Below are positions 1-64,000 of a stretch of DNA of 64,000 bases, one piece after another (position 1 is the stretch's first letter; the number at the start of each line of letters is the position of its first letter). Both the position numbers and the translations under genes were made by a program. The notes beneath the pieces were generated by a model. The model saw only the letters and a list, made by a program, of their open reading frames with translations, made no database searches and was not told where the DNA came from. The DNA is taken from contig PLWV01000008.1 of assembly GCA_003153155.1 (NCBI GenBank), positions 69,436 through 133,435 on the forward strand. The letters are read 5' to 3'. This DNA comes from Gallionella sp. GTDB taxonomy: Bacteria > Pseudomonadota > Gammaproteobacteria > Burkholderiales > Gallionellaceae.

Positions 1-656
1 CCGCACTCTTTATTCTCGGGGTTTTCCCACCACCAGCGTCCGGAGCGGATATCTTCACCCGGCGTGACAGAGCGGGTGCAAGGCGCGCAGCCCAGACTGG
101 GATAGAACTGATCGTGCAGCTTGTTGTAGGGCACATCGTGCTGGCGGATGTACGCCCACACGTCCTTGTGCGACCAATCAAGCAACGGATTTAACTTCTG
201 CAAACCGTTGTCCACATCGAAACAGGAGACTTCCAGGTTGCCGCGCGTCACTGCCTGGTCGCGGCGCATCCCGGTAATCCATGCTCCCTTGCCTGCCAAC
301 GCGCGGCGCAACGGTTCCACCTTGCGCACGAAGCAGCAACCCTTGCGATTCTCCACGCTGTCGTAAAAACCGTTGATGCCGTGCTGCGCGACATATCCTT
401 CGACCAGCGAGCTGTCCGGAAAGTACACCTGCAGTGGAACCGCATAATGTTTGCGCACTTCCTGCATCAGGTCATAAGTTTCTTGCGGCAGACGTCCGGT
501 ATCCAGGCTGAAAATCGAAATGTCCAGCCGGTTCCTGGCGATCAGATCGGTCAGCACCATGTCTTCCGCGCCCAGACTGTTGGCGAAGCAAACCGGCGAA
601 AAATCGCTCACCGACTGTTGCAGCACGGCCACTACCTGATCGATTTTTTGTTGCAT
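1..656 (-). CDS. cysH: Assimilatory adenylyl-sulfate (APS) reductase, 3' end outside window
   Basis: Cytoplasmic reductase that converts activated sulfate to sulfite for cysteine synthesis. Reading the minus strand from the ATG at 656 gives about 218 codons that run off the left edge. Cys-Cys at residues 107-108 and CAPC at 190-193 form the CC...CxxC ligand set of the [4Fe-4S] cluster, which separates APS reductases from cluster-free PAPS reductases. The last complete codon is the Cys of the expected ECGLH active-site tail, so only a few residues are missing. An AGGAGAGG ribosome site precedes the ATG. It starts 11 nt after the cysI stop and is probably co-transcribed with it. The substrate assignment (APS) is from family knowledge. 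Confidence 0.93.
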   Translation of the reverse strand, partial: MQQKIDQVVAVLQQSVSDFSPVCFANSLGAEDMVLTDLIARNRLDISIFSLDTGRLPQETYDLMQEVRKHYAVPLQVYFPDSSLVEGYVAQHGINGFYDSVENRKGCCFVRKVEPLRRALAGKGAWITGMRRDQAVTRGNLEVSCFDVDNGLQKLNPLLDWSHKDVWAYIRQHDVPYNKLHDQFYPSLGCAPCTRSVTPGEDIRSGRWWWENPENKEC

Positions 657-667
657 ATGCGCCTCTC

Positions 668-2707
668 CTATACCAACAATCCCGCAGCAGCTTCGGTCAA
701 GTCCAGTTGCGCATCCTTTTGCATCGCGAATGCCGCCACCTTCACCGTCCAGTCATCCACAGTCGCATTGATGATCGCATGCTCTTCGTTGCTGATCTCA
801 TCCGCTTTCGCCAATGCTGTGACCGCCCGTGCAAGTTCGTCGGCAATCGCACCGGGTAACAACTGCTGCAACTGGATGGCCAGTTTGTTCAAATTGTCCT
901 CGCGCACGCCGCCTAACAACTGCGCCACACCCGAACCGATCAAACGCAGAATCGCTTCGTTGCACTGAGCCGCTTCGCCATACTTGCGCTGGAACACCAG
1001 CGCGTTGCGGTACTCACGCTCGTGCGCCGCCTCGAAGAAGTTCGCGCCGATCACCATTTGCGACGCGCCGGCGCATTCGCCGCCACCCAGTTGCAACACG
1101 CGAAAGTCTGCCGCACTGCCGTAATCCTGCATCACGCTTTGCAATTCTTCAGCCTTCACTTCGGCCAGATCGGCCAGCAATTGCTTGAAATAATCCGGCT
1201 GTTGCGCGCGTGTCCAGGCGAAGAAACTGGCTTCCCCACTCTTTAGATGCTCAGTCTGCACGCGCGCGATGGCTTCCTTGATGCGCACCACGGGCAGCGA
1301 CGGGCCTTTCAAAGCCAACGCGCCACCACCCATGCCGTTGCCGGCAAAGTACATCTGGTAATGCGGCACCAGCTTGCCGTGCATGCGTTTGCCTTCGCCG
1401 TAAATGCCGATATCGCCGGTTTCCGGTTGCGCGCAACCGTTATGGCAACCCGACACGCGGATGCGCAGATCGGCCTTGCCGCCGGACAACTGCGGCCCGA
1501 GCACGGTGCTAGCGGTGATGCCCAAACGGCAAGTCGAAGTGCCCGGGCAGGCCACCACGTTGTCGCCTGTGACCGGCTCATGCAGGCCCAGCCCAGCCAG
1601 GCCGCTGCGCAGCAGCCCCACTTTATTTTCCGGCACGTTGAGGATGATCAGGTTCTGATCCTGCGTGGTATGCACCTCATCCAAACCGTATGCGCACAAC
1701 AACGCGGCAATGCCACGCAACTGCACCGGGGTAACGTCACCGATGGGCAAGGCGATCGGCAACACGAACAACCCGGCCTGATGCTGCGCGAACAACTTGC
1801 GCGGCGCGCCCGACCCCGGAACTTGCTGCCCGGTTTGCGCGCGCCATTCGCCTTTTGGATAAGGCTGGTCGACAAGGGCCTGTTTGGTGCGCTCGAACTC
1901 CTCGCGATATTTTTCCAGAAAGCCGTCGACGCCAAAACGCTCGACCAAAAATTTGATGCGTGACTTGGCACGTTTGGTGCGGTCCGAATATTTGTTGTGC
2001 AACGTCACCAGCGCCTCCAACGAGAACAGCAACTCGCGCTCGGGTATGAATTCCTCGACCACGATGGACTCGCGCGGCTTATGCCCCAAGCCGCCGCCAG
2101 CTTTGACCATGAAGCCATGCCGGCCGTCTTTTTCGACCGCGACCACACCCGCATCGTGCAACAGCGACTGTGCGCAATCCGACTCACAGGCGGAAAAACT
2201 GATCTTGAATTTGCGCGGCATTTGCTGATTCAGCGGGTTGCGCAAAAAATGCTGCGTCGCACCGTCAATATGAGCCGCCACGTCCACGTGCTCTTTGGGG
2301 CACACGCCGGACAACGCGCACGCCGACATATTGCGCACGGTGTTGCCGCAGGCTTCGCGCGTGGTCATGTTGACTTGCGCCAAACGGCGCATCGCACTGG
2401 GTGTTTTCGCCAGCGGAACGAAGTGCACTTGTATCGACTGGCGCGTGGTCACATGCGCGATACCGCGCTGTGAAAAATTCTCGGCGACATCGGCAACCGC
2501 ATCCAACTGGTCTGCGTTCAAACGCCCGCCGGGAATCTTGATGCGCAGCATGTTCACGCCATCCTGGCGCTGGCCATACACGCCTTGCTGCAGCCGCACA
2601 GCCGTAAAACGATCTGGATCGATACGGCCCTCAATGAAAGTCTGAATAGCCTGTTCAAGACGGTCTATTTCTTCGAGATCGGATAAATCTTGTGTGTTTA
2701 TACTCAT
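668..2707 (-). CDS. cysI: Sulfite reductase hemoprotein, with C-terminal extension
   Basis: Sirohaem/[4Fe-4S] sulfite (or nitrite) reductase reducing sulfite to sulfide; 679 residues. The ligand cysteines are at 387 and 393 (CX5C) and 421 and 425 (SGCHNGC), as in the nitrite/sulfite reductase family. The chosen ATG at 2707 has AAGGAG 8 nt upstream; an ORF start 6 codons earlier lacks one. The catalytic body is normally about 550 residues. Here an extra segment of roughly 130 residues follows from about residue 545, Ala/Glu/His-rich and apparently helical, without a recognised catalytic motif. It lies between the TauE-like permease gene and cysH, pointing to assimilatory sulfur metabolism. The electron donor (ferredoxin or a separate flavoprotein) is not shown. 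Confidence 0.92.
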   Translation of the reverse strand: MSINTQDLSDLEEIDRLEQAIQTFIEGRIDPDRFTAVRLQQGVYGQRQDGVNMLRIKIPGGRLNADQLDAVADVAENFSQRGIAHVTTRQSIQVHFVPLAKTPSAMRRLAQVNMTTREACGNTVRNMSACALSGVCPKEHVDVAAHIDGATQHFLRNPLNQQMPRKFKISFSACESDCAQSLLHDAGVVAVEKDGRHGFMVKAGGGLGHKPRESIVVEEFIPERELLFSLEALVTLHNKYSDRTKRAKSRIKFLVERFGVDGFLEKYREEFERTKQALVDQPYPKGEWRAQTGQQVPGSGAPRKLFAQHQAGLFVLPIALPIGDVTPVQLRGIAALLCAYGLDEVHTTQDQNLIILNVPENKVGLLRSGLAGLGLHEPVTGDNVVACPGTSTCRLGITASTVLGPQLSGGKADLRIRVSGCHNGCAQPETGDIGIYGEGKRMHGKLVPHYQMYFAGNGMGGGALALKGPSLPVVRIKEAIARVQTEHLKSGEASFFAWTRAQQPDYFKQLLADLAEVKAEELQSVMQDYGSAADFRVLQLGGGECAGASQMVIGANFFEAAHEREYRNALVFQRKYGEAAQCNEAILRLIGSGVAQLLGGVREDNLNKLAIQLQQLLPGAIADELARAVTALAKADEISNEEHAIINATVDDWTVKVAAFAMQKDAQLDLTEAAAGLLV

Positions 2708-2747
2708 TGCATTTCTCCTTACCAAGCTAATACAAAACCATTCCCGA

Positions 2748-3530
2748 CTAGTACAGAACCATTCGAGTCCCGATGATCAACAGCATGGTCGCCAGCACAG
2801 GGCGCAATACCGCTTCCGGCACTTTGGCACTCAGATGACTGCCGATATAAATTCCGGGCAACGAGCCCAGCAGCAAACTGCCCAGCAACACGATGTCCAC
2901 CGTGCCCAATGCCATATGCCCCATCCCGGCCACCGCAGTCAGCGGCACAGCATGCACGATGTCAGTACCCACCACTTTCACTGCTTGCATACGCGGGTAC
3001 AGGAACAACAATGCGACCGTGCCCAACACTCCCGCGCCAACTGAGGAGATCGTCACCAGCGTCCCGACAATGATGCCGGTGACTATCGTCGCGGCGGGCA
3101 GATGGCGATGATGCAACCCGTACACCGTGCCATCCTTGCGCTGTGCGATCTTCTTGATCCAGCCTTTCAATAACAGCGCGCTAGCCGTCAGCAACAGGGC
3201 CACGCTCAACACGCTGGTCACCAGGCTGCGCATGGTCTTTTCATCCAGTGCCGAATATTTCAGCAGAACTATGGTAATCACGGCTGCGGGCAAACTGCCC
3301 AGACTGAGCAAGCCCACCACCCTCCAGTCCACCGTGCCACGCCGCCCATGCACCCAACCGCCCAGCGTCTTGGTCAATGAGGCATACAGCAAATCGGTAC
3401 CGACTGCAGTCGCCGGAGAAACACCAAAGGCCAATACCAGCAACGGCGTCATCAACGACCCGCCACCCACCCCGGTGACGCCGACGATCAGCCCCACCAA
3501 AAAGCCGGATAATGTGTACATGCCATCCAT
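2748..3530 (-). CDS. Sulfite exporter TauE/SafE family membrane protein
   Basis: A 260-residue polytopic inner-membrane protein with the two-half repeat of the TSUP family. The N-terminal motif GVTGVGGGSLMTPLL and a second Gly/Val-rich repeat near residue 155 (TISSVGAGVLG) are visible. The family exports or imports sulfite, sulfonates or other sulfur anions. Sitting upstream of cysI and cysH on the same strand, it probably handles sulfate or sulfite for this pathway (inference). The start could be Met1 or Met4; neither has a strong ribosome site. Confidence 0.85.
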   Translation of the reverse strand: MDGMYTLSGFLVGLIVGVTGVGGGSLMTPLLVLAFGVSPATAVGTDLLYASLTKTLGGWVHGRRGTVDWRVVGLLSLGSLPAAVITIVLLKYSALDEKTMRSLVTSVLSVALLLTASALLLKGWIKKIAQRKDGTVYGLHHRHLPAATIVTGIIVGTLVTISSVGAGVLGTVALLFLYPRMQAVKVVGTDIVHAVPLTAVAGMGHMALGTVDIVLLGSLLLGSLPGIYIGSHLSAKVPEAVLRPVLATMLLIIGTRMVLY

Positions 3531-3559
3531 GCGCTACCACCAGTTAGAATTCATGGGGC

Positions 3560-3634
3560 GCATTCTAGGCCGGACACCTTATATCTCTAAATACTTTTAT
3601 GTTAGTATCTTATAACTAATTACTATATTGTAAA
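3560..3634. promoter_or_regulatory. Divergent control region between sulfur genes and cysB-like regulator
   Basis: A strikingly AT-rich 75-bp stretch between the divergent permease and regulator genes, much richer in A/T than its surroundings. LysR-type regulators usually bind such divergent intergenic regions, so this is the likely operator area for the cys genes. No unambiguous -35/-10 pair or operator was defined. Confidence 0.35.
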
Positions 3635-3640
3635 GGTGCC

Positions 3641-4603
3641 ATGAATTTACAACAATTGCGTTTTCTCAACGAAATCGTGCGCCAGGGATTAAAGATCTCC
3701 GATGCCGCCAGCGCGCTGTTCACTTCGCAGCCCGGCATCAGCAAGCAGATCAAGCTGTTGGAAGAGGAGTTGGGTATCGAGATATTCGTGCGCAACGGCA
3801 AGCGCATCGCGGCCATCACCGAGCCGGGCAAAGCCGTTCTGGCCATCGCCCAGCGCATGCTGCACGATGCTGAAAACCTCAAACAGGTCGCTGAGGAATT
3901 TCACTCGCAGGACAGTGGCAACCTGACAATTGCCACCACGCACACCCAGGCGCGCTACGCCTTGCCGACTACGGTCAAACAATTCATCAAGCGCTATCCC
4001 GGCGTGAAGCTGGGACTGCACCAAGGCAACCCGACGCAGATCGCCGAGCAAGTGTTGAGCGGCGAAGCCGACATCGGCATCGCCACCGAAAGCCTGTCGC
4101 TGTATGACGAGCTCGTCACCCTGCCCTGCTATGAATGGAACCATTGCGTCATCACCCCACTGCACCACCCCTTGCTGGCAGAGAAGAATACGAAAAACGT
4201 TGGTCCGGGCACCCGACTGTCGCTGGCGAAGATCGCGCAATACCCCATCATCACTTACGATTTCGCTTTTAGCGGACGCGGCAAAATCAATGCCGCGTTC
4301 AAAGCAGCCAATATCCAGCCGAACATCGCGCTCACCGCGATCGATGCGGACGTGATCAAAACTTATGTGGAGTTGGGGCTGGGCATCGGCATACTGGCGA
4401 AAATGGCTTTCATCCCGGAGCGGGACAAACACTTGCGCATGCTGGATGCCGCGCATCTGTTCAAGCCCAGCACCACGCGCGTCGCCATCCGCAAAAACGA
4501 ATACCTGCGCGGTTACACATACGACTTCATCGAACTATTCGCACCGCACCTGACCCGCGCGGTGGTTGCCAAGGCGATGCACGTTTCACCTCTGGCTGAG
4601 TAA
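3641..4603 (+). CDS. cysB: CysB-like LysR-family transcriptional regulator
   Basis: A 320-residue regulator with an N-terminal winged helix-turn-helix (about residues 1-60, including SQPGISKQIKLLEEELG) and a periplasmic-binding-protein-like effector domain (about 90-310). It closely follows the CysB/Cbl pattern (PIITYDFAFSGRGKINAAF). Divergent orientation from cysI/cysH supports control of sulfate assimilation in response to acetylserine or sulfur status (family knowledge). The start has AAAGG 5 nt upstream. Oddity: between HPLLAEK and LSLAKIA there are about eight extra residues (TKNVGPGTR) encoded by a copy of the short dispersed repeat described below. The frame is kept. Confidence 0.88.
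   Translation: MNLQQLRFLNEIVRQGLKISDAASALFTSQPGISKQIKLLEEELGIEIFVRNGKRIAAITEPGKAVLAIAQRMLHDAENLKQVAEEFHSQDSGNLTIATTHTQARYALPTTVKQFIKRYPGVKLGLHQGNPTQIAEQVLSGEADIGIATESLSLYDELVTLPCYEWNHCVITPLHHPLLAEKNTKNVGPGTRLSLAKIAQYPIITYDFAFSGRGKINAAFKAANIQPNIALTAIDADVIKTYVELGLGIGILAKMAFIPERDKHLRMLDAAHLFKPSTTRVAIRKNEYLRGYTYDFIELFAPHLTRAVVAKAMHVSPLAE
4191..4215 (+). repeat. Short dispersed repeat, copy 1 (inside cysB-like gene)
   Basis: A diverged copy of the ~25-bp element whose core is CTTTTGTCCGGGCACCCG; here CGAAAAACGTTGG followed by TCCGGGCACCCG. It is read in frame as TKNVGPGTR in a surface-linker position of the regulator. Confidence 0.7.
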
Positions 4604-4611
4604 AACTCAAA

Positions 4612-5325
4612 ATGAGCTTCTTGATGCCCGCAGGAAATCGAAGTCGCCGCCTGATCGGGTTGCTCTCTTGCGTGTTGGCGACCTGCGCTCCGGGCATTCC
4701 TGCGCAAACGCAGGTGGAGAGTTCACAAGCGCCTGCGGATTTTCCCGAAGCCTATTACCGTCAAGCCGAGGCGCTGGGCAAAAAAATACTGCGCGTGGAT
4801 TCCGCACAGTCGCTCGTGGTCATCGAAGTGCATCGCGCCGGAGCGCTCGCACGCCTGGGACATGACCATGTAGTCGCCAGTCACAATGTGAGCGGTTATG
4901 CCTCCATAGCGGAAGGGCTAGCCGACCTCTACGTCCCGCTCGAACAGCTTGTCGTGGATGAACCGGGATTGCGCACCGAGGCAGGGTTCGACACACAACC
5001 TTCGCGGGAAGATATCGAAGACACACGCCGCAACATGCTGAAGAAAATGCTCGACTCCGAGCATTTTCCTTACGCGCTCATCCACGTTGCTCGGGCAGAT
5101 GCCGATCGCCCGGCATTGAACGTGTCGATCACAATGCATGGCATGACGCGCAGCTATGAAGTTTCGGCGCAAATTGAAACCGTTCGGAGCGGAATTGCCG
5201 TTGACGGAAAGATGTCGTTCAATCAAACCGATTTTGGCATCACCCCCCTCTCCGTACTCGGCGGCGCGATTCAAGTTCAGGATAAATTAGATTTGCGCTT
5301 CCACATTCTCGCGCAAAGCATTTGA
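4612..5325 (+). CDS. YceI-family periplasmic protein
   Basis: A 237-residue exported protein with a cleavable signal peptide (basic start, hydrophobic segment about residues 15-33). A YceI-like lipocalin-type beta-barrel domain follows from about residue 60 (VDSAQSLVVIEV, LGHDHVV, later FNQTDFGITPLSVLGG). YceI proteins bind isoprenoid or amide lipids in the periplasm. The substrate is unknown here. It begins 8 nt after the cysB-like gene and may be co-transcribed with it, but a role in sulfur metabolism is not evident. Confidence 0.75.
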   Translation: MSFLMPAGNRSRRLIGLLSCVLATCAPGIPAQTQVESSQAPADFPEAYYRQAEALGKKILRVDSAQSLVVIEVHRAGALARLGHDHVVASHNVSGYASIAEGLADLYVPLEQLVVDEPGLRTEAGFDTQPSREDIEDTRRNMLKKMLDSEHFPYALIHVARADADRPALNVSITMHGMTRSYEVSAQIETVRSGIAVDGKMSFNQTDFGITPLSVLGGAIQVQDKLDLRFHILAQSI

Positions 5326-5343
5326 GCGCCCCGTGCGATCACA

Positions 5344-6882
5344 TTAGTTCACCGCCCGCTTGGAAAAATCCTTAGGCCGGAATCCCAGCGCAGCGAGCAC
5401 CGCGAAGTAAACCACCACTCCACCCGCAACCAGCGCCGACAAGCGCAGGATGCGCGACCAGCCTGAGCCGGTCAGCCAGCTTTGTTCGGTGCCCATGCCG
5501 AACCACAGGGTGATCGCCAGCGCCAACACGGCGATGCTCACCTTGGCAAAGAATTTCGCCCAGCCCGGTTCGGGAAGATAGATTTCACCCTTGCGCAGGT
5601 AATAAAACAGGATCGCGGAATTCAGACAGGCACCGAGGCCGATAGACAGGGCGAGTCCGGCGTGTTGTATCCAGCCGATGAACAGCGCGTTCATCGCTTG
5701 CGTAGCCAATAGCGTGATGATGCCGATCTTCACCGGGGTTCGGATGTTCTGTCGTGCGTAGAAACCCGGCGCGAGTATCTTCACCAGTATTAGCCCGATC
5801 AGACCCACGCTGTAGCCGATCAACGCCCGACTCGTCATCAATACATCGTGCGCGGCGAACGCGCCATGCTGAAAGAAGGTTGCCAGCAACGGCACGGCGA
5901 TCATACCCAGGGCCAGCGCGGCAGGCAGCGTCAGCATGATGGTCAAGCGCAAGCCCCAATCCAGCAGCCTGGAATATTCCGCCGTGTTGTTGCTCGCATA
6001 GCATTTGGATAGCGAAGGCAGCAAAATCGTACCCAGTGCTGCCCCCAACATGCCGGAAGGAAATTCCATCAGCCGATCCGCGTAATACAGCCACGACACG
6101 CTGCCCGCCACCAGAAACGAGGCAAAGATGGTGTTGATGATGAGGCTGATCTGGCCGATGGAAACGCCGAACACCGCCGGTCCCATTTGTTTGATGACGC
6201 GCCACATACCTTCGTCGTGCCAATTAAAACGAATGCTGGGCAGCATGCCGATTTGTTTCAGAAACGGGACCTGAAACGCCAGTTGCACAAAGCCCGCGAC
6301 GAACACCGCCCAGGCCAGCGCCATGATCGGCGGGTCGCAATAGGGCGCCAGCCACAGCGCACCGCCGATGAAACAGAGGTTGAGCAGAATAGGCGCGAAG
6401 GCCGGCACCCAGAATTTGTTGTAGGTGTTGAGTATGCCCGCCGCCACCGCCACCAGCGAGATGAAGAAAATATACGGCGAGGTGATGCGCAGCAATTGCA
6501 CGGTGAGGTCGAACTTCGCGGCATCTTTGAGGAATCCGGGCGCGCTGATATATACCAGAATCGGCGCGGCGATGATGCCGATGAGCGTAACCGCGAACAG
6601 GATGATCGCCAGCATGGTGATGACGTGATCGACCAGCAATTGGGTTTCTTCATGCCCGCGACGATTCCTGTATTCGCCGAAGATCGGCACAAAGGCCTGT
6701 GAGAATGCGCCCTCCGCGAACAGGCGGCGCAGCAGGTTGGGCAGTTTGAACGCCACAAAGAAAGCATCAGTCGCCATGCCCGCGCCGAATATCCTGGCAA
6801 TCAGCACGTCGCGCACAAATGCAAGAATGCGCGAAACAAGGGTCAAGCTGCTGATGGTGGCAAGGGCTTTGAGTAGATTCAT
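5344..6882 (-). CDS. murJ: Lipid II flippase MurJ (MviN)
   Basis: A 512-residue polytopic membrane protein of the MOP superfamily that flips lipid II across the inner membrane for peptidoglycan synthesis. It starts [19 protein letters not shown] and contains the family segment [20 protein letters not shown], typical of MurJ. The ATG at 6882 gives the usual family length. Longer reading frames extend 38 codons upstream into sequence unlike MurJ. It converges with the YceI gene. Confidence 0.95.
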
Positions 6883-7000
6883 GCTGGTCGTATGCGATGT
6901 CCGTGAACGCCGCGCATCATACCATCGTGCTTGGCCATCGCGCTTTGCAAGCCAGCTTGACGCTGCGCATCCGGCAATACTAAACGCTACCCCCATATTG

Positions 7001-7129
7001 ACCGAAAGTGCCAGAGCAGCGATCTTCAGCTATATCGAACTGTTCTATAATCGCCGGCGGATTCATCAAACGCTGGGATATGTCAGCCAGGTTGCGTTTG
7101 AAGAGGCCAACTGTGAGGTTCTAAATTAA
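7001..7129 (+). pseudogene. IS3-family transposase (OrfB) C-terminal remnant
   Basis: The reading frame ending at 7129 gives [20 protein letters not shown] plus a short tail. This is the characteristic end of the integrase-core transposase of IS3-type elements, including the last catalytic-domain helix. Everything upstream of about residue 40 from the end is missing and murJ begins within 120 bp. The sequence right after the stop (CCGTCCGGAAAAGCCGG) may be the old right terminal repeat. No intact partner end was seen. Confidence 0.8.
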
Positions 7130-7278
7130 ACCGTCCGGAAAAGCCGGGTTAGCTCAGCATCGATATATTTTGATGCTGACCTCTTCAACCTTGCTTCAAT
7201 CTTGTGCGGGAATCAAGGTAACTGCTTGTTGTAGTGTTGAGTGATGATCAGACTCTGTAAAACAACGGTTAACGACAA

Positions 7279-7299
7279 AGGGCGGTTTTTGGCCGCCCT
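7279..7299 (-). terminator. Hairpin terminator of the 38-residue gene
   Basis: AGGGCGG and CCGCCCT form a 7-bp GC stem around a 7-nt loop. On the minus strand it is followed by TTTGTCGTT. It lies about 30 nt after the stop of the small gene 7331-7447 and suits it as a terminator. Confidence 0.55.
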
Positions 7300-7330
7300 C
7301 TGTTGTACTGCTCGTTACCGTTCGCCGCCT

Positions 7331-7447
7331 TTAAGAAGCAAGGCCAGCCCAAGTGGCAATCGACACTGACAGGGCTGTAAGCCAGCCGAGTGCAGCGTTA
7401 AACTTAACGTCTTCTGAAAAAGTATTGCTGTTGGTTTTGTCGCTCAT
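7331..7447 (-). CDS. Small membrane protein, 38 residues, unknown function
   Basis: An ATG at 7447 with GAAGGAG 7 nt upstream opens a 38-codon frame: a polar, Ser/Asp/Lys-rich first 15 residues, then one hydrophobic segment (AALGWLTALSVSIATWAGL) to the end. The strong ribosome site, single predicted transmembrane helix and downstream hairpin support a real gene. I do not recognise the family. Size and form are like small accessory subunits of membrane complexes, but there is no partner gene next to it. Confidence 0.6.
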   Translation of the reverse strand: MSDKTNSNTFSEDVKFNAALGWLTALSVSIATWAGLAS

Positions 7448-7841
7448 ATTGATGCTCCTTCAATAATCGTTAAGATGAAAAGAATCTCGTGTTCATACTC
7501 GATTCCGGTGAGTCAGACCAGACGATCTGGATTTTGTTCCATGACAATTTTGTGAATTTGGTTTGTGTGGTGCCTGCAAGATCAGATCAGTCAAACGAAT
7601 CAAAGGAATCAGCGGATCAAAGTGACCGGCATCGATATTTTTTCACCCCTTTCCCAAACTCAAACCCCGCATCATTTGCGGTCTCTCTGCAAACCAGCGT
7701 GCCACAGTGAACTGGGCGCTCTCATTGATGCCTTCAAGTAGGCGCGAGGCATGAGCCCATCGGTGGAGGTGGATTGAAGCTACCCCCGTTCAATTTCCTG
7801 TGGCTTTTTACTGGACGCAATACAAAGAAGCCACTGCGCAG
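7448..7841. other. Gene-poor spacer
   Basis: Nearly 400 bp without a convincing gene. A 73-codon plus-strand frame (7489-7710) lacks a ribosome site and looks like chance. The segment holds the upstream region of the small gene at 7447. Confidence 0.5.
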
Positions 7842-8063
7842 TTAGCGCCGGTAGGAATACATCTTTCTCAGGAATAGCTCCACAACTTCCGCCGTAAGCG
7901 TAGCCGGCATGGCCCGCTGTTCGGTAGTCGGCACAAGCTGTAGTTGCTGACACACTGAGTCAACTTCAGGATTCCAACCGGCGTACAAGATCTCATCGCT
8001 GTACTCGACCTCTATCGTTTCGGGTTCGATTTCGTAGTTGCTCATGTTCATCGTGACGTTCAT
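7842..8063 (-). CDS. Conserved-looking hypothetical protein, 73 residues
   Basis: A short acidic cytoplasmic protein starting at an ATG with a near-perfect AAGGAGG seven bases upstream. The N-terminal half is rich in Glu/Tyr/Asn. The C-terminal part (LTAEVVELFLRKMYSYRR) is probably a basic amphipathic helix. No domain recognised, no signal peptide and no operon partner. The strong translation signal is the main support for expression. Confidence 0.6.
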   Translation of the reverse strand: MNVTMNMSNYEIEPETIEVEYSDEILYAGWNPEVDSVCQQLQLVPTTEQRAMPATLTAEVVELFLRKMYSYRR

Positions 8064-8462
8064 GGCACACCTCCTTCTGCTTCTGCTGCATTACGGCTTC
8101 TTACTGCCGAATTTGAATTTGCTACCTTTATGTTATTAACATGCATATTACATGCCAATATAAAGCCTATTGTCTGAAACGGCGCCAATACTAGCGTAGC
8201 GGGCATTATTGAGATGTAATTGACAGGGCTGGCGAATTAAAAACTGACGGAAACTCATCTTTAGCCTTAGTAAAGTGTGCGAAAAATGGCAAATCGAAAA
8301 GCAGCGAAAAGAGCAGCGGAAAAGGGTCTGCATGAGCTGCCCAATTTAATTCGGAGTATATTGTCTGCCGGGTTGGCAATACCATTCTTCCTTCTTGCAA
8401 CACCCTGCTAAACTTTTTCCTTATTCATAAAATATCCAAATCACTTTTTAAAAGGAACAACC
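8064..8462. other. AT-rich spacer with one possible 41-codon frame
   Basis: This gap holds the promoters of the flanking genes. On the plus strand an ATG at 8286 opens 41 codons to 8411: a basic Lys/Arg/Ala-rich start, then a hydrophobic tail ending FFLLATPC, like a small amphipathic membrane peptide. It has no good ribosome site, so it is noted here rather than called as a gene. Confidence 0.3.
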
Positions 8463-9539
8463 ATGTCGTTGCTGTTTTCAAAAACCACTCTGGGATCACT
8501 CACGCTGCAGAATCGCCTGGTCATGTCACCGATGACGCGCAATCGTGCCACCGGCAATATCCCGAACGAGCTGATGGCGCAGTATTACGCGCAGCGGGGT
8601 ACCGCAGGCCTGATCATCACCGAAGGCACGTCGCCGTCTTCCAATGGGCTGGGCTATCCGCGCATACCCGGGATCTTTTCCGCCGCACAGGTTGCGGGAT
8701 GGAAGCGCGTTACCGACGCGGTTCACGCACAAGGTGCGAAGATGTTCATTCAGTTCATGCACTGCGGGCGCGTTGGCCATGCGCTCAATCTGCCTGCGGG
8801 TGCGCGTATTCTGGCACCGTCTGCGGTAGCGGCCGTCGGCGAAATGTACACCGATGCCGAGGGCATGAAACCGAATGCCACTCCGCAAGCAATGACCGAG
8901 GCAGACATCAAGGCCACCATAGAAGAATTTGCGCAGTCCGCGAAGAATGCGGTGGCAGCGGGATTTGACGGTGTCGAGTTGCACGGGGCGAACGGTTATC
9001 TGCTCGAACAGTTCATCCGCCCGAACTCGAATCAGCGTACGGATCGCTACGGCGGTTCGATAGAAAACCGCGCGCGCTTCGTGCTCGAAGTCGCCGATGC
9101 GGTGATCAGGGCGATCGGCAAGGACAAGCTCGGCATACGCCTGTCGCCGTTCGGTGTGTTCAACGACATGCCGCTGTACGACGCGATGGAAGCGGATTAC
9201 ACCTATCTTGCGCAACAGCTCAATGCACGCGGGCTGGTCTACATCCATCTGGTCGACCACTCGTCCATGGGCGCGCCGCCGGTGCCTGCATCAATGAAGG
9301 CGACGTTCCGCAACGTGTTCAAGGGCAAACTGATCCTCTCCGGCGGCTACGATGCCGCACGCGCCGAGAGCGATCTGGCTGCGGGCAAATGCGATCTGAT
9401 CGCCGTGGGAAAGCCGTTCCTCGCCAACCCGGATCTGGTTGCCCGATGGAAAACCGGCGCGGCAGTGAATGCGCCCGACATGAGCACGTTCTATACGCCC
9501 GGAGCCAAGGGATATACGGATTACCCGGTGCTGGGCTGA
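8463..9539 (+). CDS. Old Yellow Enzyme-type NADH:flavin oxidoreductase (NemA-like alkene reductase)
   Basis: A 358-residue FMN-dependent TIM-barrel ene-reductase. Visible family features are the N-terminal NRLVMSPMTRNRA, the substrate/FMN-binding HGANGYLLEQF with the His/Asn pair near residues 175-178, and QRTDRYGGSIENRARF. Members reduce activated C=C bonds, N-ethylmaleimide or nitroesters with NAD(P)H, usually in electrophile or oxidative-stress detoxification. AAAAGGAA precedes the start. It stands alone; the converging neighbour is a DsbA-like gene. Confidence 0.92.
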   Translation: MSLLFSKTTLGSLTLQNRLVMSPMTRNRATGNIPNELMAQYYAQRGTAGLIITEGTSPSSNGLGYPRIPGIFSAAQVAGWKRVTDAVHAQGAKMFIQFMHCGRVGHALNLPAGARILAPSAVAAVGEMYTDAEGMKPNATPQAMTEADIKATIEEFAQSAKNAVAAGFDGVELHGANGYLLEQFIRPNSNQRTDRYGGSIENRARFVLEVADAVIRAIGKDKLGIRLSPFGVFNDMPLYDAMEADYTYLAQQLNARGLVYIHLVDHSSMGAPPVPASMKATFRNVFKGKLILSGGYDAARAESDLAAGKCDLIAVGKPFLANPDLVARWKTGAAVNAPDMSTFYTPGAKGYTDYPVLG

Positions 9540-9661
9540 TAGTGGTGGAGCGGGTAACGATCAATTTCGCAGCGCGTTAAGTGCCATGATCTGTCGTCTA
9601 ATTCCGATTCCAGATCAAACGTGCATTTTTGCAGGATTGTTTTACCTTTGAAATGAATCAT

Positions 9662-9679
9662 CCCGCCGCAAGCGGCGGG
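9662..9679. terminator. GC hairpin between converging genes
   Basis: CCCGCCGC-AA-GCGGCGGG forms an 8-bp stem between the ends of the OYE gene and the DsbA-like gene. There is no clear T-run on either side, so termination activity is only likely. Confidence 0.45.
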
Positions 9680-9708
9680 GAATTCGACCCTGAGAAATTA
9701 ATGCTGAA

Positions 9709-10449
9709 TCAGCGCTTCCCCAGCATCTCGTTGATCGCCGCCTCGAAGGCCGCAAGCGGCTGAGCGCCGACGATCACTCGGCCCTCCACCGAGTCACCCA
9801 CGGCCTTGCCGAGCACGAACGTCGGCGTTCCGGTGATGCCGAGCGAGGCGGCATATTTGGCTTCGTCGCCGATTTCCTTCAGATGCTTGCCATCGGCCAT
9901 GCAGCTCTTGAAGGTGTCACCATTGAGCGAAAGATCTTTTGCATAACCGGCCAGTGAATCAACATCAATCTTGTTCTGATTTTTGAACACCAGTTCCTTC
10001 ATCTCCCAATACTTGCCCTGATCCCCGGCGCAGTGCACGGACTGAGCGGCTTTCAGGGCGAATGGATGGAAGTCCAGCGGGAGGTCACGCAGGATGAAGC
10101 GCACCTTGCCGGTGTCGATATAGTTCTTTTTAATTTCGGGAAAAGTGGTTGTCTCGAACCGCCCGCAGAACGGGCACTGGTAGTCGGTAAATTCCACCAA
10201 TGTCAGCGGCGCATCGCTTTTGCCGAGCACGTATATCGCATCGCCTTTGACCGTCAGGTTCTCCGGTTTCGGCGGAACTGACGGTGCTGAGGGAGCTTGC
10301 TGCTGCTGAGGTCTTGCAAGCAGTTGCTTGATCTCGCGCAGCTCCTTGAGTATGGCGTCTCCCTGATCCTTGGTCATAGGCACCGCCAGGACAGCCCCGC
10401 TCATCGTTATGATGATCGCACTCATCATTACCACTAACCAATTCTTCAT
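9709..10449 (-). CDS. DsbA-family periplasmic thiol-disulfide oxidoreductase
   Basis: A 246-residue exported protein: N-terminal signal segment (about residues 5-25), a Gln/Pro-rich linker (60-80), then a thioredoxin-fold DsbA domain with active site CPFC followed by GRFETTTFPEI, and the cis-Pro motif TGTPTF. It resembles DsbA/DsbG-like or BdbD proteins that make or repair disulfides in the periplasm. The ATG at 10449 is preferred over a TTG five codons upstream. No dsbB-like partner adjoins. Confidence 0.88.
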   Translation of the reverse strand: MKNWLVVMMSAIIITMSGAVLAVPMTKDQGDAILKELREIKQLLARPQQQQAPSAPSVPPKPENLTVKGDAIYVLGKSDAPLTLVEFTDYQCPFCGRFETTTFPEIKKNYIDTGKVRFILRDLPLDFHPFALKAAQSVHCAGDQGKYWEMKELVFKNQNKIDVDSLAGYAKDLSLNGDTFKSCMADGKHLKEIGDEAKYAASLGITGTPTFVLGKAVGDSVEGRVIVGAQPLAAFEAAINEMLGKR

Positions 10450-10614
10450 GATTTTCCCGAGCAATTATTTTCAGCTAACTTAAATTTAGCCGTTGAAAGT
10501 TTCCGTTCATTTGGCACACACCGCTGTCCGACAGCCCGTGTTGCCCATGACCTGTGGAATCCCTGCATGTTCTGCGCGCATTATATTCTCGAATGTGTAT
10601 TCACCCTAATCCAA

Positions 10615-12360
10615 TCAAACATCAAATTGCAAGCGCGCCAGCCGCGCGTAAAGTCCGCTCTGTTTGCGCAAATCTTCCGGGGTTCCGGTTTCGACGATGC
10701 GCCCGTGTTCCAGCACCACGATGCGGTTGGCTTTCTGCACGGTGGCCAACCGGTGCGCGATGATGAGCGTGGTGCGGCCTTGCATGGCGGCATCCAGTCC
10801 TTCCTGCACCAGGATTTCGGATTCCGCATCCAGTGCGCTGGTCGCTTCGTCCAGCAGCAATAGCGGGGCGTTTTTCAGGATCGCCCGCGCGATGGCGATG
10901 CGCTGGCGTTGCCCGCCGGACAGGCGGGTGCCGCGTTCACCCAAGAATGTTTGATATCCGTCCGGCAGGCGGTTGATAAATTCATCCACCAAAGCCGCTT
11001 TGGCGGCGGCCATGACCTCTGAGTCGCTGGCAGCGGGGCGGCCGTAGCGGATATTCTCCAGCGCATTGGCCGAGAAGATCACCGGGTCTTGCGGAACGAT
11101 GGCGATCTTGTCGCGCAGATCGTGCAAAGAAAGTTGGCGGATATCCTGCCCGTTGAGGCGGATGATGCCATCCGTCACATCGTAAAAACGCAACAATAGC
11201 TGGAACAGGGTGGTCTTGCCCGCGCCGGAAGGGCCGACCAGCGCGACGCTTTCGCCGGGCGCGATGTCCAGGGTGATATCGTCCAGCGCGGCGGTTTGCA
11301 AACGCGACGGGTAGCGGAAGGTGACCTGCTCGAAGCGGATCGCCGCCTGCTTGGGCAGCGGCAGCGGTTGCGGCGCAGAGGCCTCGGCGATAGTGGGCTG
11401 TGCATGCAGCAGTTCCAGCAGGCGCTCGGTGGCCCCCGCCGCGCGCATCACATCGCCCCACACTTCCGCCATGGTGCCCACACCGCCCGCCACCAGCGCC
11501 GCATAGAGGATGAATGAAGCCAGTTGCCCGCCGGTCATGCTGCCTTCATGCACCTGGTTCGCGCCGACCCACAGCACGAAGATGATGCTGCCCATCACTG
11601 CGATGATGATCAGCACAGTCAGCGCCGCACGCACGCGGGTGCGCCGGATCGCGGTGACGAAACTCACTTCCGCACGATCCGCGAAGCGCTTGGTTTCATG
11701 CCGCTCCTGCGTATAGGCTTGTACGGTCGGCACGGCATTGAGGATCTCGCCGGCCAGTGCCGAGGCATCCGCGATCTTGTCCTGCGATTCGCGCGAAAGT
11801 TTCTTTACTTTACGCCCGATGACTAAGATAGGCAGCGTCAGCAATGCCATCAGGCCGAGATTCAGGGAGAACAAATAAAAGCTGGTCACCGCCAGCATGA
11901 TCATGCCGCCGATAAACTGGAACAGACTGCGCAAACCCATCGAAATGGAGCTGCCAACCACGGTCTGGACCAGCGTGGTGTCGCCCGTCAGCCGCGACAG
12001 CACTTCGCCGGTTTGCAATGTCTCAAAGAATTGCGGCGACTGCGCCAGCACCCGTTCATACACCGCGCTGCGCAAATCCGCCGTGACCCGCTCGCCCACC
12101 CAACTCACGGTGTAAAAGCGCGCCGACACGGCCAGCGCCCACAAGCAGGCCAGCCCGAACAGCAATGCAAAATGGCCATTCAAACTCAATGTTCCCAACA
12201 TCCTGCCGTCTGTGTTTGCACGTTGCCCAAAACCGAAATCGATCAAGTCGCGAAACGCCAGCGGCACCAGCAGGATGATGGCAGAGCCGAGACATAGCAG
12301 CACGAAGGCCAGCGCGATCCGCCCGCGATAGGGGCGCAAGAAAGGCCACAGATCCCGCAA
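10615..12360 (-). CDS. MsbA-like ABC exporter (fused permease and ATPase)
   Basis: A 581-residue ABCB-type half-transporter: six-helix membrane domain (about 15-310) and nucleotide-binding domain with Walker A GPSGAGKTT, signature LSGGQRQR, Walker B LLLLDEATSALD and the switch His (IIAHRLAT). Such proteins export lipids, lipid A or toxic compounds. The exact substrate is not readable. Start problem: the frame begins at TTG 12360 without a ribosome site. An in-frame ATT at 12405, preceded by AAGGGA at proper spacing, would add 15 residues (MSNPVQPAATKRLSP) that look like a natural N-terminus. It follows the RIO kinase gene by 70 nt on the same strand. Confidence 0.9.
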   Translation of the reverse strand: MRDLWPFLRPYRGRIALAFVLLCLGSAIILLVPLAFRDLIDFGFGQRANTDGRMLGTLSLNGHFALLFGLACLWALAVSARFYTVSWVGERVTADLRSAVYERVLAQSPQFFETLQTGEVLSRLTGDTTLVQTVVGSSISMGLRSLFQFIGGMIMLAVTSFYLFSLNLGLMALLTLPILVIGRKVKKLSRESQDKIADASALAGEILNAVPTVQAYTQERHETKRFADRAEVSFVTAIRRTRVRAALTVLIIIAVMGSIIFVLWVGANQVHEGSMTGGQLASFILYAALVAGGVGTMAEVWGDVMRAAGATERLLELLHAQPTIAEASAPQPLPLPKQAAIRFEQVTFRYPSRLQTAALDDITLDIAPGESVALVGPSGAGKTTLFQLLLRFYDVTDGIIRLNGQDIRQLSLHDLRDKIAIVPQDPVIFSANALENIRYGRPAASDSEVMAAAKAALVDEFINRLPDGYQTFLGERGTRLSGGQRQRIAIARAILKNAPLLLLDEATSALDAESEILVQEGLDAAMQGRTTLIIAHRLATVQKANRIVVLEHGRIVETGTPEDLRKQSGLYARLARLQFDV

Positions 12361-12430
12361 TGGAGATAAGCGTTTTGTGGCGGCGGGTTGGACTGGATTG
12401 GAAATGTTTGATCCCTTGGTTGGTGAGTAA

Positions 12431-13282
12431 CTATTTTCCCATCTGTTGCCGGTACAGTTGCCGCGCTTCTTCTTCCTTGAGCGTGGCGTCGATCTCGCGC
12501 ATGACGCTGACCAGGTCAGCCGGTTTTTCGTTGCGCTCGAAACGGCCGGTCAACGGACTCTCAGGGTGTAGTTTGCCGCTCTGGTAGAGCGACCATATCT
12601 CCTTGCCATAGTCGGTGTTCAGCAGTTCGGGTGCGAAACGGCCGAAGTAGGCAGTAAGGTTATTGACATCGCGCTCAAGCATGCTGCAGGCGTTGTTGTT
12701 GCCCGCAGCGTCTACGGCTTGGGGCAAGTCGATGATGACCGGTCCCTCGCTGCCGACCAGCACGTTATATTCGGACAGATCGCCATGAATGATCCCGGCG
12801 CAAAGCATGCGCACAACCTGGGTGATCATTATGCGGTGATAGTCGCGTGACAACTCAGCGCTTAGCACCAGATCGTTGAGCCGTGGAGCGGCTTCGCCAT
12901 TGTCGTCGGTCACCAACTCCATCAACAGCACCCCCTCAAGAAAATTATACGGCTTGGGCACACGCACACCGGCAGCGGCGAGACGATACAGCGCATCCAC
13001 CTCGGCACTTTGCCATGCTTCCTCCTGCGCTTTGCGGCCATATTTGGTGCCCTTCTCCATGGCGCGGGCACGACGGCTGTTTTTCACCTTGCGGCCCTCG
13101 GTGTAATTGACATTGTGGTGGAAGCTGCGCTGCTCGGCCTCTTTGTAAACCTTGGCGCAACGTATCTCTTCGCCACAACGAACCACATAGACCTTGGCCT
13201 CCTTGCCGCTCATGAGCTGGCGGATGACCTCATCGACGAGGCCGTCCTGGATCAGCGGTTCAATTCTTTTTGGTGTCTTCAT
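12431..13282 (-). CDS. RIO-type serine/threonine protein kinase
   Basis: A 283-residue atypical kinase of the RIO1/PA4780-like group. The nucleotide loop MSGKEAKVYVV (about residues 24-34), the catalytic loop HGDLSEYNVLV (about 169-179) and the metal-binding IDLPQAVD (about 187-194) are all present, so it should be active. Bacterial RIO kinases are poorly understood; ribosome-related and stress roles have been proposed. It is upstream of the ABC exporter on the same strand and may be co-transcribed. Confidence 0.88.
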   Translation of the reverse strand: MKTPKRIEPLIQDGLVDEVIRQLMSGKEAKVYVVRCGEEIRCAKVYKEAEQRSFHHNVNYTEGRKVKNSRRARAMEKGTKYGRKAQEEAWQSAEVDALYRLAAAGVRVPKPYNFLEGVLLMELVTDDNGEAAPRLNDLVLSAELSRDYHRIMITQVVRMLCAGIIHGDLSEYNVLVGSEGPVIIDLPQAVDAAGNNNACSMLERDVNNLTAYFGRFAPELLNTDYGKEIWSLYQSGKLHPESPLTGRFERNEKPADLVSVMREIDATLKEEEARQLYRQQMGK

Positions 13283-13496
13283 AAGTGTGGGATTGCAGTT
13301 TTCTGCATGATACCTTGAGTCGGGAGATGACCAGGATCAAATAGAAAAAGTTTCACATTTTCTCGTGACGGTTTATCATTTGCATGCGTTGGGTTTTACC
13401 GAATCTCAGGCTGACCGAACGGCAGGGAACCATCTTTAACCGCACCACATGAGTTGCCGCATATTTCAACAGGTAGTCACCACAAGGAGATCGATC

Positions 13497-13592
13497 ATGG
13501 CTAAAGGACAGCAACGTAAATCCAAAGAAGCAAAGAAACCCAAGAAGCAGCCACCGCCTGCCACGCTGGCAGGCGCAATCGTCAAACGTTAG
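13497..13592 (+). CDS. Very small Lys-rich protein, 31 residues
   Basis: An ATG at 13497 with CAAGGAG 7 nt upstream encodes MAKGQQRKSKEAKKPKKQ followed by a Pro/Ala-rich tail. This matches a small, highly basic protein commonly seen in Proteobacteria with no assigned function. Charge suggests RNA or ribosome association (inference). Confidence 0.7.
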   Translation: MAKGQQRKSKEAKKPKKQPPPATLAGAIVKR

Positions 13593-13594
13593 AT

Positions 13595-13650
13595 GTAGGG
13601 GCGCAAGGCATTGCGCCCAACGTTAAGGGCGCGATGCCTCGCGCCCCTAC
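13595..13650. repeat. REP-like palindrome (GTAGGGGCGCAAGGC type)
   Basis: GTAGGGGCGCAAGGCATTG and its imperfect inverse ending GCGCCCCTAC form a long stem-loop directly after the 31-codon gene. This form is typical of extragenic palindromic repeats. It may also stop transcription of the small gene. Confidence 0.7.
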
Positions 13651-13661
13651 AGCCTTCAATC

Positions 13662-14063
13662 ATGCCCAAACATACCACTCCAGATCACGCCAAGCTCGAC
13701 CGCGTCGTCGCCGAAGCACGCCGGCATAGCAACGAGCGCGAGGCGACTTATCGCGAGCGGGCGCTCAAACTATTTCCGTGGATTTGCGGGCGATGCGGCC
13801 GTGAGTTTGCCGGTGAGCGTCTGCGCGAGTTGACGGTGCACCACAAAGATCACAATCACGACAACAATCCGCCGGATGGCAGCAACTGGGAACTGCTCTG
13901 CCTGTATTGCCACGACAACGAGCATTCGCGCCTCCTTGAAGAGACGAAAAACTTTTGTCCGGGCACCCGACAGGCGCGACCAGGAAATCGCAACAACCAA
14001 TCATCCACGGCGACGCATAATCCCTTTGCCGATCTGCAAGCTCTGCTGAAGAAGAAAAGTTAA
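13662..14063 (+). CDS. YajD-like HNH nuclease-family protein
   Basis: A 133-residue HNH-fold protein: CGRCG zinc ligands, LRELTVHHKDHNHDNNP (the HNH His pair) and NWELLCLYCHDNEH, closely patterned on E. coli YajD and ending NPFADLQALLKKK as YajD does. The function of YajD is unknown; the fold is that of metal-dependent nucleases. The ATG at 13662 is chosen because YajD homology begins there; an upstream frame runs into a REP palindrome. The linker between the HNH domain and the C-terminal tail carries TKNFCPGTR, encoded by the short dispersed repeat. Confidence 0.85.
   Translation: MPKHTTPDHAKLDRVVAEARRHSNEREATYRERALKLFPWICGRCGREFAGERLRELTVHHKDHNHDNNPPDGSNWELLCLYCHDNEHSRLLEETKNFCPGTRQARPGNRNNQSSTATHNPFADLQALLKKKS
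13945..13969 (+). repeat. Short dispersed repeat, copy 2 (inside yajD-like gene)
   Basis: A consensus copy: CGAAAAA followed by CTTTTGTCCGGGCACCCG. It is read in frame as TKNFCPGTR, in the same frame and orientation as the copy in the cysB-like gene. Confidence 0.8.
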
Positions 14064-14067
14064 TGAC

Positions 14068-14168
14068 AATGCTGTTCACTTAACCGTTCGTGGTGAGGTA
14101 TCGAACCACTTGATGCATGCCCTTCGATACCTCAGGGCGAACAGTTTGGTATTAAGTGAACAGCATTG
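14068..14168. repeat. MITE-like element with terminal inverted repeats
   Basis: AATGCTGTTCACTTAA at the left is matched by its inverse TTAAGTGAACAGCATT-like end at the right. Inside lies a second inverted pair (GAGGTATCGAA / TTCGATACCTC). About 100 bp, no coding capacity. Terminal repeats of this form are typical of small non-autonomous transposable elements, but no clean target duplication was seen. Confidence 0.65.
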
Positions 14169-14208
14169 GAGTTGATGACGGAATGACGCTGCGATGAAAT
14201 GGCAGGCG

Positions 14209-14235
14209 AAAAAAACAGGGGGCCGAAGCCCCCTG
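14209..14235 (-). terminator. Rho-independent terminator of the cyc2-like genes
   Basis: On the minus strand CAGGGGGC-TTCG-GCCCCCTG is followed by seven T residues, a textbook intrinsic terminator about 80 nt after the stop of the first cyc2-like gene. Confidence 0.9.
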
Positions 14236-14316
14236 TATACAACAACAACTTATAAACCTGGATCAAACTTGTGTCATCCGCTACGCGCTTACGCGCGCAA
14301 CGGAATGGTCAACCAA

Positions 14317-15654
14317 TCAGAACAGGGTGTACACGTTGATCATGGTCGTCTTGCTGCCAATAGCCTGAGCATTAGTCAAAGGACCACCACCATTGGGCTG
14401 ATCCCAGTAACTACCCCTGTTCGTAACGTAGGACAGACGTGCCAGCATGTTTTGCTCTATCTTGTAAGAAGCTGTCAGCATGATGGCGTTATCCTTTGTG
14501 TTGGCACCAGATGCATCAGCCACACCGCTCTTGCCGAGAAGACGTAAGGCTACACCCAGAGTGGCTCTTTCAGGAACCACGCCAATTTCTCCCGAGAGGT
14601 TGAGCGAACTGCGATCCAGCGTACCGCCAACGCTAAATGTATTCGTGTTAACAAGTCCCGTGGCATCGAGAACAGCTGGTGCCTTTGCATAGCTGGCGTA
14701 GAAGCCCGTTGGCATAGTACCCAATGCGCCTTGCAACTGAGCGTCGATCGCAGTTGCTTTGGTTGCGGCTAATCCTGTTGCTCCAGTATTATCAAGCAGC
14801 GACTGTCCCCTCCAGTTCTGGATACCCACACCGGCATCCCAACTGCCCAGATCAAACGTACCCGCTAAGCGCAAGTAAGTAGAACCCAAACTTGCGTAAC
14901 CGGCATTTGCAAGACCGGTCTGTTGGAACTTGGTGATGTTGACAAAGCCCATCGGGTTGGTCACCACGAAAGCCGCACCAGTCGCTGCACTACCGGTACC
15001 GATATATTGCTGGGCAGACATCGCACCCGTGAACTCGCCATTAGGGCCAGGTGTGTTGCTCATCTGGTGTATGGCATTGGCACCGGTGTTCAACAATTCC
15101 ATACCGTAGGAGGCACCTTGGCCATTCGTGGAGAACGGAACAATACCGGCACGTGTGCCGCTATCACCCACTTCGTACAGAATAGGCAACTTGGCGGAAT
15201 CCAGAGCAAGGGCAGGTGCGCCCATAGTTATTTCAGACAGGAAGCCGGCGTTGTCGCTCACCCGACCGCCGACGAACAACGACGCTTCACCATCAGCAAC
15301 ACCCGGCACGAACACTACGCCGTTACCGTAGTTTTTTGTGGAGCCAGTCGGATCCGCAGTCATATTGTTCTTTATATAACCGAAGCTGGTCAGAAAAGCC
15401 ATGTTCAGCGTGTTGGGAATGGACAGGTGTTCGCCTTCCACTTTGCCTTGTGCGCCCATCATGGTGAAACCGTTGGCCTTAAACGAACGACCGAAGGTGT
15501 TCAGCAATGGAAAGTGCTGGAAGTGACACGCCGCACATTCCATGCCGGTTTGACGGGCGAACACTGGCAACGCCGAGGCTTCTGACGCGAACGTCACAGC
15601 AGCGACTACGCTTGCCAGGAAGAAAATGATTTTATTCATGGTGATCTTATTCAT
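14317..15654 (-). CDS. cyc2: Cyc2-like fused monohaem cytochrome-porin, copy 1
   Basis: A 445-residue outer-membrane protein: signal peptide (residues 1-28, cleaved after SEASA), then a very short cytochrome domain FARQTGMECAACHFQHFP with haem motif C40-x-x-C43-H44 and LNTFGRSFKANGFT, then a long Gly/Asn/Ala-rich beta-barrel region ending in Phe. This layout matches Cyc2, the outer-membrane iron oxidase of neutrophilic and acidophilic iron oxidisers, in which one haem is plugged into a porin. Fe(II) oxidation is inferred from the family. The start Met at 15654 has AAGGGAAAAGG upstream. A strong terminator follows. A paralogue lies directly upstream in tandem. Confidence 0.82.
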   Translation of the reverse strand: MNKITMNKIIFFLASVVAAVTFASEASALPVFARQTGMECAACHFQHFPLLNTFGRSFKANGFTMMGAQGKVEGEHLSIPNTLNMAFLTSFGYIKNNMTADPTGSTKNYGNGVVFVPGVADGEASLFVGGRVSDNAGFLSEITMGAPALALDSAKLPILYEVGDSGTRAGIVPFSTNGQGASYGMELLNTGANAIHQMSNTPGPNGEFTGAMSAQQYIGTGSAATGAAFVVTNPMGFVNITKFQQTGLANAGYASLGSTYLRLAGTFDLGSWDAGVGIQNWRGQSLLDNTGATGLAATKATAIDAQLQGALGTMPTGFYASYAKAPAVLDATGLVNTNTFSVGGTLDRSSLNLSGEIGVVPERATLGVALRLLGKSGVADASGANTKDNAIMLTASYKIEQNMLARLSYVTNRGSYWDQPNGGGPLTNAQAIGSKTTMINVYTLF

Positions 15655-15687
15655 GCCTTTTCCCTTTATGTTATGTTGAAAATATCG

Positions 15688-15850
15688 TTGATGAGCTTTG
15701 CATAGCCATTCGACTACGCTGGCATAGCCATTCGACTACGCCAGAAAAAACACTGGCAAGCCGCTGGTTAACGCCAGCAAGCCGCTGGTTTACCTTGTAT
15801 AGCCAATCGACCATGCTGCGAAAAATCCTGCAGCAGGTCGCTGGTTAACG
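15688..15850. repeat. Repeat-rich spacer between the two cyc2-like genes
   Basis: GCATAGCCATTCGACTACGC occurs twice (15700 and 15722), then GCAAGCCGCTGGTT twice (about 15756 and 15777). A diverged third round starts at 15797 (GTATAGCCAATCGACC) and ends GGTCGCTGGTTAAC. The unit is related to part of the repeat before hprK (inverse of 47222-47250). The first portion, from GTTGATGAGCTT, also occurs upstream of copy 2 at 17340. Confidence 0.75.
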
Positions 15851-15932
15851 TTATACAACTCAAATGATGACGAGTCCCCTCCCACTTGAAATTGAAATAT
15901 ATCATGTCCTGAATAAATTGTGGCAATAAATT

Positions 15933-17309
15933 TTAGAACAGGGTAGACAGGTTGAGGGTGGTGGTTCCACTACCCAGTGCATTTTGGTGAGCCGCATCCC
16001 AGTACTGACCGCTTGCGCTGGTGAGGGAGAAGGATGCCATCATGTTCTGCGCCAGCTTGTAGGTAGCAATAAGCATGATTGCGTTATCACTTGCATTGCT
16101 GGCGGTTCCGACTTTAACACCGCTCTTGCCGAAACGAATGGCGGCGCCCAAGGTGACTTTTTCAGGGATCACGCCCACCTCAGCAGAAATATTGAAGGCA
16201 CTCTTGGTGGCTGTACCGTGCATTTTCAAAGGTGGCACGGCCAAAGGTAACACAGCCGCAGCGGGATCAATGTTGTACGTGTTGGTAGTGCCGGCCGGTG
16301 CCGTGGCATAGCTGGCGTAGAAACCCACCGGCATGACGCCCAGTTTGCCTTGCATCTGGCCGTCAATAGCGGTTGCCCTGGTGTCTGCGTATGTGGATGC
16401 CCCGGCAACAGCCGAGTTTCCGCGCCATATCTGAATACCCGCGCCTGCATCCCAACCGGCCAAATCAAACATACCGGCAACACGAACATAAGTGGAGCCC
16501 AAGACTGCCAGGGCACCGCCTGCTATGCCGGTCTGGTCGTACTTGGTCAGGTTGATGAAGCCCGTGGTGTTGTTCGCCACAAATGCCAGACCGGTTGCGG
16601 AACCGTCGGTACCGATATATTGCTGAGCTGAAAGAGCCGCGCTGTGCGCGCCATTCAGACCAGGCGTGCCGCTCATCTGATGTACAACATTGGCGCCGGT
16701 ATTCAGCACTTCAAAGCCGTAGGACGCACCATGATCATCCGTGGTGAACGGTATGACACCTACACGCGTGCCTTCTGTCACTTTGAACTGAGAAGTTGCC
16801 ACTTCAAACAGGATAGGCAACTTGGCAGAGCTTTGAGCGGCAGTAACAGTAGTACCTGCCACAGCCCCACCCGTACCGATTTCAGCCAGGAAACCGGCGT
16901 TCTCGCTTACCCGGCCGCCAAAGAACAGGGACAGCTCACCGCCGGTGCCCGGCACATAGAATGCGCCATCACCCGTTGTTTTTTTGGAGCCAATACCAGC
17001 GGCCTGATTGGTTTTTTCATAACCTGCAGTAGCCAGCACGGCCATGTTCAAGGTGTTGGGAATGGCCAAACCTTCGCCCTCCACTTTTTCTTGCGCGCCC
17101 ATCATGGTGTAGCCGGCGGACTTAAATGCACGGCCGAAGCCATTCAGCATTGGAAAGTGTTGGAAGTGACACGCGGAACAAACCATGCCGGTTTGACGAG
17201 CGAACAAGGGCAGCGCCGATACTTCTGACGCAAAAGTCACAGCAGCCATTACGCTTGCCAGAAGACAAAAAACTTTTGTCCGGGCACCCGAGAGAATGAT
17301 TTTTTTCAT
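15933..17309 (-). CDS. cyc2: Cyc2-like fused monohaem cytochrome-porin, copy 2
   Basis: A 458-residue paralogue of the downstream gene: signal peptide to about residue 32, haem motif C44-SA-C47-H48 in FARQTGMVCSACHFQHFP, LNGFGRAFKSAGYT, then a porin-like barrel ending LSTLF. Predicted outer-membrane electron conduit, probably for Fe(II) (family knowledge plus inference). Its n-region differs from copy 1: after MKKIIL there is SGARTKVFC, translated from a copy of the short dispersed repeat, before a normal hydrophobic core LLASVMAAVTFA. GGGAAAAAGG precedes the ATG. Tandem arrangement and shared upstream sequence show a gene duplication. Confidence 0.82.
   Translation of the reverse strand: MKKIILSGARTKVFCLLASVMAAVTFASEVSALPLFARQTGMVCSACHFQHFPMLNGFGRAFKSAGYTMMGAQEKVEGEGLAIPNTLNMAVLATAGYEKTNQAAGIGSKKTTGDGAFYVPGTGGELSLFFGGRVSENAGFLAEIGTGGAVAGTTVTAAQSSAKLPILFEVATSQFKVTEGTRVGVIPFTTDDHGASYGFEVLNTGANVVHQMSGTPGLNGAHSAALSAQQYIGTDGSATGLAFVANNTTGFINLTKYDQTGIAGGALAVLGSTYVRVAGMFDLAGWDAGAGIQIWRGNSAVAGASTYADTRATAIDGQMQGKLGVMPVGFYASYATAPAGTTNTYNIDPAAAVLPLAVPPLKMHGTATKSAFNISAEVGVIPEKVTLGAAIRFGKSGVKVGTASNASDNAIMLIATYKLAQNMMASFSLTSASGQYWDAAHQNALGSGTTTLNLSTLF
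17266..17290 (+). repeat. Short dispersed repeat, copy 3 (inside cyc2 copy 2 signal peptide)
   Basis: CAAAAAA followed by CTTTTGTCCGGGCACCCG, matching copy 2 almost base for base. Read on the opposite strand in frame it gives SGARTKVF near the N-terminus of the cytochrome-porin. Confidence 0.8.
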
Positions 17310-17339
17310 GCCTTTTTCCCAAAGAGTTTTAAGAATACA

Positions 17340-17367
17340 GTTGATGAGCTTCGCATAGCCATCCGAC
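17340..17367. repeat. Duplicated upstream segment of cyc2 copy 2
   Basis: GTTGATGAGCTTCGCATAGC and the following CATCCGACT match the segment at 15688 upstream of copy 1 with two differences, at the same distance (about 30 bp) from the start codon. The duplication therefore included the 5' flank. Confidence 0.7.
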
Positions 17368-17545
17368 TGATGGGTAGTGTCTCAGTTTGAAATTTTAAAT
17401 TTTGTACGGTAACGCACATAAGTTAAGAGATTCTATAGTATTGGGGTGTGCGCTGGAACATATAATCGCTCCCATACGCTTCGTATTGAATGCGCTGCAG
17501 TCTGCCGCTCATACTCCAGAATCCTGCATCGAACCATTTTCCACC

Positions 17546-17572
17546 TTGGCACTCCAACCTCGCGAGTGCTAG
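17546..17572. promoter_or_regulatory. CIRCE operator (HrcA binding site) upstream of rpoH
   Basis: TTGGCACTC-N9-GAGTGCTAG matches the CIRCE consensus TTAGCACTC-N9-GAGTGCTAA with one substitution per arm and the exact 9-bp spacer. It lies 27 bp before the rpoH start codon and just upstream of the AAGGAGG. HrcA repression of rpoH has been proposed for betaproteobacteria. An hrcA gene is not in this window. Confidence 0.85.
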
Positions 17573-17598
17573 AATTATCCCGTTAAGGAGGAAACACA

Positions 17599-18462
17599 AT
17601 GAATGCCACAATGAATTTGCCCGTACCGTCTGCCGTTGGCAGCTTGGAAGGCTACGTCCAAACAGTAAACCGCTTCCCGCTTCTATCGCAGGAGAGGGAG
17701 TTTGCCTTGGCGACGCGCTTCAAAACCGGGAATGACCTGGATGCCGCACGTGAGTTGGTGCTCTCTCACTTGCGCGTGGTGGTCAGCGTGGCGCGTGGTT
17801 ATGCCGGTTATGGGCTGCCGCAAGCCGATCTGATTCAGGAGGGCAACATCGGACTGATGAAAGCGGTGAAACGCTACGACCCGGAACGCGGGGTGCGCCT
17901 GGTGTCGTTCGCGCTGCACTGGATACGCGCCGAGATTCACGAGTTCGTGGTGCGCAACTGGCGGTTGGTGAAGATCGCCACCACCAAGTCGCAGCGCAAA
18001 CTGTTCTTCAATCTGCGCAGCATGAAGAAGGGTTTGGAGCCGCTCAAGCCGCAACAAATCAGCGAGATCGCGCAGCAGCTCAACGTCAGTGAACGCGATG
18101 TGGTGGAAATGGAAGCACGCTTCGCCGGGCATGAGGTCGCGCTGGAACCAAGCGGAAGCGATGACGATGAATGCTACGCGCCGATTAATTATCTGGCCGA
18201 TAACGCGGAGCATGAGCCGTCGCAGATTTTGGAAACAGCCGAACGAGAGCGCCTGCAAACATCCGGCTTGGCAAATGCCTTGGCGGGTCTGGATCAACGC
18301 AGCCGCCGCATCGTTGAGGCGCGTTGGCTGTGCGAAGAGGGTGCCGCCGCGACGCTGCATGACTTGGCCGCCGAGTTCAACGTGTCGGCTGAACGCATCC
18401 GTCAAATCGAGCAAAAGGCTATGAGCAAGATGCATACGACGCTGGCTCAAGCTACTGTGTAA
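17599..18462 (+). CDS. rpoH: RNA polymerase heat-shock sigma factor sigma-32
   Basis: A 287-residue group 3-like sigma-70 factor: region 1.2/2.1 from about residue 15, region 2.4 helix with SFALHWIRAEIHEFV, the RpoH-specific QRKLFFNLR box (about 134-142) and region 4 helix-turn-helix (LAAEFNVSAERIRQIEQKAM). It directs transcription of chaperone and protease genes. AAGGAGG stands 8 nt before the ATG and a CIRCE operator lies immediately upstream, so both HrcA and heat probably control it. A bidirectional terminator follows. Confidence 0.95.
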   Translation: MNATMNLPVPSAVGSLEGYVQTVNRFPLLSQEREFALATRFKTGNDLDAARELVLSHLRVVVSVARGYAGYGLPQADLIQEGNIGLMKAVKRYDPERGVRLVSFALHWIRAEIHEFVVRNWRLVKIATTKSQRKLFFNLRSMKKGLEPLKPQQISEIAQQLNVSERDVVEMEARFAGHEVALEPSGSDDDECYAPINYLADNAEHEPSQILETAERERLQTSGLANALAGLDQRSRRIVEARWLCEEGAAATLHDLAAEFNVSAERIRQIEQKAMSKMHTTLAQATV

Positions 18463-18479
18463 CGGCAAGCGCGCAAAGC

Positions 18480-18511
18480 AAAAAAAGCCGCAGGATATGC
18501 GGCTTTTTTTA
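18480..18511. terminator. Bidirectional intrinsic terminator between rpoH and sspB
   Basis: AAAAAAGCCGCAGGATATGC continues to GGCTTTTTTT: a GC stem flanked by A-run and T-run, usable from both strands by the converging rpoH and sspB. Confidence 0.9.
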
Positions 18512-18907
18512 TTTCACGATTTTCAAGTCGGGCTTGTGCGGTATTGGCTTAGGTCCTCCATCGCCACCATTCGAAGATGGTGGCGGTTGTTGCGGGTCGC
18601 CGCCTTGAAACACCAACCCTTGTCCCGTCTCCTTGGCGAATATGCCAATGGTCGCCACTACAGGCACCATGAGATCGAATGGCACACCGCCAAATCGTCC
18701 GGTGCAGGTGATCATCTCGTTGCCCATCTGCAGGTTGCGCACCGCATCAGCACTGAGGTTTAAGACGATCTCGCCGTCCTTCACATGAGAACGCGGTACC
18801 TCGGTATGCTCATCGACACGGACGGCCAGATAGGGAGTCAACCCGCTATCCACACACCATTCGTAAATCGCGCGAATCAGGTACGGGCGCGTGGATAAAT
18901 CGCTCAC
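18509..18907 (-). CDS. sspB: ClpXP specificity-enhancing factor
   Basis: A 132-residue adaptor that delivers ssrA-tagged proteins to ClpXP. The SspB core (STRPYLIRAIYEWCVDSGLTPYL split across two strands, GNEMITCTGRFGG, VPVVATIGIFAKETGQGLVF) is followed by a Gly/Pro-rich linker and a short basic ClpX-binding tail (HKPDLKIVK). The GTG at 18907 overlaps the sspA stop as GTGA, showing translational coupling; a longer in-frame ORF upstream lies within sspA. Confidence 0.93.
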   Translation of the reverse strand: MSDLSTRPYLIRAIYEWCVDSGLTPYLAVRVDEHTEVPRSHVKDGEIVLNLSADAVRNLQMGNEMITCTGRFGGVPFDLMVPVVATIGIFAKETGQGLVFQGGDPQQPPPSSNGGDGGPKPIPHKPDLKIVK

Positions 18908-19503
18908 TTGCGCATTGCTCTTTCGGAGGCCGTCAGTGCATCGATAAAGCCTTGACGAGAGAACAACCGCTCGGCATATTTCATCAGCGGCGCAGCATCC
19001 TTGCCCATCTGGATGCCGTAATGATCGAGTCGCCATAGCAGCGGTGCGATCGCCACATCCAGCATGGAGTACTCATCGCCCAACAAAAACTTTTGATTGG
19101 CCAATATCTGCGCGAGCTGGGTCAGATTGTCGCGAATGATTGCGCGCGCCTTATCGGCCGCCTTGGGCATACCATGCTCTATCACTTCAACTTGACTGTA
19201 TAACTCTTGTTCGAAGCGATGCAGGAACAGCCGTGCACGGCCACGCATGACGGGATCGGGCGGCATCAGTTGCGGATGCGGGAAACGTTCATCTATGTAT
19301 TCGTTGATGATGTTCGCCTCATACAGCACCAGATCGCGCTCCACCAGCACCGGCACTTTGCCATAGGGATTGATTGCCGCGACATCTTCAGACTTGTTCA
19401 TCAAGTCCACGTCAATCACCTCAAAATCCATACCCTTCTCGAACAGAACGATCCGACAGCGATGACTATAGGGGCAAGACGTCCCTGAATACAATCTCAT
19501 CAT
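18904..19503 (-). CDS. sspA: Stringent starvation protein A
   Basis: A 199-residue GST-fold RNA-polymerase-associated protein. The N-terminal thioredoxin-like domain (SGTSCPYSHRCRIVLFEKG) and a C-terminal helical domain are evident. SspA modulates transcription in stationary phase and acid stress. It follows actF by 10 nt, so it may be read through from the Alternative Complex III operon, and it overlaps sspB. Confidence 0.94.
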   Translation of the reverse strand: MMRLYSGTSCPYSHRCRIVLFEKGMDFEVIDVDLMNKSEDVAAINPYGKVPVLVERDLVLYEANIINEYIDERFPHPQLMPPDPVMRGRARLFLHRFEQELYSQVEVIEHGMPKAADKARAIIRDNLTQLAQILANQKFLLGDEYSMLDVAIAPLLWRLDHYGIQMGKDAAPLMKYAERLFSRQGFIDALTASERAMRK

Positions 19504-19512
19504 AAATACTGA

Positions 19513-20529
19513 TTACCCTTTAACCAATTGGATGCTTTGCAAACGCATCCGCACCAGGAAAAAACCGATAGTCGCGACCACACCGCTGACCACTATCGCG
19601 GCTAAAATCGGATATGGCCCAACGCCTCCCTTAACGCCGCCTATCCAAACGTAGCGCTCGAATAACGTGCCAATGATGATACAAACGGCAACAGCCGCAG
19701 TCGCTTTGACATTGTGTCGTGTGTACGTCATGGCAAGCGTAGAAAATGGAATTATACATTTCAGCACAAACATCGCCCAAAAAATAAAGGTGTAATCGCC
19801 ATCTTGCATGCCAACCATACGATTCCTTTCATCGGGCAAGTTGCCATACCAGATGGTCAGGTATTGCGCGAAGAAGGTATAAGTCCACAACAGCGTAAAG
19901 GCAAACAGTAATTGCGCGATGTAGTTGTATACATATGTCTCTACCGGTCGCACCAGTCTATCGCGGCTGTTCAAGGCGAAAATCCAGATCACCAGGAACG
20001 CCAGGAACATGCCGAAATTACTGACGAAATGTTGCATGCCATAGATCGCGCTTTCCCAGGATGGCAGCATGGTCATTTCAAAATCCCACGCGACCATCGT
20101 GCCATACAATACGTAAACATAGGGAACCCAACAGGCAATGACATGGAAGCGTGCCGCGTCTTCTGTGCTGCGTTCGCTAACGGCTTGACGCTGGATGAAC
20201 ACCCAGTGTATCGCCATTACCGCCAGCATTCCGAGCACTTCGCGCACCACCAGGAAAGTGTAGTTATGCCATGCCGGAATGTGATGCGCATGTTCGCCGG
20301 TTTCTTTCAACCACGGGAAAGTCGACTCGCCGTTAGCCAATAACACCATCAGCAACACAAACGCTAACGGAAACAAGGCGAACAGGGAACTTGCCAATAG
20401 GCGAATCTCATATCTCCAGCGCGCACCCACCAGATGCAACACGGCGCACAGTGTCACGCCACTCAGAGCCAGATACAGCACCACCAAAAAATTCACGGTC
20501 AGAACCGACCAATTACTATATGAAAACAT
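19513..20529 (-). CDS. actF: Alternative Complex III subunit ActF (polytopic membrane protein)
   Basis: A 338-residue protein with about ten hydrophobic segments, NrfD-like in form, placed last in the act operon. In characterised complexes ActC and ActF form the two quinone-facing membrane halves that hold the cytochrome and Fe-S subunits. Motifs such as HHIPAWHNYTFLVVREVLG and AQYLTIWYGNLPDE resemble the polar clusters of this family. It starts 12 nt after the actE stop. Confidence 0.88.
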   Translation of the reverse strand: MFSYSNWSVLTVNFLVVLYLALSGVTLCAVLHLVGARWRYEIRLLASSLFALFPLAFVLLMVLLANGESTFPWLKETGEHAHHIPAWHNYTFLVVREVLGMLAVMAIHWVFIQRQAVSERSTEDAARFHVIACWVPYVYVLYGTMVAWDFEMTMLPSWESAIYGMQHFVSNFGMFLAFLVIWIFALNSRDRLVRPVETYVYNYIAQLLFAFTLLWTYTFFAQYLTIWYGNLPDERNRMVGMQDGDYTFIFWAMFVLKCIIPFSTLAMTYTRHNVKATAAVAVCIIIGTLFERYVWIGGVKGGVGPYPILAAIVVSGVVATIGFFLVRMRLQSIQLVKG

Positions 20530-20541
20530 TTTGACCGTCTC

Positions 20542-21105
20542 CTATTTTGTCTGCGCTGCAGCCGCAGTAGCAGGTGCTTTTTGCAGCACTTTGCGGATGT
20601 AATTTACGACATGCCAGCGTTCGGTGGGGCTCATATCAATGGCATAAATCGGCATCACCGCACCGCCGAAGGTCATCATGCCGAAAATGTAACCATCAGG
20701 GTAGTCTTTGGAATCCCAGGGATGCATATCACTGCTCGGGGTCAGATTCCAGGGTTTCAGAATCAATTTAGCCCCAACCAGCCCATCGCCAGTACCGGAC
20801 TGACCGTGACAAGGAACGCAATAAATCCCAAACAAACGACCACCCATGTCGACCGATTTTTTATCTGCTGGAACAGGGTTGGCCAGCTTGAACGCAGCGT
20901 CTTTATCCTTAACCTCTATCGAAGACGTAGCAGTACCTGGAACAGGCACTGAACGTTTCGGAAAAGGATTCATGCCCGGGTTGGCCGGATCAACACTTTC
21001 CTGGGGTTTGACACTGATCTGATTAACCATGTCCATAGACCACGGCCACGCATGCGCAAACATAGGAGCAAGCAACAATGCGGTTGCTAAGGATAACTTT
21101 TTCAT
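20542..21105 (-). CDS. actE: Alternative Complex III subunit ActE (monohaem cytochrome c)
   Basis: A 187-residue exported cytochrome: signal peptide ending AHA, one haem-binding CVPCH (about residues 115-119) and downstream axial Met candidates (GGAVMPIYA). It carries electrons on the periplasmic face of the complex. Its ATG overlaps the actD stop as ATGA, indicating translational coupling. Confidence 0.92.
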   Translation of the reverse strand: MKKLSLATALLLAPMFAHAWPWSMDMVNQISVKPQESVDPANPGMNPFPKRSVPVPGTATSSIEVKDKDAAFKLANPVPADKKSVDMGGRLFGIYCVPCHGQSGTGDGLVGAKLILKPWNLTPSSDMHPWDSKDYPDGYIFGMMTFGGAVMPIYAIDMSPTERWHVVNYIRKVLQKAPATAAAAQTK

Positions 21106-21632
21106 TTCCCCGCCTCTTCCTGAATTTCCAATGCCTGGTGTTTAATGAAAATTGACTTCAAAGTACTGCTGGCAGCTTCATCAGCCTGTACCAAAATACC
21201 AACTTGATCCTCGGATACCTTGGCGCTATACAACGGCGAACGACTGGCAGGCAAGCCTGCACAAATCAGGAAACCAAGAATGGAGATATACACACCGCCC
21301 AAAATAAACATCTCGTAGGTCAGCACGAAATTGGGCGGAAACGGCACAATGGGCTTGCCGCCCTTGACTTGCGAAAAGAAGTTGGCTTGTGAGCCAGAGA
21401 TCAAAAAGAACGCCAGCAAACCGCCTGTCAGTGCCCCACCCAAGGTGAACCACTGCACATAGACCGGCTTGTCACCCAAAAACTCTTCCACTTCCGGATG
21501 CTCGATAGGCGATTTCACAATCATGTCTTTATCAGCATCGAAGCCTTTAATTCTGACACTGCGCAACTCCCTGACCACAGCCTCGGCTTCGTCGAAATTG
21601 CTGAATAGCGCGAGTAAATGACGTTTGCTCAT
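21102..21632 (-). CDS. actD: Alternative Complex III subunit ActD
   Basis: A 176-residue protein with a soluble N-terminal part (RHLLALFSNFDEAEAVVREL), two membrane helices in the middle (about 62-82 and 105-125) and a C-terminal soluble tail, the usual ActD (DUF3341) plan. It is a structural subunit without cofactors. Its ATG directly follows the actC stop codon. Confidence 0.9.
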   Translation of the reverse strand: MSKRHLLALFSNFDEAEAVVRELRSVRIKGFDADKDMIVKSPIEHPEVEEFLGDKPVYVQWFTLGGALTGGLLAFFLISGSQANFFSQVKGGKPIVPFPPNFVLTYEMFILGGVYISILGFLICAGLPASRSPLYSAKVSEDQVGILVQADEAASSTLKSIFIKHQALEIQEEAGK

Positions 21633-23015
21633 TTAGTGTGCCCCCTTCCCGGCTGCTGCCAGATTTCCGGTTACTTCCAGCTTTTTAGTTGCCTGACTGC
21701 GGTGATAAACCATTTCCTTCACCTCATACATGGAGACCGACGGGAATACCTTGCAGAACACCATGAACAGCAAAGTAAACCAGCCAAAGCTACCGAACAC
21801 CATGCCCCACTGCACAAGGCTCGGCCATTGGTCATGATCCCATGTCCATGGGTAGTAGCCATGCGAAAAAGTCGGTGCAACGATCATCCAGCGTTCCAGC
21901 CACATGCCCATGTTCAACAACAATGACACTGCAAACAACACCGGAATGTGGGTTTGGAAACGTTTGAAAAAGAGTATCAGCGGAACGATAGAACCACAGA
22001 AATTCATCATCCACCAGAACGGCGCATAAACGCCGGTGGCTTTCTGGATCAACACATCCTTGGAGGCCTGGTCATGCCCATACCAGACCGAGGCGTACTC
22101 GATCAGATTCAGGTAAGTCCACACCATGGCAATCGCGAAAGTCAAACGCACGATCTTCTTCAGAATCGGCAGCGTCATGTATTCTTCAAACTTGAACACG
22201 TAGCGCAGGATGATGAACAGCGTGATGATCGCGGCACAACCGGAATACAACGCACCTGCCACGAAGTACGGGGGAAATGAGGTGATATGCCAGCCGGGTT
22301 GTTGCGACATCGCAAAGTCGGATGCCACGATGGAATGCACCGACACGGCCAGCGGGATCAGGAAGCAGGCGATCGTCAGGTAGGTGACGCGGAAATTGCG
22401 CCATTGGCGATCGGTCCCTTCCCAACCCAGCGACAACGCGGTGTAAAGCGTCTTGCGCCAACCCGGATGCAGGTGGTCGCGGCAGATGGCCAGATCGGGA
22501 ATCATTCCTACATACAGGAACAGGATCGACGAACTCAGATAAGTGAAAATCGCCATCGCGTCCCACAGTAGCGGCGACTGGAAATTCGGCCACACCTGGC
22601 GCCCGTTCGGGTAAGGCAAGGCGTAGTAAATCTGCCACACACGACCCAGGTGCACCGCCACAAATAATCCGGCCGTCATCAGCGAGAAGGTGGTCATCGC
22701 TTCCGCAAAGCGATAAATCGGCTTGCGCCAGTCGGCATGCATCAAATGCAGAATCGCCGACAGCAAAGTACCGGAGTGGCTCATGCCGATCCAGAAGATG
22801 AAGGTGGCGATATACAAACCCCACACATGAGTGTTGTTCTTGTTGGAGACACCCATCCCGGTATTGTATTGATATACCTCGCAACCCGCGGCGACACCGA
22901 CCATGGCAATCGCGATTAACAATATTACCCAATACAACTTTCTGGGATTTTCCAAACTCTTGAGCACATCTGTATTGATCTTCGCCCAAGCGATGTCTTC
23001 GCTGATATCTTTCAT
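21633..23015 (-). CDS. actC: Alternative Complex III subunit ActC (NrfD-like quinone-interacting)
   Basis: A 460-residue NrfD/PsrC-like membrane protein with about ten helices. SHSGTLLSAILHLMHADWRK and later polar-helix residues (GRVWQIYYALPYPN) belong to the region thought to bind quinol. It should oxidise or reduce the quinone pool together with ActB. TAGGAAATAACAATG gives a reasonable start. A copy of the short dispersed repeat lies in the 64-nt gap upstream, before actB2. Confidence 0.93.
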   Translation of the reverse strand: MKDISEDIAWAKINTDVLKSLENPRKLYWVILLIAIAMVGVAAGCEVYQYNTGMGVSNKNNTHVWGLYIATFIFWIGMSHSGTLLSAILHLMHADWRKPIYRFAEAMTTFSLMTAGLFVAVHLGRVWQIYYALPYPNGRQVWPNFQSPLLWDAMAIFTYLSSSILFLYVGMIPDLAICRDHLHPGWRKTLYTALSLGWEGTDRQWRNFRVTYLTIACFLIPLAVSVHSIVASDFAMSQQPGWHITSFPPYFVAGALYSGCAAIITLFIILRYVFKFEEYMTLPILKKIVRLTFAIAMVWTYLNLIEYASVWYGHDQASKDVLIQKATGVYAPFWWMMNFCGSIVPLILFFKRFQTHIPVLFAVSLLLNMGMWLERWMIVAPTFSHGYYPWTWDHDQWPSLVQWGMVFGSFGWFTLLFMVFCKVFPSVSMYEVKEMVYHRSQATKKLEVTGNLAAAGKGAH

Positions 23016-23052
23016 TGTTATTTCCTAAAGAAATTGCAGTAATGTTGCCAAC

Positions 23053-23078
23053 CGGGTGCCCGGCCAAAAGTTTTTCGG
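23053..23078 (-). repeat. Short dispersed repeat, copy 4 (actB2-actC gap)
   Basis: On the minus strand CCGAAAAA then CTTTTGGCCGGGCACCCG, one base different from the consensus core. It begins immediately after the actB2 stop codon and fills much of the short spacer before actC. Confidence 0.78.
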
Positions 23079-23079
23079 A

Positions 23080-23934
23080 TTAAACGGCACTTTCGCGTAC
23101 GCGCTCCAGATACATGACCGAGGGATAGGGACGCAGCTCTTCGAAAATACGATAACCGCGCAACTCACTCCCGCCCTCTTCCTTGTCTTTGGTTTGCGCA
23201 TCTTTAGCCAACTCGACTTGTTGAGCTTGCCATTGCTTGTGCACTTTGGATTCGGGGTCAACCAGATTGCCGAAAGTAATGGCGCCCGTTGGACAGGCTT
23301 GCTGACACGCCGTCCACACTTCACCGTCATGCACGAGACGGCCTTCGTTCTTCGCGTTGTTCTTGGCCACCGTCACCCGCTGGATACAGAACGTGCATTT
23401 TTCCATCACGCCTTTGCCGCGCACCGTCACATCAGGGTTCAGTTGCTGATTCATCTCGGCAGGCCAGACGTTGTCGGTGGTGGGGTAGTCATACCAGTTG
23501 AAGTAACGCACTTTGTATGGACAGTTCGCCTCACAGTAACGCGAACCTATGCAGCGATTGTAAATCTGCGAATTTATTCCGTCCGGCGTATGGTTGGTCG
23601 CACCCACCGGGCAAACCGTTTCGCATGGAGCGGCTTCGCATTGCTGACACATCATCGGCAGAAATTGTGCGCCCTGATCGGGGAAGTCACGGCCATCTTC
23701 ATCCCAGTAGCGTTCAATGCGCATCCAGTGCATCGCATAGCCATGCGCATATTTATCCTTGCCCACCACCGGCAGATTATTTTCCGCATAGCAAGCGACG
23801 CTGCACGCATTGCAACCGCTACACGCGTCCAGATCGATACTCATCGCCCATTTGTAGGGGTTGTGCGGCACATCGTCCACCGGGTGGGTGTGACGAAAAT
23901 CCGACCAATTTTCCAATAGATTGCTAACCGACAT
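23080..23934 (-). CDS. actB2: Alternative Complex III subunit ActB2 (four-cluster Fe-S protein)
   Basis: A 284-residue ferredoxin-type protein with four cysteine sets: CSGCNACSVAC, CQQCEAAPCETVC, CIGSRYCEANC with later CQQAC, and CTFC. In many organisms this is the C-terminal domain of ActB; here it is a separate gene. It passes electrons between the molybdopterin-like ActB1, the quinone-side ActC and the haems. The ATG at 23934 has GGAGGAGG upstream and overlaps the end of actB1 by 11 nt. Confidence 0.93.
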   Translation of the reverse strand: MSVSNLLENWSDFRHTHPVDDVPHNPYKWAMSIDLDACSGCNACSVACYAENNLPVVGKDKYAHGYAMHWMRIERYWDEDGRDFPDQGAQFLPMMCQQCEAAPCETVCPVGATNHTPDGINSQIYNRCIGSRYCEANCPYKVRYFNWYDYPTTDNVWPAEMNQQLNPDVTVRGKGVMEKCTFCIQRVTVAKNNAKNEGRLVHDGEVWTACQQACPTGAITFGNLVDPESKVHKQWQAQQVELAKDAQTKDKEEGGSELRGYRIFEELRPYPSVMYLERVRESAV

Positions 23935-26161
23935 AATAGACCTCCTCCGAAAGCTTAACTTTATCGCTGGGCAAGCGCGCGGCAATCTTTTTGCCCATTT
24001 GACTGCCGCCTGCCGGGCCTTCATCTTTAACCACGATCACGCGCGATCCGGTTTTGCTGACTTTAACGCGCGTCTCGTGCAGCGCCAATTCACCGGTTTC
24101 TTTGTCGAACACCATATCCAGGATCTGGAACGGGTTCACGCCATAACCCTTGGCATAACGGCCCAGCGCTTCATGACCGCGGCCCAGCGGTATTGAAATC
24201 GCATCAGGATGTATCCCCGGGAACAGATATGCCTGCACTTTGATCGAGCCGTTTTTGCCGGTCACTTCAACGATATCGCCTTCTACTATTCCCAGCTCAG
24301 CGGCCTTCCTGGGATGAATTTCCACCCAGGAATCCCACACGATAGTGGTCAATGGATCAGGCGATTCCTGCAGCCAGGGCTGGTTGGTATTGCGCCCATC
24401 GCGTAGGCTCGCGTTCACGGATGGAATCAGTTGCAACGGATATTGCGCATCGATGGCAGAAGGTGCCGGCAGCGACAGGCCCGCCGCACCGGCCTTGCCG
24501 GACAATGCGTGCGCAGCACTCGCCAGCTTGATGATGCCTTTGCTCAGCGTCTCGTTCCAGAAGGTATCGTCATCAGCAACGCCGCCGCCCAACGCACCCT
24601 TGTTTTGCAACACGGCTGCGCGCAGGTAAGCATAGTAATCATCGTATTTTTTGTAGTCATCGGCGCGACGCAGCTTGATCAAAGCCAACAAAATATCGCC
24701 CATGCCACGGGTATTGGCGTGCAGCTTTTCCATCAGCGGCTGCTGAATGTTGATTTGCGCGCCTTCCGCCATGTACTCGGGAACCTGTGTTCCCCAGTCT
24801 TCCAGCGCCGAATCCAATGGCAACACCAAATCAGCTTGCATGGCGGTTTCATCCAGGTAATGGGTAAACGCCACCTTGAAGCCTGCCTTGGCCAGATTGT
24901 CCTTGAACTTCATCGCACCCGGCGCGGTGAATACCGGATTGGCTGCGTAGCTGAACAGCACCTTGTACTTGCCCGCATTCAAACCATCGTTAAGCGTCTT
25001 CAGCGCGAAGGTATTACCGGTTGCCGGAGCCATTTGCGGAAATGGCACTACCGCAGCAGCTTCGACTGTCTTGCCGACATTGCCCAACACCTGGTTGAGC
25101 AGATTGATCGCGGCGGCATTTTGCGAACCATGCGCATAACCTTCTGCCGCGCTGCCCGCCAATACCAGACTAGGGGTACGCTCTTTCAGCAAGGCGACGA
25201 TCTTATCGATCTGCTCTGCCGAAACGCCGGTATCCTTGCTGACGCGCGCCTTGTCATAACCCTTCACTGCAGCGGCAATATCGCCAGTCGCAGTGCCAAG
25301 CGCATTGATGATACCCAGAGCCAGAATACCTTCCGTTCCCGGACGCACCACCAGCCAGCGATCCGCATTGGCACCGGTTAAGGTCATCTTGGATTCGATC
25401 TGCACCAACACGCCGCGCTGACCATCCACACCCTTGCGGAACTGCGCATACTGTTGCGAGAAATGCACCGGGGAAATCCATGCACCCAGGAAGTCGGCAC
25501 CGAACGACAGCACCACCTTGGCTTTATTGATGTTGAAGCGCGGCATTTCCACGCCGTAAGACTTCTTGTTGGCAGCGCGCAGCACAGCCGGCCCGACCGC
25601 TTCATACACGAAATGATTTTTGCTGCCGAAGCTGTCCAGATAATTGCCCAGCAACACCTTGAGATGACCGCTCACGCCGCCGGTCAAAAAAGCGATCTCT
25701 TCGCCGCTCACACCGTTGAGCTTTTCGGCGATCAGCGCATAGGCCTTTTCCCAAGTGATGGCTTCGCCTTGGTCACCATTCCGCAACAACGGCTCGCGCA
25801 CACGGTCAGGATTGTAGTGGTGTTGCACACCTGCCTGCCCCAGGCCACACGTCTTGCCGCGATTGATCGCGGAATTGGGATTACCTTCCAGCTTCAGTAC
25901 GCGCCCTTCGCGTATGCGCCCGGTGATGCTACAGCCCGCATCACACTGCGCGCAGGTCGAATTAAAGTACACGCTGATACTGGGAATCATGTAGTCATTC
26001 GTTTCAACATACGAAACTACAGTTTCCTTGCCATCCTCGACTGAACCGTTGCCGCAGCCGCTCAATGCAACCGCCGCACCGCCCCAGCCCAGCACCTTCA
26101 GAAAATCACGCCGATCAAACGGGTGCCCGGCCAAATGTTTTACGGAACCACTGTTCATCAT
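23924..26161 (-). CDS. actB1: Alternative Complex III subunit ActB1 (molybdopterin oxidoreductase-like)
   Basis: A 745-residue protein of the complex iron-sulfur molybdoenzyme fold. The N-terminus has a twin-arginine motif DRRDFLKVLG and a lipobox-like LSGCG, then a cysteine cluster (CAQCDAGC, later CGLG). In known complexes this subunit lacks molybdenum and is structural or electron-transferring. Start at ATG 26161 with GAGAGG upstream; a longer frame overlaps actA. Just before the RR motif, residues SVKHLAGHPF come from a copy of the short dispersed repeat, so the n-region of the export signal has been altered. Confidence 0.9.
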   Translation of the reverse strand: MMNSGSVKHLAGHPFDRRDFLKVLGWGGAAVALSGCGNGSVEDGKETVVSYVETNDYMIPSISVYFNSTCAQCDAGCSITGRIREGRVLKLEGNPNSAINRGKTCGLGQAGVQHHYNPDRVREPLLRNGDQGEAITWEKAYALIAEKLNGVSGEEIAFLTGGVSGHLKVLLGNYLDSFGSKNHFVYEAVGPAVLRAANKKSYGVEMPRFNINKAKVVLSFGADFLGAWISPVHFSQQYAQFRKGVDGQRGVLVQIESKMTLTGANADRWLVVRPGTEGILALGIINALGTATGDIAAAVKGYDKARVSKDTGVSAEQIDKIVALLKERTPSLVLAGSAAEGYAHGSQNAAAINLLNQVLGNVGKTVEAAAVVPFPQMAPATGNTFALKTLNDGLNAGKYKVLFSYAANPVFTAPGAMKFKDNLAKAGFKVAFTHYLDETAMQADLVLPLDSALEDWGTQVPEYMAEGAQINIQQPLMEKLHANTRGMGDILLALIKLRRADDYKKYDDYYAYLRAAVLQNKGALGGGVADDDTFWNETLSKGIIKLASAAHALSGKAGAAGLSLPAPSAIDAQYPLQLIPSVNASLRDGRNTNQPWLQESPDPLTTIVWDSWVEIHPRKAAELGIVEGDIVEVTGKNGSIKVQAYLFPGIHPDAISIPLGRGHEALGRYAKGYGVNPFQILDMVFDKETGELALHETRVKVSKTGSRVIVVKDEGPAGGSQMGKKIAARLPSDKVKLSEEVYYVG
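26120..26145 (-). repeat. Short dispersed repeat, copy 5 (inside actB1 N-terminus)
   Basis: A diverged copy on the minus strand: CCGTAAAACATTTGG then CCGGGCACCCG. It is read in frame as SVKHLAGHP, immediately before the twin-arginine motif. Confidence 0.65.
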
Positions 26162-26174
26162 CACAACCTCTCTA

Positions 26175-26849
26175 CTATTTATGGCATACCGAACAGTCGT
26201 TCGGGCCTTTAGCTTTAATAATGCCCGACGCATCAACAGGCGGCTTATGCATGCTGTACCAGTACGCTTGATTGCCGATAGGCGTACCGCCCTCATCGGT
26301 GACCGGATGATCCTGCTGATGACAGCTGACGCACCAACCCATAGAGAGTAACTTGCTGCGGCGTGCCACCGTCATTTCTTTGACATTGCCGTGACAATAG
26401 CCGCAAACTTCTTGAACCGGGCGGTTTAACTGAAAGATAAAACGTTTGATATGGCGCTCGTGACTGAAACGCACGTAGTCCGGAAGATCATGCACCTTCT
26501 TCCAGGGAATGGCTTTCTTGGCATCCCAGTATTCGAATAATTTTTTGATGCGCGGAGTTTCGCGTACCGACTCGATGCTTTGATGGCACCCTATGCACTT
26601 TTGAATGGGCGGAATACCCGCTACCAAACTGCGCCGGGCGTAGGTATGACAGTACATGCAGTTGATCTGCATTCCGCCTTTGTCGGCATCGCCGGCATGG
26701 CGAAAGTGGGGGAACTCGATCGGCTGCTCGATAGCCGGGCCTAAGTCATCCTCGGTCGTAAGGGCGGGTGGCGGGGCATCGGCTGCATAACTGCTCGCTG
26801 CAGCAAACAATCCCAGTAGCAAAACAGACAAACGTAAAAAACGTTGCAT
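26175..26849 (-). CDS. actA: Alternative Complex III subunit ActA (pentahaem cytochrome c)
   Basis: A 224-residue exported cytochrome with five haem motifs: CMYCH, CIGCH, CGYCH, CVSCH and CSVCH, the signature count of ActA. The signal peptide covers the first 22 or so residues from the ATG at 26849, which has GGGGAG upstream; 18 further codons in frame are not plausible. ActA passes electrons to or from soluble periplasmic cytochromes. As first gene of the operon, its promoter lies in 26850-27127. Confidence 0.94.
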   Translation of the reverse strand: MQRFLRLSVLLLGLFAAASSYAADAPPPALTTEDDLGPAIEQPIEFPHFRHAGDADKGGMQINCMYCHTYARRSLVAGIPPIQKCIGCHQSIESVRETPRIKKLFEYWDAKKAIPWKKVHDLPDYVRFSHERHIKRFIFQLNRPVQEVCGYCHGNVKEMTVARRSKLLSMGWCVSCHQQDHPVTDEGGTPIGNQAYWYSMHKPPVDASGIIKAKGPNDCSVCHK

Positions 26850-27154
26850 CGTAAGGACTCCCCCAGCAAACAAATGATCCCACACCAAACTTATTGCCGG
26901 CATGATAGAACAGGTAAATCGGATTATTTTTTGATGCGTTGTGTCGCGATAGTAATTATCATCTGCCTTGGTTTTTTTCCGTCTGGATGAGCGCGGCGCG
27001 ACTACACGGACGAATAATGTCTACTCTGAAAAATAAAGTCAACACTGAATATTGCAACTCATCCCCGGCATGACAAAAAAAGTTATATGCCGCACAGAAT
27101 TACAGTAATTGCTTATATACCTTTTCAATGCTGGGCCGCTTAGGATATGACACC
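26850..27154. other. Upstream region of the act operon and of the divergent 27155 gene
   Basis: About 300 bp carrying both promoters. A loose Fur-like stretch (GATAGTAATTATCATC at 26948) was noted but is too degenerate to call. Nothing else recognised. Confidence 0.4.
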
Positions 27155-27799
27155 ATGAATGAAGAACAAGCTGTACTGGATTTTTTTGCCCAAACAGAAA
27201 ATTTGCCATTGGGTCTCTCCGTTGCCGAGCAGATGGATAGGCTTCGCGAGCAAATGAACAATCGCCTTTGGCTGGAATTGCTGCCACGCCTCAATGCCCT
27301 GATCAAAGAACATGAACTGGCATGGCACGTCGAGCCTACCGAAGACAAGAACGCACCGGATAGCATGGTCGGATTACATTGCACCACGCATACGGAACAA
27401 CCGCTTTACCTTCGTCCGATGATGGAGCAGCAATACCTGGGCGGGGAATGGCGTGTTTATTTTGGCTTGATGTGGAGTGCCGCACCCTCGCCTGATCAAC
27501 TCGGATTGCCTGCCGTAATCAGCCTGAAAGAGTCGCTGCAAAACGCCGGTTTCAAGAACAATGAAAGCTTTCTTGCCTGGCAGTGGACAGCGTTTCATCC
27601 GCGCCGCAAAGATTTCCTGCTGCGTTACGCACACCGGCCTGAACAACTATTGGGTGATATGGAAGCTATTCTGAAAACGCTGCTGATAGACTACGGCACC
27701 GCAATCACACAAGCCAATGCCGCACTGCAAAATGCGCCGCGCAGCATGACTGTTTCGCTGAATCAGTTGCGCAGCAAACTGACTAAAGGGAACCTCTAA
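27155..27799 (+). CDS. Hypothetical cytoplasmic protein, 214 residues
   Basis: A soluble protein without signal peptide or membrane segments, rich in Leu/Gln/Glu with Trp-containing motifs (FLAWQWTAFHPRRKDFLLRYA). It starts at ATG 27155 after TAGGATATGACACC; a further start nine codons upstream has no ribosome site. I do not recognise the family. It converges with the Nif3-like gene. Its stop codon lies within GGGAACCTCTAAA, which matches the end of the inverted-repeat elements at 28595 and 47108. Confidence 0.65.
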   Translation: MNEEQAVLDFFAQTENLPLGLSVAEQMDRLREQMNNRLWLELLPRLNALIKEHELAWHVEPTEDKNAPDSMVGLHCTTHTEQPLYLRPMMEQQYLGGEWRVYFGLMWSAAPSPDQLGLPAVISLKESLQNAGFKNNESFLAWQWTAFHPRRKDFLLRYAHRPEQLLGDMEAILKTLLIDYGTAITQANAALQNAPRSMTVSLNQLRSKLTKGNL

Positions 27800-27821
27800 A
27801 GGGGGATTTAAACCGGGGCGA

Positions 27822-28568
27822 TTAAATTGGATTGGCCTGATCGAAAAAGCGATGCTCCAGACCGAATTGTTTTGCCAGATGCTCTCCCAGCGCCTGGATA
27901 CCAAGGCGCTCGGTAGCGTGATGCCCGGCGGCGATGAAGGCCACGCCGGTTTCGTTGGCAAGATGAAAATTCTGTTCGGAAATTTCTCCGGTGATATATG
28001 CATCCACGCCCTGAGCGATGGCGGCTTCAAAGTAGCCTTGTGCGCCGCCGCTGCACCACGCCACTTTGTATATGCTCTTGTTACCATCCCCGATGACTTG
28101 TGGTGAGCGCTGCAAATCATGCCCGACCTGCTGGGTGAATTGTGCCAGCGTCTGAGGCTGCGCTAACGAACCCAAACAGGCGATGTTTTGTTCCCCAAAC
28201 CTGCCCTGCTCTACCAAACCGAGCAACTTGCCGAGTTGTGCGTTGTTGCCCAGTTCGGCATGCGCATCGAGCGGCAGGTGATAGGCCAGCAAACTCACGT
28301 CGTTGCGCAACAGCTGCGCGATGCGTTTTTTCTTGATGCCGACAATAGTGGCCTCTTCGTTGCGCCAGAAATAACCATGATGCACCAAAATCGCATCCGC
28401 ACCCCACGCGATCGCCGCGTCCAGCACCTGCTGCGAAGCCGTCACCCCGGTTGCGATACGCCGCACTTCCACACGACCCTCCACCTGCACACCATTCGGG
28501 CAGTAATCTTTGAACAGATTGGTTTGCAGCAGGCTTGCGTTATAATCGCGCAATTCATTAAGCAACAT
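27822..28568 (-). CDS. Nif3-like dinuclear metal centre protein
   Basis: A 248-residue member of the Nif3/YbgI family (GTP cyclohydrolase I type 2-like fold, toroidal hexamers). Metal-binding motifs ILVHHGYFW (about 63-71), AYHLPLDAH (about 95-103) and the C-terminal FIAAGHHATERLG are present. The biological reaction is unsettled. The ATG at 28568 has AAGGGA upstream; a frame 16 codons longer runs into a repeat. Divergent from the DegS-type protease gene. Confidence 0.88.
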   Translation of the reverse strand: MLLNELRDYNASLLQTNLFKDYCPNGVQVEGRVEVRRIATGVTASQQVLDAAIAWGADAILVHHGYFWRNEEATIVGIKKKRIAQLLRNDVSLLAYHLPLDAHAELGNNAQLGKLLGLVEQGRFGEQNIACLGSLAQPQTLAQFTQQVGHDLQRSPQVIGDGNKSIYKVAWCSGGAQGYFEAAIAQGVDAYITGEISEQNFHLANETGVAFIAAGHHATERLGIQALGEHLAKQFGLEHRFFDQANPI

Positions 28569-28594
28569 AACATTCCCTTCATCAATTGAGACAA

Positions 28595-28738
28595 GGGAGT
28601 CTCTAAAAAAATTCATAGTTCACCCAAATGCAAGGCGCGATAAAAATTTCGCAGTGCCGTATATTGTTTGATATACAAGCAAGAAATTTTTAGCGCAACA
28701 CAGTAGGTGGGATGAAATATGGGTTTTTAGAGGTTCCC
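28595..28738. repeat. Inverted-repeat element between nif3-like and degS-like genes
   Basis: GGGAGTCTCTAAAAA at the left and TTTTTAGAGGTTCCC at the right are inverse of each other with two mismatches. Inside is a second inverted pair (GCGATAAAAATTTCGC near 28637 and GAAATTTTTAGCGC near 28681). About 144 bp, non-coding, with ends like those of the element before hprK. Confidence 0.7.
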
Positions 28739-28758
28739 ACAAGCGAGTTCATCATATC

Positions 28759-29913
28759 ATGCGTAAACATTGGCTTCTATTCACCCAAACCGTCACTATC
28801 GCGCTGGCGCTGCTGTTTATTATTCATACCCTCAAGCCGGAGTTGCTGCCGAACGCGGCACGCAGCGGTGTGGTCACCCTGTATGAAAACACACCACTGG
28901 TCAGCGGCAACAAATCCCCGGCTATGGGCTTGAGTGCCGCCGCACAAAAAGCCATGCCTGCCGTGGTGAACATCTTTACCAGCACCGTCATCAAGACACC
29001 GGTCAATCCTTTCATGGAAGATCCGCGCTTCAAATTTTTCTTCGGCGACCAAGGAGATGACGAGCCGCAAAGCAGCTCCAGCCTCGGCTCCGGCGTGATC
29101 GTCAGTCCGGATGGCTACATCCTTACCAACCAGCATGTGGTGGAAGCCGCCGATCAAATCGAGGTCGCACTGTCCGATAGTCGCAAGGCCAAGGCACACG
29201 TCATCGGCTCCGATCCGGAAACCGATCTGGCGGTGATCAAAATCGAGCTGCCCGGCAACCTTCCCGCCATCACCTTTGGTCATCCGGAACAAGCGCATGT
29301 AGGCGACATGGTGCTCGCCATCGGCAACCCGTTTGGCGTGGGTGAAACGGTCACCATGGGTATCGTCAGCGCGCTCAAGCGCGAACACCTGGGAATCAAC
29401 ACCTTTGAGAACTTCATCCAGACCGATGCCGCAATCAACCCGGGCAATTCCGGCGGTGCCTTGGTAGACGGAAACGGCAATTTGATCGGCATCAACAGCG
29501 CAATCTATTCGCCGAATGGCGGATCGCTCGGCATCGGCTTCGCCATTTCCGCCAGCACTGCGAAAAAGACCATGGAACAAATCATCCTGCACGGTTCCGT
29601 CACGCGCGGCTGGGTCGGCGCAGGGGTGCAGGAACTCACGCCGGAATTGGCCGAGTCATTCAAACTCGGCGACACCAAAGGCGTGTTGATCACCGAAGTG
29701 ATACGCAACAGTCCGGCAGAGCATGCGGGCGTAAAGACTGGAGATATTCTGATTGCGATAGACGACAAAATCATTGATGACTCGAGTGCCATGCTGGATA
29801 CAGTAGCCAACCTGCCACCCGGCAAAGTTGTCCTGATCAAACTGATACGCAACGGGACAACCATAGGTTTACAGGTGAAGATCGGCAAACGTCCGAAGCC
29901 GAGGACGCAGTAA
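28759..29913 (+). CDS. Membrane-anchored HtrA-type serine protease (DegS/AlgW-like)
   Basis: A 384-residue periplasmic protease tethered by one N-terminal helix (about residues 7-24). The catalytic triad is visible: His126 in LTNQHVVEA, Asp156 in DPETDLAVI, Ser231 in NPGNSGGAL. There is only one PDZ domain (about 275-375), the DegS/AlgW layout rather than the two-PDZ DegP. These proteases cut anti-sigma factors in the envelope stress response or remove misfolded proteins. No rseA-like gene is nearby. Confidence 0.92.
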   Translation: MRKHWLLFTQTVTIALALLFIIHTLKPELLPNAARSGVVTLYENTPLVSGNKSPAMGLSAAAQKAMPAVVNIFTSTVIKTPVNPFMEDPRFKFFFGDQGDDEPQSSSSLGSGVIVSPDGYILTNQHVVEAADQIEVALSDSRKAKAHVIGSDPETDLAVIKIELPGNLPAITFGHPEQAHVGDMVLAIGNPFGVGETVTMGIVSALKREHLGINTFENFIQTDAAINPGNSGGALVDGNGNLIGINSAIYSPNGGSLGIGFAISASTAKKTMEQIILHGSVTRGWVGAGVQELTPELAESFKLGDTKGVLITEVIRNSPAEHAGVKTGDILIAIDDKIIDDSSAMLDTVANLPPGKVVLIKLIRNGTTIGLQVKIGKRPKPRTQ

Positions 29914-29932
29914 AACGAAGCAGTGTTGGCTT

Positions 29933-30670
29933 TTATTGCGCCCCAGTTTCTTTCACCTTGCCGCGGCCAACCCACGCGGCGACCACGATTCCAGCCTCAT
30001 AAAGCAGCCATAATGGCATCGCCAGCATGGATTGCGACACCACATCAGGCGGGGTGAATATCGCGCCGATTACGAATGCGCCAACCACCATGTAGGGACG
30101 GATTTCGCGGAGTTTTTCGACGGTGACGAAGCCCATGCGCACCAGCAGCACCACTGCCACCGGCACCTGGAAAGTGATACCGAACGCCATGAACATGGTG
30201 AGCACGAAACTCAGGTATTTGTCGATGTCGGTCATCACTGCCACGCCCTGTGGCGCGCTGGCGGTAATGAAGCCGAACACCACCGGGAATACCACGAAAT
30301 AGGCAAACGCCATGCCACAAAAAAACAATATCGTGCTGGCGATGATCAGCGGCCACACCAGACGTTTTTCGTGTGCGTATAAACCTGGGGCAACGAATCG
30401 CCAGATCTGATAAAGGATGTAAGGCAGCGCAATGAGAAAAGCGGCCATTAATGCCACTTTGAGCGGCACGAAGAATGGCGTGGTGACATCGGTGGCGATC
30501 ATCTGCCCGCCTTTGGGCAGCTTGGTCAACAGCGGTTGCGCCAACAAAGTGTAGAGGTCGGATGCCCATGGAAACAGGCAGATGAACACCAGCAGCACAG
30601 CCACCACGGCATTCAACAGGCGGGCGCGCAATTCCACCAAATGCGCGATGAAACTTTCGCCAGTGTTCAT
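29933..30670 (-). CDS. tatC: Twin-arginine translocase subunit TatC
   Basis: A 245-residue six-helix membrane protein that recognises twin-arginine signals. Family motifs are FIAHLVELRARLL at the start and RFVAPGLYAHEKRLVWP. Its ATG overlaps the end of tatB by 4 nt. ActB1, with its RR motif, is a likely substrate encoded in this window. Confidence 0.96.
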   Translation of the reverse strand: MNTGESFIAHLVELRARLLNAVVAVLLVFICLFPWASDLYTLLAQPLLTKLPKGGQMIATDVTTPFFVPLKVALMAAFLIALPYILYQIWRFVAPGLYAHEKRLVWPLIIASTILFFCGMAFAYFVVFPVVFGFITASAPQGVAVMTDIDKYLSFVLTMFMAFGITFQVPVAVVLLVRMGFVTVEKLREIRPYMVVGAFVIGAIFTPPDVVSQSMLAMPLWLLYEAGIVVAAWVGRGKVKETGAQ

Positions 30671-31041
30671 TGGGATTTATTGGCGGGTAGCGTCGAGGAT
30701 GGGTCGGCGGTGGGCGACGGCAGTTGCGTTGTTTGCCCGGATGATGAAAGCTGTGCAACCGCCGCATTGATTTGTTGCACTTGTTGATCCGCTGTCAGTG
30801 TCACTTGCTTTACCGATTGCTCCAGCGCGCCGGCTTCGGCTTGCACTTTTTGCTGCAACTGGCGGAACTCTTCAACCGCCATGTCGCGCTCGATGTCGGC
30901 TTTCACGCCATTCACATAGCGTTGCGCGCGTCCCCACAGATGCCCCAAGGTGCGCGCCACTTTCGGCAGGCGTTCCGGCCCGATGACGATGAGTGCCACC
31001 ACCATGACCACCATCAATTCTGAAAAGCTGAAGTCGAACAT
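30667..31041 (-). CDS. tatB: Twin-arginine translocase subunit TatB
   Basis: A 124-residue protein with one N-terminal helix (FSFSELMVVMVVALIVIGPERLP in two parts), an amphipathic helix, and a Gln/Ser/Thr-rich tail. The Glu in the helix and GPERLP are typical of TatB. It lies between tatA and tatC. Confidence 0.94.
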   Translation of the reverse strand: MFDFSFSELMVVMVVALIVIGPERLPKVARTLGHLWGRAQRYVNGVKADIERDMAVEEFRQLQQKVQAEAGALEQSVKQVTLTADQQVQQINAAVAQLSSSGQTTQLPSPTADPSSTLPANKSQ

Positions 31042-31064
31042 CTTTGCCAGCCGTAAGGATAGGC

Positions 31065-31283
31065 TTAAATGTTAGTCGTTTTCTTGTCTTTCACTTCACC
31101 TTCGATGGTTTGACCGTCTTCTTTAATCTGTTTGGCGGTTTCATCCTCGGAGCGCATGCCTTCCTTGAAACCCTTTACCGCACCGCCCAGGTCGCTGCCG
31201 ATGTTGCGCAATTTTTTGGTGCCGAAAATCAACACGATCACCAGCAACACTATCAGCCAATGCCAAATACTTAATCCGCCCAT
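31065..31283 (-). CDS. tatA: Twin-arginine translocase subunit TatA
   Basis: A 72-residue pore-forming subunit: one short helix ([17 protein letters not shown]), the [14 protein letters not shown] hinge and amphipathic helix, and a charged tail. First gene of tatABC, 18 nt after hit. Confidence 0.95.
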
Positions 31284-31301
31284 CTCGTTCTCCTTGAAAT
31301 A

Positions 31302-31649
31302 TTAATTGCGCCGCACCATGGGCGGGATGTTGCCGCCACCGATGATGTGTATATGAAAATGAAATACTTCCTGCCCGCCGCCCTTGCCGGTGTTGATCAC
31401 AGTACGAAAACCATTGTCCAATCCTTGTTCTTTTGCCAGCTTGGGTGCCAACAACAACATCTTGCCGAGCAAGGCGGCATGGGCATTTTCGGCCTGCATC
31501 AACGAAGCCAGATGAAGCTTGGGGATCAGCATGAAGTGCACCGGCGCGACCGGATGGATGTCATGAAAGGCGAACAACTCATCGTCTTCATACACCTTGC
31601 GACAAGGAATTTCACCGCGTGCGATTTTGCAAAATAAACAGTCACTCAT
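31302..31649 (-). CDS. Histidine triad nucleotide-binding protein (HinT type)
   Basis: A 115-residue HIT protein with CLFCKIARGEIP at the start and the triad H97-F-H99-I-H101 (HFHIHIIGG). These act as purine nucleoside phosphoramidases. The ATG at 31649 is chosen because the family starts there; a longer frame overlaps hisE. Its place between hisE and tatA is a conserved betaproteobacterial order. Confidence 0.93.
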   Translation of the reverse strand: MSDCLFCKIARGEIPCRKVYEDDELFAFHDIHPVAPVHFMLIPKLHLASLMQAENAHAALLGKMLLLAPKLAKEQGLDNGFRTVINTGKGGGQEVFHFHIHIIGGGNIPPMVRRN

Positions 31650-31651
31650 GC

Positions 31652-31975
31652 TCAGTCCTTTTTCCGGCCAACCTTTTCGGCAATGCCCGACAAACCCTCG
31701 CGGCGCGCCAGTTCGTTCAGCACGTCCGCCGCGCTCAAGCCATGCTGCGCTAAAAGCACCATGCAATGAAACCACAGATCGGCAGTTTCATACACCAGAT
31801 GTGTTTTGTCGCCCTCTTTGCTCGCAAGAATAACTTCCGTGGCTTCCTCTCCGACTTTTTTCAGGATGGCATCCTCGCCCATGCTGAATAGCTTGGCGAC
31901 ATAGGAGCTTTCGGGCAATGCTTGCTTGCGCGTCTCCAGCGTTTCGGTCAATCTTTGTAAAATGTCTTGTTTCAT
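31652..31975 (-). CDS. hisE: Phosphoribosyl-ATP pyrophosphohydrolase
   Basis: A 107-residue MazG-like enzyme for the second step of histidine biosynthesis. [15 protein letters not shown] and [13 protein letters not shown] carry the acidic metal-binding residues. It overlaps hisI by 4 nt. Confidence 0.95.
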
Positions 31976-32361
31976 TTCTTATATATCTCATCAGGAGATT
32001 TCAGCACCGCATCCACTTCCACCCACTTGCCCTGTTCCAAACGGCTGTAGAAACAGCTCTCGCGTCCGGTATGACAGGCGATGCCGCCTTGTTGTTCAAC
32101 CTGCAATAGGATCACATCACCATCGCAATCGAGACGTATCTCTTTCACCTTCTGGATATGCCCTGATTCTTCGCCCTTGTGCCAAAGTTTCTTGCGCGAA
32201 CGCGACCAATATACCGCTTCGTTGTTTTGCCAAGTCAGTTTCAGGGCATCGCGATCCATCCACGCCACCATCAGCACCCGGCCGGTAGCGGCATCCTGCG
32301 CGATAGCCGGCACCAATCCATCGGCGGACCAGTTCACTTTATTTAACCACGCTTCGCTCAT
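31972..32361 (-). CDS. hisI: Phosphoribosyl-AMP cyclohydrolase
   Basis: A 129-residue zinc enzyme for the third histidine step. The family motifs [33 protein letters not shown] and the metal-binding [16 protein letters not shown] with later [10 protein letters not shown] are present. It overlaps hisF by 4 nt. Confidence 0.96.
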
Positions 32362-33116
32362 AAGCGAACCTCAATGCCTTGCTTCGCCATAAACTGCTTG
32401 GCTTGCTGCACGGTATATTTTCCAAAATGGAAAATACTCGCCGCCAATACAGCATCCGCCCCGCCTTTTTTTACCCCATCGACAAGGTGTTGCAGATTAC
32501 CCGCGCCACCGCTGGCGATCACCGGAATCTCCAGCGTGTCGGTAACAGATCGGGTCAACGCCAGATCAAAACCATTTTTTTGCCCATCCCTATCCATGCT
32601 GGTCAGCAGAATTTCACCCGCACCCAAATCCTGCATTTTTTTTGCCCAAGCCACCGCATCCAAACCAGTGGCCTTGCGTCCGCCGTGGGTGAATACTTCC
32701 CAATGTCCCGGCGAAACTTGCTTGGCATCAATCGCCACCACGATGCATTGCGAGCCATAACGTCCGGCAGCATCGGCGACCAATTGCGGATTGAGTACCG
32801 CGGAAGTATTGATGCTGACTTTATCCGCTCCGGCATTCAGCAGATTGCGCACGTCGCCCACTTCACGCACGCCGCCGCCGACGGTCAGCGGGATGAACAC
32901 TTGCGAGGCGACTTGTTCGATGATGCGAAAAATAATTCCTCTATCGTCCGAGCTGGCAGTGATGTCGAGGAAGGTCAGTTCGTCCGCGCCTTGCTCGTCA
33001 TAACGGCGCGCGATCTCCACCGGGTCACCGGCATCGCGCAGTTCGACGAAGCTCACACCTTTAACGACTCTACCCGCCGTCACGTCGAGACAGGGAATGA
33101 TGCGCTTGGCGAGCAT
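32358..33116 (-). CDS. hisF: Imidazole glycerol phosphate synthase cyclase subunit
   Basis: A 252-residue TIM barrel beginning [12 protein letters not shown] with the catalytic Asp in PCLDV and the second in [14 protein letters not shown]. It forms the synthase with HisH, making imidazole glycerol phosphate and AICAR. It follows hisA by 3 nt. Confidence 0.97.
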
Positions 33117-33119
33117 GGA

Positions 33120-33887
33120 CTAGCGCGCCGCTCCGGTCAGTTCATCGGCACCGATCAATTCATCGGCCAGGGATTGAGCGGCTTTGAAATCCAACGTACC
33201 TTCATAAATCGCACGCCCTGTAATCGCGCCGGTGATGCCTTCAGAGCGCACCGCACACAGCGCGCGCACGTCATCCAGATTGGTGATGCCGCCGCTGGCG
33301 ATCACCGGAACGTGCAGCGGCCTTGCCAGTTCGACTGTGGCAGGAATGTTCACGCCGGACAACATGCCATCGCGCCCGATGTCAGTGTAAATAATCGCTT
33401 CCACGCCATAGCCTTCAAAACGGTGCGCCAAATCCGCCACATCATGTCCGGTGAGTTTAGACCAGCCATCTACCGCCACTTTGCCGCCCTTGGCATCCAA
33501 ACCCACCATGATGTGTCCGGGAAAGGCGTCGCATGCTTCATGCAAGAAACCGGGCAATTTCACTGCGGCGGTACCAATGATGATGTAAGTCACACCGATG
33601 TCGAGATAGCGTTCAATGGTTTCCAGATCACGTATGCCTCCTCCCAGTTGCACCGGCACATCGCTGCCCACCGCTTCAATGATGCTGCGCACGGCGGCTT
33701 CGTTTTTGGGCTTGCCGGCAAATGCGCCATTCAGATCCACCAGATGCAAACGGCGCGCGCCTTGCGCTAACCAGTGTTTTGCCATGGCGGCGGGGTCTTC
33801 TGAAAACACTGTGGCATCTTCCATCACACCTTGTTTGAGGCGCACACAGTGGCCGTCTTTCAAATCTATTGCAGGAATAATCAGCAT
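33120..33887 (-). CDS. hisA: ProFAR isomerase
   Basis: A 255-residue TIM barrel, [15 protein letters not shown] with the catalytic Asp, and [16 protein letters not shown] with the second. It isomerises the aminoaldose to the aminoketose in histidine synthesis. Between hisH and hisF on the same strand. Confidence 0.97.
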
Positions 33888-33904
33888 CGCGGTATGTTAA
33901 AAAT

Positions 33905-34537
33905 TTAAGGATTCCATTGCATAAAGTTTTGCAGCAGTTTAAGCCCGGCCGCTTGGCTTTTTTCAGGATGAAATTGCACCGCAAACAAATTATCTTTCGC
34001 TACCGCGCAGACGAAAGATTGCAAATATTGACTGGTCGCCTGCACCAATGATGCATCTTGCGGCTGCACATAGTAGCTATGCACAAAATAAAAGCGCGCA
34101 TCCTGGTCTATGCCATTCCACAGCGGGTGTTGCACATGATGCACTTGGTTCCAGCCCATGTGCGGCACCTTGAGTTTATTGCCCTGCGCATCGTGCATAT
34201 TGCTGGCAAAGCGCACCACCTTGCCATGCAAAATCCCCAGCCCTGCAACATCGCCTTCAGCACTGTGTTCGAATAACATTTGCAGGCCGATGCAGATACC
34301 GAGAAAGGGTCTGCTGCGTGCGGCTAGCAGCACCGCGTCGCGCAAACCGCGCGCATCCAGTTCGCGCATACAGTCCGGCATCGCGCCTTGTCCGGGGAAC
34401 ACCACACGCTTGGCATTTACAATCGTGTCAGCGTCATCTGTGACGACAATTTCTGCCGTGGGAGCCACCTTGCGCAAGGCCTGTTCGACCGAGCGCAAGT
34501 TGCCCATACCGTAATCGACTATAGCGACATCTACCAT
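33905..34537 (-). CDS. hisH: Imidazole glycerol phosphate synthase glutaminase subunit
   Basis: A 210-residue class I glutamine amidotransferase: VDYGMGNLRSV start, nucleophile Cys in FLGICIGLQMLF and the His/Glu pair in FAVQFHPEKSQ. It provides ammonia to HisF. Confidence 0.97.
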   Translation of the reverse strand: MVDVAIVDYGMGNLRSVEQALRKVAPTAEIVVTDDADTIVNAKRVVFPGQGAMPDCMRELDARGLRDAVLLAARSRPFLGICIGLQMLFEHSAEGDVAGLGILHGKVVRFASNMHDAQGNKLKVPHMGWNQVHHVQHPLWNGIDQDARFYFVHSYYVQPQDASLVQATSQYLQSFVCAVAKDNLFAVQFHPEKSQAAGLKLLQNFMQWNP

Positions 34538-34543
34538 TTGAAT

Positions 34544-35131
34544 TTACAGTGTGCCCTTGGTGGAAGGCATCACGCCGACCATACGCGGATCCAGCTCCAA
34601 CGCCATGCGCAGCGCGCGGCCAAATGCCTTGAAAATGGTCTCGGCCTGATGGTGGGCATTGTTGCCCGCCAGATTGTCGATGTGCAATGTCACCAAGGCG
34701 TGATTGACGAAGCCTTGAAAGAATTCCTTGATCAGATCCACATCAAAATCACCGACGCTGTCGCGCACGAATTCGCAATTGAACACCAAACCGGGGCGGC
34801 CGGAAATGTCCAGCACCACGCGAGTCAAGGCCTCATCCAAGGGTATGTAAGCGTGACCGTAGCGGCGCAATCCTTTCTTGTCGCCCACTGCCTGATTAAA
34901 CGCCTGACCCAGCGTGATGCCGATGTCTTCCACGGTGTGATGCGCATCGATGTGCAGATCGCCCTTGGCCAGAATATTCAAATCCAGCAAACCATGCCGG
35001 GCAATCTGGTCGAGCATGTGATCGAGAAACGGCAGTCCGGTATCAAACTTGGCCTTGCCGCTGCCGTCAAGCGCCAGTTCAACTGTGATCTGAGTTTCCA
35101 TGGTGTTGCGTGAAACTTTCGCGCTACGCAT
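34544..35131 (-). CDS. hisB: Imidazoleglycerol-phosphate dehydratase
   Basis: A 195-residue monofunctional dehydratase (no fused phosphatase). The Mn-binding repeats [15 protein letters not shown] with [11 protein letters not shown] and [20 protein letters not shown] are seen. AGGGC precedes the ATG at 35131. A 208-bp gap separates it from hisC. Confidence 0.96.
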
Positions 35132-35339
35132 GATTTAGCCCTATGCGGATTGAATAATGGTTTCTTGTAATGTAGCAATAAATCTCGCGTTTTGGTTCCG
35201 ACATAACCTGTGCGTGGTTGTTGCCACTGTGTCAATTCCGTCCAGCCTTTGGCTGGTTACGGATTGCCTGACTTTGTTATTAGTGGCTTTACAACCACGG
35301 CCTCCTCCTTGCGGGGGAAAGGTAAGCCTGCACTGAAAC
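35132..35339. other. hisC-hisB spacer
   Basis: An unusually long gap for this operon. It contains CCAGCCTTTGGCTGG, a small perfect hairpin at about 35252, but no leader peptide with His codons or a convincing promoter was found. Confidence 0.4.
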
Positions 35340-36434
35340 TCACTTAACCCCGTGCATACTTTCTTTTAGTGCAGCCATAAACCGTTCGTTTTCGTCTGGC
35401 GTACCTACCGTCACACGCAAGCAGTCTTTCAACATCGGATGCCCGCCGTTCAAGTTCTTGATCAGCACGCCGCGCTGTTTCAAACCATTGAATATCGCCG
35501 CCGCATTCGCCACGCGGAACAGCAGGAAATTCGCCTCGCTCGTGTAAACCTTTACAGCGGCGATTTCGTTCAGCTGTTGGTACAGTTTTGCACGATCCCG
35601 CTTGATTTGCTCCGCTTGCTGCAACAACACTTCATGATGCACCAATAACTTCTCGGCAACCAACTGCGGTAATACGCCGACATTATACGGCAAGCGCAGC
35701 TTTTCCAACTGCCCCAACCACGCCGCGCTACCCACCAAAAAACCGAGGCGCAACCCGGCCATACCGAGCTTGGAAAAGGTGCGCATCACCAACAAATTCG
35801 GATAACGCGCCAAGTGCGGAATTAAGCTGTCGCTGGCAAAAGCATAATAGGCCTCGTCCACCACCACCAGACCAGGCGATGCCGCGATGATTTGAGCTAC
35901 CGCTTCCGCCGAGAACAGATTGCCGGTGGGATTGTTCGGATAGGCCAGAAACACCAGCGCGGGTTGTTCGCGGCGAATCGCTGCGAGAGTCGCGGGCAAA
36001 TCCAACGAGAAATCCGCTGCCAACGGCACGCCCACATAACGCATCCCGGTGAAAATCGCGATCATCTTGTACATCACGAACGACGGCTCCACACTCAACA
36101 GCGTCGCGCCCGGCTTATTAAGTGCCAAAGCCAACAACTGGATCAACTCATCCGAGCCATTGCCGAGCAACAGCTCCATCCCTTTGGGCAAACCAATCGC
36201 GGCACGGATTTTTTCCTTGAGTGATGCCGCACCAGGATCGGGATAACGGTTGATGGCAGCTGCAGCGACCGCCTCGGCGATTTCGCCGCGCAACGCGGGC
36301 GGCACAAGATAGGGGTTCTCCATCGCATCCAGCTTGATGTAGCCGGAGCTGTCCGGCACAAGGTAAGCGTGCAGATCAAGGACTTCTTGGCGCAGCAGCG
36401 CGCCAGCGAGAGAAGAGGCCGAAATGGAAGACAT
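35340..36434 (-). CDS. hisC: Histidinol-phosphate aminotransferase
   Basis: A 364-residue PLP-dependent class I/II aminotransferase. The substrate-side [33 protein letters not shown] and the PLP Lys in [19 protein letters not shown] are present. It transfers the amino group to imidazole acetol phosphate. hisG and hisD are not upstream; an orphan histidine kinase is. Confidence 0.96.
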
Positions 36435-36489
36435 GAAACGAAATAAAACATAATAACAACGGCTCGGAGCTTATCACATATGGCCATCT

Positions 36490-38196
36490 CTATAAATTCA
36501 GATTTCGCCTTTCCTTCATTCCATTGCTATCCCGCAACTCGAAACACACATTCCCCGCCCGATTACTGAGCAACGTCAGTCGATAGCCTAGCTGTTCGGC
36601 CCAGCGCGCGGCTTGGTACAGGCCTATCCCCAGACCATTTTCAGAGACGACAACGCCGCGCAATAAGTTTGCGGCAATGTTTTCCGGTATGGAATCGCCG
36701 CTGTCGCAGACGGTCAGGCGCACCGGTTCGGGTTGAATTTCGACGGAGATGGTGACGTTCGGATCGGATTGGCGTTTTCTCAGAACGTTATCGATCAAGT
36801 TGTCGATTATGCAATCGAACAGGGCAGCGGGAATATTTTTGTTCGTCAAGCTATCCGGCTCGCGCCAGTCAATAACCTGATACTGGTTGCGCAGCCGCAG
36901 GGTGTCCCACCATGCGTTCAGGGCAAGTTGCGGGGTTTCGCTCTCAATATGCGGCTGCTGGAGCTTGAGTAATGTCATCTCAATACGCTGGGTGAGCAAC
37001 GGGAGTTGTCGTTGCAACAATTGTTGCGCCCGTGCTTCGCGGCTTTGTGCGATGGCGGTGAGCGAGAGCAGCGATTGCAGCATGTTTTTCAGGTCGTGGG
37101 TGAGGCGCGACCCGGTCTCGTACACGGCCTGCAAACGCGTGATGTCGCGCAGGCTTTGCTCGCGCTGTTTAGCCTGATAGAAATAGCCGATCAATTGCAC
37201 GAGCAGGTGTATATGCAACAGCAGGGTGGGGTTGAGCGATTGCTTGGCATACAGCGTCAGGCGCAATCCGCCTTCTTGCACCACTGCAGCGTGTCTGCTG
37301 AATTGTCCGAGCTGCCCGGTTCCGTCGGGCGATTGCCAGGACAAGCCTGACAGCCACGGAAAATCCGCCAGCAAAGCAACGGCGCGGCGCAGATAGTCCG
37401 CCGCATCGGGTTCGCGCTGGACCGCCTCGGTCAACTGGGCGAGCCAGCTTTCAAACGGTGTGCCGACATTCAACAGGTAGCGCGAGAACATCACTTGCAG
37501 CCCGCTGAAACCGAAGCGCGGATTCCACAGCACACCGAATGCCAACAAGATAAATCCGATCAGGAACAGGGTGCGCAACAGGGCATCGAGGTAATCCAGC
37601 CGCCCCAAGGTCATAAAGGCGAGGCTGCCGAGCACCACCAAGGTCAGTAACATGAACAGCATCAAGCTGTAGATGAAGTCCACCGTCTGGTTGCTTTCGG
37701 TCAGTTCTTTGTAAACCGGCAGAACTGTCATGGCCAGCAGCAGCAACGGCAGTACATACCATGTCAGGATGCGCCCGGCCTCAATGGTGGATTGAGCCGC
37801 AAATAAATTCGGCACCACCCAGAGCAGCAACACCGCGAGCAGGTAGGCCATCACCGACAGGTACAACAGGCGCGTCCAGCGGTCGCGAAAGACGAATACG
37901 CGCGCGCCAACCAGACCAAACAGCCCGGTCAACCAAAAAGCGACTGTCCACCAGTTCAGCCAGAACATCGCCGCCGCTGCCGCCAGCGCGATAAATGCAA
38001 ACGCGCCACGCCCCACTCTGCGCTCGCCGCGCCACAGCGGCTGCCAGAGCAGGAACAAGCCGAAGTGGGTCAGCAGTAGCGGATGCGCCCACGCGCTTTC
38101 CACGCCGAGCAGCAGCGCACCGTGCAATAGCCAGAGCATTGCCAGCAACAGCCAGCGACCGCTATGCAATTGATTCCCCATGTTCAGCGTCAGCAT
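36490..38196 (-). CDS. Membrane sensor histidine kinase, PrsK-like layout
   Basis: A 568-residue protein: about eight to nine membrane helices (residues 15-235), a GAF-like region (about 245-355), the phosphoacceptor H-box RLTHDLKNMLQSLLSL (about 375), an N-box IIDNLIDNVLRKR and G-box GLGIGLYQAARWAEQLG. The H-box style is like PrsK kinases of exopolysaccharide/PEP-CTERM systems. No response regulator adjoins. It sits 55 nt upstream of hisC on the same strand, which is unexpected in a his operon. The signal sensed is unknown. Confidence 0.8.
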   Translation of the reverse strand: MLTLNMGNQLHSGRWLLLAMLWLLHGALLLGVESAWAHPLLLTHFGLFLLWQPLWRGERRVGRGAFAFIALAAAAAMFWLNWWTVAFWLTGLFGLVGARVFVFRDRWTRLLYLSVMAYLLAVLLLWVVPNLFAAQSTIEAGRILTWYVLPLLLLAMTVLPVYKELTESNQTVDFIYSLMLFMLLTLVVLGSLAFMTLGRLDYLDALLRTLFLIGFILLAFGVLWNPRFGFSGLQVMFSRYLLNVGTPFESWLAQLTEAVQREPDAADYLRRAVALLADFPWLSGLSWQSPDGTGQLGQFSRHAAVVQEGGLRLTLYAKQSLNPTLLLHIHLLVQLIGYFYQAKQREQSLRDITRLQAVYETGSRLTHDLKNMLQSLLSLTAIAQSREARAQQLLQRQLPLLTQRIEMTLLKLQQPHIESETPQLALNAWWDTLRLRNQYQVIDWREPDSLTNKNIPAALFDCIIDNLIDNVLRKRQSDPNVTISVEIQPEPVRLTVCDSGDSIPENIAANLLRGVVVSENGLGIGLYQAARWAEQLGYRLTLLSNRAGNVCFELRDSNGMKERRNLNL

Positions 38197-38423
38197 TTCG
38201 TCATCACCCTGTCAATATCTCGTCAAAACCACCCCGATCAAGTCGCACACCGTCCCTCTCGAACATCCCAGGAAATCCGCCATGACAGACCTGATTCAGT
38301 CGAATGGCTTGATTTAATGGCTTCTCTGCTGCGCGGGAGTGACAAAGCCAAAAGAATTATGTAGCATTGGCCCAACACTTGCTGTAACTCAGGCGTGGCA
38401 CATACAAACAGGAGATTATCATA

Positions 38424-39077
38424 ATGAAACGCAATCAATCCGGCTTTACCTTAATCGAAATCGCCATCGTACTGGTGATTATCGGCCTGCTGCTCGGCGG
38501 TGTACTGAAAGGACAAGAGCTGATCAACAGCGCCAGGGTGAAAAACCTTGCGACTGATTTCAGAAACCTCCCGGTGTTGATCTACGGCTATCAGGACAAG
38601 TACAAGGCGTTACCGGGGGATGACGTTGCGGCTGTCAGCCATGTGGTTGCCACCGGCAATGGCAATGGCAATGGCATCATCAACGGAAAATGGGATTCCA
38701 CAACCGCCACCGATGAAACCCAATTATTCTGGCAAGATGTTCGTCTCGCTGGTTTGGCCCCCGGACCTACGGCAGGCGCAGACTTGCTGCCAACTAATTC
38801 TGCCGGTGGCCTTATCGGTATTACCAATGGCACAGTTACCGACAACCCGGTGCTTAACCTTAATGGGACTTACGTCATTTGTTCTGCCGGGATATTGGGC
38901 AAGTTTGCCAAACAGCTCGATATACAGATGGATGATGGCAACACCACCACTGGTTCGATGAGAGTAATCGCCAATAACGCGGGGGCACGCCCGATGGCGG
39001 TTCAACAAACGGCCATTGATCTTTCCGCAGTGGCAGGTAGCGATGCAATAACCTATACCGTTTGCATGGGCGTTTAA
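38424..39077 (+). CDS. Type IV pilin-like/pseudopilin protein
   Basis: A 217-residue protein with a class III prepilin leader: MKRNQSG cleaved before FTLIEIAIVLVIIG, with Glu at mature position 5. The rest is a Gly/Asn/Thr-rich globular head with a Cys pair. It is processed by a PilD-type peptidase and assembled into a pilus or secretion pseudopilus. It stands alone; no other pilus genes are nearby. AGGAGAT precedes the start. A strong terminator follows. Confidence 0.85.
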   Translation: MKRNQSGFTLIEIAIVLVIIGLLLGGVLKGQELINSARVKNLATDFRNLPVLIYGYQDKYKALPGDDVAAVSHVVATGNGNGNGIINGKWDSTTATDETQLFWQDVRLAGLAPGPTAGADLLPTNSAGGLIGITNGTVTDNPVLNLNGTYVICSAGILGKFAKQLDIQMDDGNTTTGSMRVIANNAGARPMAVQQTAIDLSAVAGSDAITYTVCMGV

Positions 39078-39098
39078 TAAATCACCCGGCGTGACACA

Positions 39099-39119
39099 GC
39101 CCGCTTCGGCGGGCTTTTT
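39099..39119 (+). terminator. Intrinsic terminator of the pseudopilin gene
   Basis: GCCCGC-TTC-GGCGGGC followed by TTTTTA. It touches the stop of the converging antiporter gene and ends the pilin transcript. Confidence 0.88.
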
Positions 39120-41091
39120 ATTGCCCTTTATGCAGTTGCGACTCAGCCGCCTGCAACGCTTCCGGCAACCCGAGCAGCACCAGTATGTCTCCAGCCTGAA
39201 GCAACATTTCTTCGCTTGGTTGCGCGCCGTACACGTTGCGCCGGCGCACGGCATTCACTTCGACGCTCAACTCCGCTAGGCCAACCTCACCCAATTTTCT
39301 ACCCACTGCTGCGGAATCGTCTTTGAGCAGCACGCTGAGGAAGCGCGGCTGCAAACTTTCACCGACATCATCCTCATCGTTTTGGGCGGTGCGAAAATAG
39401 CCTCTGAACGCCGCGTAACGCCCTGCGCGGCTTTCCTGGACACGGCGAATCACGCGATTCAGCGACACACCGGACATCAGCAGAGCCTGCGAAGCCAGCA
39501 TCACACTGCCTTCCGTCACTTCCGCCACCACCTCGGCCGCACCGGCCTTCTTGAGTTCTTCGATATAAGTATCATCGGCAGTGCGCACCACCACCGGCAG
39601 ATCGGGGCGCATTTGATTTACATGGTGCAGAATCTTGAGGGCGGAGTGTTTGTCGTCGTAAGTGATGACCAAAGTTTTTGCGCGCATCAGCCCGGCGGCG
39701 AGCAGCACTTCGCGCTTGGCGGCGTCGCCATACACCACGCTTTCGCCTGCTGCTGCGGCCTCATGTACGCGACGCGGGTCAAGATCGAGTGCGATGAAGC
39801 GGATGCCCTCCTGTGCCATGAAGCGCGATAGTGCCTGCCCGCTGCGTCCGTAGCCGCAAATGATGATGTGTGCGTCAGTGGACATGCTTTTCACCGCGAT
39901 CTTGTGTATCAGCACGGCACTATCCATCCACGCCGAAGGAGAAAGCCGCCGCACAATAGCTTCGGCATGTTGTATCAAAAAGGGCGCGGCCAGCATGGAA
40001 ATCAGCATGGCCGCCAGCACGTTTTGCATCACTTCCGCAGGCAACAAATTCACCCCACCTGCCAAAGTCAGCAGCACAAAACCGAATTCACCCGCTTGCG
40101 CCAATCCCAAACCGCTGCGAATCGCCGCGCTCCAATCACCGGCGAACCAGCGCGCCAAGAGTGCCACCACCACCGCCTTGAACGGCAGCAGGATGAGCAG
40201 GATCAACAACACCCAGCCAAACCCCGCGATCACGCTGCCCAGGTCGAGCAACATGCCGATGGTGACGAAGAACAAACCGAGCAGCACATCGCGGAATGGC
40301 TTGATGTCTTCTTCCACCTGATAGCGATATTCAGTTTCAGAAATCAGTATCCCGGCGACGAATGCGCCCAGCGCCAGGGAAAGCCCGGCCAGCTCGGTGA
40401 TATAGGCCAAGCCCAGCGTGAACAGCAACACGTTGAGCATGAACAACTCGGAAGATTTTTGCATCGCAACCAAATGGAACCACGGACGTAATAGCCGCTG
40501 CCCGAAGATTAGCAGGGCGGCCAACACCAGCGCGGCTTTGAGCAGGGCGATGGCGAGCGTGACATAGATGGTTTGCCCGCTGCTGGCCAGCGCCGGGATG
40601 ATGATGATGAGAGGCACCACGGCCAGATCCTGAAACAGCAGCACACCCATGATTTTCTGACCGTGCGGCAAGTTCAACTCGGCGCGTTCGACCAGCATCT
40701 TGCTGACAATCGCGGTGGAGGACATCGCCAGCACACCGCCCAACGCCAGTCCGGCGCGCCAATCAAGCCCGAAGAAAAGCGAGGTGAGCATGACCAGCAA
40801 AATGGTGGCTACCACCTGCGCAGTGCCCAAGCCGAATACCAGGCGCTGCATGCTACGCAGCCGTGCAAGGCTGAATTCCAGGCCGATGCTGAACATCAGG
40901 AACACCACGCCGAATTCGGCCAGATGGCGGGTTTCCGGCGCATCGGGTATCCAGCCCAGCGCATGCGGCCCGATCAGGATGCCGACCAGAAGATAGCCCA
41001 GCATCGCCGGCAGGCGCAGAATGCGGCACAGCACCACCACTCCTACGGCGACCGCAAGCAGAATCAGCAGGAGTTGTAATGAGTTAGTCAT
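39118..41091 (-). CDS. Kef/YbaL-type monovalent cation:proton antiporter with RCK domain
   Basis: A 657-residue CPA2 transporter: about twelve helices (residues 5-385) with FLMFSIGLEFSLARLR and AMSSTAIVSKML, a TrkA-N Rossmann domain (IIICGYGRSGQALSRFM, about 405-530) and a TrkA-C-like domain at the end. It exports K+ or Na+ in exchange for H+, gated by a nucleotide or redox ligand. The ATG at 41091 is used in preference to TTG four codons upstream; ribosome site weak. It is divergent from kdsD. Confidence 0.9.
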   Translation of the reverse strand: MTNSLQLLLILLAVAVGVVVLCRILRLPAMLGYLLVGILIGPHALGWIPDAPETRHLAEFGVVFLMFSIGLEFSLARLRSMQRLVFGLGTAQVVATILLVMLTSLFFGLDWRAGLALGGVLAMSSTAIVSKMLVERAELNLPHGQKIMGVLLFQDLAVVPLIIIIPALASSGQTIYVTLAIALLKAALVLAALLIFGQRLLRPWFHLVAMQKSSELFMLNVLLFTLGLAYITELAGLSLALGAFVAGILISETEYRYQVEEDIKPFRDVLLGLFFVTIGMLLDLGSVIAGFGWVLLILLILLPFKAVVVALLARWFAGDWSAAIRSGLGLAQAGEFGFVLLTLAGGVNLLPAEVMQNVLAAMLISMLAAPFLIQHAEAIVRRLSPSAWMDSAVLIHKIAVKSMSTDAHIIICGYGRSGQALSRFMAQEGIRFIALDLDPRRVHEAAAAGESVVYGDAAKREVLLAAGLMRAKTLVITYDDKHSALKILHHVNQMRPDLPVVVRTADDTYIEELKKAGAAEVVAEVTEGSVMLASQALLMSGVSLNRVIRRVQESRAGRYAAFRGYFRTAQNDEDDVGESLQPRFLSVLLKDDSAAVGRKLGEVGLAELSVEVNAVRRRNVYGAQPSEEMLLQAGDILVLLGLPEALQAAESQLHKGQ

Positions 41092-41194
41092 GTGCGCGTT
41101 CAAGCAACATTGTCACCATGCCCGGATAATGCCCTAAGTTGCGCGTCCTTTCAAAATTTCACTGCGAATCAGACGCACTGCTATAATTCGAATT

Positions 41195-42181
41195 ATGAAT
41201 AAAATCCTCTCCGCCACGCCACATGCGCTCGACCTCGCCCGCGAAGTGTTAAACATCGAAGCCGCTGCCGTACAGGCTCTAAGCACACGTCTGGATGAAA
41301 ATTTTTTAAACGCGATGGATGTCATTTTGCACTGTGAAGGCCGCGTCATTGTCAGCGGCATGGGAAAATCCGGGCACATAGCACGCAAGATAGCCGCGAC
41401 CTTGTCCAGTACCGGCACCCCCGCCTACTTCGTGCATCCGGGCGAGGCCAGCCACGGTGACCTCGGCATGATCACCAGCGAAGATGTCATCATCGCGCTG
41501 TCCTATTCCGGCGAGAGCCAGGAGTTCATGACCATCGTGCCGGTCATCAAACGCCAAGGTGCTAAACTCATCAGCATGACCGGAAATCCCGCGTCCAGCC
41601 TGGCCAAAGTCGCCGATGTGCATCTCAATGCCGCAGTGGATAAAGAGGCTTGCCCAATGGGTTTGGCGCCCACTGCCAGCACCACGGCAGCGTTGGCGTT
41701 GGGCGACGCGCTGGCGGTGGCATTGCTGGATGCCAAAGGCTTCGGTGCGGAAGATTTTGCCCGCTCGCATCCCGGCGGCAGTCTGGGGCGACGCTTACTC
41801 ACCCGTGTGCGCGATATAATGCGCGTCGGCGAGCGCCTACCTATGGTAAGTTTGGACGCGATGCTGGGCGACGCGATTCTGGAAATCTCGAAAAAAGGCG
41901 TGGGAATGACCGCCATCGTGGATGCCGAACAGCATGTGCTGGGCATTTATACCGACGGTGACCTGCGCCGCACGCTCGCAAAGAAACTGGATTTCAATGC
42001 CACACCGATACGTAGCGTGATGTCTGCCAACCCGCGCCGCATCAGTCCGGACAGCCTCGCCGCCGAGGCGGTGCAGATGATGGAGCAATTCAACATCAGC
42101 CAGATGCTGGTGGTGGATGAACAAAACAAACTGGTCGGCGCTCTCAATATGCACGATTTGTTACACGCTAAAGTAATCTAG
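41195..42181 (+). CDS. kdsD: D-arabinose-5-phosphate isomerase
   Basis: A 328-residue enzyme of the KpsF/GutQ family making arabinose 5-phosphate for Kdo. SIS domain about 45-180 (VSGMGKSGHIARKIAATLSS, LSYSGES) and two CBS domains about 205-325. First gene of the Kdo/Lpt run. Confidence 0.95.
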   Translation: MNKILSATPHALDLAREVLNIEAAAVQALSTRLDENFLNAMDVILHCEGRVIVSGMGKSGHIARKIAATLSSTGTPAYFVHPGEASHGDLGMITSEDVIIALSYSGESQEFMTIVPVIKRQGAKLISMTGNPASSLAKVADVHLNAAVDKEACPMGLAPTASTTAALALGDALAVALLDAKGFGAEDFARSHPGGSLGRRLLTRVRDIMRVGERLPMVSLDAMLGDAILEISKKGVGMTAIVDAEQHVLGIYTDGDLRRTLAKKLDFNATPIRSVMSANPRRISPDSLAAEAVQMMEQFNISQMLVVDEQNKLVGALNMHDLLHAKVI

Positions 42182-42197
42182 ACAGTTATTAGTCGTG

Positions 42198-42261
42198 AGA
42201 CGTAAGTTGGTAGTTGGTGTTGCCTTTAACTTACGACTACCGACTACCGACTTACGTCTTA
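42198..42261. repeat. Inverted repeat between kdsD and kdsC
   Basis: AGACGTAAGTTGGTAGTTGG and, about 20 bp on, CGACTACCGACTTACGTCT are inverse copies with mismatches; a second TTACGTCT follows. This long hairpin sits in the 104-bp gap inside an otherwise tight operon. Confidence 0.7.
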
Positions 42262-42285
42262 CGTCTATATTTTTAGGAGGAAGTC

Positions 42286-42804
42286 ATGCCATTAAGCCGC
42301 TCGAAATTGATACGCTTGATCGCTTTTGATGTGGATGGTGTGATGACCGACGGCGGATTGTACTTTTCCGATTCCGGGGAGGAATTCAAACGTTTCAATT
42401 CACTGGATGGGCAGGGACTGAAAATGCTGCGCGCCAGCGGGGTGGAAATTGCCATCATCACCGGACGCACTTCGCGTTGCGTCGAGGCGCGCGCGAAGAA
42501 CCTTGGTATCACGCATGTCTTTCAGGGTGTGGAACACAAACTCGAAGCAATGGTCGATCTGCTCAACAAGCTCAAACTGTCGCGTGATGCCGCCGCCTAT
42601 ATGGGCGATGATGTGGTTGATCTCACGGTGATGCGCCATGTCGGTTTGGCGATCAGCGTGCCTGAATCACCGCTACTGGTGCGCGAACATTCCCACTATG
42701 TCACGCAACGCGGTGGCGGGCATGGCGCGGTGCGCGAAGCCTGCGAGTTGATCATGTCGGCGCAAGGCACGCTGGATGCGCAACTTGCACCCTATTTGCA
42801 ATGA
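42286..42804 (+). CDS. kdsC: Kdo-8-phosphate phosphatase
   Basis: A 172-residue HAD phosphatase: AFDVDGVMTDG with nucleophile Asp15 and Asp17, ITGRTS, and YMGDDVVDLTVM. It lacks a cap domain as KdsC does (tetrameric). GGAGGAAGTC precedes the ATG. Confidence 0.95.
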   Translation: MPLSRSKLIRLIAFDVDGVMTDGGLYFSDSGEEFKRFNSLDGQGLKMLRASGVEIAIITGRTSRCVEARAKNLGITHVFQGVEHKLEAMVDLLNKLKLSRDAAAYMGDDVVDLTVMRHVGLAISVPESPLLVREHSHYVTQRGGGHGAVREACELIMSAQGTLDAQLAPYLQ

Positions 42805-43382
42805 CTTTTGCCCACCGTGCCCGCTACTGGCTGCCGCTGATACCATTGTTTGGTTTGCTGGGGGCCACCTATTGGCTGAACCAGCAGGTGCTGCCGGATC
42901 CTGCCAAGCCTGACAGCAGCAAACGCCACGACCCCGATGCTATTGTGGAAAAATTTTCCGCGACCAGGCTGAATGAGCAGGGTGTGCCGCGCTTCGTCAT
43001 GGCTGCAACAAAAATGCTGCATTACCCGGATGACGACAGCACTACACTGGAAGCGCCGCGTATTACCATGTTATCCGTAGGACAACCGGCAATACATGCC
43101 ACCGCCAAGAGCGGCACCGTCTCCAGCAAAGGCGATGAGGTGTTTCTGCACGACGCTGTCGAAGTGCTGCGTGATGCAAGCGTGCAGCAAGATGAACTTA
43201 CATTACAAACCGAGTATCTGCATATCATCCCGGATCAGGATTTGGCAAGCACCGACCGTGCTGTCACTATCGTCGATGCGCACAACAACGTGCATGCGAC
43301 AGGCATGGAAATGGACAACAAGACACGCACCCTGAAACTGCTTTCCCAAGTTAGAAGCGAATATGTACCGAACAAACAATAA
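42801..43382 (+). CDS. lptC: LPS export protein LptC
   Basis: A 193-residue bitopic protein: one N-terminal helix (about 9-25) and a periplasmic beta-jellyroll. It links LptB2FG to LptA. It overlaps kdsC by 4 nt and lptA by 20 nt. Confidence 0.9.
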   Translation: MTFAHRARYWLPLIPLFGLLGATYWLNQQVLPDPAKPDSSKRHDPDAIVEKFSATRLNEQGVPRFVMAATKMLHYPDDDSTTLEAPRITMLSVGQPAIHATAKSGTVSSKGDEVFLHDAVEVLRDASVQQDELTLQTEYLHIIPDQDLASTDRAVTIVDAHNNVHATGMEMDNKTRTLKLLSQVRSEYVPNKQ

Positions 43383-43950
43383 ACTATTGTTGGCAACTTT
43401 GCTGCTGCTCTGCGCACCAGCCTGTTTTGCCGAACGCGCCGACCGCGACAAACCGATGCATCTGGATGCCGACCAGGTGATAATGGACGATGCGCAGAAA
43501 ATCAGCACTTTCACCGGCAATGTGCGATTATCCCAAGGCACGCTGCTGATACGCGGTGACAAGATCATCGTGGTGCAGGACAAGAACGGCAACAAGCACG
43601 CCACGGCGTATGGAAATACCGCCGAGTTCCGGCAAAAGCGCGAAGATGTGGATGAGTACGTGGAAGGTTATGGCGAACGCATCGAATATGACACGGGCAG
43701 CGAGACGGTAAACTTCCACGAAAAAGCGCGCCTCAAGCGCGGTCAGGATGAGGTAAGCGGCGATCATATTACTTACAGTTCCAAGACCGAAATCTTTCAG
43801 GTTAACAGCAGCGATGCAAACTCGGGGAATGGCCCGCCGCAACGGGTGCGCGCCGTGCTGCAACCCAAGCCCAAAAAAAGTATGGCATCACCATCCGCGC
43901 CGGGCGCGTTACCCATCACGCCCGATACAACCCTTGCTCCCACGCAATGA
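43363..43950 (+). CDS. lptA: LPS transport periplasmic protein LptA
   Basis: A 195-residue protein with a signal peptide ending in CFA and an OstA-type jellyroll ([31 protein letters not shown]). The bridge subunit carrying LPS across the periplasm. The C-terminal 45 residues are a Pro/Ser/Thr-rich tail. Confidence 0.94.
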
Positions 43951-44675
43951 ACATGAGTGAACTGCGCGCAGTTGGCCTGAAGAAAAAATACGGCTCGCGC
44001 ACCGTGGTGCACGATGCATCGCTGTCAGTAAAAAGCGGTGAAGTGGTGGGCCTGCTCGGCCCGAACGGCGCGGGAAAAACCACTGCGTTCTACATGATCG
44101 TGGGACTGATAGCTGCCGACGGCGGAGAAATTTTTATTGATGACCAAAACATCACTCATTTGCCGATACACCGCCGCGCGCGCCTGGGACTCGGTTATCT
44201 GCCGCAGGAAGCATCGATCTTTCGTCGCCTGACGGTGGCACAAAACATCCAAGCCGTGCTGGAACTTCAAGGCATTACTGATGATAACCTGCAAAATTAT
44301 CTGGAAAAATTACTGGAAGACCTGCACATCACGCACATCCGCGACAATCCCGCCGTCAGCCTGTCCGGCGGGGAACGGCGGCGCGTGGAAATCGCGCGCG
44401 CATTGGCGACCGACCCGCGTTTCATCCTGTTGGATGAACCGTTCGCCGGCGTGGACCCGATCGCCGTGCTGGACATTCAGAAAATCATCCATTTTCTCAA
44501 AGAGCGCGGCATCGGCGTGCTGATCACCGACCACAATGTGCGCGAAACTTTGGGCATTTGTGACCGTGCCTATATCATCAACGCCGGCTCGGTAATGGCG
44601 GAAGGCAAGCCGGATGAAATCATCTATAATGAGGGCGTAAGGAAAGTGTATCTGGGCGAACACTTCAAGCTGTGA
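43947..44675 (+). CDS. lptB: LPS export ABC ATPase LptB
   Basis: A 242-residue ATPase: Walker [11 protein letters not shown]-loop [11 protein letters not shown], signature [12 protein letters not shown], Walker [13 protein letters not shown], switch His in ITDHNVRET. It drives LPS extraction. Overlaps lptA by 4 nt. Confidence 0.97.
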
Positions 44676-44706
44676 CGCGAAGATCCCCCCTGTACAACAC
44701 CAGGCA

Positions 44707-46161
44707 ATGAAACCCACTCTCCAACTTCGAATCTCCCAACAACTGACGCTTACCCCGCAGTTGCAACAGGCTATCCGCTTGCTGCAACTCTCCACGCAGG
44801 ATATGCATCAGGAAGTCGCGCGCATGCTGGAAGAAAACCCCATGCTGGAAGTGGCCGAGGAATCTGCGACTGGCACTTTTTCCCCGGATGCCTCATCTTT
44901 GGCATCGCGCAGCACCGCGACCGCAGACGAACCAGAGCAAGCACATAGCGATGACCGAGGCGCAGACGATTTTGGCCCGGATACTTTTGGCAACGAGCCC
45001 GCCGACTGGAATACCGGCGGTGGCACGATGCGCAGCACGGATGACGAAGACGAAACCTACCCCGAGCAAGCCGCCGAACAAGCCAGCCTGCGCGCACATC
45101 TGCATAGTCAATTGACCACCAGTTCACTGGATGGCAAAGATCGCAAGGTGGTCGGATTGCTGATCGATGCGCTGGATGAGAACGGTTATCTGGCTCAAAA
45201 TCTGGAAGAGCTGGTAGCGCTGTTGCCCGCCGAACTTGAAATCACGCTGGATGATCTGGAAACCGCGCTGGTGCAACTGCAACACCTTGATCAACCCGGT
45301 CTGGGTGCACGCAATCTGGGCGAGTGCCTGGCCCTGCAACTCAGAGCCTTGCCGGACGACACCCCGCAACGCGATTTGGCGGTTCGTCTGGCGAGCCACC
45401 ACCTTGATCTGGTGGCCGCACACGATTTTTCCAAAATCAAAAAGTTGCTGCGCTGCACGGACGATGAATTACGCACCGCGCAACACTTGATCACCGGCTT
45501 GAATCCAAAACCCGGTGCCGAGTTCGGCCAAAGCGTCGCCGATTACGTGGTGCCCGATGTGGTCGTGGAAAAGTACAAAAACAAATGGCGTGCGCGGCTG
45601 AATGTGGAAGCGATGCCCAAGCTGCGCGTCAATCAGATTTACGCCAACATCCTGCAGCAGCGCTCCGATAAGAACTCCTCGCAACTCGCCACACAATTGC
45701 AGGAAGCGAAGTGGCTGATCAAAAATTTGCAGCAGCGTTTTGATACCATTCTGCGCGTCGCGCAAGCCATCGTGGAACGGCAAGTAAATTTTTTTGAGCA
45801 TGGCGAGATCGGGATGCGCCCGCTGGTGTTGCGCGAAATCGCCGACGAGCTGGAGTTGCACGAATCCACGGTATCGCGCAGCACTACACAAAAGTTTATG
45901 CTGACTCCGCGCGGCATATACGAATTCAAACATTTCTTTGGCAGCGGCCTAACCACGGAAAGCGGCGGCACCTGTTCTTCCACCGCGATACGCGAGTTGA
46001 TCAAACAACTGGTCAGCGCGGAAGACGGGCACAAACCGCTTACCGACAGCCGCATGTCAGAAATCTTGGCACAGCAGGGCATCGTAATTGCCCGGCGTAC
46101 CATAGCAAAGTACCGGGAAGCATTGCGCATACTCCCGGTGAATCTCCGTAAATCACTCTAA
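44707..46161 (+). CDS. rpoN: RNA polymerase sigma-54 factor
   Basis: A 484-residue sigma-N: Gln-rich region I (LRISQQLTLTPQLQQAIRLL), acidic region II (about 60-120), core-binding region and HTH, and the C-terminal RpoN box ARRTIAKYREALRI. It is needed for activator-dependent promoters. Its position after lptB is a conserved proteobacterial order. Confidence 0.97.
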   Translation: MKPTLQLRISQQLTLTPQLQQAIRLLQLSTQDMHQEVARMLEENPMLEVAEESATGTFSPDASSLASRSTATADEPEQAHSDDRGADDFGPDTFGNEPADWNTGGGTMRSTDDEDETYPEQAAEQASLRAHLHSQLTTSSLDGKDRKVVGLLIDALDENGYLAQNLEELVALLPAELEITLDDLETALVQLQHLDQPGLGARNLGECLALQLRALPDDTPQRDLAVRLASHHLDLVAAHDFSKIKKLLRCTDDELRTAQHLITGLNPKPGAEFGQSVADYVVPDVVVEKYKNKWRARLNVEAMPKLRVNQIYANILQQRSDKNSSQLATQLQEAKWLIKNLQQRFDTILRVAQAIVERQVNFFEHGEIGMRPLVLREIADELELHESTVSRSTTQKFMLTPRGIYEFKHFFGSGLTTESGGTCSSTAIRELIKQLVSAEDGHKPLTDSRMSEILAQQGIVIARRTIAKYREALRILPVNLRKSL

Positions 46162-46175
46162 ACAAGGAGCACACC

Positions 46176-46499
46176 ATGAACCTCCATCTAACCGGACGCC
46201 ACCTGGAAATCACACCCGCCATTCGCGACTATGCGACCGGAAAATTCGGCAAGATCAAACGTCACTTCGACAACGTGATAGACGTGAACATCATCCTTTC
46301 CGTTGATAAACTGAAACAGAAGGCCGAAGCCACCGTACACATCAGTGGCAAAGATGTGTTCGTGGAATGCGATGACGAAAACCTGTACGCTGCGATTGAT
46401 GCTCTGGTGGACAAGCTGGATCGCCAGGTAATGAGACATAAGGAAAAGCTGTCGGCGCGTCGCCATGATGATTCCGGCAAGCATGCGGCAGCAGAGTAA
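46176..46499 (+). CDS. hpf: Ribosome hibernation promoting factor (short HPF/YfiA family)
   Basis: A 107-residue ribosome-binding protein, MNLHLTGRHLEITPAIRDY and the basic, DAIDALVDKLDRQ helix. It inactivates ribosomes as 100S or 70S particles in stationary phase. AAGGAG lies 8 nt before the ATG. Usual place between rpoN and ptsN. Confidence 0.93.
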   Translation: MNLHLTGRHLEITPAIRDYATGKFGKIKRHFDNVIDVNIILSVDKLKQKAEATVHISGKDVFVECDDENLYAAIDALVDKLDRQVMRHKEKLSARRHDDSGKHAAAE

Positions 46500-46529
46500 G
46501 AGTGATCGTGATGCGGCCAGGAGACAAGA

Positions 46530-46606
46530 TGCCATCTCCTTCCCTCTCCCCAACCCTCTCCCGCAGGGAGAGGGGGCAATCGTCCCCTCCCTTTGGGAGG
46601 GGAATT
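46530..46606. repeat. CCCTCTCCC-type hairpin repeat in hpf-ptsN gap
   Basis: CCCTCTCCCCAACCCTCTCC followed by CGCAGGGAGAGGG, then a second small hairpin CCCCTCCCTTTGGGAGGGG. Read on the minus strand it gives LPAGEGWGEG, the peptide form in which this widespread repeat often appears. A related copy is inside mutY. Confidence 0.8.
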
Positions 46607-46645
46607 AAATAAAAGGCTGCCGCTCATTTTTATCCACTCCCCATA

Positions 46646-47107
46646 ATGAACCTGATCAGCAAAATCCTGTTGCCCGACAACATCCTGTTGGACACTGAAT
46701 CCACCAGCAAGAAACGCGTGTTTGAGCGCGTTGGCTTGTTGTTTGAAAACAACCAGCAGATCGCGCGCAGCCAAGTATTCGACAGTCTGTTCGCACGCGA
46801 GAAGCTCGGCTCAACCGGCCTGGGACAAGGCGTGGCGATTCCACATGGACGTATCGCAAAGTTGCGCGATGCGACTGCCGCGTTTGTAATGACCTCCCAA
46901 CCGATTCCATTCGACGCGCCTGACGGTCAACCGGTGAACCTGATTTTCGTGTTGCTGGTGCCAGAGCGCGCCAACGATTTGCACCTGCAGATTCTCGGCG
47001 AGTTGGCGCAAATGTTCAGCGACACACAATTCCGCAATCGCCTGCTCGCCTGCAAAGACACTGCCAGCATCCATCAATTGTTCTATGACTGGAACAGCGT
47101 GACATGA
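46646..47107 (+). CDS. ptsN: Nitrogen-PTS phosphocarrier EIIA(Ntr)
   Basis: A 153-residue EIIA domain with the phosphorylated His67 in GVAIPHGRI. In the PTS-Ntr branch it regulates potassium transport, nitrogen and envelope functions rather than sugar uptake. Together with hprK and rapZ it forms the usual betaproteobacterial group. NPr and EI-Ntr are not in this window. Confidence 0.94.
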   Translation: MNLISKILLPDNILLDTESTSKKRVFERVGLLFENNQQIARSQVFDSLFAREKLGSTGLGQGVAIPHGRIAKLRDATAAFVMTSQPIPFDAPDGQPVNLIFVLLVPERANDLHLQILGELAQMFSDTQFRNRLLACKDTASIHQLFYDWNSVT

Positions 47108-47307
47108 TGGAATCCTCTAAAAATCTACTACGCGGTTCGATAGCTGCGTTGCGCGGTGCTCACTCCTCGCCTATCAATCTGATATGTCTCGTTCGCTGCG
47201 CTGACCAGCGACTTGGCTTGCGTTCTTTTGCCAGCTTAGTCGAATGGCCATGCAAAGCTCCGTGCGCCTTGCTCTCAAACCGCTCGCTACGATTTTTAGA
47301 GATTCCA
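47108..47307. repeat. Inverted-repeat element filling the ptsN-hprK gap
   Basis: TGGAATCCTCTAAAAATC starts directly after the ptsN stop and its inverse GATTTTTAGAGATTCCA ends on the A of the hprK start codon. The interior (TGCTCACTCCTCGCCTATC, GATATGTCTCGTTCGCTGCG) is shared with the element at 49483. About 200 bp, non-coding, and able to fold into one long stem. Confidence 0.8.
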
Positions 47308-48245
47308 TGAGCCAGGTTAACGTCCGGCAATTATTTGAAGACAAGCAGGAGCGACTGCAACTCAGCCGTGTTGCCGGAGCGGATGGCACCGATCGTATCA
47401 TCGACAGTGATGAGGTCGACACCTCCAACAAGGGACTCATCGGCCATCTCAACCTGATCCACCCGAACTGGGTGCAGGTGCTGAGTGAGACCGAGCTGGA
47501 TTATCTGCGCGGTCTGAGCGCGGAACAGCGCGACAGCGCGTTTTGCCAAATCGAGCAAAACGGCACGACCTGTTTGATCGTGGCTGGCACAACCGATATA
47601 CCGCCTGAACTGATCAATTTTGCCGACCAGTCGCACATTCCGCTGTTCGCTTCCCCCAAAGCCAGCGTGCATCTGATGTGGCTGATTCGCCACTATCTCG
47701 CCAAGGAGCTGGCCGAATCCACCACGCGCCACGGAGTGTTTCTCGACGTGCTTGGTGTCGGCGTGATGATCACCGGCGAGAGCGCGGTCGGCAAAAGTGA
47801 ACTCGGGCTGGAGCTCATCTCGCGCGGCAACGGATTGGTTGCCGATGACATCGTCGAATTGCATCGCATCGCACCGGATACGCTGGAGGGCCGCTGCCCG
47901 GAGTTGCTGCGCGATTTTCTCGAAGTGCGCGGTCTGGGCGTGTTGAATATTCGCACCATGTTCGGCGAAACGGCAGTGCGGCGAAAAAAGAGCCTGAAGC
48001 TCATCGTGCACCTGCATCGCCCGCCCGGAGGCGATCTGTCGCAAATGGAACGTTTGCCGCTCAACGCCACGCATCAGGAAATCCTCGGCGTGAACATCAG
48101 CACGGTAAACATCCCGGTGGTCGCCGGACGCAACCTCGCAGTATTGGTGGAAGCAGCAGCACGCAACTTTGTGCTGCAGCAGCGCGGCATCGACAGCATG
48201 CAGGAATTCATCTCGCGCCACGACCAACTGCTTCTGGAAGAGTAA
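47307..48245 (+). CDS. hprK: HPr kinase/phosphorylase
   Basis: A 312-residue bifunctional enzyme acting on Ser of HPr-type proteins: N-terminal domain to about 130, Walker [15 protein letters not shown] (about 155), and the HprK signature [15 protein letters not shown]. Conserved sequence begins at [17 protein letters not shown], so the ATG at 47307 is chosen. An in-frame extension 21 codons upstream is repeat sequence. The ribosome site (AGAG) and the start codon lie at the end of the inverted-repeat element. Confidence 0.94.
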
Positions 48246-48258
48246 ACGGGAGCCCAAG

Positions 48259-49098
48259 GTGCAGCTATTCCTGATCAGCGGACTATCCGGCTCCGGCAAA
48301 AGCATCGCGCTCAAGGTGCTGGAGGACAGCGGCTACTACTGCGTGGACAATCTGCCTGCCGATCTGCTGGCCGCACTGGTGGAACACTTGCAGCGTGCCG
48401 GTTATCGAAACATCGCGGTGAGCATAGACGTGCGCAGTGCCAACAGCGTGCAACGCCTGCCGCCGTTGTTACAGCAGATCAAACAGCAAGGGGTGGACGT
48501 GCATGTGCTGTTCCTGGATGCGCAATCCGACACGCTGGTCAAACGCTTTTCCGAAACGCGCCGTCTGCATCCGCTCAGTGACGGCGTTCGCACGCTGCCG
48601 GAATGTGTCAGCTACGAACGTGAATTGCTCGCCGAGATCAGCGACATCGGTCATCACATCGACACCACCGAGCTCAATGCCAACGCGCTGCGCGCCTGGA
48701 TCAAACAATTCATCAAACTGGATCGCGCGCGGCTGACCCTGTTATTCCAATCGTTCGGTTTCAAGCAGGGTATCCCGCTGGATGCAGACTTGGTGTTCGA
48801 TGTGCGCTGCCTGCCCAACCCGCACTATAACCCGGTGCTGCAACCGCTCACCGGGCGCGACACGGCGGTGATCGAATTTCTGGACAACACCCCCGGCGCA
48901 CAGGACATGTTTAGCGACATACGCGATTTCGTGGAACGCTGGCTGCCCAGTTTTGTCGCCGACAATCGCAGTTATCTGACCGTTGCCATCGGTTGCACCG
49001 GCGGACAACACCGCTCGGTTTATCTCGCCGAAAAGCTCGCGCAATATTTCGAGCATCAGCAGCAAGTGCTGGTGCGTCATCGCGAACTGACGCAATAG
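48259..49098 (+). CDS. rapZ: RNase adapter/nucleotide-binding protein RapZ
   Basis: A 279-residue protein: Walker A GLSGSGKS (about residues 7-14), and the C-terminal [17 protein letters not shown] typical of RapZ. In enterobacteria it directs GlmZ sRNA to RNase E and controls GlmS. GTG start at 48259 because conserved sequence starts VQLFLISG; a longer frame overlaps hprK. 13 nt after hprK. Confidence 0.95.
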
Positions 49099-49101
49099 GC
49101 C

Positions 49102-49482
49102 ATGTTCAGCGCGGCATTGCAGCACATCAAGCTCGGCGACTGGCTGACGCTTTTGTTGGGCAGTATTTGCGTGGTGCTGCTCACATTCAAACTATGGAGC
49201 GGCGACCTTGCCGACAAGGCCATCATCCGCGGCGGCGGTAAAATCTTGAGTGTAGTGCCGTTGTCGCGCGATCAGCAGATCGAAGTGCCCGGCCCGCTTG
49301 GCATCAGCATCATCGCTATACAGAACCACAAGGCGCGCATCGCCTCCGACCCCAGCCCGCGCCAATACTGCGTGCGCCAAGGCTGGTTGCAGCAGGCCGG
49401 GGAGATCGCGCTGTGCCTGCCCAATCAGGTGAGTGTCGAATTGGTCGGCAGCAAAAAGAAATATGACAGCCTCAATTATTAA
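49102..49482 (+). CDS. NusG domain II-containing membrane-anchored protein
   Basis: A 126-residue protein with one N-terminal helix (about 12-31) and a small beta domain of the NusG_II type (RQYCVRQGWLQQAGEIALCLPNQV). The two Cys could pair outside the membrane. Family members often stand next to Gx/Hpre_diP_synt_I membrane proteins, as here, and near flavin-transfer genes. The function is unproven. Confidence 0.8.
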   Translation: MFSAALQHIKLGDWLTLLLGSICVVLLTFKLWSGDLADKAIIRGGGKILSVVPLSRDQQIEVPGPLGISIIAIQNHKARIASDPSPRQYCVRQGWLQQAGEIALCLPNQVSVELVGSKKKYDSLNY

Positions 49483-49626
49483 AAAGCCTTACATAAGCTA
49501 TTACACGGCCAGATTGCGGTGTCGCGTGCTCGCTCACTCCTCGTCTATCTATTCGATATGCCTCGTCGTTCGCTGCGCGGCTCCTTGCACTCTTGGCCGC
49601 TCACTACGCTTCTGCAAGGCTTTTGC
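49483..49626. repeat. Inverted-repeat element before the Gx gene
   Basis: AAAAGCCTTAC at the left and GCAAGGCTTTTG at the right are inverse. The interior CGCTCACTCCTCGTCTATC and GATATGCCTCGTCGTTCGCT matches the element at 47108. It fills the whole spacer between the NusG-II and Gx genes and provides AAGG at a fitting distance from the Gx ATG. Confidence 0.75.
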
Positions 49627-50193
49627 ATGAAAGACATGAATACTCATACCCTCCACTTGGAAACAACTGCCGAAGACCACCACATCGCCCGCATGGCGGC
49701 GGTGGCACTCGGTCTCACCGTGTTGGAAAGCGCTATTCCCTCTCCCCTGCCCGGCGTGAAACCGGGGCTGGCCAACATCGTCACACTGATCGTGCTGGCA
49801 CGTTACGGCTGGCGCACGGCGGCGTGGGTGTCGCTGTTGCGCGTGTTGGCAGGCAGTTTGCTGTTCGGTAATTTTTTGACACCGGGATTTTTTCTCAGCC
49901 TGTCCGGCGCGGTGCTCAGCCTGATCGTGCTGGCTTTTGCCCGGCATTTGCCGACGCGCTGGTTCGGTCCTGTCAGCCACAGCATCTACGCCGCCTTCGC
50001 GCATATCACCGGGCAGATGCTGGTGGTGTATCTGTGGCTGATCCCGCACGCCGGCATCGCCTACCTGATCCCCATTTTCGCCACCGCCTCACTGGTCTTC
50101 GGCACGGTGAACGGATTGATCGCGGCGCGTTTCATGGATAATGCGGATACTCTCAACCCACACGTAATCGAGAATCCGACTTGCAAACTATAA
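49627..50193 (+). CDS. Gx transporter family protein (Hpre_diP_synt_I type)
   Basis: A 188-residue membrane protein with about five helices, AVALGLTVLESAIPSPLPGV and KPGLANIVTLIVLARYGWR near the start, as in the family once called heptaprenyl diphosphate synthase component I. It looks like the substrate-binding (S) unit of a vitamin-type transporter. Start at ATG 49627, since earlier codons are repeat sequence. It overlaps ubiX by 13 nt. Confidence 0.82.
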   Translation: MKDMNTHTLHLETTAEDHHIARMAAVALGLTVLESAIPSPLPGVKPGLANIVTLIVLARYGWRTAAWVSLLRVLAGSLLFGNFLTPGFFLSLSGAVLSLIVLAFARHLPTRWFGPVSHSIYAAFAHITGQMLVVYLWLIPHAGIAYLIPIFATASLVFGTVNGLIAARFMDNADTLNPHVIENPTCKL

Positions 50194-50780
50194 CCCTAGC
50201 CTTCACCGGCGCATCCGGCCTGCCCTACGGCATGCGCCTGCTCGAATGCCTGCTGCAAAGCGGACAGCGCGTGCATCTGATCTATTCACAAGCCGCACAG
50301 ATCGTCGCCAAACAGGAACTCGATTTCACGCTGCCGAACCGCCCGCAGGATGCGGAGCAGTTGTTTGCGGAACGATTCGGAAAATTCAGCGGCGAGGTGA
50401 AAGTATTCGGCATTCAGGATTGGTACGCACCGATGGCATCCGGCTCCAACCCCGGCGACGCGATGGTGATCTGCCCCTGCACCATGGGCACGCTCGGCAA
50501 GATCGCAGGCGGGATTAGCGATGATTTAATTGCGCGTGCCGCCGACGTTATGCTCAAAGAAAAACGCACCCTGATCCTGGTGCCGCGCGAGATGCCGTTC
50601 TCGTCTATCCATCTGGAGAACATGCTCAAGCTGTCGCACGCCGGAGCCGTCATCATGCCGCCCAACCCCGGCTTCTATCACCACCCGCAGAGCGTGCAGG
50701 ACATCGTGGATTTTGTGGTGGCGCGGATACTCGATCATTTGGGTGTGAAGCAGGAGTTGATGAAACCGTGGGGCGAATGA
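50181..50780 (+). CDS. ubiX: Flavin prenyltransferase UbiX
   Basis: A 199-residue flavoprotein joining dimethylallyl phosphate and FMN to make the prenyl-FMN cofactor of UbiD. Family motifs LAFTGASGLPYGMRLLE at the start, CPCTMGTLGKIAGGISDDLI and LVPREMPFSSIHLENM are complete. TTG start at 50181, inside the end of the Gx gene. A ~290-bp repeat begins just after its stop. Confidence 0.95.
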   Translation: MQTITLAFTGASGLPYGMRLLECLLQSGQRVHLIYSQAAQIVAKQELDFTLPNRPQDAEQLFAERFGKFSGEVKVFGIQDWYAPMASGSNPGDAMVICPCTMGTLGKIAGGISDDLIARAADVMLKEKRTLILVPREMPFSSIHLENMLKLSHAGAVIMPPNPGFYHHPQSVQDIVDFVVARILDHLGVKQELMKPWGE

Positions 50781-50783
50781 GGT

Positions 50784-51074
50784 TGTCGGGGGTAGCCCGA
50801 CAGCTAGTCACTTTTCTTGTCTTGCCAAGAAAAGTAACCCAAAGAAATCGCCCCCGGTTTGCCGCCCTTCGGGTTCCCTCGATCAGCCGCAAGCAAGCGG
50901 GGCTGCGCAACTCGACCTGGCGGGGCGCACACCCCGCGCCCCACTGCGGGACTCGAACAGTGCTCGCCTAAACCTCCGCTTCCTTGCGGCTGATCGAGGC
51001 GGCGCACAGGGGAAGAAAGAGCAAAATCCTAAAACCGTTAATTCGTAGGGTGGGCAACTCGTTGCCCACCCTAC
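50784..51074 (+). repeat. ~290-bp dispersed repeat, left inverted copy
   Basis: It begins CGGGGGTAGCCCGACAGCTA, continues with GTCACTTTTCTTGTCTTGCC and AAGAAAAGTAACC and ends with the hairpin GTAGGGTGGGCAAC / GTTGCCCACCCTAC. The first 90 bp match the right copy at 51783-52092 in inverse orientation with few differences; the middle is more diverged but keeps GCGCAACTCG and CAGTGCTCGCC. Confidence 0.85.
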
Positions 51075-51089
51075 TTGGCTGCACCACCA

Positions 51090-51758
51090 TCAGAACTGAT
51101 AGACAGTGCATAGCTTTGACATGTTTCCAAGTTTGAGGAGTCGCTCTGGATGATTGGTGGATCGCGGCCTACGTCGCTCACCAAGGGGCACGAGTTGAAC
51201 TTGAACGTTCTCGACATTGAACGCTCCATTTACGGCGAAGGCGATCCGGTATTCTCCCTGCCACGAGAATATGGACGGTTTGGACAGAGCAATTCTCTCT
51301 GGCAAAGCCCAATCTACAATCGGCGGTTCGTGTGGCGCGTAGTACTTGACTAGGCCATACTCCAAGTGCTTGTTCTTTACAGATGGACGTCGAGCGAGTG
51401 CATTGCGAATGAGAGCGAGTAGCCTGACTGGATCGTGTATCTCTACGCAAATCTTGGCATTGAACTTTTCAGCAAGGAATTCGCTACGGGTAGTACTCAG
51501 GCAGTAGACAAAGATGTCATCTTCACGCGCTGTTGACTCAAACGTGTAGGGTAATGAGACCACTTCACCTGTGGCGACCTTTGTGGTCTTCAGTCCGTCC
51601 ACCGGAAGATGAAGTCTTGTTCCTTCAAATTCGTCGCCGCGAACGCCTTCGTCCTCGTAGTCGCGGAAGTATGAAAGAGCGCGAAACAACATCTCACCTC
51701 GGCGTACAAACGCTTCCGCGTACTCGGCTGACATGTAACGAAAAAGACTTTGTTTCAC
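51090..51758 (-). CDS. Protein of unknown function between inverted repeats
   Basis: A 222-residue soluble protein starting MKQSLFRYMSAEYAEAFVRR; a patch with FRALSYFRDYEDEGVRGDEF resembles weakly the opening of DUF2971-type proteins. A strand/Cys segment DDIFVYCLSTTRSEF follows. No signal peptide or membrane helix and no recognised catalytic set. The ribosome site upstream is weak. It lies alone between ubiX and mutY and is enclosed by two inverted copies of a dispersed repeat, which suggests it came in as cargo. Confidence 0.7.
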   Translation of the reverse strand: MKQSLFRYMSAEYAEAFVRRGEMLFRALSYFRDYEDEGVRGDEFEGTRLHLPVDGLKTTKVATGEVVSLPYTFESTAREDDIFVYCLSTTRSEFLAEKFNAKICVEIHDPVRLLALIRNALARRPSVKNKHLEYGLVKYYAPHEPPIVDWALPERIALSKPSIFSWQGEYRIAFAVNGAFNVENVQVQLVPLGERRRPRSTNHPERLLKLGNMSKLCTVYQF

Positions 51759-51782
51759 AGGTTATAACGAATATGTAGAAAT

Positions 51783-52092
51783 GTAGGGTGGGCAAATCTT
51801 ACCCACGCGGTTTTATTATGGCTGGTGGGCAACTCATTGCCCACCCGAATTAACGATTTTGGGGTTTCGCTTTTCTTCTCCTCATCCGCCACCGAGTAGC
51901 GCAGGCTGGTCAGGGGATGTCGGCGAGCACTGTTTGAGCACGTGGACGCGCAGCGGATCGTGCGAGTTGCGCAGCCGCCTGACCAGCCGAGCAACGCAGG
52001 GAATCCCGAAGGGATGGCGGATTGGGGGCGATTTCTTTTGGTTACTTTTCTTGGCAAGACAAGAAAAGTGACTAGCTGCCGGGCTACCCCCG
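51783..52092 (-). repeat. ~300-bp dispersed repeat, right inverted copy
   Basis: On the minus strand it opens CGGGGGTAGCCCGGCAGCTA, GTCACTTTTCTTGTCTTGCC, AAGAAAAGTAACC, ATCGCCCCC and closes with a GGGTGGGCAA palindrome, the mirror of the left copy. Its outer end supplies the last codons and the TAG stop of mutY. Confidence 0.85.
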
Positions 52093-53145
52093 GCGAAGTT
52101 CTTTCAGCATGCTACGAACCGGCGTAGGAATCGCCACCCTCAACGCCTCCCCCACATCCAGCCACACACTCCCCGGTTGTTCAGCACGCAGCGGCTTGCG
52201 CGCGAGCTGAATCTTCAGCGGCGTAATGTGCAGCTTGAAATGAGTGAAGGTGTGGATGAATGCTCCCAGTCTTTCTCCATGACTCGCAGTCATTCCGTTT
52301 CGCACGAACCAATCCTTTGCAGCTTCTTCATCATCAAACCGCGGCGGACACCACAACCCACCCCAGATACCGCTGCTGGGACGTTTCTCCAGCAGGATGT
52401 CGTTGCCGTGCATGAGCAATAAAAATGTGCTGTGTCTTTCCGGCACAGCCTTGCGCAAACGCGGGGTGGGCAACTCGCTCACTCGTCCGCTTTGCAATGC
52501 AACGCAATCACTACGCACCGGACATTCACCGCACTTCGGCTTGCTGCGCGTGCAGATGGTGGCTCCCATATCCATAAGTGCCTGGATATAGGTGGCAACA
52601 TCATTACCCCCTCCCCAGCCCTCCCCCGGTGGGAGAGGGAGTAGGGCTTCTGCTTGCTGCCAGAGTTGTGTCTCTACTTTTTTATCTCCCGCCCAACCTG
52701 CTATGCCGCAGTAGCGCGCCAGCACGCGCTTGACGTTGCCATCCAGTATTGCGCGGCGTTCGTGGTAGGCCAGCGCACAAATCGCAGCGGCGGTGGAACG
52801 GCCGATGCCGGGCAGCTCGAGTATCTGCTCATACTGGCGCGGAAATTCGCCGTGATATTTTTCGACGATGAGTTGTGCAGTCGCATGCAGGTTGCGTCCG
52901 CGCGCGTAATAGCCGAGGCCGCTCCAGTGCGCGAGCACTTGCTCTTCGCTGGCTTCCGCGAGTGCCGCGATGGTTGGAAATGCGGCGATGAAACGTTGGT
53001 AATAGGGAATGACGGTGGCGACCTGCGTCTGTTGCAGCATGATCTCGGACAGCCACACAGGGTAGGCGTACGCTCCTTGCCATGGCAGGTCGTGGCGGCC
53101 GTGCTGGCGTTGCCAGGCGATCAGGCGGGACGAGAAACTATGCAT
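52084..53145 (-). CDS. mutY: A/G-specific adenine glycosylase MutY
   Basis: A 353-residue base-excision enzyme removing A opposite 8-oxoG: helix-hairpin-helix LELPGIGRSTAAAI with catalytic Asp in RAILDGNVKRVLAR, [4Fe-4S] ligands CTRSKPKCGECPVRSDC, and a NUDIX-like C-terminal domain. Start at ATG 53145; upstream codons belong to a REP palindrome. Two oddities: about ten residues (PLPPGEGWGGGN) of a dispersed repeat replace a loop near residue 180, and the final Arg-Gly plus stop come from the adjacent repeat. Confidence 0.94.
   Translation of the reverse strand: MHSFSSRLIAWQRQHGRHDLPWQGAYAYPVWLSEIMLQQTQVATVIPYYQRFIAAFPTIAALAEASEEQVLAHWSGLGYYARGRNLHATAQLIVEKYHGEFPRQYEQILELPGIGRSTAAAICALAYHERRAILDGNVKRVLARYCGIAGWAGDKKVETQLWQQAEALLPLPPGEGWGGGNDVATYIQALMDMGATICTRSKPKCGECPVRSDCVALQSGRVSELPTPRLRKAVPERHSTFLLLMHGNDILLEKRPSSGIWGGLWCPPRFDDEEAAKDWFVRNGMTASHGERLGAFIHTFTHFKLHITPLKIQLARKPLRAEQPGSVWLDVGEALRVAIPTPVRSMLKELRRG
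52602..52650 (-). repeat. CCCTCTCCC-type repeat translated inside mutY
   Basis: CCCTCCCCAGCCCTCCCCC then GGTGGGAGAGGGAG is the same family as the hairpin at 46530. On the coding strand it gives LPLPPGEGWGGG in frame, between the helices that in other MutY proteins are joined by a short loop. Confidence 0.8.
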
Positions 53146-53221
53146 TGTAGGAGCGGGCCATGCCCGCGATCCTTTCAAAGCAGCGCGACCAAAAGGCTCG
53201 CGGGCATGGCCCGCTCCTACA
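53146..53221. repeat. REP-like palindrome (GTAGGAGCGGGCCATGCCCGCGA type)
   Basis: TGTAGGAGCGGGCCATGCCC and GCG at the left, its near-perfect inverse at the right ending CCCGCTCCTACA, with about 25 bp between. A common extragenic palindrome, directly at the mutY start codon and just after the AsmA stop. Confidence 0.85.
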
Positions 53222-53231
53222 CGGCTTCCAA

Positions 53232-55469
53232 TCACTTGAACAGACCTTTCAACTTGCTCTTAAGCTGTTCCTGTGCCTTGGCTTTAAGATCTTCTTTCGT
53301 AGCTTCGATCTTGGCTTCGACTTTTTGCTTGACCACTTCGCCAACCATCGCGCCATAATCCAAGGTGTATTTCAAATCGGTGAACGGACCGCTGACACGC
53401 AGCGGCACTGTGATGCTACCTTGATCCCCTTGGGTCTTGACCAAGGTGGCTTTGGCAACATAGTCGATGCTGTCGTTGCCGATGTTGATGTCGCCTGCTC
53501 CACTGATCCGTATCAGCTGCGATTTCAGGGAGAGGTCGTCGTTGTGCGCAATGCCGTTGTTCACCTTGAAGGTCGCCTTGCATTCTTTGAAGTCGGTTTT
53601 CTCATCCTTGCTGGCGGATTGCGTTTGCGTAGTCGCACTGTCCTTGCTCAACATGGCCTGGGCAGCGCTCAGCTTCTTGTCGATGTCGATACCCTTGAGC
53701 GCACCGTCAGCCAGATTCAGCGACAGCTTGCCATTAAGCGCTTTCTTCATCGCGCTGACGGTGCTGCCTTGCATGGTCAGATTGACTGCGACATTGCCCT
53801 TGCCCTCCAGCATATCAAGATTTAGCGCGTCCTTGAGCAAGGGGGCAATATTGATACCGCTCAAATTCTGATTGATGGCAATGCTGGGTGTGGCTTGCGC
53901 ATTCACGCTCAGGCTGCCGTTCATGCTGCCCTGATACAGATTGGCGGACAGCGGACTGAGATTCACCAGCCCGTTATGCGCCTTCACATCCAGACGAACC
54001 TGGCTGGATTTCACGTTCGCCACCTTGAGCGCACCGATGCGCAGGCTGCCGTCCAGATTGAGTGTGCGTAATGCGGATAGATCCAGCGGCTGCTCCGGCT
54101 CTTTTGACTTTGGCGCATCAGCTGATTTTTTCGGCAGATACAAATCGGCATCAAACTGGTCCACATCCGCATCAAAATTAATCGCCGGATTGTCGAATCC
54201 CTTCACGCCAACTTTGGCCTTGATCTGACTTTGCAACAAGCCACCGGCGAGATTCGCCTGCACGTTTTGTTTCAGGACGTCCACTTGCATACTGCCCTTC
54301 ATTTCGCTGCTGACCGATTTGTTCGGCAGCTTGTCGCCAGTGGCTTTCACCACCACGCTGAGGTTGTTAAGATTGAATTGCTGCGTTTTGATATTGCCCG
54401 ACAGCGGCGAACTGAGTTTCACCTTGAAAGTCTGCTCGGGCTGTTTCACATCCATGTCTAGAGTGAGTGCGCTGACCTTGAAAGATTGCGCATTGCCCTC
54501 CACACCCGGCAACGACAGGCTGGCGACGATATTGCCAAAAACCGCGTCCAGCTTGGCATTTAGCACCAACTTATCGCCGGAATATTTATCTTTTGTGAAG
54601 TTCAGTAAAGGTGCATCGAGCATGGCTTCGAACCTGTCCTTAGCCTTCACTCCCGTTGCATTCAAAGTTAATTTCTTCGCACCAAATTCCTGCTTGATCA
54701 AATCCGCACTCATTTCACCGCTGGCTTTCACTTGCAGGTTGCTGATATCCAGAGCCGAGCCGCTGGCCTGTAGCTCCAATCCTTCCAACCGATATTGTTG
54801 CTTGTCCAGATCGAACGTCAGCGTGGTCTTGAGTTGAGTGTTGATATCCAGCTTGGGCTGATTGGCCTGCACGCCAACTGACAAATCGATCTTGCTCGGC
54901 ACGCCGATGGCGATGCGCCCGGTCTTGAGATTCAAATCCTTGATGGCGTATTGCGCGCCGCTGCCTTCATCTCGGTAAGTGAGATTGGTTTTATCCACAG
55001 ACACCGATGCGATGTCGAATTTTACCGGCGGGCTGCCGGCTTGTTTCGTTTCGACTTTTTTTGTTTCATCCTTGGCTAACAGGTCGTCGATATTGGTCGT
55101 GCCATCCTTGTACTTGACCAGCGTAGCTTTCAGCCCACTTACCGCCACTTCATCCACCACCACCTGTTTGCGCAGCAGCGGCATAAGGGCGAGCGAAACA
55201 TGTGCCGATTCAATGGCTGCAAACTCTTTGTCGCTATTGAATTCGGACAGCGACACCTTGCTTAAATTAGCGCCTATGCTGGGGAAGAACGACAACTTGA
55301 TATCGCCATCAAGACGCAGATTGCGCTGCTTGCTGTCCTTCACCGCCTGAATGATTTTGCCTTTGTAGTCGTTGGGATTGAAAGTTGTCGCCACATACGC
55401 CACTCCCGCAACGGCAATGGCGACGATGCCACCCACACCCAACAAACCATACTTGAGGATTTTGTTCAT
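53232..55469 (-). CDS. AsmA-family protein
   Basis: A 745-residue envelope protein: one N-terminal helix (about 5-27), AsmA N-domain (NPNDYKGKIIQAVKDSKQRN, LDGDIKLSFFPSIGANLSKV) and a long beta-rich body with the C-terminal AsmA_2 region about 560-700. The family forms bridge-like lipid-transfer or outer-membrane assembly factors. The start has a clear Met and no rival. It probably follows hemN on the same strand but a hairpin lies between. Confidence 0.88.
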   Translation of the reverse strand: MNKILKYGLLGVGGIVAIAVAGVAYVATTFNPNDYKGKIIQAVKDSKQRNLRLDGDIKLSFFPSIGANLSKVSLSEFNSDKEFAAIESAHVSLALMPLLRKQVVVDEVAVSGLKATLVKYKDGTTNIDDLLAKDETKKVETKQAGSPPVKFDIASVSVDKTNLTYRDEGSGAQYAIKDLNLKTGRIAIGVPSKIDLSVGVQANQPKLDINTQLKTTLTFDLDKQQYRLEGLELQASGSALDISNLQVKASGEMSADLIKQEFGAKKLTLNATGVKAKDRFEAMLDAPLLNFTKDKYSGDKLVLNAKLDAVFGNIVASLSLPGVEGNAQSFKVSALTLDMDVKQPEQTFKVKLSSPLSGNIKTQQFNLNNLSVVVKATGDKLPNKSVSSEMKGSMQVDVLKQNVQANLAGGLLQSQIKAKVGVKGFDNPAINFDADVDQFDADLYLPKKSADAPKSKEPEQPLDLSALRTLNLDGSLRIGALKVANVKSSQVRLDVKAHNGLVNLSPLSANLYQGSMNGSLSVNAQATPSIAINQNLSGINIAPLLKDALNLDMLEGKGNVAVNLTMQGSTVSAMKKALNGKLSLNLADGALKGIDIDKKLSAAQAMLSKDSATTQTQSASKDEKTDFKECKATFKVNNGIAHNDDLSLKSQLIRISGAGDINIGNDSIDYVAKATLVKTQGDQGSITVPLRVSGPFTDLKYTLDYGAMVGEVVKQKVEAKIEATKEDLKAKAQEQLKSKLKGLFK

Positions 55470-55519
55470 GCTCGACCCACGAAAAAAGACAGGGGCGAAT
55501 TATAGCGGAGAGAGGAAAC

Positions 55520-55544
55520 GTAAAGGGCTGGTCAAGCCCTTTAC
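55520..55544 (-). terminator. Hairpin after hemN
   Basis: GTAAAGGGCT-TGACC-AGCCCTTTAC is a 10-bp stem immediately after the hemN stop on the minus strand, followed by GTTTCC. Probable terminator. Confidence 0.65.
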
Positions 55545-55546
55545 GC

Positions 55547-56941
55547 CTAAATCACCTTGGAATAGAGCGCATGCTCCTGCCGCGTGCGCAAATACTTGTC
55601 AAACACCATGCAGATGTTGCGTATCAACATACGCCCCTTGGGGGTCACTCTAATCGATTGCGGTGAAATCTCCAGCAGCCTCTCGCGTTCATACTCGCGC
55701 AACTCTTTCAGTTCAGTGGCGAAGTAACGATCAAAATCGATCAGGTAGGCGCTGTTGAATGACTTTTTGGCAAGTTCGAAGTGGCACATCAAGGCCTGAA
55801 TGATGGCGCGGCGCACCAAATCGTCGGCGTTCAATTCCATGCCGCGCATGATGGGCAACACATCTCTGTCCAGCGCAGCGTAATAATCTTCCAGTTCACG
55901 ATAATTCTGGCTGTAGGTCGGGCCGATCTTGCCGATGGCACTGACGCCGAGCGCGACCAGATCGCAATCGGAATGGGTGGAATAGCCCTGGAAATTGCGG
56001 TGCAGCCGGCCTTGTCGTTGCGCCACGGCAAGCTCGTCTTCCGGTTTGGCAAAGTGATCCATGCCGATATACACATAGCCCGCCTTGGTCAGTTTGTTCA
56101 CCGCCATGTCGAGAATTTCCAGCTTCACCTGCGGCGCTGGTAAGTCCTCCTCATGGATGCGCCGTTGCGGCTTGAAGATGGTCGGCATGTGCGCATAGTT
56201 GTAGATGGACAAACGATCAGGATTGGCAGCAATGACCTTATCCAGCGTCACGCCAAAGCCTTTCAAAGTTTGCTTGGGCAAGCCGTAAATTAGATCGATG
56301 CTAACTGATTTGAATCCATTGGCGCGCGCCGCATAAATCACGCGCAGCGTTTCTTCTTCGCTCTGAATACGATTCACCGCGCTTTGCACCTCGGCATCGA
56401 AGTCCTGCACGCCGATACTGATGCGATTGAAGCCCACTTCGCCGAGCAGCGCGATGGTTTCATCGCTGACCTTGCGCGGATCGATTTCGATGGAATATTC
56501 GCCGTCCTCCACCAGCTTGAAGTGCTGACGGATCGCTGCCATCACCTGGCGGATTTCATCATCGCTGAGGAATGTCGGCGTGCCGCCGCCGAAGTGCAGT
56601 TGCTCGACCACCTGATCCGGCCCGAGCAGCATCGCCTGCATGGCCATTTCCTTGATCAGATAGCGTACATATTCGGCAGCCTTGCCGCGATCCTTGGTGA
56701 TCACTTTGTTGCAGGCGCAGTAAAAACACAACGTATTGCAGAACGGAATATGGATATACAGCGACAGCGGACGGGCGATGCCGCCAATTTCGCGTTTTGC
56801 CACCCACTGGCTATAGCTACCGGCATTGAAAGCTTCAACGAAGCGATCTGCAGTAGGATAAGAGGTATAGCGCGGGCCGTTCTTATCCAGCCTGCGTATC
56901 AGTTCCAAGTCCACTACTAGGTGATTGACCGCTTTATCCAT
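55547..56941 (-). CDS. hemN: Oxygen-independent coproporphyrinogen III oxidase
   Basis: A 464-residue radical-SAM enzyme that makes protoporphyrinogen IX without oxygen. Cys68, Cys72, Cys75 and Cys77 in FCNTLCFYCACNKV match the E. coli CxxxCxxCxC set, and the N-terminal RYTSYPTADRF is the HemN trip-wire region, so it is a true HemN rather than HemW. Next to it lies a broken fnr, its usual regulator and neighbour in betaproteobacteria. Confidence 0.95.
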   Translation of the reverse strand: MDKAVNHLVVDLELIRRLDKNGPRYTSYPTADRFVEAFNAGSYSQWVAKREIGGIARPLSLYIHIPFCNTLCFYCACNKVITKDRGKAAEYVRYLIKEMAMQAMLLGPDQVVEQLHFGGGTPTFLSDDEIRQVMAAIRQHFKLVEDGEYSIEIDPRKVSDETIALLGEVGFNRISIGVQDFDAEVQSAVNRIQSEEETLRVIYAARANGFKSVSIDLIYGLPKQTLKGFGVTLDKVIAANPDRLSIYNYAHMPTIFKPQRRIHEEDLPAPQVKLEILDMAVNKLTKAGYVYIGMDHFAKPEDELAVAQRQGRLHRNFQGYSTHSDCDLVALGVSAIGKIGPTYSQNYRELEDYYAALDRDVLPIMRGMELNADDLVRRAIIQALMCHFELAKKSFNSAYLIDFDRYFATELKELREYERERLLEISPQSIRVTPKGRMLIRNICMVFDKYLRTRQEHALYSKVI

Positions 56942-57030
56942 AAATCCTCCTTAAGTGCTGAGCATTATGCCAGTTAGCCACCTGAAACGCACCTGCCCGC
57001 ATGGCGAATACTTGCATCTCAGCGGCGACA

Positions 57031-57316
57031 ATCCACTCGCTATACGCCATTCAGAGCGGCTCGTAACGTATATTGATATTTAACATGGCCCAGGACAGGC
57101 AGTTCCATCGCCATAGTTCGAAGGGCTTCTTCAAGCAGTCGGCTCGGCGGTTTACATCGCTTCTTGCTACCCACCCCCGCCATGCCTCCAGTCCGGCAAT
57201 GTTTGACAAGAGGCGTACTTGACGGGGCGTTATCCCCAATCTTTTGGCCGCTTCTTGTTGGCTGTTCTTGCCTTCTTCCTGCAGGCCTAATACCTGTGCG
57301 CGCCTCGCTTCCTTAT
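57031..57316 (-). pseudogene. Frameshifted ISNCY-type transposase N-terminal remnant
   Basis: Minus-strand reading gives ARRAQVLGLQEEGKNSQQEA then AKRLGITPRQVR, the N-terminal helix-turn-helix of ISNCY/IS1202-like transposases. After that the expected GLASRKRGKPSNR-type segment appears only in another frame (SKKRCKPPSRLLEEAL), so at least one frameshift occurred. No ATG opens the frame and the catalytic domain is absent. Confidence 0.7.
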
Positions 57317-57342
57317 TGACTCACGAACTTGTCCATTTCAAA

Positions 57343-57390
57343 ATGTCCGCCGCTATTTTTAACAAGGGTGACTTGTGTCACCAGCGGACA
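57343..57390. repeat. Possible insertion-sequence end with short inverted repeat
   Basis: TGTCCGC at 57343 and GCGGACA at 57383 are inverse and lie between the transposase remnant and the fnr remnant, the place where the end of the old element should be. Exact boundaries are unknown. Confidence 0.4.
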
Positions 57391-57438
57391 CTATCACTTT
57401 GCGCCATGACCATAAAAAACCCACTTGCTTCATGCACC

Positions 57439-57609
57439 AAATTTAACCTGAGCATGTCGCGCAGCAATATCGGTAATTACCTCGGCATAGCCGAAGAAAC
57501 AGTGTGCCGCATGTTTACTCGTTTCCAGAACGAGGGCCTGCTGGCCACCGAACGGCGACAAGTGCAGTTCCATGATCTGGATTGACTCAGTAACATTGCT
57601 CGCGGCTAG
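57439..57609 (+). pseudogene. Truncated Crp/Fnr-family regulator (C-terminal DNA-binding end only)
   Basis: KFNLSMSRSNIGNYLGIAEE, TVCRMFTRFQNEGLL and VQFHDLD are the helix-turn-helix end of an FNR-like regulator. The cyclic-nucleotide-like domain and the [4Fe-4S] cysteines are missing, replaced by insertion-sequence debris. A TGA at 57583 interrupts HDLD/LSNIARG, beyond which the frame continues to 57609. It is therefore broken at both ends. Confidence 0.8.
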
Positions 57610-58027
57610 CATTCACCTATGCGGTTTCCGAACATTTTAATCGGATACACGGCCGTCAATTAAATGCAGTTTGGTTGATCCATATCAGTGAATGGATGCA
57701 CGTTTCCAGTTAAGTTACGTTGCGTTGTGCTAGGGCCTGAAAAAGTGTATTTTTTTGGCGCAGTTGCTGCGGTGAGTGGGGGGTAGAACGGTCAGCGTAG
57801 GGGGATCATGATTGGAGCCCATTTTCGGATGAGGCGGCATGAAACCGGAAAAGCTGCGGCTCGGCAATGTTGATTGCATGGCTTTAAAGCTGTAACGAAG
57901 GGGGTGTGTTATTTGTCTCGTGGTAGGAGACAAATGACACATTGTTTTCTTAATGCTAATATCAACGGTATCCTTAACAGAATAGGGATTGTTAATTTTA
58001 TAATCATAATTGATCGAGGAGCTGCAA
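57610..58027. other. Gene-poor spacer with a perfect palindrome
   Basis: No convincing gene. ATTTGTCTC-N7-GAGACAAAT (57911-57935) is a perfect 9-bp inverted repeat that could be an operator for the cytochrome cluster to its right. From about here the sequence becomes visibly more AT-rich. Confidence 0.45.
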
Positions 58028-58135
58028 ATGCTTGAATGGCCAGATGTGACAACCAGCGAAGTTATTCTTATGTATGTCTTTATTTTCGTGTTTTTATTTG
58101 GCTTGGCTTTTATTCTGATGAAAAAGAATTCCTGA
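58028..58135 (+). CDS. Small membrane protein, 35 residues
   Basis: An ATG with GAGGAG 8 nt upstream encodes MLEWPDVTTSEVILMYVFI then a continued hydrophobic stretch ending LMKKNS: a single helix with a basic inside end. Size and position before cytochrome genes recall small CcoQ-like subunits, but there is no sequence proof. Probably first gene of the cytochrome cluster. Confidence 0.65.
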   Translation: MLEWPDVTTSEVILMYVFIFVFLFGLAFILMKKNS

Positions 58136-58218
58136 TTTGCTTGTCCAGCGAAGGAACGCGATAGCGTTGACCTGCACTAAATGCAGGTAATTAAAAATTT
58201 TAGAATGGGGAGGGGTAC

Positions 58219-58986
58219 ATGCGTAAATTATCCAATTTGGCAATGGTGTGTTGGGGAGCGGTCGCCATGCTGGCTTTTTCAGGTGCAAGTTTTGCTGACG
58301 AAGGTGCCGTAACGGCGAATATCACCAATGGGAAGAATATCTTCGAAAATGGCAAACCGGATGCGGGCATTCCTGCTTGCTCTGTTTGCCACAGCGACAA
58401 TGCGATGGGCAATGATGCGATGGGCTCACCCAGGCTTGCTAATATTGGATATGTATTCATCGTCAAGCAATTGACCAATTACGCAGAAGATAAGCGTAAA
58501 GATCTGACCATGGATCAGATGAATGGTATTGCAAAAGGACTGAGTGTTCAGGACCGGCGGGATCTGGCTGCATATGAGAACAGCTTCCCAAGGGCTGCTG
58601 ACCTTTCTGATCTCAGCGCGCTTAAAGCCGACGGTAAAACGATAGGAGAGGCCTACAAAGGTCAGATTCTTGTTCGCTATGGGGTGGAGGGTAAGGTTTC
58701 TGCGTGTATGTCTTGTCATGGCTTTAATGGCCGTGGTGCCGATCCAATTTATCCGAAGATTGGTCAGCAGAAATATGTATATCTGGTCAATCAGTTGACG
58801 CATTGGCGTGATGGTTCTCGTGCAAATGATCCGATGGGACAGATGCAGGCGATTGCTAAGAATTTGTCCGATGAAGATATAAATAATGCCGCAACCTTCT
58901 TGTCACAAGCAGCCGATAGTACGGCAGGAGACGGGATGGAAATTGAAAATAAGTCGGTTTTGAAAAACGTTAAGATCGTTCGATAA
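58219..58986 (+). CDS. Dihaem cytochrome c4-type protein
   Basis: A 255-residue periplasmic cytochrome: signal peptide ending SFA, haem 1 at C54-SV-C57-H58 and haem 2 at C163-MS-C166-H167, each in a homologous half with a downstream Met (AMGSPRLANIG; PMGQMQAIAKNL). Cytochromes c4 pass electrons to terminal oxidases. GGGGAGGGG precedes the ATG. An intrinsic terminator follows, so the next genes may have their own promoter. Confidence 0.88.
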   Translation: MRKLSNLAMVCWGAVAMLAFSGASFADEGAVTANITNGKNIFENGKPDAGIPACSVCHSDNAMGNDAMGSPRLANIGYVFIVKQLTNYAEDKRKDLTMDQMNGIAKGLSVQDRRDLAAYENSFPRAADLSDLSALKADGKTIGEAYKGQILVRYGVEGKVSACMSCHGFNGRGADPIYPKIGQQKYVYLVNQLTHWRDGSRANDPMGQMQAIAKNLSDEDINNAATFLSQAADSTAGDGMEIENKSVLKNVKIVR

Positions 58987-59048
58987 AGTTTTCTTCGATA
59001 TTTTTGTGTGTTCCCGCGCCGAGTGTTTTGGTGCGGGAAGTCTAATGG

Positions 59049-59076
59049 AGACTGGTCTGTTGATCAGTCTTTTTTT
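59049..59076 (+). terminator. Intrinsic terminator after the cytochrome c4 gene
   Basis: AGACTG...CAGTCT (6-bp stem, 10-nt loop) followed by six T residues. A second GC-rich hairpin (TTCCCGCGCC / GGTGCGGGAA) lies just upstream at about 59011-59040. Confidence 0.8.
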
Positions 59077-59145
59077 GCTTTGTGAGTCGCTGATGAAATA
59101 CGGCAACTCTACATGAGCTTTATGCTGGATCAGGATTGGTGATAG

Positions 59146-59727
59146 ATGAAAAAGGGAGAAAAGATCGTTTTTGGGATAATTGCGCTGCTCGTGCTTATTA
59201 CAGTGGTTAACTTTACTGTACTGGAATCGGTTAGGCATAACAGTGATAAACCGATGTATCCTATTTTGACGCATTTCGATTTTTCAGTTGATGGGTTGCG
59301 TGGTTATCAGCTATATCAGCAAAGCAATTGTTACTCTTGTCATAGAGCTGTTGGTAACGGGACTAGCATGGGCCTGAGTCTGGATGGGCTAGGTTCGAAG
59401 CATGATGTCAACTATTTCTACAGTTTTCTCAAACAGCCGGAACAGACGTATGGCGCGAAGACTATGGACCATGGTGCTCCGCCCAAGGATGCGGCTTATG
59501 TATCAGCTCTTCCAGATCCGGATTTACGTGTCATGGCAATTTTTCTATCCGAACTAAAAGCTGATCAAGGATCATCTTCATCATTCGAGCCACCCAAAGG
59601 CGAATCAAGTTTTATCAACGCCATGCTTGACATGTGGGCACCGGACGGTTGGCGAAGTCAGTACAAGGATATTCGCGATTGGATGAAATCAAATCCACAA
59701 GAGGGGCAGCATGACGGAAAGCATTGA
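59146..59727 (+). CDS. Membrane-anchored monohaem cytochrome c
   Basis: A 193-residue protein: N-terminal helix about 7-24 as uncleaved anchor, then a periplasmic domain with haem at C62-YS-C65-H66 in GYQLYQQSNCYSCH. The form is like NorC or CcoO, the cytochrome subunits of nitric oxide reductases and cbb3 oxidases, but shorter than CcoO. It overlaps by 17 nt the gene for a CcoN/NorB-like mini protein, implying the two products work together. Confidence 0.85.
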   Translation: MKKGEKIVFGIIALLVLITVVNFTVLESVRHNSDKPMYPILTHFDFSVDGLRGYQLYQQSNCYSCHRAVGNGTSMGLSLDGLGSKHDVNYFYSFLKQPEQTYGAKTMDHGAPPKDAAYVSALPDPDLRVMAIFLSELKADQGSSSSFEPPKGESSFINAMLDMWAPDGWRSQYKDIRDWMKSNPQEGQHDGKH

Positions 59728-60226
59728 GCATAGCGCATCACAGAGTAAGGATTTCACCATGTACATTTTATGGTTTGTATATGCGTGCATAATTTACAGC
59801 ATCATCGGTTTCTCTTGGGGCGCAATTATGGGCGGTGTTCCAGCCTTCCGGCATTTTGTGGATTATAGCCCGCATGGACGTTTAATTACCTTGGCGCATG
59901 GGCACATCAATTTGCTGGGCTGGGTTGAGATGGCGATATTTGCTGCTTTATACTATGCAGTTCCCACGGTTGCCCGTCGACCGATCTACAGTGTGCGCCT
60001 GGTGAAGATCCATTTTTGGATGCATAACTTCGGGCTGATCGGGATGGTAGTGTTTTTCCTCGTTGCCGGGCTACTCGGGGGGCTGGGTACGGGCGAAGAT
60101 ACCGAAAAATTGGTCAGTCACTTACTTGCTTTTGTCGGCATATTTGGAACGCTAGTGCTGTCGGCAAATATCATCTGGGGCTATAACTTATATAAAACTA
60201 CGATTGGGTGGCAAAAGCGGATATGA
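59711..60226 (+). CDS. Miniature CcoN/NorB-like membrane protein
   Basis: A 171-residue, four-helix protein. LAHGHINLLGWVEMAIFAAL with His63 and His65 matches the helix X motif (two haem ligands) of cbb3 oxidase/NO reductase subunit I, followed by YSVRLVKIHFWMHNFGLIG, the helix XI region. The other subunit I helices, including all CuB or FeB ligands, are absent. It may bind haem b but cannot be a standard oxidase by itself. GAGGGGCAGC precedes the ATG. Its stop overlaps the next start as ATGA. Confidence 0.78.
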   Translation: MTESIEHSASQSKDFTMYILWFVYACIIYSIIGFSWGAIMGGVPAFRHFVDYSPHGRLITLAHGHINLLGWVEMAIFAALYYAVPTVARRPIYSVRLVKIHFWMHNFGLIGMVVFFLVAGLLGGLGTGEDTEKLVSHLLAFVGIFGTLVLSANIIWGYNLYKTTIGWQKRI

Positions 60227-60720
60227 ACAAACGACCGTTTCTGTCGGCCTGTTGCGGGATTGTTCTGTTGTGCTTGACGGGGGGGTGCGAGCAGAGATTA
60301 TCTGCGGGCTTCGCGGTAGGCGCGCGCGCTCCAAGTTTGCCCACTAAGACTTTGGCGGATGTAGGGGGTAACTTCAGTAAAGTTACCACTTATCGGCAGC
60401 CGGATCCTCGCATGTATCAGTATTCGGTTGATAAGGCTTTATTAACCGGCAAGCCGATTGTGTTGGAATTTGCAACTCCCGGACATTGCACTAATTGTGA
60501 CGAGCAACTCCAAATGCTTAAAGCAATCCTGGATAAGTATCAGGGTCAGATGATATTTATCCACATAGATCAGTATGAGAACCCGCAAGCATATAAAGCC
60601 TATCAGGTCATGGGCGACCCTTGGACGTTTATCATCGACAAGAATGGTATTGTGCACTTTGAACGCGCGGGTCGAATGTTATACGGAGAATTAGACGAGG
60701 CAATCAAACAGATTTTGTGA
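60223..60720 (+). CDS. Thioredoxin-fold lipoprotein (TlpA/SCO-like)
   Basis: A 165-residue protein with a lipoprotein signal (LTGGC, Cys22) and a periplasmic thioredoxin fold whose active site is C89-TN-C92 in ATPGHCTNCDEQ, with cis-Pro in MGDPWTFII. It could reduce haem-site cysteines or deliver copper during cytochrome or oxidase assembly. The ATG at 60223 overlaps the previous stop. Confidence 0.82.
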   Translation: MNKRPFLSACCGIVLLCLTGGCEQRLSAGFAVGARAPSLPTKTLADVGGNFSKVTTYRQPDPRMYQYSVDKALLTGKPIVLEFATPGHCTNCDEQLQMLKAILDKYQGQMIFIHIDQYENPQAYKAYQVMGDPWTFIIDKNGIVHFERAGRMLYGELDEAIKQIL

Positions 60721-60785
60721 GGCGTTGAGCCGATCTTGATCACGGCAGTAAATTGAAAACAAAAAAGTGGGTGGGTGACAGGATA

Positions 60786-61259
60786 ATGGCGGATAGGCAT
60801 ATGGCAGAGACGATGCGATTTGAGCTCATGCAGGATCGCAAAGGCATGGTATGGGATTTGTTGCTTTATATTCCAACGGTGATAGCTCTTGGCTCTATAG
60901 CTGCCAGTTTTTGGTATGGCGATGATCACAACATGGGCTATTTATTTTTTTTCCTAACCTGTTTCTTTTTTATTGCCGGGTTTAATCGCGTATTTAAAAC
61001 ACGGTTGATGCTTTTGCCATCGGCACCGGTATGTCTTAAAGTGGGCGAGCAAAGTCTTGGCTTGGTGCAAAGAAACGGTGCTCAAGTGGATTTGGTGAAA
61101 AACCTTCGCTACTACTCCGATTATGCGGGTAAGTCTTTTGGCATTTCTGGCTTGGATGGCGCAGGAAAACAATTACAATTTGTATTTCACAGCGGGCAGT
61201 TTGCAACTGTAGATCAATACCACTCTGCTCAAGAGATTTTGAAACGCCACCTCAAATAA
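60786..61259 (+). CDS. Two-helix membrane protein with PH-like C-terminal domain, unknown
   Basis: A 157-residue protein: N-terminal basic stretch, two adjacent helices (about 22-60), then a beta-rich domain (LGLVQRNGAQVDLVKNLRYY, GKQLQFVFHSGQF) of the bacterial-PH type. Starts at 60753 (TTG), 60786 or 60801 are possible; 60786 has AGGATA just upstream. No recognised function; it follows the thioredoxin gene in the same direction. Confidence 0.6.
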   Translation: MADRHMAETMRFELMQDRKGMVWDLLLYIPTVIALGSIAASFWYGDDHNMGYLFFFLTCFFFIAGFNRVFKTRLMLLPSAPVCLKVGEQSLGLVQRNGAQVDLVKNLRYYSDYAGKSFGISGLDGAGKQLQFVFHSGQFATVDQYHSAQEILKRHLK

Positions 61260-61289
61260 AAGCGGGCTCTTCTTCACAAGCAGATACCG

Positions 61290-61499
61290 CTACTTCCTTC
61301 CCGAGCGTCTTTGAATGACATCCCATGTCATGTAACCAATGACACCGACAATAATTAAGCAAACTATAGCGATAAGCTGGTACTCAGCTTCCGGGCTGAC
61401 CAATCCGCCTATGAACATATGCACCGCATAGCCCGTTATGAACAGAGAGCTGATCGCGATAACCACATAAATCAATATCTCGCCTATCATGCTATGCAC
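61290..61499 (-). CDS. Small two-helix membrane protein
   Basis: A 69-residue protein with two hydrophobic helices (about 5-30 and 40-60) and a basic tail. It begins at GTG 61499, immediately after the stop of the larger membrane protein, or at ATG 61490. Unknown function; translationally linked to the upstream gene. Confidence 0.6.
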   Translation of the reverse strand: MHSMIGEILIYVVIAISSLFITGYAVHMFIGGLVSPEAEYQLIAIVCLIIVGVIGYMTWDVIQRRSGRK

Positions 61500-62942
61500 T
61501 CACTGTTTTTGCGCAAATGGGGATTCCTTGATTTCAACGATTACTCCCCCTTGTTGCAAGGCGACGGTCTCGACTTTCCTCGCATCCATTAAAGCAAGAT
61601 TGTGAGAGAGCGAGCTATTCACAGGATCTCGCGGGTCGAATATCAGATAATTGACGCCCCGCAACATCGCGAACAGAGCTTGTTCATCCTTGGCGCTGGG
61701 TGGCAATGGCAAAGTGTCACACTGGCAAGCTAACATGGTTCGTGCCGGCCATTGACTTGCTATGCGAAACGGTTTTTCGGTGGGTGAATTTTGCTTATGC
61801 TCATCCTTTGAAAAACTCTCGATATTCTCGACCAAAGCTTTGATCAAGTTGTCGCGTGGTGCAAGCTTGCCCTCCAACACTTTTTGATAACGCGCCTTGT
61901 CAATAGTCATGAATGTTGTAGAAATAACGACGGTCAGCAACAATACCACTCCGCGCTGTCCCCAAAACCCGCCATGCGAACTGGTTCGTTTCTGCAACAA
62001 TAAAGGTAAGCCCCAGTACAAACAAGTCGTCAGTGCAACCATGCTAAAAATTTCATCACCGGTTAGCACACCAATGATGAGTGCGACCAAAAGAATACGC
62101 CCTAGTAAATCCGCCCATAAATTGCTCGCTTGCTTCCAAATAACCAATAGCAGGATAAATAGCATCCCGATCCCGGTAATCCAGCGGAAAGCTCCAATCT
62201 CATCACTATCTGCCGATCCCAAGAGCAGACTTGACAAGCCCTTAATCGGGTTCGTAAACCACTCTACATGACTCCATCCCAAGGTCAATACTAGGGCCAA
62301 CAAAACTGTAAAAACAATTCCACCAAAAAAATAATTTCGGTGTTTTGTGTTAAGTGGGGTTCTATACCATGTCCACAACAAAGCCAACGGGTATGCGAGA
62401 CCCGCCGGGTGGAGAGTGATGCTCACTAGACATAAAAACAGTTGAGCAAAATACATTCCTCCGAATGCTTGTGGCGATTCACGGTACATTTGATCTGACC
62501 AAGCACCAAGCGCAAATGTAATGAGCAGGTATGGCGCGACAGAAATAGTGTCGATTTGATCCAATACCAGCGGAGAGATCAACAACAATCCGGTCGCTAA
62601 TAGCGCGCCTTCAGAATCTCCGCTGCGCTGCCGCCATGCGTGGAATGCCCACGCCGCACCTGACATCACAAAAATTGTAGCTATCTTTGCAGCAAGCACA
62701 TTACCTGTCCATAAAAAGCCGACAGGGGCGAGAAATACCGCGCGAAAATCGGGGAGTCCCAAGGTTACAATCGGACTGACGACATTATCTGCTACCGACC
62801 ATGCCAGCAATAATGCCTGAGCTGCACCCTCATCAATCCCATATGATGTTTTGTGCAACAACATGAAGCTGAGGGCACCCCAAAGCGACAGCGCGAGATA
62901 AGCCCAATATTTTTGGGGGATTCGTAATAACCAATTGTTCAT
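61500..62942 (-). CDS. Polytopic membrane protein, possibly glycosyltransferase-39-like
   Basis: A 480-residue protein with about ten or more helices to residue 350 and a soluble C-terminal domain. Asp/Glu in the first outer loop (YGIDEGAAQALLLAW) and the general layout recall lipid-linked sugar transferases (ArnT/PMT type), but no decisive motif is present. It runs against the cytochrome genes around it. Confidence 0.55.
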   Translation of the reverse strand: MNNWLLRIPQKYWAYLALSLWGALSFMLLHKTSYGIDEGAAQALLLAWSVADNVVSPIVTLGLPDFRAVFLAPVGFLWTGNVLAAKIATIFVMSGAAWAFHAWRQRSGDSEGALLATGLLLISPLVLDQIDTISVAPYLLITFALGAWSDQMYRESPQAFGGMYFAQLFLCLVSITLHPAGLAYPLALLWTWYRTPLNTKHRNYFFGGIVFTVLLALVLTLGWSHVEWFTNPIKGLSSLLLGSADSDEIGAFRWITGIGMLFILLLVIWKQASNLWADLLGRILLVALIIGVLTGDEIFSMVALTTCLYWGLPLLLQKRTSSHGGFWGQRGVVLLLTVVISTTFMTIDKARYQKVLEGKLAPRDNLIKALVENIESFSKDEHKQNSPTEKPFRIASQWPARTMLACQCDTLPLPPSAKDEQALFAMLRGVNYLIFDPRDPVNSSLSHNLALMDARKVETVALQQGGVIVEIKESPFAQKQ

Positions 62943-63396
62943 TTTAGAGTTAGTCTTTCATGGAAATGTATGCCAATTTTAAAAATAGTACATCGCACCC
63001 GACACCGCTGTCATTGAATTGATTTGCAACGATTGAGTGGATTACAGATGAAAGTAATACGGTGATAAGAGGTTACCTCTGTTCTACAGATATGCAGCAC
63101 AGCTCTCACAGATGCCAGTTTCTGTTGGCAAGCCAAATTAGGAGACAAGCGGACGAGCGATTGAACCCAGCTCAATAACCTTAAACCCACATCTTGGACG
63201 ATTTTATCAGGAAGTGAACCATGGCAGCAATATTATGTATGCGGCCAATACATAAAGCACCGTGGCGCATTGACCGCATATTAAAGAGTTGCACGAGAAG
63301 AAAGATTCCGCTAGACTGGCACCTAGTAGTAGGTAGTGGGCGTGTTGTCCTTATGCCTTTTTTGATAAGTCGCGTAACAAAACGGAGGGGTGTGCT
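62943..63396. other. Spacer with one doubtful 64-codon frame
   Basis: A frame from 63221 to 63415 has AGGAAG before its ATG, but its Arg/Lys-rich sequence has no recognised features and it overlaps the well-supported small gene at 63397. Otherwise nothing seen. Confidence 0.4.
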
Positions 63397-63507
63397 ATGC
63401 CAATCGAACTTCTAGTGCCAATTACAATTTTTGTGTTGGGAATCGTGGTTTCTGTAAGTCTATCCAGTTTAGGAATTGAACGTATCGTCGAAGGAAATAA
63501 GAAGTAA
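63397..63507 (+). CDS. Small membrane protein, 36 residues
   Basis: An ATG with CGGAGGGG 6 nt upstream encodes MPIELLVPITIFVLGIVVSV, then a short polar tail IERIVEGNKK: one helix with a basic end, as in the 35-residue protein at 58028. It lies before another CcoN/NorB-like gene, so a role as a small subunit is possible (inference). Confidence 0.65.
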   Translation: MPIELLVPITIFVLGIVVSVSLSSLGIERIVEGNKK

Positions 63508-63547
63508 TTAAAATCCACATTACGATTAAGTCCGCATCAGAAAGTGT

Positions 63548-63567
63548 CCGGCAATTGCCGGGCATTT
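63548..63567 (+). terminator. Probable terminator after the 36-residue gene
   Basis: CCGGC-AATT-GCCGG hairpin followed by GCATTTTCC, about 40 nt after the stop codon. Confidence 0.55.
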
Positions 63568-63667
63568 TCCTTTGTGGTGTCGTGTAAACACGGTTATTTT
63601 CTGTCAGTCGTCTTAATCGGTTAATCCTGCCTCATCCAGCAACCCGCATATTGTATCCTCCCGCCTT

Positions 63668-64000
63668 ATGAGACCAGATTCTCTGCATCGACACCTGCTA
63701 AAATTTCTGCTGCTATCTGCTCTTTCATTTTTTATCGGCGCCATTCACGGCATGCTTCAGGTCATGCCTCCGATTCGCGCATGGCTGGATTCGATTGGCA
63801 GCCCTTATGGCGGTCCAGGACATATGATTGACCCGTTGGCTCATGCTCATATGAATTTGGTTGGCGGGGTGGTATTACTGGCTATGGGCGTAACTTTTTA
63901 TCTACTCCCGATTTTCGCACAGAAGAAAATTTATTCTGTAAAATTAGTTGGCCATACCTTTTGGTGGGTCAGCATAGGGGTTTATAGTTTCTACATCATA
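63668..64000 (+). CDS. CcoN/NorB-like membrane protein, 3' end outside window
   Basis: The first 111 codons of a membrane protein: helix about 12-30, a loop, then LAHAHMNLVGGVVLLAMGVT with His59 and His61, the same helix X-like haem motif as in the 59711 gene, and IYSVKLVGHTFWWVSIG. Starting directly with this region suggests another shortened haem-copper oxidase-like protein. The ribosome site is weak, so the start may change. Confidence 0.65.
   Translation, partial: MRPDSLHRHLLKFLLLSALSFFIGAIHGMLQVMPPIRAWLDSIGSPYGGPGHMIDPLAHAHMNLVGGVVLLAMGVTFYLLPIFAQKKIYSVKLVGHTFWWVSIGVYSFYII

Follow-up and report, generated by a model that had tools for sequence, protein, structure and literature searches.

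Closest described systems

The locus described here was compared with the cbb3-type (C-family) oxygen reductases, represented by the CcoN/CcoO structures PDB 9g6b and 3mk7, and with their 'distal' form in iron oxidisers (Ducluzeau 2008, as cited in passages of PMC7029218, PMC8788666 and PMC10734462). In the passages considered, both cbb3 forms were reported across Zetaproteobacteria and Gallionellaceae (PMC7029218, PMC10734462), and S. lithotrophicus ES-1 was described as carrying proximal and distal cbb3 clusters, the distal ccoNO being expressed about 3-fold higher and up on thiosulfate and the proximal one up on Fe(II)-citrate (PMC8788666). The same excerpt associates Cyc1 (Slit_2657) with a cbb3 cluster, and an excerpt of PMC12016527 places Slit_2657 above the 95th percentile of the proteome. 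Excerpts of two further papers describe ccoNO without subunit III in Ferrovum JA12 (PMC4725956) and the absence of Cyc1 from Ferriphaselus OYT1 and R-1 and Gallionella ES-2 (PMC4643136). The c4 Cyc1 region of Tenderia, according to passages of PMC5371394, is syntenic with that of M. ferrooxydans and its expression is high and not differential; the regions also contain a polyferredoxin and three hypothetical proteins, and the three hypothetical ones were expressed more strongly at 310 mV. In the passages considered, 'Cyc1 to cbb3' is how the downhill part of neutrophilic iron oxidation is drawn.

The cluster was found to share with the CcoN/CcoO of known structure all metal and haem ligands, the helix-VII tyrosine and a FixO-type CcoO, whereas, compared with canonical CcoNOP, it contains no CcoP in 34 kb and adds two one-arc CcoN homologues (mini1 and mini2, the minis) and two monohaem anchored cytochromes. 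With the 'distal' cbb3, as portrayed in those passages, it has part of its host range in common, and in both a ccoNO exists in addition to a canonical cbb3, no subunit III is found and c-type cytochromes are co-located; the same passages make no mention of one-arc CcoN homologues or of thioredoxin-like or membrane partners. Nor were one-arc CcoN homologues mentioned in the passages of other articles covered by the literature search. By its organisms and its missing CcoP, the cluster oxidase is most likely the 'distal' cbb3, in which case the thiosulfate response of that form argues against a strictly iron-specific role. The dihaem c4 of the cluster is probably the Cyc1 of iron oxidisers, as matched by description and not by sequence from passages of PMC5371394 and PMC8788666. 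The Mariprofundus/Tenderia Cyc1 region in the passages of PMC5371394, with its dihaem c4, polyferredoxin and three hypothetical proteins, recalls the ccoG-fixH-d129-mini2 genes found here, and the polyferredoxin and hypotheticals may be the same proteins, again by description and not by sequence. Identity with the iron-responsive ircABCD cluster, compared without sequences from passages of PMC12442390, was set aside. The cNOR (NorC/NorB) resembles the locus in having an anchored monohaem cytochrome that adjoins a haem-copper-fold protein; mini1, in contrast to NorB, is one third of the size and is without the rest of the core with its non-haem metal ligands.

The reading favoured as a whole, with a probability of about 0.6, is that the genes form the left part of an ~18-kb cluster for a CcoP-less cbb3-type oxygen reductase, in which the minis would be dedicated accessory subunits of CcoNO, cytA/mini1 and mini2 feeding electrons from c4/Cyc1 into it.

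Gene content of the cluster

The window, that is, the whole stretch of 64,000 nucleotides that was analysed, corresponds to C26:69436-133435 within a 2.75-Mb genome. Its right end was found to contain the following features, and every item listed in the initial annotation (peptides, c4, cytochrome, minis, lipoprotein and membrane proteins) was present in the sequence.

58028..58135, + strand: pep35, a 35-aa single-helix membrane peptide (open reading frame)
58219..58986, + strand: dihaem c4-type cytochrome (PF00034, 8.2e-15; CxxCH at 54 and 163)
59146..59727, + strand: cytA, a membrane-anchored monohaem cytochrome c (PF00034, 5.2e-6; one CxxCH; N-terminal helix)
59711..60226, + strand: mini1, a 171-aa predicted four-helix arc of the haem-copper oxidase fold (PF00115)
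60223..60720, + strand: thioredoxin-like CxxC lipoprotein (PF00085, 1.1e-5; lipoprotein by eye)
60786..61259, + strand: mem157, a 157-aa membrane protein with two predicted helices
61290..61499, - strand: 69-aa membrane protein with two predicted helices
61500..62942, - strand: 480-aa polytopic membrane protein, GT-C-like by appearance only
63397..63507, + strand: pep36, a 36-aa single-helix membrane peptide (open reading frame)
63668..64000, window-equivalent end 64198, + strand: mini2, a second predicted one-arc haem-copper-like protein (176 aa)

The cytA and mini1 genes share 17 nt in the window copy. No match to mem157 was found in Pfam or NCBIfam, and no Pfam family matched the 480-aa protein above cut-off. 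The GC content was 45.7% in 57911-64000 versus 54.9% in window positions 1-57900, as the initial annotation had indicated in calling the cluster AT-rich, and 47.4% in L009:1346-20000, which lies beyond the window. By reading L009, mini2, which runs past the window end, was completed. On the opposite strand past mini2 were found d129, a 143-aa two-helix protein, a polyferredoxin, a spermidine-synthase-domain membrane protein and a three-helix protein, followed by an FGE-domain protein, a membrane protein, a second anchored monohaem cytochrome, FixS- and FixP_N-like proteins, CcoO and a 468-aa CcoN. The polyferredoxin matches Fer4_5 and Fer4_18 and by reading only is taken for CcoG; the 143-aa protein, by reading only and without a family match, appears FixH-like. 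The FixS- and FixP_N-like matches were weak and below cut-off (0.011 and 0.033, respectively), the latter belonging to d215, which contains no CxxCH.

Two of the proteins outside the window carry further domains. A spermidine-synthase-like domain (9.1e-6) was found in an 882-aa membrane protein, which is encoded at L009:9865-12513(-), adjoining the polyferredoxin gene, and is present at 22 of 80 loci (the best 80 of 216 mini1 relatives). A protein with an FGE-sulfatase (SUMF) domain (1.4e-52) and, by eye, a hydrophobic N-terminal stretch is encoded at L009:13323-14381(-) and is present at 34 of the same best 80 of 216.

The complete oxidase beyond the window

The 468-aa CcoN-like protein is encoded outside the window, at L009:17899-19305(-). 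It is 32% identical to the canonical CcoN of the genome (on C6), with which its H64, H205, H255, H256, H343, H345 and Y249 align; these we take to be the histidine ligands of haem b, haem b3 and CuB, together with the helix-VII tyrosine. Judged by its sequence, the protein is a complete oxygen-reductase subunit I. Among PDB sequences it is matched best by CcoN 3mk7_A (2.6e-67), and the copies of 14 relatives share 77-91% identity with that of the window genome. The accompanying CcoO is of the FixO type (PF02433, 3.8e-17). Within the 34 kb of L009 and L010, c4 was the sole open reading frame of at least 80 codons with two CxxCH motifs, and therefore no dihaem CcoP was found there. In cNOR, the helix-VI histidine is followed at a distance of four residues by the FeB glutamate. 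At the corresponding distance from H205 the 468-aa protein has Gly209, and it keeps the C-type tyrosine; its identity as an NO reductase was rejected.

Reading the sequence after 64000, as had been suggested beforehand, thus both completed mini2 and brought a full CcoN/CcoO into the neighbourhood. The earlier view that the module is not a classical oxidase holds for the minis, which are without CuB and the twelve-helix core, and does not extend to the module, which continues into a complete CcoN/CcoO.

Fold and motifs of mini1 and mini2

A match to PF00115 was found above the Pfam cut-off for mini1 (3.2e-15) and just under it for mini2 (7.8e-8; 32 bits, cut-off 34.8). Four long transmembrane helices were predicted in each protein, and for both the best alignment to CcoN falls in its C-terminal third. 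Neither contains the twelve-helix core of haem-copper oxidase or NO reductase subunit I; the His of helix VI and the His-His of helix VII, which are the CuB/FeB ligands, are missing and only the arc equivalent to IX-XII is there, in agreement with the absences recorded from the window. The helix X HxH motif was found as H63/H65 in all 80 mini1 (the best 80 of 216 relatives) and as H59/H61 in all 15 mini2 compared with the window copy, and in mini1 the pairs H63/H65 and H101/H105, which sit on two helices, are invariant. The earlier assignment of mini1 to the helix X-XI part of CcoN/NorB is too narrow in that a whole four-helix arc is predicted. Each mini is predicted to be a single four-helix arc with the haem-copper fold, and its nearest kin among the arcs is probably the C-terminal one (IX-XII) of CcoN-like proteins. 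The fold comparison consists of a second look with VIA-align at Foldseek's top 1000 chains, among which LTC4 synthase ties with the lowest haem-copper rows.

In a midpoint-rooted arc tree, all six mini2 were found inside the clade spanned by arc III, and the 12 mini1 formed a separate clade; the sequences being short, only 'nearest arc III' is taken from the tree. The mini1 profile matched cNOR NorB 4xyd_A (5.5e-10), best over the first arc of NorB (3-150), which counts against a firm choice of the arc of origin. Residues 24-157 of mini1 weakly matched DUF2871 (PF11070; 8.6e-4); membership was rejected at 20 bits versus a gathering cut-off of 27.4, and canonical CcoN touches DUF2871 too.

In a complete subunit I, haem b and haem b3 are both ligated by histidines of helix X, while haem b takes its second ligand from a different arc, so that an isolated arc must borrow a ligand. 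No helix-II histidine partner is present in mini1, and haem binding would therefore need oligomerisation or another subunit. The missing ligand of the arc may come from a second copy or from mini2, or else no haem may be bound at all.

Intactness of the minis

The minis are intact genes under purifying selection. Between same-genus pairs, dN/dS was 0.033-0.112 for mini1 (dS estimable in 18 of 28 pairs) and 0.028-0.087 for mini2 (8 of 15). In-frame stops were found in 2 of the 45 mini1 matches in the phylum sample and in none of the 34 in the class sample; mini1 was single copy per genome in both samples and 58-89% identical across classes (best 80 of 216 relatives). Decay of the minis from a full subunit I might be suspected from their best alignment to the C-terminal third of CcoN and from the full CcoN lying ~10 kb beyond the window end, which is the situation that the initial annotation had named as counting against a module. 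The full subunit I does exist, but the low dN/dS, the conservation across classes, the single copy and the almost uninterrupted frames rule out degenerate fragments for practical purposes.

At four loci (L074, L098, L099 and L111), mini1 was 60-62% identical to the window copy versus 79-87% for the adjoining thioredoxin-like proteins; these mini1 may have been swapped by recombination.

Conserved neighbourhood

At the best 80 of 216 mini1 relatives, many of them limited by contig ends or by the 10-kb flank, the order cytochrome-mini1-thioredoxin was kept at all 80 loci; with the PF00115 matches and the purifying selection, this puts the observation outside what chance would give. Among these best 80, cytA and the thioredoxin-like protein were each present at 80 loci and mem157 at 79, followed by c4 (74), the 69-aa membrane protein (63) and the 480-aa membrane protein (57), whose place varies and whose association with the module is loose. 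Cluster-type CcoN was found at 42 and mini2 at 14 of the best 80, contig ends and the 10-kb flank being limiting; pep36 was found at 13 of the 14 loci holding mini2. The mini1 start overlaps the cytA gene in 42 of 75 loci and lies within 20 nt of the cytA stop, or overlaps, in 68 of 75, the start being taken as the codon nearest the homologous one and five of the 80 loci being left out. From this arrangement mini1 probably pairs with the anchored monohaem cytA of the adjoining, often overlapping gene.

A helix-bearing small open reading frame, the counterpart of pep35, was found 5′ of c4 at 50 of 73 loci, or 49 of 73 once L096 was set aside as spurious; in windows of the same loci the control means were 1.3 of 73 after shuffling and 5.1 of 73 for random placement. 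By tblastn (E <= 0.05), pep35 matched at 32 of the best 80 of 216, in all 32 just upstream of c4. No Pfam match of pep35 was found, and its single NCBIfam match (0.15) is at chance level.

In all six same-genus genomes read there, mini2 was found beside d129, with the FixH-like and CcoG genes next in three of the six; d129 and then the FixH-like and CcoG genes also follow mini2 at L185, L187 and L188. This placement, together with the polyferredoxin, thioredoxin-like, FGE-domain and small assembly-factor-like proteins of the cluster, would suit a part in assembly, in which the minis retain haem b or direct the packing of helices during the building of CcoN and then leave the enzyme. Such a role is considered rather unlikely, since mini1 travels with electron carriers (c4 and cytA, as counted above among the best 80 of 216) and in many loci a cytochrome c gene overlaps the mini1 gene, an arrangement more in keeping with a redox complex, and since canonical cbb3 is not known to need mini-like proteins for its building.

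Co-occurrence and distribution

In the class sample, mini1 was scored at E <= 1e-30 and cluster-type CcoN at E <= 1e-90. Among its 369 genomes, 34 contained mini1, 32 cluster-type CcoN and 31 both; among the 314 of high quality, the counts were 29, 29 and 28. The phylum sample of 398 genomes contained mini1 in 45, cluster-type CcoN in 42 and both in 39, and when only its 338 genomes with completeness of 90% or more and contamination of 5% or less were counted, mini1 and cluster-type CcoN occurred in the same 25. Neither the co-occurrence counts of the samples nor the Fisher values are corrected for phylogeny, and one family (f225) makes up most of the phylum sample. Its mini1 matches end at 2.9e-76 and the next matches start at 4.2e-20, and its nine discordant genomes are all 57-87% complete. 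Within the genus, mini1 (unit A) was found in 8 of 37 genomes, the source genome counted, and cluster-type CcoN in 7 of those 8.

The presence of mini2 was searched in 65 mini1 genomes (8 same-genus, 33 class and 24 high-quality phylum genomes, 20 lower-quality phylum carriers being left out) and was found in 63, as well as in G095; the misses were G019 and G513, and in G566 the two parts of mini2 lie on separate contigs. All 29 mini2 carriers in a class sample of 303 genomes contained mini1 or cluster-type CcoN. In G337, mini1, mini2 and CcoN lie on one contig at C2:35.7, 122.7 and 369.2 kb, and in G520, from another class, mini1 lies on a different contig than CcoN and mini2; neighbourhood alone is therefore insufficient to account for the link.

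Some genomes depart from this pattern. G019 (95% complete, 160 contigs) contains mini1 only, on an 11.8-kb contig, with neither mini2 nor either CcoN type at 1e-20. Mini1 without cluster-type CcoN was found in the class sample in G136, G251 and G346 (410-780 contigs), of which G251 (97% complete, 410 contigs) also contains mini2. G095 (98% complete) contains a divergent cluster-type CcoN and mini2 and no mini1 at 1e-30, and G513 (93% complete) is without mini2. The further discordant genomes (G136, G346 and the nine of the phylum sample) are less complete or contaminated. Mini1 is therefore not essential to every such oxidase. In G095 (L183:3990-6672), the mini2 relative lies 254 nt from the divergent CcoN gene and overlaps the gene of a 153-aa monohaem cytochrome.

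The invariant histidine pairs on two helices, the mini1 unit of G520 on another contig than CcoN and the mini1 of G019 and G251 without cluster-type CcoN could also be read as signs of a separate haem-b/haem-c complex of mini1 and cytA, for instance a quinone-linked one, one for reverse electron flow or a gas sensor, that only shares the oxidase regulon. That is improbable, and more so than an assembly role, given the close co-occurrence with one CcoN subtype, the absence elsewhere in the samples and a conserved gene set without a sensor, kinase or dehydrogenase gene. The minis very probably belong to the CcoNO oxidase system.

Relatives of mini1 were found in Gallionella, Sideroxydans, Ferrovum/Ferrovaceae, Candidatus Nitrotoga, Mariprofundus and other Zetaproteobacteria, and also in Candidatus Tenderia, Chromatiaceae, Ectothiorhodospiraceae and many other Gammaproteobacteria, the nearest named ones being Gallionella and Sideroxydans MAGs. 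Many of these groups are known for iron or nitrite oxidation or for electrode growth. Mini1 is not a universal trait of iron oxidisers, being missing in 29 of the 37 same-genus genomes; horizontal spread of the cluster is likely, given its lower GC content and the occurrence of mini1 in only 8 of the 37.

Proposed electron transfer

In the favoured reading, electrons arriving from the outer membrane would be carried by the soluble dihaem c4 (Cyc1) and handed to the unit of anchored cytochrome and mini1, which would dock on CcoN/CcoO where CcoP would sit, and CcoNO would reduce O2. The analysis establishes the gene content, a predicted one-arc fold, intact and selected genes, invariant histidines and a close association with cluster-type CcoN; physical binding of the minis to CcoNO, haem b in mini1 and this direction of electron flow are proposals, and a relay role of the minis is less certain than their membership of the oxidase system. 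Of the coherent respiratory module proposed in the initial annotation, the conserved and miniature character stands and electron transfer is the likeliest role, while gas sensing has gained no specific support.

The minis appear to be hitherto undescribed functional components of the system around this oxygen reductase, which is complete but unusual, and the cluster supplies candidates for the missing subunit III. For one such enzyme, the cluster suggests a conserved partner set that is missing from the 'Cyc1 to cbb3' drawings in the passages considered, comprising two one-arc core relatives and, besides them, a monohaem cytochrome with a membrane anchor, a lipoprotein of thioredoxin type and very small helical peptides. 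As predicted one-arc proteins, the minis would be a naturally occurring third of a fold that is central to biology.

Sequences 5′ of the cluster

The open reading frame 57244-57585(+), near hemN, contains a Crp/FNR-type HTH at the C-terminus (PF13545, 4.2e-11) with no sensor-domain match in the same frame, and looks like a truncated fnr. An inverted repeat, possibly a terminator or a regulatory element, with two 15-nt arms (93% complementary) and a 7-nt loop was found at 57905-57941, just 5′ of pep35.
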